Shown: piece after piece, positions 1 to 29,370 of the stretch
How the letters are laid out: the number at the start of each line of letters is the position of its first letter
Position numbering within the stretch: position 1 is the first letter of the stretch
Assembly (NCBI GenBank): GCA_029979485.1
Contig: JAPOHK010000001.1
Span: 1-29,370 of the forward strand
Direction: 5' to 3'
Length of the DNA stretch: 29,370 bases
From: Candidatus Planktophila limnetica
GTDB lineage: Bacteria > Actinomycetota > Actinomycetes > Nanopelagicales > Nanopelagicaceae
Made by a program: the position numbers and the translations under genes
The notes under the pieces: generated by a model
The model's database searches: none
Seen by the model: only the letters and a program-made list of their open reading frames with translations
Told to the model about the DNA's origin: nothing

Positions 1-116
1 AATCTTTTGCCTGCTTCAAGAACTGCTACAGAATAACCTTTTTCTGTGAGCCTGAGTGCTGACACCGAGCCGCCAAAGCCAGAACCAATGATGAGAACAT
101 CAAAATCCTTAGCCAT
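1..116 (-). CDS. FAD-dependent oxidoreductase, N-terminal fragment (GMC/cholesterol-oxidase-like)
   Basis: Only the first ~38 residues lie in the window; the gene runs off the left edge. The start [20 protein letters not shown] carries a dinucleotide-binding GxGxxG motif (GSGFGG) in a beta-alpha-beta fold, followed by [17 protein letters not shown], whose acidic residue at the end of strand 2 is typical of FAD-binding flavoproteins. [13 protein letters not shown] with VLEAGKR is most like the GMC / cholesterol oxidase group, but a fragment this short cannot fix the substrate. I chose the ATG at 116; an in-frame ATG at 137 would add seven unremarkable residues (MYLQTKA), and neither has a clear Shine-Dalgarno sequence. 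Confidence 0.75.
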
Positions 117-163
117 GGCTTTAGTTTGCAAGTACATGGCAAGATTGCGCAATACCAACACAC

Positions 164-239
164 GTCCCCGTAGCTCAGTGGATAGAGCAACCGCCTCCTA
201 AGCGGTAGGTCGCAGGTTCAACTCCCGCCGGGGACACCA
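164..239 (+). tRNA. tRNA-Arg (anticodon CCU)
   Basis: A complete cloverleaf. The acceptor arm GTCCCCG (164-170) pairs with CGGGGAC (229-235), followed by discriminator A236 and an encoded CCA (237-239). The D arm contains TAGCTCAGTGGATAGAGCA. The anticodon stem ACCGC/GCGGT encloses the 7-nt loop CTCCTAA, giving anticodon CCT, which reads the arginine codon AGG. The T arm contains GGTTCAACTCC. It lies between two minus-strand genes. Confidence 0.97.
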
Positions 240-240
240 A

Positions 241-290
241 AAATATTAAAAAATGCATGCCAGGCAAAATTTCTTCTGCCTGGCATGCAT
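241..290 (-). terminator. Intrinsic terminator of the small heat-shock gene
   Basis: A perfect 14-bp inverted repeat, ATGCATGCCAGGCA (253-266) and TGCCTGGCATGCAT (277-290), encloses a 10-nt loop. On the minus strand the stem is followed by a T-rich run (complement of 241-252), so it terminates hsp20 transcripts. On the plus strand no T run follows, so it is a weaker stop for the tRNA transcript, although the stem could still protect its 3' end. Confidence 0.85.
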
Positions 291-317
291 AGTGATCTGA
301 AAGTTAATTCAGATTCA

Positions 318-791
318 TTAATTTATTTCAATTTGGCGTGGTCGTTTTTCTTCAGGAACGTCACGCTCTAGATCAATCGTAAGAATTCCATCCTTAAGTT
401 CGGATCCAAGAACTTTTACATGATCAGCTAGTGCAAATGTTTGCCGGAATTGACGTCCAGCAATGCCACGGTAAACATACGCACTCTGTTCTGATTCATC
501 AATTGACTGTTTAGAGCCCTCGATTGTTAATTGATTATTGTGTAATTCAATTCGCAAGTCGGACTTTGAAAAACCCGCAACCGCCATTTCAATTTGATAG
601 CGATCCTCTGAGTCTTGCTTAATGTTATAAGGAGGATATGAAGAAGTTCCACCCATCAGCCTATTTTGCATATCCTCTAAGAGTCGCCATTCGCGATCGA
701 ATCCAACTGACCAGGATTCTAGATTTGGAAATAGGTTTGAAATAGACGGAAACTGACTTTCTTTATTATTTCTTACAAGTGTGTATGACAT
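318..791 (-). CDS. hsp20: Small heat-shock protein, Hsp20/IbpA type
   Basis: This is an ATP-independent holdase that binds unfolding proteins until DnaK/ClpB refold them. The protein has 157 residues. After a variable ~50-residue N-terminal arm the alpha-crystallin domain begins at YPPYN (52-56) and ends near LERDVPEE (141-148). The block YRGIAGRQF (107-115) and the C-terminal PRQIEIN, which carries the IxI oligomer-tail motif, resemble enterobacterial IbpA/IbpB (class A) more than the Hsp18/Acr proteins usual in actinobacteria, so acquisition by transfer is possible. The ATG at 791 has a strong SD (AAAAGGAG, 799-806) at good spacing. Its expression signals are unusually legible: a SigR/SigH-like promoter at 907-932, a hairpin over the SD at 793-821 and a terminator at 241-290. 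No CIRCE or full HAIR operator was seen. Confidence 0.95.
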   Translation of the reverse strand: MSYTLVRNNKESQFPSISNLFPNLESWSVGFDREWRLLEDMQNRLMGGTSSYPPYNIKQDSEDRYQIEMAVAGFSKSDLRIELHNNQLTIEGSKQSIDESEQSAYVYRGIAGRQFRQTFALADHVKVLGSELKDGILTIDLERDVPEEKRPRQIEIN

Positions 792-792
792 T

Positions 793-821
793 AGATGTCT
801 CCTTTTGTTAGCGAGATACCT
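793..821 (-). promoter_or_regulatory. Possible RNA thermometer occluding the hsp20 ribosome-binding site
   Basis: In the minus-strand transcript AGGUAUCUC (821 to 813) can pair with GAGACAUCU (801 to 793). That gives eight pairs, one of them G-U, with one A-C mismatch, around an 11-nt loop. The 3' arm contains the second half of the Shine-Dalgarno sequence and ends one base before the start codon. A single imperfect hairpin masking the SD is the layout of known heat-shock thermometers (ROSE, fourU, Hsp17). The pairing is seen; the temperature response is inference. Confidence 0.45.
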
Positions 822-876
822 ACAGGCAATAGCCCAGAGAAGCTATGCACCAACTTTCCAGTCCATGGCCTTCGGT

Positions 877-897
877 GGACCCCCATTTGGCAGGTCC
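877..897 (-). other. Hairpin near the 5' end of the hsp20 leader
   Basis: On the minus strand GGACC (897 to 893) pairs with GGTCC (881 to 877), with an inner CC/GG helix and an AAAT loop. The flanking GTGGAC/GTCCAC words (875-880 and 898-903) could extend or compete with it. It lies just downstream of the transcription start expected from the promoter at 907-932. It could stabilise the mRNA 5' end; no known RNA family is recognised. Confidence 0.3.
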
Positions 898-906
898 GTC
901 CACACC

Positions 907-932
907 AACAGTAAAGGCACCTTATTTATTCC
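907..932 (-). promoter_or_regulatory. SigR/SigH-type promoter of hsp20
   Basis: The minus strand reads GGAAT (932 to 928), exactly 18 bases, then GTT (909 to 907). This matches the GGAAT-N18-GTT consensus of Streptomyces SigR and mycobacterial SigH, group IV sigma factors for thiol-oxidative and heat stress. It lies in the gap between the transporter stop (976) and hsp20. The predicted start near 900 gives a leader of about 110 nt. Confidence 0.6.
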
Positions 933-975
933 CGAGCGGAAGGATCCGTACGGCTGAACACGAGTGGCCTTGAGT

Positions 976-3084
976 TCAGTGCTTCAAAGTAAAGCGCTGC
1001 AAAGATTTTGGGGCCCACCAGTTACGTTCGCCAAATAAGCGCATCAGGGCAGGAACTAAGAGAGCTCGTACAAGGGTCGCATCGAGTAGAACTGCGAAGG
1101 CCACTCCAAATCCAAGCATCTTGATTGAGGTTACACCGCTGGTCATGAATGCCGCAAAGACAACTGCAAGCAATAGTGCTGCCGCAGTAATGATTCGTGC
1201 AGAGCGCTGCAAACCTTTAGCAACTGATTCGATATTTGATTTTCCATCGAGATGCTCTTCGCGAATGCGTGAGAGTAAGAAGAGCTCGTAGTCCATAGAT
1301 AAACCAAAGACAACGACAGCAATCAAAATAATTGAACCCGTATCAACTGTTCCTGTTACAGCGAAGTCGCCAACTAACCACTTCAAGTTTCCATCAATAA
1401 AGATCCATGTAACAGCGCCCAGGGTTGCTATTAGCGAGAGAGCGTTTAGTAAGACAGCCTTAATTGGCAGAATGATTGAACCGGTAAAGACAAAGATCAG
1501 AATAAATACAGTTAGTGCAATCCAACCCAAGGCCCAGGGAAGTGCACGTGCAATTCCATCTTGCGAATCGGTGAAGTCAGCTGCTGCTCCACCAATAAGT
1601 GTTCCTTCAGGAACAGGCAAGTCACGAATATCGTGAATAATTCTCTGCGCATCCAATGTGCGAGATTGTTCACTCGAGATTACTTGTACGCGAACATCGT
1701 TTCCAAAGTATTCAATCTGACCGACTCGTGCGATTCCATAAACTCCTTGGACTCTGGCTAAGAAGTTATTGATTTCAATCTCTTTTCCTTTGCCATTTGG
1801 AATAACAACTTCGATTGGACTGCCTTCAAGTCCCGTGAAGCGTTCTTCAATCACTACAGAGGCGACCGCTGCTGGATCTGATTTTGGAAGTACGCGAGCA
1901 TCAACTTGAGCAAATGCGATATTTGTAATTGGCGCAGCAAGTACGCCGAGAATTAGTAACGAACCAATAACAACAGGTACAGGTCGCTTCATTACATTGC
2001 GCGCCGTATGAGCCCAACGACCATCTTCTGAAGGAACGATGCCAGCTTTGCGAATAACACCTTTATCAATTTTATTACCTAAAATTGCAAGTAGTGCAGG
2101 CAATGGAATAAGTGCACCAAGTACCGCCAGAGAGATCACTGCAATTCCTGCATATCCAAATGATTTAAGGAAGTTCAGCGGGAAGAGTAATAACGAAGCG
2201 AGAGTTACAAAGACTGTTAAACCTGAGTAAAAAACCGTTTTACCTGCCGTGGCCACAGTATTGATTACTGATTCGTCAACACTCTTGCCCGCATGCAACT
2301 CTTCGCGGAAACGATTAACAATAAGAAGCGCGTAATCAATTCCAAGCCCCAATCCCAAACCTGTAATGAGATTGAGAGCAAAGACAGATACATCGGTGAA
2401 AAGAGTGAATAGAAAAATTATGAAGAATGAACCGAGAATTGCACTCACACCAACCACCAAAGGCATTGCAGAAGCAACCATGGCGCCGAATACGAAAATT
2501 AAAAGAATAAAAGTTAATGGAATGGCAATAGCTTCAGCCAGGAATAAGTCTTCCTTAATTTTGCTGTTAATTGCATGGGTTATTACGCCACCACCGGATG
2601 CATAAACAGTGAAGTTGCCTTGTTTACCGTCAAATTTTTCTTGAATTACCTTGCCAATTTTTTCAAGCGAAGCCCAATCATTTGCATCTGGATTTGAATA
2701 GATGAATAAGAACGCCGCTTTGTCATCTGCTGCTTTCATGGCAGGTGCACCACCTGTACTCCAATAAGAAAGCGTGCGATTGACATCTGAAACAGATTTA
2801 ACCTTTGCTTCAAGAGCGGCAGCTTCTTCAACAACGGCAGGATCATTAACACTTCTACTACCTGTATCAATCACCAAAATTGCAGCAGGTTCTTGGACTT
2901 TAAACTTCTCCGTTACGTACTCATACGCTTTAGCAGATTCACTTCCAAGGTCGGAATATCCACCGCTATCAAGTTTTGAGAACGCAAGGGATCCAACACC
3001 GCCGGCCGCAAGAATTCCGATGATAAAAACAATCAATACTGACTTCTTGCGACGAACTATGAATCTTCCAAGCCCTGCAAACAT
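976..3084 (-). CDS. MmpL-type RND-superfamily membrane transporter
   Basis: A 702-residue inner-membrane protein built as two repeats. Each repeat has one leading TM helix (about 14-36 and 370-390), an extracytoplasmic loop, then a bundle of TM helices (about 180-340 and 515-690). The proton-relay motifs of MmpL proteins are visible: GLGIDYALL (Asp250-Tyr251) in the first half and GLSMDYELF (Asp598-Tyr599) in the second, corresponding to the paired Asp-Tyr sites known in MmpL3. The family exports lipids, lipid-linked molecules or small toxic compounds; the substrate cannot be read from sequence. The ATG at 3084 has an SD (CGGGAG) six bases upstream. The gene is divergent from the small gene at 3140, and a shared palindrome covers both promoters. 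Confidence 0.93.
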   Translation of the reverse strand: MFAGLGRFIVRRKKSVLIVFIIGILAAGGVGSLAFSKLDSGGYSDLGSESAKAYEYVTEKFKVQEPAAILVIDTGSRSVNDPAVVEEAAALEAKVKSVSDVNRTLSYWSTGGAPAMKAADDKAAFLFIYSNPDANDWASLEKIGKVIQEKFDGKQGNFTVYASGGGVITHAINSKIKEDLFLAEAIAIPLTFILLIFVFGAMVASAMPLVVGVSAILGSFFIIFLFTLFTDVSVFALNLITGLGLGLGIDYALLIVNRFREELHAGKSVDESVINTVATAGKTVFYSGLTVFVTLASLLLFPLNFLKSFGYAGIAVISLAVLGALIPLPALLAILGNKIDKGVIRKAGIVPSEDGRWAHTARNVMKRPVPVVIGSLLILGVLAAPITNIAFAQVDARVLPKSDPAAVASVVIEERFTGLEGSPIEVVIPNGKGKEIEINNFLARVQGVYGIARVGQIEYFGNDVRVQVISSEQSRTLDAQRIIHDIRDLPVPEGTLIGGAAADFTDSQDGIARALPWALGWIALTVFILIFVFTGSIILPIKAVLLNALSLIATLGAVTWIFIDGNLKWLVGDFAVTGTVDTGSIILIAVVVFGLSMDYELFLLSRIREEHLDGKSNIESVAKGLQRSARIITAAALLLAVVFAAFMTSGVTSIKMLGFGVAFAVLLDATLVRALLVPALMRLFGERNWWAPKSLQRFTLKH

Positions 3085-3103
3085 GATGCTCCCGAGTTTT
3101 GGC

Positions 3104-3127
3104 TACAATTAGAAAATCAATTCTAAT
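3104..3127. promoter_or_regulatory. Divergent promoters overlapping an inverted repeat
   Basis: A perfect 7-bp inverted repeat, ATTAGAA (3108-3114) and TTCTAAT (3121-3127), lies between the transporter and the 38-residue gene. It overlaps a plus-strand -10 candidate TACAAT (3104-3109) and a minus-strand -10 candidate TAGAAT (3125 to 3120). A repressor bound here would block both promoters. No recognisable -35 boxes and no adjacent regulator gene were found. Confidence 0.45.
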
Positions 3128-3139
3128 CGGAGGTTACAC

Positions 3140-3256
3140 ATGAGCGAAATTTTGCCTAATGTCACATCCGATGAAATTGATCACGAACAAGTGCTTGAAG
3201 ATGCGAAGCGTGATGCTGAAATTAAAGCGGATAAGCCACCCCACCACGAAAATTAA
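3140..3256 (+). CDS. Small acidic protein of unknown function (38 aa)
   Basis: I do not recognise this protein. It starts MSEILPNVTSDEIDHEQVLE and ends in PPHHEN; it is rich in Asp/Glu with some Lys, has no cysteine and no TM segment, and has one likely amphipathic helix over residues 10-30. It is probably real: a textbook SD (CGGAGG, 3128-3133) sits 6 nt before the ATG, a -10 box TACAAT lies at 3104-3109, and the stop codon abuts the stop codon of the convergent FmdB gene with no spacer, as in other convergent pairs here. It is divergent from the MmpL transporter and may share its regulation; a role in that transport is only a guess. Confidence 0.7.
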   Translation: MSEILPNVTSDEIDHEQVLEDAKRDAEIKADKPPHHEN

Positions 3257-3493
3257 CTAATCAGCCTTTGGTGTTGGTGCCGGAGTCGCTGCTGGTTGTG
3301 TTTTAGTTGTATTTAATTTTGCAGAGTCTGTTTTATAAAAACCAGAACCTTTAAAGACAACTCCTACAGCCGAATAAATTTTTCGTACTTCACCCTTGCA
3401 CTCAGGGCATGCCGTCAGTGATGCTTCAGAGAAAGTTTGAAAAGCCTCAAATTCATGGCCACAGTCAGCGCATGCATATTGATACGTAGGCAT
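3257..3493 (-). CDS. FmdB-family zinc-ribbon protein
   Basis: A 78-residue protein with the FmdB/CxxC_CXXC_SSSS signature. It begins MPTYQYACADCGHEFE and carries two CxxC pairs (Cys8/Cys11 and Cys29/Cys32) that should bind one zinc, then the family's GSGFYKTD motif (about 49-56). The tail is low-complexity (TQPAATPAPTPKAD) and probably disordered. The family is named after a putative regulator of formamidase in Methylophilus, but its function in actinobacteria is not established; it is often found near 5-FCL and division genes, as here. An SD-like GAAGGGAAG precedes the ATG at 3493. It is convergent with the 38-residue gene and divergent from copC. Confidence 0.9.
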   Translation of the reverse strand: MPTYQYACADCGHEFEAFQTFSEASLTACPECKGEVRKIYSAVGVVFKGSGFYKTDSAKLNTTKTQPAATPAPTPKAD

Positions 3494-3594
3494 CCGACTC
3501 TTCCCTTCGTTTTCGAGACCATTCTGGGGTAGATACCAAGTCTAAAGAAGTGGGAAGATAGATGCGAATTAAAGCGGCGCGGAGAGGGGTAAAA

Positions 3595-4116
3595 ATGAAA
3601 TTCATGCGAGTACTCAGCATTGCTGTTTTCGCACTCTTTGTTGCTGCTCCTACCGCAAATGCAAACTCACTTATCTCCACCAATCCAATAAGTGGCGCGA
3701 CCGTAACAGTTGCACCAAGTGCGGTTAGTGTCACAGGACAACTTCCTCTCATTGATGCCGCTAACTCAATGGAAGTTACAGATCCTCAAGGCAAGCGTGT
3801 TGATGATGGCGTACTTGCAATTGATGGAGCTAGTGCAGTTATTGGTTTGAAAACGCTAAAGGTTGGTGGCGTTTACACAGTTTCTTATTCGCTATTTGCT
3901 GAAAATGATGTTCCGCTCGAAGGTTCTTTTAGATTTACCTTTGCAGCTCCAAGTGAAATTTCAACACCACAACCAATTCCAGTAGAAAGCACTACTCCGA
4001 AGGCTGAAGTCAGTAACTGGGGTACAAACGCATTTGTCATTGGTTTACTGGTAGTTGCATTCTTCGTTCTTATTTTGTTATCTCTTTATGCGAGAAAGAT
4101 ATTTAGAGAGAGATGA
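3595..4116 (+). CDS. copC: CopC-domain membrane-anchored protein lacking copper ligands
   Basis: A 173-residue exported protein. It has a signal peptide at 1-23 (cleavage likely after ANA), a CopC beta-sandwich at about 24-120 (NSLISTNPISGATV, then VYTVSYSLFAEND...GSFRFTF), a Ser/Pro/Thr-rich linker and a C-terminal TM helix (about 145-165) with a short basic cytoplasmic tail. CopC normally binds Cu(II) through the first mature residue, a His, plus a second His in an SxDGHPxxG-like motif. Here the first mature residue is Asn, the second motif reads ENDVPLEG, and the whole protein has no His and no Cys. I chose the ATG at 3595 because GGAGAGGGG (3581-3589) precedes it; the upstream ATG at 3562 would add a basic extension before the signal peptide. 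It overlaps the next gene by ATGA. Confidence 0.85.
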   Translation: MKFMRVLSIAVFALFVAAPTANANSLISTNPISGATVTVAPSAVSVTGQLPLIDAANSMEVTDPQGKRVDDGVLAIDGASAVIGLKTLKVGGVYTVSYSLFAENDVPLEGSFRFTFAAPSEISTPQPIPVESTTPKAEVSNWGTNAFVIGLLVVAFFVLILLSLYARKIFRER

Positions 4117-5966
4117 TCTCAGCGCTGGTAACAGCCAGTAAATTCCTTTCCGTTCTTTCAAGTTTTATAACTATTGGAGCTTTGTTAACCCTAGCCTTTT
4201 TGATTTTAGATAAAGAAGGAAAGCTCTCAACTAGTGGATCTAAAATTAAATCCATAATTTCTTACTCCGCTCTTGCCTGGTTTGTTAGCAGTGTCTTGAA
4301 TATATTGTTTACTTTGGCAAACATCCTGGGTCAATCTGTGACATCAGTCCTAGATCTAACTGTCTTGCAATCGTTTGTCTTTCAAATTTCACTGGGCCAG
4401 TACCTTTTGTTCCAAGCACTCATTGCACTCTTTGTTGCGATTACTTCCCGTGCATTAACTTCATCCGGATACACAGCCGTATTACTTCTTATTTCCTTGC
4501 TTGCTATTTCTGCACCGGTATTTCAGAGCCATTCAGCATCCAGTGGTTCTCACGCGTTAGCAATCGGATCACTTCTAATTCACGTATTAGGACTTTCATT
4601 CTGGGTGGGTGGAGTAATCGCGATTGCATTACTTAACGAGGAAGACCGAAAAGTTTCGCTACCGCGCTTTAGCCATCTCGCCTTATGGTCAGCTATAGCG
4701 GTGGTTATAAGCGGCGTTATAAATGCGTCTGTGCGACTTAATTTTGCAGCAGCGTGGTCAACTAGTTATGCCTATGTCGTGATTCTTAAAGTTGTAATTA
4801 CGGCAGTACTACTTTTCTTTGGGTACAAACACAGAAGTTATCTAGCTGCAAAACCATCAGTTAATTGGCGAGCAATGACTCGATTAATCTCAGTAGAAGC
4901 TGCAATCATGATTTTTGTAACAGCATTAGGTTCGTGGCTTTCATCTAACCAGCCCCCAGTACGTGGATCACAAGAACCATTTAATGCAGCACTAGCAATT
5001 ACAGGTATAGAGATGCCCGACGCACCAACATTTACACGGATTCTTTTTGCTTATGATCCAGATGTCTTCATGATTGGCTTACTTGTTTTGGCAGTTGCTC
5101 TGTATATAAAAGGCGTTGTAGTGCTTACTCGTCGGGGAGACAAATGGCCAGTTGGTCGCACAATTTCATTTGCACTTGGAATTTCGGCAATAGATTTCGC
5201 AACAAGCGGCGGACTCGGTGTTTATGCACACTTTGCTTTTTCATGGCACATGGTTTCCCATATGGTTCTTGGGATGATTGCGCCCATCGGAATTGTTCTT
5301 GGAGCACCAATTACGCTTGCACTTCGCACACTTCCACAATCGCGTGACGGACAAGAACTTGGACTGCGTGGATTATTAATCAAAGGATTGCACTCACGGT
5401 ACGCACGAATTATTACTAATCCAGTTGCTGCGCTAGCGATTTTTGACGGATCGCTTTTTGCTCTTTACTTCACCTCTTTGTTTAGTGGAATGATGCAGAG
5501 TCATCAGGGCCACTTGTTTATGGGAATTCACTTTATTCTGGCGGGAATTCTGTTCTTCTACGTAATTGTGGGCGTTGATCCAAACCCAAGAAAAGTTCCA
5601 CACATAGTCAGAATTGTTATTCTATTTGCGGCGATGAGTATTCATGCATTCTTCTCTGTTGCATTGATGTCAACCAGCACTCTTATTGATGGCGGATATT
5701 TCGAATCCCTGCAACGTCCATGGTCCTCGGATTTACTTGCAGATCAACAAGCAGGCGGCGCCATTGGTTGGGCGATGGGGGAAATTCCAATTCTGATTGC
5801 CCTCGTTGCTACATTCATCCAGTGGATGCGCGATGATTCGCGCGAAACAAAAAGAATTGACCGCAATACAGCTCGAATGGCTGCTCTTGGCCAACCAGAT
5901 GAACTTGCGCAGTACAACCTATATCTCAGTAATTTAAGTAAGAAGGATAGAGAGGCGAATCAGTGA
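4113..5966 (+). CDS. CopD-CtaG fusion: copper import / cytochrome c oxidase assembly membrane protein
   Basis: A 617-residue polytopic protein. The N-terminal half (about 1-280, roughly eight TM helices) is CopD-like, with SHSASSGSHALAIG and LLIHVLGLSFWVGG (about 135-170). The second half (about 310-570) is a caa3-type CtaG domain, with FSWHMVSHMVLGMIAP, SHQGHLFMGIHF and MSIHAFFSVALM, whose His/Met-rich helices are the likely copper sites. CopD is linked to copper uptake and CtaG to copper insertion into haem-copper oxidase; the fusion is common in actinobacteria, often beside CopC. The start overlaps copC by 4 nt and the stop overlaps the next gene, so the three genes are probably one transcript. 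The C-terminus is hydrophilic and charged. Confidence 0.92.
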   Translation: MISALVTASKFLSVLSSFITIGALLTLAFLILDKEGKLSTSGSKIKSIISYSALAWFVSSVLNILFTLANILGQSVTSVLDLTVLQSFVFQISLGQYLLFQALIALFVAITSRALTSSGYTAVLLLISLLAISAPVFQSHSASSGSHALAIGSLLIHVLGLSFWVGGVIAIALLNEEDRKVSLPRFSHLALWSAIAVVISGVINASVRLNFAAAWSTSYAYVVILKVVITAVLLFFGYKHRSYLAAKPSVNWRAMTRLISVEAAIMIFVTALGSWLSSNQPPVRGSQEPFNAALAITGIEMPDAPTFTRILFAYDPDVFMIGLLVLAVALYIKGVVVLTRRGDKWPVGRTISFALGISAIDFATSGGLGVYAHFAFSWHMVSHMVLGMIAPIGIVLGAPITLALRTLPQSRDGQELGLRGLLIKGLHSRYARIITNPVAALAIFDGSLFALYFTSLFSGMMQSHQGHLFMGIHFILAGILFFYVIVGVDPNPRKVPHIVRIVILFAAMSIHAFFSVALMSTSTLIDGGYFESLQRPWSSDLLADQQAGGAIGWAMGEIPILIALVATFIQWMRDDSRETKRIDRNTARMAALGQPDELAQYNLYLSNLSKKDREANQ

Positions 5967-7111
5967 TGGATTCACTTTATTCATTACCAAGTGAATACGA
6001 AGAGCTGCGCCAGAGTGTTCGTGCACTTGCACAAAAAGAAATTGCACCTCATGCAAAATCTGTCGATGAAGATCACCGCTACCCAATAGAGGCCGGACAA
6101 GCCCTTGCTAAAGCAGGACTCTCTGCAGCACATGTTCCAACAGAGTTCGGTGGCGATGGAGCAGATGCTCTCGCTGTAGTTCTAATTATTGAAGAAGTTG
6201 CTCGAGTCTGCGGATCTTCCTCTCTGATTCCGGCTGTAAATAAATTAGGTTCAATGCCCTTAATTCTGGGTGGAACTACAGAACAGAAAAAACGATGGCT
6301 AACTCCTTTGGCGCAAGGAAAAGGTTTTTCATATTGTCTCTCCGAATCAGAAGCAGGATCTGATGCGGCGTCACTTCGCACTAAAGCTACAAAAAGTGGA
6401 GATAAGTGGATCATCAACGGAAGTAAAAAATGGATTTCTAATGCAGAGATTTCTGATTTCTATACTGTTATTGCGCAAACAGATCCCTCTCTAGGCTCCA
6501 AAGGAATAACTGCCTTTGTTGTTGAGAAAACAGATGCTGGCGTTTCATTTGGTGCGCCTGAGAAAAAAATGGGATTCCGCGGATCTCCAACTCGTGAAGT
6601 TTATTTCGATAACGTCGAAATCTCCGATGACCGTCGAATCGGTGAAGTTGGTACAGGTTTTTCATTAGCGATGGATACTTTGGATCACACTCGCATCACA
6701 ATTGCAGCCCAAGCACTTGGACTTGCTCAAGGCGCACTCGATATTGCAACTGCATATTCACACGAACGCAAACAATTCAATAAACCAATTTTTGATTTCC
6801 AAGGCGTTCAATTCATGTTGGCAGATATGGCAATGAATATTGAAGCCGCTCGCCAACTAACGTACGCCGCAGCAGTAAAGAGCGAAAACGGCGAAAAGGA
6901 TCTCAAGTTCTTCTCTGCTTCTAGCAAATGTTTTGCTAGCGATGTGGCGATGAAAGTTACACAAGATGCAGTGCAGATTTTGGGTGGGTACGGATATGTT
7001 TCAGATTATCCAGTTGAGAGAATGATGCGCGATGCAAAACTTACACAGATTTACGAAGGTACAAACCAGGTTCAAAGAATTGTGATGGCTCGTAACTTAC
7101 CTGTTCGCTAA
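5966..7111 (+). CDS. Acyl-CoA dehydrogenase (FadE25-like)
   Basis: This flavoenzyme catalyses the alpha,beta-dehydrogenation of acyl-CoA, the first step of beta-oxidation or branched-chain amino acid breakdown, passing electrons to ETF. The 381-residue length is standard. The order is an N-terminal helical domain, a middle beta domain with YCLSESEAGSDAASL (about 128-142) and KWISNAE, then a C-terminal helical domain with RKQFNKPIFDFQGVQF and ILGGYGY. The catalytic base is the Glu in IYEGTNQVQR (about residue 364). The ATG at 5966 overlaps the preceding TGA; a GTG at 5963 is an alternative, and AGAGAGG lies upstream. It is the third gene of the copC operon, although its link with copper is unclear. 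Its stop codon directly abuts that of the convergent 5-FCL gene. Confidence 0.95.
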   Translation: MDSLYSLPSEYEELRQSVRALAQKEIAPHAKSVDEDHRYPIEAGQALAKAGLSAAHVPTEFGGDGADALAVVLIIEEVARVCGSSSLIPAVNKLGSMPLILGGTTEQKKRWLTPLAQGKGFSYCLSESEAGSDAASLRTKATKSGDKWIINGSKKWISNAEISDFYTVIAQTDPSLGSKGITAFVVEKTDAGVSFGAPEKKMGFRGSPTREVYFDNVEISDDRRIGEVGTGFSLAMDTLDHTRITIAAQALGLAQGALDIATAYSHERKQFNKPIFDFQGVQFMLADMAMNIEAARQLTYAAAVKSENGEKDLKFFSASSKCFASDVAMKVTQDAVQILGGYGYVSDYPVERMMRDAKLTQIYEGTNQVQRIVMARNLPVR

Positions 7112-7651
7112 CTATTTTTTGAATCTAACGATTAAATCTGGAGTTGCCGCAGCATTTACGGCAACGTCATGGGTTTCTCGTGGCAAGACTTCACTTGTTA
7201 CTTCACCAGAGTGCACGAGTGCTATTTTCCATCCGGACATCGATGGAAGAGCGCGATCGTAGAAACAACCACCTTGACCGAGTCGAAAACCATCTCTATC
7301 AATTCGAAGCGCAGGCACGATTACAACGTCAATTTCTGGTAGCGGTGAAACCACATCACCAACTGGCTCAAGAATCTTCTTCTTCTCAACTAGTTTGCTG
7401 TCATCGCCGTCCCAATAAATCCAATCTATGTGATCGTGATTTACTCGTGGAAGCAGAAGAGTTTTTCCTGACTTTATAAGTGCTCGATTTAGTTCGAGAG
7501 TGCTAGGTTCGTAACCATAAGAAACATAGCTTGCAATAATTGTGGCCTGCATTACTTCTGGAGTTGAAAGTACATTTGAATAACTTGAAGGGACAAAAGC
7601 TTCTCGTCTTTCGCGGCGGTAGCGCTCACGAATCTGTGCTTTATCTTTCAT
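7112..7651 (-). CDS. 5-formyltetrahydrofolate cyclo-ligase
   Basis: This enzyme converts 5-formyl-THF to 5,10-methenyl-THF with ATP, salvaging the folate storage form. The protein has 179 residues, as expected. The motifs are an N-terminal basic helix (RERYRRERREAF), YVSYGYEPST, VPALRIDRDGFRLGQGGCFYDR (about 112-133), in which the usual GGGYYDR ends in GGCFYDR, and ETHDVAVN near the C-terminus. AGGGGA upstream of the ATG at 7651 serves as SD. In many actinobacteria this gene is followed in the same direction by galU, the gephyrin-like gene and rimJ; here it is divergent from glp and galU is absent from the interval. Confidence 0.94.
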   Translation of the reverse strand: MKDKAQIRERYRRERREAFVPSSYSNVLSTPEVMQATIIASYVSYGYEPSTLELNRALIKSGKTLLLPRVNHDHIDWIYWDGDDSKLVEKKKILEPVGDVVSPLPEIDVVIVPALRIDRDGFRLGQGGCFYDRALPSMSGWKIALVHSGEVTSEVLPRETHDVAVNAAATPDLIVRFKK

Positions 7652-7683
7652 CGTAAATCCCCTAGAAATCTCGTCACAACAAG

Positions 7684-7689
7684 TATGGT
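7684..7689 (+). promoter_or_regulatory. -10 box for leaderless glp transcript
   Basis: TATGGT lies exactly 6 nt upstream of the ATG at 7696 and there is no Shine-Dalgarno sequence. Transcription starting about 7 nt after the box would begin at the start codon. No good -35 hexamer was found. The same spacing recurs at five starts in this window. Confidence 0.5.
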
Positions 7690-7695
7690 GTGATT

Positions 7696-8607
7696 ATGGC
7701 AGAGCAGATGCGAGTCGATGAGTTTCTCAGTTCATTATTGGGAATTTGTCATCCACTTGAGCCTCTTGATTTACCTTTATTGGATGCACACGGTGCAACA
7801 TTGGCTGAAGATATTTACGCTGGTGAAAGATTAGTTCTACGTGCCAATAGTCGCATTCGCTCCACACAAATTGGTTTGGCTGCTTCGATTGGTTTAGATC
7901 ATCTGCCAACGCGCCCCCATCCACGCGTTGTTATTTTATCCGCCGGTCCAGACTTAGTTGAACCTGGGCAAACTCTCAAAACAGATGAAGAGTTTGAAAC
8001 AAATTCATGGTTGCTCACAACCGCTGTTCGTGAAGTAGGCGCTATTGGTTATCGCGTGCATTCAATTCCTGATGATGAAGAAGAGCTCTTATCTGTGATT
8101 GAAGATCAACTAGTTCGCGCAGATTTGATTGTCATTAGTGGCGAACGTAACGATGATTCATTTGACCTGATCACTCGAACGCTTCAAAAAATGGGCGAAA
8201 TAACAACTCTGGACTTAGCAATTGAAAATAGCGGAAGACACAATTTCGGTCAGATTGGCCCAGATAAAACTCCTGTAGTAACTCTTCCAGGTGATCCAAT
8301 CAATGCATATATCTCCTTTGAGTTATTTGTTCGACCAATGATTCGCACAATGCTTGGAGTTTCAAATATTCATCGGCCTTCTGTTAAAGCAAAACTTGAA
8401 AAGGCGATTACTTCCACACCTGGAACTCGTTCTTATATTCGTGCGATTCTTTCTGAGGACGCCAGTTCAGTGCGCGCCCTAGATATTCAAGATGAAATCT
8501 CAACACTTTCAGATGCCAACTCATTTATAGCCTTGAGTGAAAAAGATGACTCAGTAGCTGCTGGAGCATCCGTGAATGTTGTGGTGCTCGAGCGGCGATA
8601 CATTTAA
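7696..8607 (+). CDS. glp: Gephyrin-like (MoeA-related) division protein Glp, internally shortened
   Basis: A 303-residue MoeA homologue, about 100 residues shorter than MoeA. The first ~45 residues (MRVDEFLSS...LLDAHGATLAEDI) match the MoeA N-terminus. The PFDNSAMDGYA block and the whole of domain II plus most of domain I are then missing, and the sequence resumes at IGLAASIGLDHL. Domain III is present but altered: SGGVSVGD-type becomes SGERNDDSFD, and GLPGNPVSA becomes TLPGDPINAYISFE. Domain IV (about 230-303) is kept. Molybdopterin chemistry is therefore unlikely. In Corynebacterium a MoeA-like protein, Glp, binds FtsZ and a membrane receptor (GLPR, the SepX family); the sepX gene lies two genes downstream. 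I chose the ATG at 7696 because a -10 box sits 6 nt before it; GTG 7690 and ATG 7708 are alternatives. The gene ends directly at the rimJ ATG. Confidence 0.8.
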   Translation: MAEQMRVDEFLSSLLGICHPLEPLDLPLLDAHGATLAEDIYAGERLVLRANSRIRSTQIGLAASIGLDHLPTRPHPRVVILSAGPDLVEPGQTLKTDEEFETNSWLLTTAVREVGAIGYRVHSIPDDEEELLSVIEDQLVRADLIVISGERNDDSFDLITRTLQKMGEITTLDLAIENSGRHNFGQIGPDKTPVVTLPGDPINAYISFELFVRPMIRTMLGVSNIHRPSVKAKLEKAITSTPGTRSYIRAILSEDASSVRALDIQDEISTLSDANSFIALSEKDDSVAAGASVNVVVLERRYI

Positions 8608-9192
8608 ATGCGCGAACATTCTTGGCCGATAACCCTTTACGGTACAGAAATATATTTGAGGCCACTACGTCTGCGTGATAGAAAGAAGTGGCTCAATGTT
8701 CGAGCAGAGAATCGGGAATGGCTAACACCTTGGGAAGCAACACTTCCTTTTATTCCTGGCAGTGATGCCGAGTCTTTACAAAAGGAGTTGCCATCCTTTT
8801 TTAGATTGGTCCGAACCCTTAATCGTGAATCACGTGATGTGCGTTCAATTTCATTTGCAATGTGGCATGAAAATAATTTAATCGGACAAATTTCTATGGG
8901 CGGCATTATTTTGGGTGCGCTGCGTGGAGCTCACATCGGATATTGGATTGATCAGGCATTCGCCGGACGTGGATATACGACCGAAGCGGTTAAATTATTA
9001 ACCCAATATGGCTTCTCGGTCCTGGCGCTGCATCGAATTGAAATAAATCTTCGACCTGAAAATGCAGCATCTCGCCGAGTGGCTGAAAAAGCTGGTTATG
9101 TTTTAGAAGGTGAACGTCCAAGGTACTTACATATTGATGGAGATTGGCGCGATCATCTTTCATTCGTAAAAGAAAACCCATTGATTAAATAG
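8608..9192 (+). CDS. rimJ: RimJ/RimL-like GNAT N-acetyltransferase
   Basis: A 194-residue acetyltransferase of the RimJ/RimL group, which uses acetyl-CoA to modify N-terminal amines of ribosomal or other proteins. The GNAT fold is visible: LRPLRLRDRKKW at the start, the acetyl-CoA loop QAFAGRGYTTEA (about 117-128), YGFSVLALHRIEINLRPENAASRRVAEKAGY as alpha3-beta5-alpha4, and GDWRDHLSF near the end. The substrate is not readable from sequence. The ATG follows the glp stop codon with no spacer and no SD, implying translational coupling. The position between glp and sepX is the conserved actinobacterial order, so acetylation of a division or ribosomal partner is a reasonable guess. Confidence 0.88.
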   Translation: MREHSWPITLYGTEIYLRPLRLRDRKKWLNVRAENREWLTPWEATLPFIPGSDAESLQKELPSFFRLVRTLNRESRDVRSISFAMWHENNLIGQISMGGIILGALRGAHIGYWIDQAFAGRGYTTEAVKLLTQYGFSVLALHRIEINLRPENAASRRVAEKAGYVLEGERPRYLHIDGDWRDHLSFVKENPLIK

Positions 9193-9218
9193 AAAAAAGC
9201 CGAGCGAAATGAGCGCTC
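9193..9218 (-). terminator. Possible antisense-facing terminator between rimJ and sepX
   Basis: GAGCG (9202-9206) and CGCTC (9214-9218) form a 5-bp stem, extendable by two G-U pairs on the minus strand. Six T residues follow on that strand (complement of the A run 9193-9198) after a 3-nt gap. It would stop transcripts running leftward from pmt, not the plus-strand operon. The stem is short, so this is tentative. Confidence 0.3.
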
Positions 9219-9247
9219 AAATACCCGATAGGTCCGATTTCTCCCCC

Positions 9248-9253
9248 TATCTT
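9248..9253 (+). promoter_or_regulatory. -10 box near the sepX start
   Basis: TATCTT ends 8 nt before the ATG at 9262. No Shine-Dalgarno sequence is present, so a leaderless or nearly leaderless sepX mRNA is likely in addition to read-through from rimJ. Confidence 0.4.
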
Positions 9254-9261
9254 TGTACATC

Positions 9262-10038
9262 ATGGCTTCCGGTCTTATCTATTTGGCAATCATTGGAATG
9301 TGGGTTGCCTATTTCTTGCCACGATGGGTTCACGATAGAAATGAATTTTCCGGAAAATCTATTGAACGTTATAAAAGTGCACTTCGAGTTGTAGCAAATA
9401 GTTCACCAGGTGGAAGTTCTGGATCTGGAGTAATTCATACAGATTTAGATCACGAGGCAAAAGTTGCACAACGTTTGATGCAAAGAAGAATTGTTTTTGC
9501 AATATTAATCATTTCACTCCTTACAACAATTGTTGGTGGTCTTATGAATACTATGAAAATTACCTTCGCGCTTATTCCTTTAACAGGAATACTTATTTAT
9601 GTTGCGCACGTAAGAAGACAAACAATTAGCGAGAAACTTTATAAACGCAGAATCAAAAACCTACAAAAGAGTCAATCTGGTACATCAAGTACAAATCTCT
9701 CTGAGGTTGTAAATCACACCGCACAAAAAGAACATTGGATTCCACTTTCAGAACGTGAGCTATCAGGCGTTGTTATTTTGCCAAAAGGTTCTGCTGAAAA
9801 CCGCGGTGCTTGGCAACCAAATGAGATTCCAGTTCCGACATATGTAAATGCGCCTAAGGCTGTAACTCCGCGTAGAACTATTGACCTCACAATTCCTGGG
9901 CAGTGGAGCGAAGAACAAGAGCGTTTGGCTCGTGAGGCTCTGGCTGCTGCAACTCCATCACGCGATCAAGTTTTTGATCAAGATTTAGCTGAAGAAGCCG
10001 TAGAAAGACTGAATCGCTCTCGCGCTTCTAACGAATAA
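9262..10038 (+). CDS. sepX: SepX/GLPR family actinobacterial division membrane protein
   Basis: A 258-residue membrane protein. TM1 is at the very N-terminus (SGLIYLAIIGMWVAYFLPRW, about 3-22), then a ~50-residue polar loop, TM2 (77-94) and TM3 (99-116), and a long hydrophilic C-terminal region. That region holds the family motif WQPNEIPVPTYVNAP (184-198) followed by RRTIDLTIPGQW (204-215) and an acidic/helical tail. This layout matches SepX of Streptomyces, needed for division-septum integrity, also described as GLPR, the membrane receptor of Glp in Corynebacterium; both are actinobacteria-specific. The ATG at 9262 matches the family's SLIYL-type N-terminus; the upstream TTG at 9253 is unlikely. 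With glp it forms a membrane-anchored FtsZ-linked module. Confidence 0.85.
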   Translation: MASGLIYLAIIGMWVAYFLPRWVHDRNEFSGKSIERYKSALRVVANSSPGGSSGSGVIHTDLDHEAKVAQRLMQRRIVFAILIISLLTTIVGGLMNTMKITFALIPLTGILIYVAHVRRQTISEKLYKRRIKNLQKSQSGTSSTNLSEVVNHTAQKEHWIPLSERELSGVVILPKGSAENRGAWQPNEIPVPTYVNAPKAVTPRRTIDLTIPGQWSEEQERLAREALAAATPSRDQVFDQDLAEEAVERLNRSRASNE

Positions 10039-10039
10039 G

Positions 10040-11314
10040 TTAAATCCAAGAAGGAAACCACATTCGCATATGCCATTGCGCATATGTAATTACTTCGCCT
10101 AGGTACAGTGGTAAGAAGTAGACAAAATTCAAGAAAACTACTGCAACAAAACCGAGAATTATTACTTGAGCATTCGCAGGATTTCGACTTTTATCAATAA
10201 ATAGCTTGGCAGAGTAAACGAGTGCAAGAATCAAAAACGGTTCAAAAACAATGGAGTAGAAGCTAAATACGGTGCGCTTTTGAAAGAAGAACCACGGTAG
10301 ATATCCAGCGATGATTCCAAGAAGGATAAAAGTTAGTTTGCTATCAACTTTGTGATGATAGGTCTGCCACAGCCAATACCCAACAAGAACTACAAGAGCA
10401 ATCGTTGCACTCCACCACAAGATGGGCGTTCCCAGTGCCAATACTTCTTGCGCGCAATTCTTACTTCCACAACCTTGTGGTGATTCATAAAAGAAGGATG
10501 TTGGTCTTCTCATAATTAACCAACTCCATGGATTTGATTGGTATGCATGTTTTTCAACAAGAGAAGTATGAAAATCTAACATTTGCTTGTGATAGTAAAT
10601 CAAAGAACTTAACGGATTAGATGAGTAGTCTCGATTCCAACCGCGGTAACTTATAAACCAACCTATCCAAGAGGTTAGATAAATAACGATGGGTAGCACT
10701 CCAAATTGCATTACGCGGATTCCAATAGTTCGTAGCGATTGCCTTACTGAATTTTCACGAAGCAATTTGAAAAGAGTGACAAATCCAAATAATGCAATGA
10801 AGTACAACGCGCTCCACTTTGTTGCTAAAGCTAAGCCAAAAAATAAGCTGGCATACCAAAACTGTTGCCTGAACCAGAAGTAAGTGGCGGTCAAAATAAA
10901 GAGTGCGAGAAAAAGATCAAGAAGAGCAGTTCTTGAATGAACCAATAACAATCCATCAAAGGCCAATAGTGCTGCCGTAATTGCAGTTAAGAAAGGTGAA
11001 TAGAAGAGCTCGTGAGCCAATCGAGCCGCAATAAGAATTATGAGTGTGCCTGCAATTGCAGCAGTAATTCTCCAACCAAATTCGTTATCTCCAAAAATCC
11101 TTATACCTAGAGCTATGCACCATTTACCAATCGGTGGATGAACAACAAACTCTGGTTTCAATCCATCAACTTCAACTCCAAATTTCAATAAATCCCTAGC
11201 GCCATCAACGTAATAAACCTCATCAAATACAAAGCCTTTTGGGTTGTTCAGATTAATTACCCGGAGAAAAAATGCACCGATTGCGATGAGTATTGGTGCA
11301 ACGCTTGCGATCAC
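10040..11314 (-). CDS. pmt: Protein O-mannosyltransferase (GT39, Pmt)
   Basis: A 424-residue polytopic GT-C enzyme that transfers mannose from a polyprenyl-phosphate-mannose donor to Ser/Thr of exported proteins at the outer face of the membrane. After TM1 comes the catalytic Asp-Glu in FVFDEVYYVDGA (Asp31-Glu32), then VVHPPIGKW (57-65), both PMT-family landmarks. About ten hydrophobic segments follow; the region KRTVFSFYSIVFEPFLILA near 350 and the C-terminal helices resemble the PMT_4TMC domain. It is somewhat shorter than the ~500 residues usual in actinobacteria, mainly at the N-terminus. The start is the GTG at 11314, with a -10-like TACGCT 6 nt upstream and no SD. It is divergent from rsmI (42 bp) and convergent with sepX (1-bp gap). 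Confidence 0.9.
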   Translation of the reverse strand: MIASVAPILIAIGAFFLRVINLNNPKGFVFDEVYYVDGARDLLKFGVEVDGLKPEFVVHPPIGKWCIALGIRIFGDNEFGWRITAAIAGTLIILIAARLAHELFYSPFLTAITAALLAFDGLLLVHSRTALLDLFLALFILTATYFWFRQQFWYASLFFGLALATKWSALYFIALFGFVTLFKLLRENSVRQSLRTIGIRVMQFGVLPIVIYLTSWIGWFISYRGWNRDYSSNPLSSLIYYHKQMLDFHTSLVEKHAYQSNPWSWLIMRRPTSFFYESPQGCGSKNCAQEVLALGTPILWWSATIALVVLVGYWLWQTYHHKVDSKLTFILLGIIAGYLPWFFFQKRTVFSFYSIVFEPFLILALVYSAKLFIDKSRNPANAQVIILGFVAVVFLNFVYFLPLYLGEVITYAQWHMRMWFPSWI

Positions 11315-11320
11315 GGAGAT

Positions 11321-11326
11321 AGCGTA
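11321..11326 (-). promoter_or_regulatory. -10 box for leaderless pmt transcript
   Basis: On the minus strand TACGCT sits exactly 6 nt before the GTG start at 11314, with no SD between. This fits the TANNNT box of actinobacterial leaderless genes. Confidence 0.4.
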
Positions 11327-11341
11327 TCCGAGCAGAAATAC

Positions 11342-11350
11342 TGAGATGAT
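11342..11350 (+). promoter_or_regulatory. Extended -10 for leaderless rsmI transcript
   Basis: TGA followed by GATGAT (11345-11350) forms an extended -10 box that ends 6 nt before the ATG at 11357. No SD is present. It drives the rsmI-metG-tatD-rsmA-ispE operon if correct. Confidence 0.4.
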
Positions 11351-11356
11351 TACGCC

Positions 11357-12199
11357 ATGGCACTTATATTGGCGGCAACTCCACTTGGTAATCCCAAGGA
11401 TGCTTCTGCACGCCTAATAGAAGCGATCGCAACAGCTGATGTTATTGCAGCAGAGGACTCACGTCGCTTTCATAGATTGGCATCTGATCTCGGCGTAACT
11501 TTCGTTGGAAAAGTTATTTCATTCTTTGACGGTAACGAAGAAGAACGAACACAAGAAATTCTAGAACTTCTAAGAGTTGGAAAAACAGTTCTTGTGGTCA
11601 GCGATGCTGGAATGCCAACGATTAGTGATCCTGGTTTTCGATTAGCTCGTGATGCATCGGCTGAAAATATTGCACTGCAAGTTTTGCCTGGACCATCTGC
11701 TGTGACGATGGCTGTGGCTTTATCTGGTTTACCAACAGATCGTTTTTCATTTGATGGCTTTCCACCGCGAACTTCGGGTGCAAGACAAAAATTTTATGAA
11801 TCACTTAGATTTGACGAAAGAACTCTTGTCTTTTTTGAAGCACCCCATCGCCTCGAAGAATCTCTTGCAGATGCACTTGCAACTTTCGGTTCTGACCGTA
11901 AAGCCGCCATTTGTCGCGAAATGACAAAACACTACGAACAGACAATCCGCGGCGATTTATCACAATTACTTGAGTGGAGTCAGAAGAATGAAGTTCTTGG
12001 CGAAATTACTCTGGTAATTGCTGGTGCCACAACTGATGCTAAATCGGTTACTACTGATGCGATGCTCGCTCGTGTTCAGGAGTTTGAATCTGCAGGCATG
12101 GATCGCAAGGGTGCAATCGCTGCTGTGGCCGAAGAATTTTCACTTCCGAAGCGTTCGGTTTATGCCGCTGTTGTAGATGCTAATAAGATGGGCAAATGA
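11357..12199 (+). CDS. rsmI: 16S rRNA (cytidine1402-2'-O)-methyltransferase
   Basis: RsmI uses S-adenosylmethionine to 2'-O-methylate C1402 of 16S rRNA in the P site. The protein has 280 residues. It has the tetrapyrrole-methylase fold: LILAATPLGNPKDAS at the N-terminus (the usual VxTPIGNLxD), ADVIAAEDSRR, VLVVSDAGMPTISDPG, VLPGPSAVTMAVALSGLP, FDGFPPR, and LVFFEAPHRLEESL, then EMTKHYEQTIRG and GEITLVIAG. A C-terminal helical extension (about 225-280) is typical. It is the first gene of a five-gene operon; metG starts with a 4-nt ATGA overlap. The start codon has no SD and a -10 box at 6 nt, suggesting leaderless translation. Confidence 0.96.
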   Translation: MALILAATPLGNPKDASARLIEAIATADVIAAEDSRRFHRLASDLGVTFVGKVISFFDGNEEERTQEILELLRVGKTVLVVSDAGMPTISDPGFRLARDASAENIALQVLPGPSAVTMAVALSGLPTDRFSFDGFPPRTSGARQKFYESLRFDERTLVFFEAPHRLEESLADALATFGSDRKAAICREMTKHYEQTIRGDLSQLLEWSQKNEVLGEITLVIAGATTDAKSVTTDAMLARVQEFESAGMDRKGAIAAVAEEFSLPKRSVYAAVVDANKMGK

Positions 12200-13773
12200 G
12201 CAACGTGAGCGATAAATCTTTCTATCTCACTACGCCTATTTACTATGTAAATGATGCACCGCATATCGGTCATGCATACACAACTGTTGCAGGCGACGTA
12301 CTCACTCGTTGGCACCGCCAACGCGGAGAGTCTGTCTGGTTCTTAACAGGCACAGATGAACATGGTCAAAAAGTTATGCGCACAGCCGAACAAAACAATG
12401 TAGCGCCACAAGCATGGGTAGATCGATTAGTAGCCCAAGCGTGGAAACCAAATTGGGAAGCGCTCAATATTGCAAATGATGACTTTATTCGCACCACCGA
12501 AAAACGCCACACAGAGCGCGTGCAAAAGTTTTTGCAGGGATTGAAAGATTCAGGTCATATTTACTCAGGAAAATATGAAGGTCCTTATTGTGTTGGATGT
12601 GAAGAGTTTAAATTACCTGGAGATTTGATTGAATCTAATGGTGAAAAGCTCTGCCCAATTCACAGCAAACCAATCGAATTAGTCAATGAAGAGAATTGGT
12701 TTTTTAAGCTCTCTGATTTCGCAGCTCCGCTAATCGAGCACTATAAAAAGAATCCAGATGCATGCCAGCCTGAAAGCGCACGTAATGAAGTTTTATCTTT
12801 TCTCGAAGGCGGAGTATCTGATCTCTCTATTTCACGCTCCACATTTGATTGGGGAATCCCAGTTCCATGGGACACCAATCAGGTTGTTTATGTTTGGTTT
12901 GACGCGCTACTAAATTACGCAACCGCGGTTGGACTAACGGACGCTGCAGATTCTGAAGGTGGCAAGAAGTTCGCACACACATGGCCTGCAGATGTCCATC
13001 TAGTTGGTAAAGATATTTTGCGCTTTCACGCAGTCATCTGGCCAGCAATGTTGATGGCCGCAGGCCTTGCAGTTCCAAAGAAAGTATTTGCGCATGGTTG
13101 GTTGCTAGTTGGTGGCGAAAAGATGAGCAAGAGCAAACTCACCGGTATCGCCCCAAGTGATATTACGAATCATTTTGGTGTGGATGCATTTAGGTATTAC
13201 TTCTTGCGCGCAATTCCATTTGGTTCAGATGGTTCATTTTCATGGGAAGACATGAGCGCCCGATATACGAGCGAATTAGCAAATGATTTCGGAAACCTCG
13301 CATCACGTCTAGCTGCAATGATTGAAAAATACTGTGAAGGAAAACTTCCACAGATAGCTCATGACAAGGGACTCGAAGAAGCGCTTTCAAGGGCCGTTTT
13401 AAAAGCGGATGAGGCAATGTGCGCCTTAGATTTTCAAGGCGGCATCAATGCAATTATGGATTTCTGCAAACGAGTGAATGGGTATGTCACGGAAAAAGAA
13501 CCGTGGATTCTTGCTAAAGATCCTGCGAATAAGGTTGTACTGGAAGAAGTTCTTTACAATACAGCAGAATCATTGCGCGCACTTGCTGTATTACTTAACT
13601 CTGTAATGCCAGCAACATGTGAAATTTTGTGGCAGAGTCTTGGTGCGCAGGACACACTCGGCGATTTAGGTTCACAAAAGATTTCATCGGTTTCCACATG
13701 GGGACAATTACCAGCAGGTGCGCGTGTGACAAAAACTCCAGTACTTTTCCCGCGTCTTGAATCTGCGGAGTAG
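12196..13773 (+). CDS. metG: Methionyl-tRNA synthetase
   Basis: This enzyme charges tRNA-Met and initiator tRNA with methionine using ATP. It is a 525-residue class I synthetase. It has HIGH as PHIGHAY (His23-His26), the FLTGTDEHGQK block, a connective-peptide zinc knuckle of one-knuckle type (CVGC and later CPIH), WGIPVPWD, YVWFDALLNY and KMSKS (309-313) in GGEKMSKSKL. The anticodon-binding helical domain follows to the end. There is no C-terminal EMAP/Trbp111-like dimerisation domain, as is usual for the short actinobacterial form. It overlaps rsmI by 4 nt and is followed after 5 nt by tatD, so it is translated from the rsmI operon mRNA. Confidence 0.97.
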   Translation: MSNVSDKSFYLTTPIYYVNDAPHIGHAYTTVAGDVLTRWHRQRGESVWFLTGTDEHGQKVMRTAEQNNVAPQAWVDRLVAQAWKPNWEALNIANDDFIRTTEKRHTERVQKFLQGLKDSGHIYSGKYEGPYCVGCEEFKLPGDLIESNGEKLCPIHSKPIELVNEENWFFKLSDFAAPLIEHYKKNPDACQPESARNEVLSFLEGGVSDLSISRSTFDWGIPVPWDTNQVVYVWFDALLNYATAVGLTDAADSEGGKKFAHTWPADVHLVGKDILRFHAVIWPAMLMAAGLAVPKKVFAHGWLLVGGEKMSKSKLTGIAPSDITNHFGVDAFRYYFLRAIPFGSDGSFSWEDMSARYTSELANDFGNLASRLAAMIEKYCEGKLPQIAHDKGLEEALSRAVLKADEAMCALDFQGGINAIMDFCKRVNGYVTEKEPWILAKDPANKVVLEEVLYNTAESLRALAVLLNSVMPATCEILWQSLGAQDTLGDLGSQKISSVSTWGQLPAGARVTKTPVLFPRLESAE

Positions 13774-13778
13774 CTCCT

Positions 13779-14636
13779 GTGGCAGATCGTCATAACCGCG
13801 ACCTCGATCGTATTCCCGCTCCACAACCCGAACCATTACCAGTTAAAACTGTTGATGCACATGCGCATCTAGAAATTGTTACAAACGCAGCACCAGATTC
13901 AGAAAAGGTTCGTAAAGTTTTAGATGATGCGCGTGATGCAGGAGTCGACCGAGTAGTACAAGTTGGATATTCAGCAGAACAATCACAATGGTGCGTAGAT
14001 GCTGCAGAACATTGGAAAGGTAGAGTTCTTGCAGCAGTTGCTTTGCACCCAAATGAAGCGCCAGTTGTAGAAGATCTAGAGCACGACTGGTCCATCATTG
14101 CAAAGCTTGCGGAGCACCCACGTGTACGAGCAATTGGTGAAACTGGCTTAGATTATTTTCGTACCCCTCCTGAATTGCGAAAGAGACAACAAGAGTCTTT
14201 CAAGTGGCATATTGAGTTAGCAAAGAAACATAACAAAGCACTCGTAATACATGATCGTGACTCTCACGAAGACGTTCTCTCGGTTTTGCTTGAGGTTGGA
14301 GCGCCAGAGAAAACTATTTTTCATTGTTATTCAGGAGATTTAGCAATGGCAAAAATCTGCGTCGACCGCGGTTATATCCTTTCCTTTGCTGGCACCCTAA
14401 CTTTTAAGAATGCTCCAGAATTGCGTGAAGCCGTAAAAATCGTTCCAGCGGATCAATTATTGGTAGAAACTGATTCACCATTTTTAGCCCCGACACCTCA
14501 TCGCGGTGCACTCAATACACCTGCTCAAATCGCAAATATTGTCCGTGCTATGGCTGATGAAAGAAATGTTAGCGATGCAGAATTAGCAGCAACACTGAGT
14601 AATAATGCTGAACGTATTTTTGGTTCCTTCGCATGA
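13779..14636 (+). CDS. tatD: TatD-family metal-dependent deoxyribonuclease
   Basis: A 285-residue TIM-barrel hydrolase; TatD proteins are metal-dependent exonucleases in DNA repair and degradation. Metal ligands are in place: VDAHAHL (His28, His30; usually DxHxHL), GETGLDY (Glu near 121), LVIHDRDSHED, FHCYSGD and ETDSPFLAPTPHRG (Asp near 237). A 22-residue Pro-rich N-terminal extension precedes the barrel. The start is the GTG at 13779, 5 nt after the metG stop. The 3' end overlaps rsmA by ATGA. The metG-tatD-rsmA-ispE order is conserved in actinobacteria, where resuscitation-promoting factor genes often sit between tatD and rsmA; none is present here. Confidence 0.93.
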   Translation: MADRHNRDLDRIPAPQPEPLPVKTVDAHAHLEIVTNAAPDSEKVRKVLDDARDAGVDRVVQVGYSAEQSQWCVDAAEHWKGRVLAAVALHPNEAPVVEDLEHDWSIIAKLAEHPRVRAIGETGLDYFRTPPELRKRQQESFKWHIELAKKHNKALVIHDRDSHEDVLSVLLEVGAPEKTIFHCYSGDLAMAKICVDRGYILSFAGTLTFKNAPELREAVKIVPADQLLVETDSPFLAPTPHRGALNTPAQIANIVRAMADERNVSDAELAATLSNNAERIFGSFA

Positions 14637-15466
14637 CCTTGCTTGGTGCAGCAGAAATTCGCGAACTGGCGCAGGAATTAGGAATCAAGCCAGCAAAGTC
14701 ACTTGGCCAAAACTTTGTTATCGATGCAAATGTATGTAGAAAAATCGTTCGTACTGCGGGCGTTACAAGTTCAGATGTCGCACTAGAAATTGGACCTGGA
14801 TTAGGTTCACTCACACTTGCGCTTTTAGAAGAAGCAAAATCTGTCATCGCGGTTGAAATTGATGAGCGTTTAGCCACACGACTGCCAGAGACTGTTCAGA
14901 AACATAATGAGAGCGCTGCAACGTTTAGCGTTATTCATCAAGACGCACTTCATTTAAAGAAATTGCCAGATGCACCGACTGTGCTCGTTGCAAACTTGCC
15001 ATATAACGTTTCGGTTCCAGTCCTTCTTCATCTTTTAGAGATTTTTCCAACTCTAAAATCAGGTGTTGTCATGGTGCAGGCAGAAGTTGCTGATCGTTTA
15101 GCCGCTAAACCAGGAACAAAGGAATATGGAATTCCATCAGTCAAAGCAGCATGGTGGGCAGATTTACAGAGCGCTGGTTCAGTGTCTCGTTCCATTTTTT
15201 GGCCAGTTCCAGGAGTTGATTCAAAGTTAGTTTCATTTGCTCGCCACCAACCTTTGGGTGATGAAGCACTACGACTAAAGGTATTTACACTAATTGACGC
15301 AGCTTTTGCCCAACGCAGAAAAATGTTGCGCTCAGCACTTTCTAGTATTTATGGCTCATCCGGCGCCGCAGAAAAAGTTCTGATTGAAGCAGGAATAGAT
15401 CCGACACTTCGAGGAGAATCACTCCTAGTTAATGATTTTTGCACAATCGCACGAATAGGGTTTTAA
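14633..15466 (+). CDS. rsmA: 16S rRNA dimethyladenosine transferase
   Basis: RsmA/KsgA makes N6,N6-dimethyladenosine at A1518 and A1519 in helix 45 of 16S rRNA, a late check on 30S assembly. The 277 residues hold the expected motifs: KSLGQNFVIDANV (22-34), the SAM-binding LEIGPGLGSLT (51-61), VAVEIDERL-like AVEIDERL (73-80), the catalytic VANLPYNVSVPV (119-130), and the C-terminal substrate domain with SIFWPVPGVDSKLV and AFAQRRKMLRSAL. The start ATG overlaps the tatD stop and there is only one base before the ispE GTG, so the genes are translationally coupled. Confidence 0.97.
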   Translation: MTLLGAAEIRELAQELGIKPAKSLGQNFVIDANVCRKIVRTAGVTSSDVALEIGPGLGSLTLALLEEAKSVIAVEIDERLATRLPETVQKHNESAATFSVIHQDALHLKKLPDAPTVLVANLPYNVSVPVLLHLLEIFPTLKSGVVMVQAEVADRLAAKPGTKEYGIPSVKAAWWADLQSAGSVSRSIFWPVPGVDSKLVSFARHQPLGDEALRLKVFTLIDAAFAQRRKMLRSALSSIYGSSGAAEKVLIEAGIDPTLRGESLLVNDFCTIARIGF

Positions 15467-15467
15467 C

Positions 15468-16388
15468 GTGCCAATTAAATCAGTAACCGTTCGCGTACCC
15501 GCAAAAGTTAATTTGCAATTATCCGTTGGCCCACGCGAATCCGATGGCTTTCACCAGCTAGTAACTGTTTTTCAGGCAATTTCAATTTTTGATGATGTAA
15601 CAATCAAAATCGGTGAGCAAGGTAGCGGTATAGATATTTCGATTTCTGGTGATCAAATACATGGAGTTCCAACGGATGCCTCAAATCTTGTTGCAAAAGC
15701 TGTGGAATTAATTGCCAAGAAATTTGAAATAGATATTGATGTCAGTATTGAAATTAAGAAATCAATTCCAGTTGCAGGAGGAATGGCTGGCGGCAGCGCC
15801 GATGCAGCAGCAGCAATTGTTGCAATCGATGAGTTGTTCGACCTTAAAATGACCAGAGAAGAAATGCACGAAATTGCATCTCAATTAGGTAGCGATGTTC
15901 CATTTTTGTTAAGCGGGGGAACTGCTATTGGACAAGGTAGAGGCGATCAACTCACTGCGGCTTTATCCCGCGGTACGTATCACTGGGTTCTCGCACTTTC
16001 GAGTGTTGGACTTTCTACGCCTGCGGTCTATGGCGAATGCGATCGATTACGACAAGGATTAGACATTAGTGAGCCACAAATTAGTGATGCACTTATGCAA
16101 GCACTTTTATCAGCCGATCCATCAGCAGTTGGAAAGTTGTTGGTGAATGATTTGCAGCCAGCAGCGTGTTCACTTCGTCCGGCACTTCGTTTGATTTTAG
16201 ATGTTGGCCAAGAATATGGAGCACTCGGTGCGATAGTTTCTGGCTCTGGACCAACTGTTGCATTCTTAGTCTCAGATGAAGAGCATGGTTTGGATCTCGC
16301 AGTTGCATTAAGCGCATCTGGTGTCGTGGGAAGCGTTACTCGCGCATATGGCCCGGTTCATGGAGCCAAAGTTATCGAGTCACATTAA
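15468..16388 (+). CDS. ispE: 4-diphosphocytidyl-2-C-methyl-D-erythritol kinase
   Basis: IspE phosphorylates CDP-methylerythritol in the non-mevalonate (MEP) isoprenoid pathway, which supplies undecaprenyl carriers and quinone tails. It is a GHMP kinase of 306 residues: PAKVNLQL with Lys13, GFHQLVTVFQAI, the ATP loop PVAGGMAGGSADAAAA (101-116), LGSDVPFLLSGG with Asp143, and SGSGPTVAFLV near the C-terminus. The GTG at 15468 starts one base after the rsmA stop, as the last gene of the operon. The last four bases overlap the 3' end of the convergent marR, and no terminator separates the two. Confidence 0.96.
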   Translation: MPIKSVTVRVPAKVNLQLSVGPRESDGFHQLVTVFQAISIFDDVTIKIGEQGSGIDISISGDQIHGVPTDASNLVAKAVELIAKKFEIDIDVSIEIKKSIPVAGGMAGGSADAAAAIVAIDELFDLKMTREEMHEIASQLGSDVPFLLSGGTAIGQGRGDQLTAALSRGTYHWVLALSSVGLSTPAVYGECDRLRQGLDISEPQISDALMQALLSADPSAVGKLLVNDLQPAACSLRPALRLILDVGQEYGALGAIVSGSGPTVAFLVSDEEHGLDLAVALSASGVVGSVTRAYGPVHGAKVIESH

Positions 16389-16873
16389 TTTTCATCTTCA
16401 AATTGCGCAGCAATAAGGCTGAGCAATCGAGCAAGTTCTTTCTTTTCATCACTTGATAATGGCGCCAAGAAATTTCTTTCACGCCCTAATAACTCTTCCA
16501 TTGCTGTATCAACTGCACGTACTCCAGCTTTTGTGAGTGTCACCAACGAGCCACGTCCATCAGTTGGGTCTGGTTTTCGCGTGATCAAATCAAGTTCTTC
16601 TAATCGATCTAAACGATTTGTCATTGTTCCACTTGTTACAAGAGTTTCTTGCATTAATTGACTTGGAGAAAGTTGATATGGCGCACCAGCTCGACGAAGG
16701 GATGCAAGTACATCAAATCCCCACGTATCTAAATCAGCGAATGCGTTGCGTCGTTCAATATCTAAGTGACGAGAAATTCGCGTAATACGGCTGAGGACTC
16801 CGAGTGGTGATAAATCCAGATCAGGACGCTGTGCCTTCCAGGCAGCGATGAGGCGGTCTACTTCATCACGCAT
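16385..16873 (-). CDS. MarR-family transcriptional regulator
   Basis: A 162-residue winged-helix repressor-type protein. N-terminal helices (1-45) are followed by the wHTH (about 50-115): LSPSQLMQETLVTSGTMTNRLDRLEELDLITR is helix-turn-helix plus recognition helix, and KPDPTDGRGSLVTLTKAG is the basic wing with the conserved D-x-R-G-S. A C-terminal helix LSSDEKKELARLLSLI completes the dimer interface. The ligand is unknown; MarR proteins usually sense phenolics, lipids or oxidants. It sits alone between ispE and tRNA-Gln, an insertion into an otherwise conserved order. It may control itself through the inverted repeat at 16922-16939. Confidence 0.92.
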   Translation of the reverse strand: MRDEVDRLIAAWKAQRPDLDLSPLGVLSRITRISRHLDIERRNAFADLDTWGFDVLASLRRAGAPYQLSPSQLMQETLVTSGTMTNRLDRLEELDLITRKPDPTDGRGSLVTLTKAGVRAVDTAMEELLGRERNFLAPLSSDEKKELARLLSLIAAQFEDEN

Positions 16874-16921
16874 TTTCGCCCCACTTTCTAAAAGTATTTA
16901 TTAAAATTCTCGCGTGAGGCA

Positions 16922-16939
16922 ACTTTAGTGGTCGAAAGT
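16922..16939. promoter_or_regulatory. Inverted repeat between marR and tRNA-Gln
   Basis: ACTTT (16922-16926) and AAAGT (16935-16939) are inverted arms with an 8-bp spacer in the 94-bp divergent gap. A MarR dimer site would have this size, but the arms are short and the repeat is not tied to a clear promoter. The tRNA promoter must lie nearby; GATAAG (16949-16954) is a possible -10. Confidence 0.25.
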
Positions 16940-16967
16940 ACTAGTGCGGATAAGGGAGAATATGGGT

Positions 16968-17039
16968 TCCGCCATTGTGTAGTGGCTAGCACATGGGCCT
17001 TTGAAGCCCAGGGTCCAGGATCGATACCTGGTGGCGGAG
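16968..17039 (+). tRNA. tRNA-Gln (anticodon UUG)
   Basis: The acceptor arm TCCGCCA (16968-16974) pairs with TGGCGGA (17032-17038), with discriminator G17039. The anticodon stem TGGGC/GCCCA encloses the loop CTTTGAA, giving anticodon TTG. The T arm contains GGATCGATACC. CCA is not encoded: the next bases are C and then the ATG of glmU at 17041. The gene is on the same strand as glmU and surely co-transcribed. Confidence 0.96.
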
Positions 17040-17040
17040 C

Positions 17041-18501
17041 ATGACGCCACCAAAGGGCACCGACTCATTACTTGAGTGCGCAATCATTCTTGCCGCTGGT
17101 GAGGGAACGCGAATGAAATCTTCGCTGCCAAAAGTTTTACATGAAGTAGCAGGCCGTACATTAGTTGGACATGTTTTACATGCGGTGCAAGGACTATCAC
17201 CACAACAAATTCGTGTTGTTGTTGGCTCTGGTCGTGAAGCAGTTGAAGAACATGTTTCAGCAATTTCTCCAAAAGCCGTAACTATTTTTCAAGAAAAGCG
17301 CGGCGGCACAGGCCATGCGACTCAGTTAGCACTAGAAGGTATTTCTCCTAAAGGTTCTGTTCTTGTATTAGCTGGTGACACTCCACTTCTGACTACTCAA
17401 TCACTTGCACAATTGATTTCATTTCACCACAACGGCGGCTTTAGTGCGTCAGTGATGACGGCCGAACATCCAGACCCAACAGGTTATGGCCGCATTATCC
17501 GCGCTGACGATGGCTCACTTCTTCGCATCGTCGAAGAAAAAGATGCATCAGATTCTGAAAAAATAATTTTCGAAGTAAATTCTGGTGTCTATATATTCGA
17601 TGGTGCTTTACTCGCATCAGCAATCACCAAATTGACCACTAGTAACGCACAAGGCGAGCTCTATTTAACTGACGTTCTAGAGATCATGCGCCAAGCAGGT
17701 GGAGAAGTAGCAGCTGCACTGATTGATGATTATGTTGAAACTCTGGGTGTTAATGATCGCGAACAACTCGCTGAAAGCGGCGCGTATTTGCGCGATCGCA
17801 TAAATGGTGACCTAATGCGATCAGGCGTAACGATTACAGATCCAACTACTACGTGGATTGATGCAACAGCCACGATCGAAAGCGATGTAACTATTTATCC
17901 AGGTTCAGCAATTCTTGGAAGCACGACGATTAAATCTGGCGCTGTTATTGGTCCACGCACAACGCTGGAATCATGTTTAGTCCTAGAAGGTGCCCACGTC
18001 GTCGAGTCCAATTGTCATGAAGCAACTATTGGAAAAGAAGCCCAGGTTGGTCCTTATTCATACCTGCGAAAAGGAACTGTCCTAGGTACTGGTGCAAAAG
18101 CTGGAGCATTTGTTGAAATTAAAAACTCAAAAGTTGGGGATGGCTCTAAAGTTCCGCATCTTTCATACGTTGGCGATGCAAAAATAGGCGAAGGCACCAA
18201 TATTGGCGCTGCAACTGTATTTGTAAATTACGATGGCGTCGAAAAACACGAAACAATCGTTGGAGACCATGTTCGTATCGGCAGCGATTCAATGTTGATT
18301 GCACCCGTAACAATTGGTGATGGGGCTTACACAGCTGCAGGATCTGTAATTTCTGAAGATGTCCCACCTGGAGCAATTGGAGTTGGTCGATCACGCCAGC
18401 GAAATGTCTTAGGCTGGGTCTTGCGCAAACGTTCTGGCACAAAATCTGCTGAAGCTGCAGCGCGTCATGCTGGTAGTGAAAACGGACATAAGAGAGGCTA
18501 A
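17041..18501 (+). CDS. glmU: Bifunctional GlcN-1-P acetyltransferase / GlcNAc-1-P uridyltransferase
   Basis: GlmU makes UDP-GlcNAc for peptidoglycan in two steps, acetylation by the C-terminal domain and uridylation by the N-terminal domain. The protein has 486 residues. The nucleotidyltransferase motif LAAGEGTRMKSSLPKVLHE spans about 17-35, with GDTPLL and VNSGVYIFD later; the left-handed beta-helix (about 260-460) shows hexapeptide repeats and KNSKVGDGSKVPHLSYVGDA, then NYDGVEKHET. The C-terminus is charged. The only in-frame start is the ATG at 17041, one base after the tRNA-Gln discriminator and without an SD, so tRNA 3' processing would yield a nearly leaderless glmU mRNA. prs follows after 5 nt. 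Confidence 0.96.
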   Translation: MTPPKGTDSLLECAIILAAGEGTRMKSSLPKVLHEVAGRTLVGHVLHAVQGLSPQQIRVVVGSGREAVEEHVSAISPKAVTIFQEKRGGTGHATQLALEGISPKGSVLVLAGDTPLLTTQSLAQLISFHHNGGFSASVMTAEHPDPTGYGRIIRADDGSLLRIVEEKDASDSEKIIFEVNSGVYIFDGALLASAITKLTTSNAQGELYLTDVLEIMRQAGGEVAAALIDDYVETLGVNDREQLAESGAYLRDRINGDLMRSGVTITDPTTTWIDATATIESDVTIYPGSAILGSTTIKSGAVIGPRTTLESCLVLEGAHVVESNCHEATIGKEAQVGPYSYLRKGTVLGTGAKAGAFVEIKNSKVGDGSKVPHLSYVGDAKIGEGTNIGAATVFVNYDGVEKHETIVGDHVRIGSDSMLIAPVTIGDGAYTAAGSVISEDVPPGAIGVGRSRQRNVLGWVLRKRSGTKSAEAAARHAGSENGHKRG

Positions 18502-18506
18502 GCCCC

Positions 18507-19487
18507 ATGAGCGAACTCCGTCTGGCATCTGAAAAACGGTTAAGACTTTTTTCAGGCCGCGGATTTCCGGAGTTAGCTGAAGAAGTTGCACAAGAACTTG
18601 GTGTTCCAATCACACCAACATCTGCATATGACTTTGCAAATGGTGAAATATTTGTTCGCTTCGAAGAGAGCGTTCGCGGTTGTGATGCATTCGTATTACA
18701 AAGCCACTCTGCACCCGTTAATAAACAAATCATGGAACAACTCATCATGGTTGATGCACTCAAGCGTGCATCTGCAAAACGAATCACAGTTGTTGCACCG
18801 TTTTATGGCTATGCCCGTCAAGATAAAAAACACCGTGGTCGCGAGCCAATCTCTGCACGTTTGATGGCAGATTTGTTTAAAGCAGCGGGTGCAGATCGGT
18901 TAATGGTTGTAGATCTTCACACATCTCAAATTCAAGGTTTCTTTGATGGTCCAGTGGATCACTTGTTTGCTCTTCCAATGCTCGCTGATTACGTCGGTTC
19001 AAAAGTTGATCGCTCACGACTCACAATTGTTTCACCTGACTCAGGACGAGTACGTGTTGCAGAACGTTGGTCGGATTTACTAGGTGGTTGCCCAATCGCT
19101 TTCATACACAAAACACGCGATCCACGCATTCCAAATGAGTCCATCACTGGTCGCGTTGTTGGTGATGTTGAAGGTCAAACATGCGTTGTTATCGATGACA
19201 TGATCGATACTGCCGGCACAATTACAAAAGCGGTTGATGCACTATTTGAAGCAGGTGCAAAAGAAGTAATCATTGCCGCTACTCACGCAGTGCTCTCAGG
19301 ACCTGCAATCGAACGCCTTAAGAATTCTCGTGCGAGTGAAGTTGTCATAACAAATACTCTTCCAATCACTGAGGATCAAAAATTCGACAATCTCACCGTT
19401 CTCTCAATCGCCCCACTTCTTGGTCGTGCGATTCGAGAGGTCTTTGAAGATGGTTCCGTAACTAGCCTCTTCGATGGCCATTCATAA
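18507..19487 (+). CDS. prs: Ribose-phosphate pyrophosphokinase (PRPP synthase)
   Basis: Prs converts ribose-5-phosphate and ATP to PRPP for purine, pyrimidine, NAD, His and Trp synthesis, and in actinobacteria also for decaprenyl-phosphoryl-arabinose where present. It is a 326-residue class I enzyme: FANGEIFVRFEESVRG, the flexible loop APFYGYARQDKKHRGREP (97-114), VVDLHTSQIQGFFD (134-147), VSPDSG, and the PRPP-binding loop VVIDDMIDTAGTI (227-239). AGAGAGGC upstream is a fair SD. It follows glmU in the same transcript; a terminator lies at 19528-19549. Confidence 0.97.
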   Translation: MSELRLASEKRLRLFSGRGFPELAEEVAQELGVPITPTSAYDFANGEIFVRFEESVRGCDAFVLQSHSAPVNKQIMEQLIMVDALKRASAKRITVVAPFYGYARQDKKHRGREPISARLMADLFKAAGADRLMVVDLHTSQIQGFFDGPVDHLFALPMLADYVGSKVDRSRLTIVSPDSGRVRVAERWSDLLGGCPIAFIHKTRDPRIPNESITGRVVGDVEGQTCVVIDDMIDTAGTITKAVDALFEAGAKEVIIAATHAVLSGPAIERLKNSRASEVVITNTLPITEDQKFDNLTVLSIAPLLGRAIREVFEDGSVTSLFDGHS

Positions 19488-19494
19488 GCGCGAT

Positions 19495-19524
19495 TTGCCA
19501 CACTCCATAACCCTTCGCTAATCT
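19495..19524 (+). promoter_or_regulatory. Promoter of rplY, nested in the prs terminator
   Basis: TTGCCA (19495-19500) matches the -35 consensus at five of six bases. It is separated by 18 bp from TAATCT (19519-19524), a TANNNT -10 box. The expected start, near 19531, lies inside the terminator stem at 19528-19549, so the rplY transcript would lack the complete hairpin. Confidence 0.55.
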
Positions 19525-19527
19525 TTG

Positions 19528-19549
19528 CCTCGTTCCGGCGAGGGTTTTT
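19528..19549 (+). terminator. Intrinsic terminator after prs
   Basis: CCTCG (19528-19532) and CGAGG (19539-19543) form a stem with a 6-nt loop, followed by G and five T residues (19545-19549). An alternative pairing of CCCTTCGC (19511-19518) with GCGAGGG (19538-19544), with a bulged T, could compete with it. Confidence 0.7.
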
Positions 19550-19554
19550 AACTT

Positions 19555-19620
19555 CCGTTATCGACGGTGCAGGTAAATGCTCCTGCTGGGACTTTTGTGA
19601 AGTAACCGAAAGTTTTACCT
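19555..19620 (+). promoter_or_regulatory. Structured 5' leader of rplY, candidate regulatory RNA
   Basis: Several short helices are possible: CCGT/ACGG (19555-19558 with 19564-19567); GCAGG/CCTGC (19569-19573 with 19582-19586); ACTT/AAGT (19591-19594 with 19600-19603); and the long-range AGGTAAA/TTTACCT (19571-19577 with 19614-19620). The second and fourth exclude each other. The leader ends just before the SD GGGAG at 19625-19629. An AGUA...GAA segment (19601-19610) recalls the loop E motif that L25 binds in 5S rRNA, but this is weak. No known leader family was recognised. Confidence 0.35.
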
Positions 19621-19637
19621 AACAGGGAGAAATTAAA

Positions 19638-20270
19638 ATGGCTGAGATCACCATCAACGGAATTCGTCGTACTGAATTCGGTAAGGGCGCATCACGTCGT
19701 GCACGTCGCGATGGTCAAGTTCCAGCTGTGATCTACGGTCATGGTGAGAAGCCATCACACATCACTCTTCCTGCACGCGAATTAGGCGTTGCACTTAAGA
19801 CTTCTAACGTTCTTCTAGACATTGTTGTAGATGGCAAAACAGAACTCACGCTTCCAAAAGCAATCGTGCGCCATCCAATCAAATTAACTCTTGATCACAT
19901 TGACCTTGTAATTGTTCGCCGTGGTGAAAAAGTTGTCGTATCTGTGCCAGTTCACACATCTGGTGAATTCGACCGCGATGGAATTCTTGAGCACGTTCAC
20001 AACACAATTGAAGTTGAAACAGAAGCAACTTCTATTCCTGCTTACCTTGATCTCGATCTAACTGGATTAGAAGCAGGAGCGTCTAAGTACGCTGCAGATG
20101 TAGTTCTTCCAGCAGGCGTCACACTTATCTCTGATCCAAAGATGATTGTTGTGCACCTTTCAGAGCGTTCAACAGCAGTTGAAGAAGTTGCTGCACCTGC
20201 AGCAGATGCTGCTGCTCCAGCTGATGGTGCTGCTGCAGCACCTGCTGATGCCGAGAAGAAGGATGCATAA
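19638..20270 (+). CDS. rplY: Ribosomal protein bL25, long CTC form
   Basis: bL25/CTC binds loop E of 5S rRNA in the 50S subunit. It has 210 residues: the L25 domain (about 1-92) with TEFGKGASRRARRDGQVPAVIYGHG, the CTC/TL5 beta-domain (about 95-180) with VHTSGEFDRDGILEHVHNTIEVETEA and SIPAYLDLDLTGLEAG, and an Ala/Pro/Asp-rich acidic tail (about 185-210), as in other actinobacteria. SD GGGAG lies 8 nt before the ATG. It has its own promoter and leader, separate from prs, and pth follows after 16 nt. Confidence 0.96.
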   Translation: MAEITINGIRRTEFGKGASRRARRDGQVPAVIYGHGEKPSHITLPARELGVALKTSNVLLDIVVDGKTELTLPKAIVRHPIKLTLDHIDLVIVRRGEKVVVSVPVHTSGEFDRDGILEHVHNTIEVETEATSIPAYLDLDLTGLEAGASKYAADVVLPAGVTLISDPKMIVVHLSERSTAVEEVAAPAADAAAPADGAAAAPADAEKKDA

Positions 20271-20274
20271 GCAC

Positions 20275-20280
20275 TAACCT
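20275..20280 (+). promoter_or_regulatory. -10 box for leaderless pth transcript
   Basis: TAACCT lies exactly 6 nt before the ATG at 20287, and no Shine-Dalgarno sequence is present. It would allow pth expression independent of rplY. Confidence 0.45.
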
Positions 20281-20286
20281 TGCTTC

Positions 20287-20781
20287 ATGCTTTGGTTAGT
20301 AATTGGTCTCGGTAATCCCGGTCCCGAATACGCAGCAACTCGCCACAATGTTGGCCAGATGGTTGTTGATGAATTAGCCAAACGTTACAAAGTTAAATGG
20401 TCTAGCCATAAGTCACGCACTGATATTGCTGCATTCAAAATTGGCGTCGGAGATAATGCGCACTCTGTAATTATCGCAAAATCTAAAAGCTATATGAATG
20501 AGACAGGTGGACCTGCAAAAGCATTGGCAGCTTTTTATAAAGTCGAACCAGATCACATAATTGCTTTGCATGATGAGCTAGATATTCCGTACTCCGCAAT
20601 CCGCTCAAAAATTGCTGGCGGCGATAATGGTCACAATGGTTTGAAATCAATGACATCTGCCTTCGGTACTGCTGATTATTTCCGTGTTCGCCTAGGTATT
20701 GGTCGTCCAATGGGTTCACAAGATCCAGGAGATTTTGTATTGAAGGCTTTTTCATCGGCTGAGAAAAAAACACTTGATTAA
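20287..20781 (+). CDS. pth: Peptidyl-tRNA hydrolase, shortened by an in-frame TAA
   Basis: Pth cleaves peptidyl-tRNA released from stalled ribosomes and is essential in most bacteria. The 164 residues contain LVIGLGNPGPEYAATRHNVG (Asn and the catalytic His at about 22), KSYMNETGGP, LHDELDIP, and GGDNGHNGLKSM. The usual length is about 185-195 residues. Translation stops at TAA (20779-20781), after AFSSAEKKTLD, where the family continues. The same frame stays open from 20782 to 20862 and encodes the expected C-terminal helix. The active site is complete in the shortened form, so partial activity is conceivable, as is a sequencing error or stop-codon read-through. Start ATG 20287 matches the family's N-terminus. 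Confidence 0.85.
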   Translation: MLWLVIGLGNPGPEYAATRHNVGQMVVDELAKRYKVKWSSHKSRTDIAAFKIGVGDNAHSVIIAKSKSYMNETGGPAKALAAFYKVEPDHIIALHDELDIPYSAIRSKIAGGDNGHNGLKSMTSAFGTADYFRVRLGIGRPMGSQDPGDFVLKAFSSAEKKTLD

Positions 20782-20862
20782 TTTATTAATCGCGGATGTG
20801 ATGTTGTTGAGTCCCTTATTACAAAAGGCTTAGAAGAGACTCAATCTCGATTTAATAGCTAA
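20782..20862 (+). pseudogene. pth: C-terminal segment of pth downstream of the internal stop
   Basis: In the same frame as pth, after TAA 20779-20781, the sequence reads FINRGCDVVESLITKGLEET, then QSRFNS and a TAA at 20860-20862. This is a good match for the last helix of Pth, whose members end in a QNRFN-like motif. Because the frame is unchanged on both sides, the break is a single substitution (for example GAA or CAA to TAA), not an indel. The end at 20862 lies 3 nt from the convergent ppc stop, as in the other tightly packed convergent pairs. Confidence 0.8.
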
Positions 20863-20865
20863 GAA

Positions 20866-23583
20866 TCAACCTGTATTTCTTAAGCCTGCTGCCACTCCAT
20901 TTATTGTCAGCAGGAGTGCTCTTTGCAAAGTCGCATCAACTTCACCTTTGTGATCACGTACGCGCTCGAGCAGATTGACTTGTAGTAAGTGCAGTGGAGC
21001 GAGATAGGCATCGCGAACCTGCAATGTGCGAGCCAAAATTGGCTGATCTCCCAACAGTGACTCCTTCTTTGTTACTTTAAGAATTTCTTCACAGGTCAAT
21101 TCAAACTCGGCTGTGATTACATCTAAGAAGTGATGCAGCTCTTTGGGAACAAGTGCATCAACGTAACGTCGCGCCATATCTAAATCAGTCTTCGCAAGGG
21201 TCATCTCGACATTGCTAATAAAAGTATGGAAGAAGTGCCAATGTTCGAGCATCTCTTGAATGACATCGGACTTTCCAGCTTCACGTGCAGCTTTTAATCC
21301 GCTACCGACTCCAAACCAACCCGGAACAATCTGGCGTGATTGCGTCCAGCCAAATACCCATGGAATAGCCCGCAAACTATCTAAACCACCGGCAGCATCT
21401 GGTCTGCGTGATGGGCGAGATCCCAACATCATTTCGCCTAGTTGTTCTACGGGAGTTGAAGCATAGAAATATGCAGGTAGATCTGGATGATCAATTAAGG
21501 AGCGATATCTCGCGAAAGAATTTTCGCTAATGAGTTCCATGCAACCATTCCACTTATCTAAACTTTCATCGCTCTGACGAGGCGCACGGTTTAAGACAGT
21601 TGCTTCAAGTGATGCTGCGAGCATTAATTCAATATTTTCACGAGCAAGAGATGGCAGAGCGTATTTATCGCTAATGACTTCACCTTGTTCTGTCATTTTA
21701 ATTTGTCCATCAATTGAGCCCCAAGGAAGTGCAACAAGTGCGTCATAAGTTGGACCGCCACCTCGACCGACAGAACCACCACGGCCGTGGAAGAGTCGTA
21801 ACTTAACGCCATGTTTGATTGCAACGTCTCGTAATTTTCTTTGAGCGCGATGAATTTCCCATTGGCTAGTTGCTATACCTGCATCTTTATTGGAGTCAGA
21901 ATATCCCAACATAATTTCTTGTAAGTTTCCACGGAGTTCGACAACTTTTCTGTATCCCGGATCGCTTAATAGCGCTTCGAGAATTTCTCCTGCCGCACGT
22001 AACTCAGCAACAGTTTCGAGTAATGGTGCGAATCCAATGACCGCAGTATTTGTAGAAAGATCAACAAGTCCAGCTTGCTTAGCAAGAACTACTGCTGCCA
22101 ACAAATCATCGGAACCTTTTGTCATTGAAACGATGTAAGTCTCAATAGATTCTGGTCCAAAACGTTTGACGATATCAAAGACTGCCGTGAAGGTATCCAA
22201 TGTTCTTTGAGCGCGCTCATCGCACTTTCCAAAATCTAATTTCTTCTTCGAGGTTAGTTCGTTAGCAAGGATTTCGAAGCGCTCTTGGTGGCTCTTGTGC
22301 TTGTAATCATTACCAAAAGCGAAAGCAAGTGTGTGGTGATGAGCATCAGAGTGTTCGCGAACATCCAACGTTGCGTGAGTTAATCCAAAAGCCGAAACCG
22401 TGCGCATTGTGCGTTCTAACAATCCTGTCGCCATTAATTCACCGCGATTTTCAAGGAGGGAATCACGCATTAAAGATAGGTCTGCCAATAATTCTGATGT
22501 GCTGTTGTAGTCGCGATGAGCAACATGCTCGCCGCCGGATGCATGGCGATTTCTAGTAAATGCCAAGCGGTGCACAATTGCAGTTGCTTTCAAACGATAA
22601 GGCTCTTGAACATTCAAACGCTTAAAGCGTTCTTCAAATTCGGGAATGTGCTTTAGATCTTCTTCAACTGAATTTAGAAGGGCCTTACTAACTCCAGTGA
22701 TGCGAGTTGAAACAGAGAGCATTTGACGCAATTCATCCATCGCTGCAATTGTTACGCGAATCGCATGACCAACTTGTAAAACCATCGCAGACTCTGTGAT
22801 GGAAGCTGTGATGTTTGGATTTCCATCACGATCTCCGCCAATCCAGCTTCCAAAAGAGAGAGGACGTGCATCTAATGGAAGATCGATTCCAAGTCGCTTG
22901 ATCTCTTTTTTAAAATCATCAAGAACTTCTGGAATAGTTAACTTAAATAAATCATCTAAATAATATAGCGCGTTCATGGCTTCATCTAGCGGCTCTGGAC
23001 GACCAACTCGTAACTCATCTGTTTGCCACAAAACGTCAATAGTTTCAGCTAATTGATTTCGCTGTACCTCAGAATTTGGTTGATCTAGAAGTTTTGCAAC
23101 TCGCCCTAACTTATTTAGTACCGAGCGACGCGCAGCCTCAGTTGGATGGGCTGTAAATACAGGACGAACCATAAGCTCGTTAACCCAACGAGTTACATCT
23201 TCAGTTGAAAACTCATGTCCAGAAACTTTTGCACTCTGCGCAGCAGCAATCTTGTCGACAGCTTTTGCCATCCATGATCCACCTTGAGCTCGTGCATCCG
23301 CTAAAACTCTTGCACGGTGAACCTGCTCTGCAACATTTGCTAAGTTGAAATATGTGCTAAATGCACGTACGAGTTGAACAGATTGTTCAATCGATAATTT
23401 AGATAGAAGTTCATCTCCGCCGCCATCTTTAACGGCTTTGCGAACAGCTTCAACTAACTCAAGTAGTTCTTGACCTTCTTGGCGGACAAGCGATTCACCG
23501 AGTAAGTCTCCAAGTTTTCTGACATCGGCACGCAAAGCAGAGCCGTCGTTACCAACGGCTGAGGCGGAATCTTGCGAAGACAT
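20866..23583 (-). CDS. ppc: Phosphoenolpyruvate carboxylase
   Basis: This anaplerotic enzyme makes oxaloacetate from PEP and bicarbonate. The protein has 905 residues, full length. Catalytic landmarks are VFTAHPTEAARRS (His146), SWIGGDRDGNPN, FTRNRHASG, TLDVREHSDAH, GYSDSNKDAG, LFHGRGGSVGRGGGP (the second catalytic His and the glycine-rich loop), QGEVISDKYA and the C-terminal NGVAAGLRNTG with the conserved final NTG. The ATG at 23583 has no SD but an extended -10 box (TGC-CATGAT) ending 6 nt upstream, which points to a leaderless mRNA. It is divergent from mfd and convergent with pth. Confidence 0.97.
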   Translation of the reverse strand: MSSQDSASAVGNDGSALRADVRKLGDLLGESLVRQEGQELLELVEAVRKAVKDGGGDELLSKLSIEQSVQLVRAFSTYFNLANVAEQVHRARVLADARAQGGSWMAKAVDKIAAAQSAKVSGHEFSTEDVTRWVNELMVRPVFTAHPTEAARRSVLNKLGRVAKLLDQPNSEVQRNQLAETIDVLWQTDELRVGRPEPLDEAMNALYYLDDLFKLTIPEVLDDFKKEIKRLGIDLPLDARPLSFGSWIGGDRDGNPNITASITESAMVLQVGHAIRVTIAAMDELRQMLSVSTRITGVSKALLNSVEEDLKHIPEFEERFKRLNVQEPYRLKATAIVHRLAFTRNRHASGGEHVAHRDYNSTSELLADLSLMRDSLLENRGELMATGLLERTMRTVSAFGLTHATLDVREHSDAHHHTLAFAFGNDYKHKSHQERFEILANELTSKKKLDFGKCDERAQRTLDTFTAVFDIVKRFGPESIETYIVSMTKGSDDLLAAVVLAKQAGLVDLSTNTAVIGFAPLLETVAELRAAGEILEALLSDPGYRKVVELRGNLQEIMLGYSDSNKDAGIATSQWEIHRAQRKLRDVAIKHGVKLRLFHGRGGSVGRGGGPTYDALVALPWGSIDGQIKMTEQGEVISDKYALPSLARENIELMLAASLEATVLNRAPRQSDESLDKWNGCMELISENSFARYRSLIDHPDLPAYFYASTPVEQLGEMMLGSRPSRRPDAAGGLDSLRAIPWVFGWTQSRQIVPGWFGVGSGLKAAREAGKSDVIQEMLEHWHFFHTFISNVEMTLAKTDLDMARRYVDALVPKELHHFLDVITAEFELTCEEILKVTKKESLLGDQPILARTLQVRDAYLAPLHLLQVNLLERVRDHKGEVDATLQRALLLTINGVAAGLRNTG

Positions 23584-23589
23584 TGGCTA

Positions 23590-23598
23590 ATCATGGCA
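23590..23598 (-). promoter_or_regulatory. Extended -10 for leaderless ppc transcript
   Basis: On the minus strand TGC precedes CATGAT (23595 to 23590), a five-of-six match to TATAAT-like TATGAT, ending exactly 6 nt before the ATG. It overlaps the hairpin GGCAG/CTGCC at 23595-23610, which is therefore a DNA palindrome here and not part of the mRNA. Confidence 0.5.
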
Positions 23599-23624
23599 GG
23601 TTCATCTGCCTTAGACTTGCCCTA

Positions 23625-23660
23625 TTAAGCCCCCTCCGTCTCCATGGAGTTGGGGCCTAA
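23625..23660. other. Inverted repeat in the ppc-mfd divergent gap
   Basis: TTAAGCCCC (23625-23633) and GGGGCCTAA (23652-23660) are inverted arms with one mismatch, enclosing the palindrome CTCCATGGAG (23640-23649). On the minus strand the mismatch becomes a G-U pair, giving a 9-bp RNA stem. It lies upstream of both start sites and could be an operator or the end of an antisense transcript. No T run fits a terminator well, though four T residues follow at 23665-23668. Confidence 0.3.
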
Positions 23661-23665
23661 GGCGT

Positions 23666-23695
23666 TTTCTCAATATTTCTTAAAGTTTCTCAATA
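23666..23695 (+). repeat. Three 10-bp direct repeats upstream of mfd
   Basis: TTTCTCAATA occurs at 23666-23675 and again at 23686-23695. Between them lies TTTCTTAAAG, sharing seven of ten bases, so the array has exact 10-bp spacing. It is on one face of the helix and covers the place where the mfd promoter should be. It may be an activator or repressor site. Confidence 0.6.
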
Positions 23696-23723
23696 GTTGA
23701 TACGGAGAAAAGAAGGGATACGA

Positions 23724-26700
23724 ATGAAACTCGTGCGCGATGCGTTGGCTGCTGATTCACACATCAGCGATGCACTCGACTCAAAAAAGCGCATCATCGC
23801 GCCTTCTTCGTTGCACCCATTTCTTGCCGCAATCCGCGCTAGTCAACGACCGCTATTAATTGTGACTGGATCAAGTAGAACTAGTGAAGATTTGGCGAGT
23901 GATTTACGTGAACTACATGAATGCGTATACGAATTTCCTGCTTGGGAAACATTGCCACATGAAAGATTGAGTCCACGAAGTGACACTGTCGCTCAAAGAA
24001 TTTCTACATTGATTGAGTTAAGCAAAAAACAAATTGAAAACCCAATAGTTATTACTCCGGTTCGAGGCTTGATTCATCGAATAATTAATTCACTTGCACA
24101 GGCTCCAGTACGCGAACTCGCAGTTGGAACTGAATGCGATCTCAAAGAGTTGATTAATCATCTTGGAGAACTTGCTTATCAGCGCACAGATTTAGTGGAA
24201 CGACGTGGGGAGTTTGCAGTCCGCGGAGGAATTGTGGATGTATTCCTTCCACTTGCAAGCCAACCTGTCCGCATCGACTTTTTCGGTGATGAAATTGAAG
24301 ACATTAGCTATTTCGATGTTGCAGGTCAGAGAACAACCGGAGCAGTACAGACCTCCATAAAAATTCTCCCGTGTCGTGAGCTGCTATTGACGCCTGCAGT
24401 TCAAGCTAAAGCACGCGCACTTATTGCTGACTTTCCTCAAGCATCAGAAATATTAGAAAAAATCTCTGAAGGAATTGCTACCGAAGGCATGGAGTCGTTT
24501 ATTCCACTTTTGGTCGATTCTGATCAGAGTATTTTGGATCGAATGCCGAAAAATACTGAAGTTATCTTCATTGATGAAGAACGTATCAAATCAAGAGCTG
24601 CAGATCTTCTTGCAACGAATGAAGAGTTTTATCTTGCATCATGGCTCAACGCCGCTAGCGGTGGATTGACACCTTTACATAGCGGTGACGGCACCTATAT
24701 GACGTGGGAAGAGCTGCATTCAGAAATAGATAAAAACCAATTGCAACAGCGAAGTTTCAATGTTTTTGGCTCTGATTTGGATACAGACGCAGTTTTTCTT
24801 GAAGCTCATGCAATTGACCCATTGCGCGCAAATACTGAACGACTCGTGGATGAGTTTCGAAGTGCAGCAGAAGCCGGTCACAATCTGGTTTTTGCAGCCC
24901 ACGGGCATGGAATGCACGAGAGATATTCAAATCTCTTCAGAAGTGCGGAAATCTCGGTTCGAGTTATCACTTCAACAATTGCATTTGGATTTAGTGTTCC
25001 CTCTGCACGTATCCTCTTTATTACCGAAAGAGACTTATCAGGTAGTAAAGGTGCAATTAACAACACTGAAAAACTTCCTTCAAAGCGTAAGACGGCAATT
25101 GACCCACTCGAATTAAAAGCTGGAGATTTTGTTGTTCATGAACAGCACGGTATAGGTCGATACGTAGAACTTGTTTCAAGAAGTGTCGCTGGCATAACGC
25201 GCGAATATTTAGTTCTCGAATACGCATCCGCCAAACGGGGACAACCTGGTGATCGCATATTTGTTCCAACAGATTCACTAGAGCAAGTGAGCAAATATGT
25301 TGGAGGCGAAACACCAACGGTTCATCGAATTGGAAGCCGTGAATGGCAAAAAGCTAAGGGTAGAGCTCGTAAAGCAGTGCGCCAAATTGCTGGCGAACTC
25401 ATTCGCTTATATGCAGCGCGAACTTCTTCACCAGGTTTTGCTTTCTCTGCAGATACACCGTGGCAGCGAGAACTAGAAGATTCATTTGCATACATCGAAA
25501 CTCCCGATCAGCTTTCAACAATTAATGAAGTCAAAGCAGATATGGAACGCCCATACCCGATGGACCGAATAATTTGCGGAGATGTTGGATATGGAAAAAC
25601 TGAGATTGCGATTAGGGCTGCTTTTAAAGCCGTTCAAGATGGCAAGCAAGTTGCAGTATTAGTTCCGACCACGTTGCTGGTTCAGCAACATACAAAAACT
25701 TTTGAAGAGCGATATTCCGGATTTCCAATAAAGGTTGCTGGATTATCTCGATTCAATACTGCAAAAGAGAGTAAAGAAATATTGTCTGGTATCGAATCTG
25801 GAACATTTGACGTTGTAGTTGGCACCCATCGAATTCTTTCAAATGATGTGCATTTCAAAGATCTCGGGCTAGTTATTGTCGATGAAGAACAGAGATTCGG
25901 TGTTGAACAGAAAGAATCACTCAAGAAATTGCGAACAACAGTAGATGTTTTAGCAATGTCTGCAACGCCAATTCCTCGAACACTTGAAATGGCGGTTACT
26001 GGTATCCGTGAAATGTCTACGATTACAACGCCACCAGAAGAGCGCCATCCAATTTTGACTTATGTAGGTGCTCGAGATGATGCACAGATTACAGCTGCGA
26101 TTCACCGCGAATTATTACGTGATGGACAAATTTTTTATATTCATAATCGGGTTGAATCAATTGATCAGGCTGCACAGAAATTGCAGAAACTTGTTCCAGA
26201 AGCGCGCATACGCATAGCGCACGGGCAGATGAGCGAAGGTGCACTCGAAGATGTCATTCTTGCATTTTGGAATCGGGATTTCGATGTTTTGGTCTGTACC
26301 ACAATTGTCGAGAGTGGATTAGATATCGCTAATGCAAATACTTTAATTGTGGAAAGAGCCGATCTTTTTGGTCTATCACAACTGCATCAATTACGTGGTC
26401 GTGTGGGACGTGGTCGTGAACGCGCATATGCATATTTCTTATTTCCTCCAGATCAACCATTGAGCGAGTTAGCCCATGACCGACTAAAGACGATTGCAGC
26501 AAACACGGAACTCGGTGCCGGAATGCGCGTTGCATTGAAGGATCTAGAAATTCGTGGAGCTGGAAACTTATTAGGTGGCGAGCAATCTGGTCATATTGCA
26601 GATGTTGGTTTTGATTTATATATGCGCATGGTTGGCGAAGCTGTGCACGAATATAAATCCGGCATCATCGAAAGCGCTGAACCAAATCACGAATGCAAAG

Positions 26701-27173
26701 TTGAATTACCAATCAATGCACACCTCGATGCAACTTATGTTCCTGGCGAACGTTTACGTCTTGATCTTTATCGTCGTCTGGCAGATGTAAGAAATAACGA
26801 GGATGTTCTTGCAATCGAAGAAGAACTCATTGATCGCTTTGGCGTATTGCCAGAAGAAGCACAAACGCTTTTAGGAGTTGCAGCGCTTCGCGCTTTCGCA
26901 AAGAGCATTTCACTTCGAGAAGTGGTTGCCCAAGGAAAATTTGTACGTTTGTCTCCCATGACTTTGCCTGAATCAAAGCAACTTAAATTGGCTCGTATGT
27001 ATCCCGGGTCACTCTATAAATCCGCAACATCGACCGTATTAGTGGCCTTGCCTAAGAGCTCTGCGTGGAATCCGTCCGAAAGTACCGCTCCGATAGTGGA
27101 TACTTCTCTTCTGGCTTGGGTAACACAGGTCGTTACCGAATTGGCACCAATATCGAAAGGCAGTTCAGAGTGA
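23724..27173 (+). CDS. mfd: Transcription-repair coupling factor Mfd
   Basis: Mfd removes RNA polymerase stalled at DNA lesions and recruits UvrA. The protein has 1,149 residues. The N-terminal UvrB-like region contains the UvrA-interaction segment (VYEFPAWETLPHERLSP near 75-90 and RRGEFAVRGGIVDVFLP), the RNA-polymerase-interacting CarD-like domain lies at about 462-540 (GDFVVHEQHGIGRYVEL), then RecG-like translocase motifs: Walker A GDVGYGKTE (about 617-625), DEEQRFG (about 719, in place of DEEH), SATPIPRTLEMA, and IVESGLDIANANT. The C-terminal TRCF domain ends the protein. I chose the ATG at 23724 because GAAGGGA lies 6 nt upstream; a TTG at 23697 in frame is not supported. The lipoprotein gene overlaps its stop codon. 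Confidence 0.96.
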   Translation: MKLVRDALAADSHISDALDSKKRIIAPSSLHPFLAAIRASQRPLLIVTGSSRTSEDLASDLRELHECVYEFPAWETLPHERLSPRSDTVAQRISTLIELSKKQIENPIVITPVRGLIHRIINSLAQAPVRELAVGTECDLKELINHLGELAYQRTDLVERRGEFAVRGGIVDVFLPLASQPVRIDFFGDEIEDISYFDVAGQRTTGAVQTSIKILPCRELLLTPAVQAKARALIADFPQASEILEKISEGIATEGMESFIPLLVDSDQSILDRMPKNTEVIFIDEERIKSRAADLLATNEEFYLASWLNAASGGLTPLHSGDGTYMTWEELHSEIDKNQLQQRSFNVFGSDLDTDAVFLEAHAIDPLRANTERLVDEFRSAAEAGHNLVFAAHGHGMHERYSNLFRSAEISVRVITSTIAFGFSVPSARILFITERDLSGSKGAINNTEKLPSKRKTAIDPLELKAGDFVVHEQHGIGRYVELVSRSVAGITREYLVLEYASAKRGQPGDRIFVPTDSLEQVSKYVGGETPTVHRIGSREWQKAKGRARKAVRQIAGELIRLYAARTSSPGFAFSADTPWQRELEDSFAYIETPDQLSTINEVKADMERPYPMDRIICGDVGYGKTEIAIRAAFKAVQDGKQVAVLVPTTLLVQQHTKTFEERYSGFPIKVAGLSRFNTAKESKEILSGIESGTFDVVVGTHRILSNDVHFKDLGLVIVDEEQRFGVEQKESLKKLRTTVDVLAMSATPIPRTLEMAVTGIREMSTITTPPEERHPILTYVGARDDAQITAAIHRELLRDGQIFYIHNRVESIDQAAQKLQKLVPEARIRIAHGQMSEGALEDVILAFWNRDFDVLVCTTIVESGLDIANANTLIVERADLFGLSQLHQLRGRVGRGRERAYAYFLFPPDQPLSELAHDRLKTIAANTELGAGMRVALKDLEIRGAGNLLGGEQSGHIADVGFDLYMRMVGEAVHEYKSGIIESAEPNHECKVELPINAHLDATYVPGERLRLDLYRRLADVRNNEDVLAIEEELIDRFGVLPEEAQTLLGVAALRAFAKSISLREVVAQGKFVRLSPMTLPESKQLKLARMYPGSLYKSATSTVLVALPKSSAWNPSESTAPIVDTSLLAWVTQVVTELAPISKGSSE

Positions 27174-27775
27174 AAAAAGTTATTTCTATTGCGGCGATTT
27201 CAGCAGCGTTATTGCTCACTGGTTGTTCGCAAGTAAGTTCAGCTGCCACGGTTGGTTCGGTAAAAATCTCACAGGCAACTGTGCAATCAAGTATTAATGA
27301 CATCATGGCCGAGCGAAGCAAAGTAGATTCTTCACAGATGCAATTAGAAGTTGGCGAAGATCTCAACCGTTCACAAATGCGCTTTCATGTCCTTTCTGAG
27401 TTACTCAACAAGGTTGCCGAAAAACTGAAAATTACAGTTTCAAAAGCTGAAATTGATACGCGCAGAGCAAGCATTACAGAACAAGTCGGCGGAGAAGCTG
27501 GATTACCAACAGCGCTAGTTGGAGCTGGTATCGCGGCAAAAGATTTTGATTTATACCTTCAAAGCATCATTATTTCTGACAAGTTAAGCCAAGGCCTGGA
27601 AGCATCAGGAATCCCAGCTGACCAAGTTGGAACAGCAATTCAAAGACTTGTTGTAGACATTGCAAAAGAGAACAAGGTGACAATTAATCCTCGCTACGGT
27701 GTGTGGGATGCAGCTAATGCAGATGTTGTACCTGTTGATTCAGCAGGTTCTGCAGTCACACCTTCCGATAAGTAA
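27170..27775 (+). CDS. SurA N-terminal-like lipoprotein (possible secretion chaperone)
   Basis: A 201-residue lipoprotein. The start is the GTG at 27170, overlapping the mfd TGA; starting further upstream would bury the signal peptide. A type II signal peptide, MKKVISIAAISAALLLTGC, has lipobox L-T-G-C with Cys19 as the lipidated residue. The mature part is helical: TVGSVKISQATVQSSINDI resembles the SurA/PrsA entry strand and helix, followed by helices with ELLNKVAEKLKITVSKAEI. There is no PPIase domain, and it ends in a Ser/Val/Pro-rich tail. In actinobacteria a similar gene sits between mfd and mazG. A chaperone role outside the membrane is inferred from the fold only. Confidence 0.85.
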   Translation: MKKVISIAAISAALLLTGCSQVSSAATVGSVKISQATVQSSINDIMAERSKVDSSQMQLEVGEDLNRSQMRFHVLSELLNKVAEKLKITVSKAEIDTRRASITEQVGGEAGLPTALVGAGIAAKDFDLYLQSIIISDKLSQGLEASGIPADQVGTAIQRLVVDIAKENKVTINPRYGVWDAANADVVPVDSAGSAVTPSDK

Positions 27776-27792
27776 CTAAACACTTTTTCAGT

Positions 27793-29370
<1,578 letters not shown>

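Follow-up and report, generated by a model that had tools for sequence, protein, structure and literature searches.

The gene at 7696..8607 on the forward strand of the window, the whole stretch of 29,370 nucleotides of Candidatus Planktophila limnetica DNA analysed here, raises the question of what is left for a MoeA-like protein to do once domain II has gone. Glp, the MoeA-derived protein found at the septum of C. glutamicum, has been described as a four-domain protein (PMC10522489), and no report of a Glp lacking domain II, or of a Nanopelagicales MoeA, was found in the open-licence literature. The best explanation, to which we give a probability of roughly three in four, is that the gene encodes a Glp without domain II in which the molybdotransferase site is lost and which persists as a scaffold, joining the SepX-type protein encoded two genes further downstream to the divisome.

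The open reading frame ends at the stop codon at 8607 and encodes 303 amino acids if ATG 7696 is the start codon, or 305 if GTG 7690 is. The Pfam families MoCF_biosynth (residues 95-217) and MoeA_C (residues 231-298) both exceeded their cut-offs, and MoeA_N matched residues 6-44 (profile positions 2-42) with 17.3 bits, under the cut-off of 30.8. An N-terminal truncation in place of an internal loss is out, since both MoeA_N and full-length Glp can be aligned with the initial ~44 residues. C. glutamicum Glp (8bve) aligns over its residues 147-414 with residues 38-297 of the short protein, and the missing part corresponds to approximately residues 44-153 of C. glutamicum Glp, about 110 residues in frame, which is essentially domain II (residues 46-145; PMC10522489). 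Two claims of the earlier note on this DNA, namely that about 110 central residues were deleted within one open frame and that the MoeA N-terminal segment and domains III and IV were kept, are borne out by the alignments to the C. glutamicum and family full-length Glps and, for the domains, by Pfam as well. Its third claim, a loss reaching from about residue 45 to the end of domain I, stands as regards domain II but not as regards domain I, whose second half (C. glutamicum residues 146-181) is present, so that both halves of domain I are retained.

In alignments to C. glutamicum Glp and to the family full-length Glp, the point of deletion falls within residues ~40-46. The junction YAGERL (residues 41-46; 7816..7833, forward strand) forms a tight turn between the strands E40-42 and E45-48 in an AlphaFold2 model (pLDDT 90.4, pTM 0.88), in which the gap is closed by a tight hairpin, and the fold is predicted to be retained without domain II. 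When domain II was skipped, the model superposed on Cnx1E (6gbc) over 300 of its 303 residues at 1.9 Å, on E. coli MoeA (1g8l) over 294 residues at 2.3 Å and on C. glutamicum Glp (8bve) over 295 residues at 3.0 Å; the model is closer to the closed Cnx1E than to the open C. glutamicum Glp, a preference given no weight for the state of the hinge because the predictor may favour older structures. The protein scored 262 bits with the NCBIfam model NF045515 (Glp, molybdotransferase-like divisome protein), under the curated cut-off of 475, with its best stretch at profile positions 138-403 and without the full set of four domains. Both Pro-rich hinges, which belong to the Glp signature (PMC10522489), were found as HPLEPLDLPL and TRPHPRVV, their exact limits being set in this analysis. 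Hinge 2 (RPHPRVV, residues 73-79; 7912..7932, forward strand) is the second linker between domains I and III, and its residues P74, R77 and V79 are shared by all Glp rows, full-length and short, but by none of the five MoeA rows counted.

The short form is the usual one in the family Nanopelagicaceae (f1). Of 121 genomes searched, 118 had a Glp/MoeA match and three had none. Among the matches listed, 110 of the 118 genomes carry the short form and four a full-length one, confined to genera g6 and g15; the other four (G044, G094, G111 and G116), with fragments, weak or unlisted matches, were not judged, and these counts were read from the printed rows. Again among the matches listed, 15 of the 17 genera carry the short form, in genomes of ~0.8-2.2 Mb, and it is present in all 17 single-contig genomes, in 13 of which the short gene is the sole Glp-profile match. 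Relatives therefore share the deletion, and an assembly error or frameshift, behind which the earlier note had allowed for a hidden domain II, is ruled out by the identical short form in all single-contig genomes. An order-level draw of 201 genomes again contained only four above the NF045515 cut-off. A draw of 138 genomes from the class contained 106, a count that may include MoeA-type genes.

The window belongs to a genome bin of 162 contigs and 1.01 Mb that is 76.6% complete. One of the named relatives at 94-96% protein identity is an 'acI-Phila' genome; for a 'Candidatus Planktophila' genome the value is 78%. Another contig of the bin (G000:C17, locus L003) carries a second version of the locus at 5963-10038 of the window, with ACAD, 5-FCL, short glp, GNAT and sepX genes; its Glp is ~76% identical to that of the window, and the bin is therefore probably a mixture of two strains or two species. 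Planktophila-like short glp genes (79-96% identity) were also present in metagenome-assembled genome records labelled Bifidobacterium breve or Streptomycetaceae (L037, L045, L048, L050, L051 and L059), and these labels look wrong.

Domain II contributes half of the active site in MoeA, as seen in the E. coli structures. In the short Glp the remaining active-site blocks are changed too, as the earlier note had observed for the molybdate-site motifs: compared with the full-length Glp of the family (L115), SGERND stands for SGGVSQ, PGDPIN for PGNPVS, GPDL for GDEL and ENSGRH for QPGMPQ, and the GSH near the C-terminus is missing. The protein thus differs from MoeA, Cnx1E and the gephyrin E domain in lacking both domain II and the catalytic motifs, the features by which a MoeA is recognised. 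A MoaC match was obtained in 29 of the 121 family genomes. Neither MoaC nor MoaA was matched in 14 of the 17 single-contig genomes, all 14 with short Glp, and the other three had both, plus a second MoeA-family match. Among the matches listed, a MoeA or Glp that spans domain II accompanies MoaC in 28 of these 29 genomes, a count read from printed rows which includes, in G095, a 345-residue frame starting at profile position 37; in the 29th (G094) the Glp/MoeA piece lies at a contig edge.

The bin of the window itself does contain cofactor genes. Its contig C40 carries moaC, mogA-type, moaE-type and mobA-type genes and a contig-cut moaA, and its contig C61 a separate MoeA-type gene with domain II; of these, moaC exceeds its curated cut-off, and the moaA, moaE, mobA and MoeA matches fall under theirs. 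A genome free of other molybdopterin genes is accordingly what most single-contig relatives present but not what this bin presents. A complete cofactor pathway relying on the short glp, the case which would have overturned the earlier note, was rejected, given the separate MoeA-type gene in the bin and the 14 single-contig genomes without MoaC or MoaA. Persisting molybdenum chemistry, either molybdopterin binding or replacement of MoeA, could still be argued from the retained domain III, a molybdopterin-binding fold above its Pfam cut-off, and from the cofactor genes of the bin, but with half of the site gone, the GGVS, PGNP, GDEL and QPG-type blocks changed, most single-contig genomes lacking MoaA and MoaC, and a domain II-containing MoeA or Glp among the listed matches of nearly every MoaC-bearing genome, we regard it as the least probable of the readings, with hardly any weight. 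With its active-site blocks lost or altered, and with no MoaC or MoaA match in 14 of the 17 single-contig genomes, the short Glp is very unlikely to be a MoeA enzyme. These results support the idea in the earlier note of a minimal, catalytically dead Glp beside sepX.

The names 'molybdopterin molybdotransferase' or 'molybdopterin biosynthesis enzyme', often given to the short proteins in the source records, disagree with their domain content, which suggests that the former label is wrong. A converse case was L112 (G326:C111), a MoeA by its neighbours, beside moaC, which scored 491 with the Glp model (cut-off 475) and 483 with MoeA_actino (cut-off 560). A score above the NF045515 cut-off is therefore not enough by itself to establish a divisome Glp, and some ordinary MoeA genes may receive the Glp name from this model. 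L112 was left out of the five MoeA rows in the count of Glp-specific residues.

The nearest full-length relatives of the window protein (45-48% identity) are those of genera g6 and g15 (L114-L117), proteins of 404-405 aa with domain II, GGVS and PGNP intact. They are encoded beside moaC, and in L115-L117 also beside mogA, the contig of L114 ending inside moaC. The sepX locus is the same in L115-L117, whereas domain II, the motifs and the adjoining moaC set these genes apart from the window glp, whose product has no domain II. In G005, G014 and G020 the full-length Glp is the sole Glp-profile match among those listed, and MoaA is present, and these full-length proteins may be bifunctional, doing both jobs as gephyrin does. 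In the ancestor of the Nanopelagicaceae a single full-length Glp was probably encoded in an operon with moaC and mogA, an arrangement that genus g6 still shows. Domain II would have served the enzyme only and would have been dropped when cofactor synthesis disappeared or a separate MoeA took it over.

Outside the Nanopelagicaceae the short form was found in another actinobacterial family, f34, in 17 of the 23 genomes of genus g81, the other six having fragments or no Glp match; five genomes of g82 and g85 retain full-length Glp. The f34 short Glps (307-318 aa) resemble the window protein in the loss of domain II, the gene order with sepX and the predicted fold, and they differ in four extra residues at the junction, a retained PGNP, an adjoining galU and, most likely, a separate origin. 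In trees built on the shared domains, the f34 short Glps formed a clade with 100/100 support that grouped with full-length f34 Glp (99/94 in the first tree, 83/90 in the second). The f1 short Glps formed a diverse 100/100 clade of their own, and the window Glp grouped with the full-length f1 Glp (90/53 in the first tree, 100/100 in the second). The five MoeA rows of the first tree stood apart at 100/100, with L112, labelled MoeA, on the Glp side; the second tree had no MoeA rows, and five degenerate f34 Glps were excluded from both. An AU test did not rule out one shared origin of all short forms with the first sampling (p 0.121) but did so with the second (p 0.038), a set picked after the first AU result was known, which gained 12 proteins and dropped 12 rows (three long f1 short, one long full-length f34, six MoeA, one long class and one near-copy row). 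A shared origin is thus disfavoured, and since each short clade lies near the full-length Glp of its own family and the junctions differ, domain II was most likely lost twice, separately in f1 and in f34.

Five further Glps at the same locus in f34 (L166-L170; genera g84, g86, g87 and g88) are highly degenerate proteins of 263-342 aa, of which three have a MoeA_C match (30.1, 21.5 and 15.8 bits; cut-off 22.1) and two no Pfam match. These proteins, together with the clean losses of glp in this family, are what would be expected if the short Glp were a decaying relic, in which the loss of domain II came first and what remains is decaying without a selected role. Such erosion is highly improbable for the window protein, whose dN/dS against six relatives at 94-96% identity was 0.014-0.029, an approximate ratio because dS (0.97-2.4) is near saturation. 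Three of the nine relatives included in the calculation, at ~80% identity, gave 0.060, 0.116 and an undefined value, which were not used. The occurrence of the short form in 15 of 17 genera among the listed matches and the diversity of the 100/100 f1 clade also argue against a relic and are in keeping with a scaffold under constraint.

The neighbours of the gene are equally constant. Upstream lies a divergent 5-formyltetrahydrofolate cyclo-ligase gene (5-FCL; 7112..7651, reverse strand), and downstream a GNAT acetyltransferase gene (8608..9192, forward strand), both assigned by Pfam and synteny; the acetyltransferase is presumably RimJ-like. The next gene (9253..10038, forward strand; first ATG at 9262) probably encodes a SepX/GlpR-type membrane protein, the putative Glp receptor, which matched the NCBIfam model NF050099 (SepX_GlpR_2) over residues 70-219 with 95.8 bits, below the cut-off of 150. 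The order 5-FCL, short glp, GNAT and sepX was the same in 16 of 16 f1 short loci, window included.

The cytoplasmic tail of SepX carries a motif at residues 180-220 of the open reading frame (9790..9912, forward strand; WQPNEIPVPTYVNAPKA...), located by alignment and profile and proposed here as the Glp-binding peptide. Its consensus is W-x-P-x3-P-x-P-[TS]-Y-V, in this exact form in 14 of 26 aligned SepX proteins and as variants in the others, and W187 is present in all 26, which come from Glp-bearing loci. The profile of the motif was built from 16 f1 SepX rows alone, so the rows of f34 and of other class members are independent of it. In f34, all 18 genomes whose Glp is short or cut by a contig end scored for the motif (19.7-38.7 bits), the short form being seen in 17 and the Glp of G359 being cut at the contig start. 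By contrast, none of the eight genomes in which glp is cleanly missing between galU and GNAT scored above zero. The membrane part of SepX scored 41-56 bits in these eight genomes against 32-48 in those with short Glp and, as this is no worse, only the tail is affected by the loss. The losses of glp that are independent of one another within f34 are few, two by genus membership (g83 and part of g84).

Scores above 10 bits were also obtained in three of five f34 genomes with full-length Glp and in three of five with degenerate Glp, the other two of the latter scoring 8.0 and 3.0; the motif of g85, with full-length Glp, was weak (11.9, 5.5 and 0.5). G365 had a motif of 26.2 bits on a contig that ends in the GNAT gene, with the Glp state unseen. 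G339, in which the motif is absent, was set aside as its contig ends before the position of glp, and five f34 genomes without a SepX match were not part of the comparison. In other genomes of the class the motif exceeded 10 bits in 27 of 30 SepX loci (the other three gave 7.0, 0.1 and no score), these loci coming from 39 genomes searched, 37 of which had a match. No mention of the motif was found in the available text of the SepX and GlpR papers, and neither SepX nor its tail motif matched a solved structure by sequence. In C. glutamicum, loss of the C-terminal IDR2 of GlpR partly phenocopies the loss of glp (PMC10522489). Given the invariance of W187, the co-loss with glp in f34, the occurrence in most class SepX loci and this phenocopy, the leading candidate for a Glp-binding peptide is the tail motif.

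The GNAT gene is as tightly linked to glp as sepX is, lying between the two in every f1 and f34 sepX locus examined that reaches past glp, and this would suit a conserved role outside division, in partnership with SepX or with the GNAT enzyme. We consider such a role unlikely, since SepX is septal in Streptomyces (PMC8748795), as Glp is in C. glutamicum (PMC10522489), and where glp is lost, it is the SepX tail that changes and the GNAT gene that stays in place. From the comparison of sequences we infer that the short Glp acts in division, a role backed by its co-loss with the SepX tail motif.

How far this role includes FtsZ is less clear. The site for the FtsZ tail in C. glutamicum is a domain IV hairpin in the central dimer groove; it lies elsewhere on domain IV than the glycine receptor (GlyR) site of gephyrin, and deletion of the hairpin also abolishes GlpR binding (PMC10522489). 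The receptor site of gephyrin, to which the earlier note had appealed, is therefore not the relevant one, and the hairpin used instead is shortened in the window protein (residues 245-261; 8428..8478, forward strand, from alignments). Of the C. glutamicum stretch M361-Y369, M361 is replaced by serine, and neither Y369 nor L370 has an equivalent. The hairpin is variable across f1, and its strands are longer in the f34 short Glps. Residues common to full-length Glp and both short lineages and absent from the five MoeA rows were mostly found in domain III (N103, R120, E136, D137, Q138, L139, R141 and A142) and none in the hairpin; the Glp-specific stretch EDQLVRAD (residues 136-143; 8101..8124, forward strand), with EDQLxRA at 136-142, was kept in both short lineages.

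Direct binding of FtsZ by the short Glp through the known site is uncertain, because the hairpin is shortened. The scaffold could have become an adaptor for SepX only, its hairpin grip on the FtsZ tail gone and the FtsZ contact lost or moved, for example to domain III, which the substituted and unmatched hairpin residues and the concentration of shared Glp-specific residues in domain III would both favour. This variant is possible but not the one we would expect, since the FtsZ tail is conserved as DxPDF[ML][KR] at the end of 30 of 30 f1 open reading frames (DEIDVPDFMK in the bin of the window), although other proteins bind this tail too, since the f34 hairpin strands are longer and since the hairpin deletion in C. 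glutamicum affected GlpR binding as well.

On the scaffold reading as a whole, the short Glp would dimerise through domains I, III and IV as Glp does, and at the septal membrane the dimer would grip the W-x-P-x3-P-x-P-[TS]-Y-V segment of the SepX tail. SepX would thereby be coupled to the Z-ring, either directly or via other partners of the FtsZ tail. A broader proposal, which we put forward tentatively and would not yet back, is that domains I, III and IV are all that the MoeA/gephyrin fold requires for receptor binding and division, that domain II was discarded independently on two occasions and that the SepX tail motif is read by domain III and the central groove and not by the FtsZ hairpin. 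If this is true, the SepX tail motif would be the bacterial counterpart of the GlyR loop bound by gephyrin.

The likeness to C. glutamicum Glp (Cgl0883, 8BVE/8BVF) extends to the fold, the Pro-rich hinges, the glpR/sepX neighbour, the descent from MoeA and the unconserved active site; the differences are the missing domain II, the shortened FtsZ hairpin and the position of the short gene as the sole Glp-profile match, among those listed, in 13 of 17 single-contig relatives. Actinobacteria were reported to retain systematically at least two MoeA copies, with Glp having probably lost the enzyme role (PMC11733289), and both a single short copy and the possibly bifunctional copy of g6 and g15 go beyond this picture. 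In this family of freshwater bacteria the short Glp, a relative of the synaptic protein gephyrin, offers a natural test of which gephyrin-like parts serve division and which serve cofactor synthesis: an apparently dead short copy, usually with no cofactor genes found, separates the division role from the enzyme role and points to a defined SepX peptide as the partner.

Two variations at related loci deserve mention. In family f25, Glp-like proteins encoded beside SepX (G231:C75 and G271:C52) have matches that end at about profile positions 326-334 of 403, which would fit an altered domain IV. The SepX proteins of genus g83 (L236, L237, L239, L243 and L244), where glp is absent, have another sequence, KPDPERDLIMDERP, in common in their tails, a possible binding site for a different partner.
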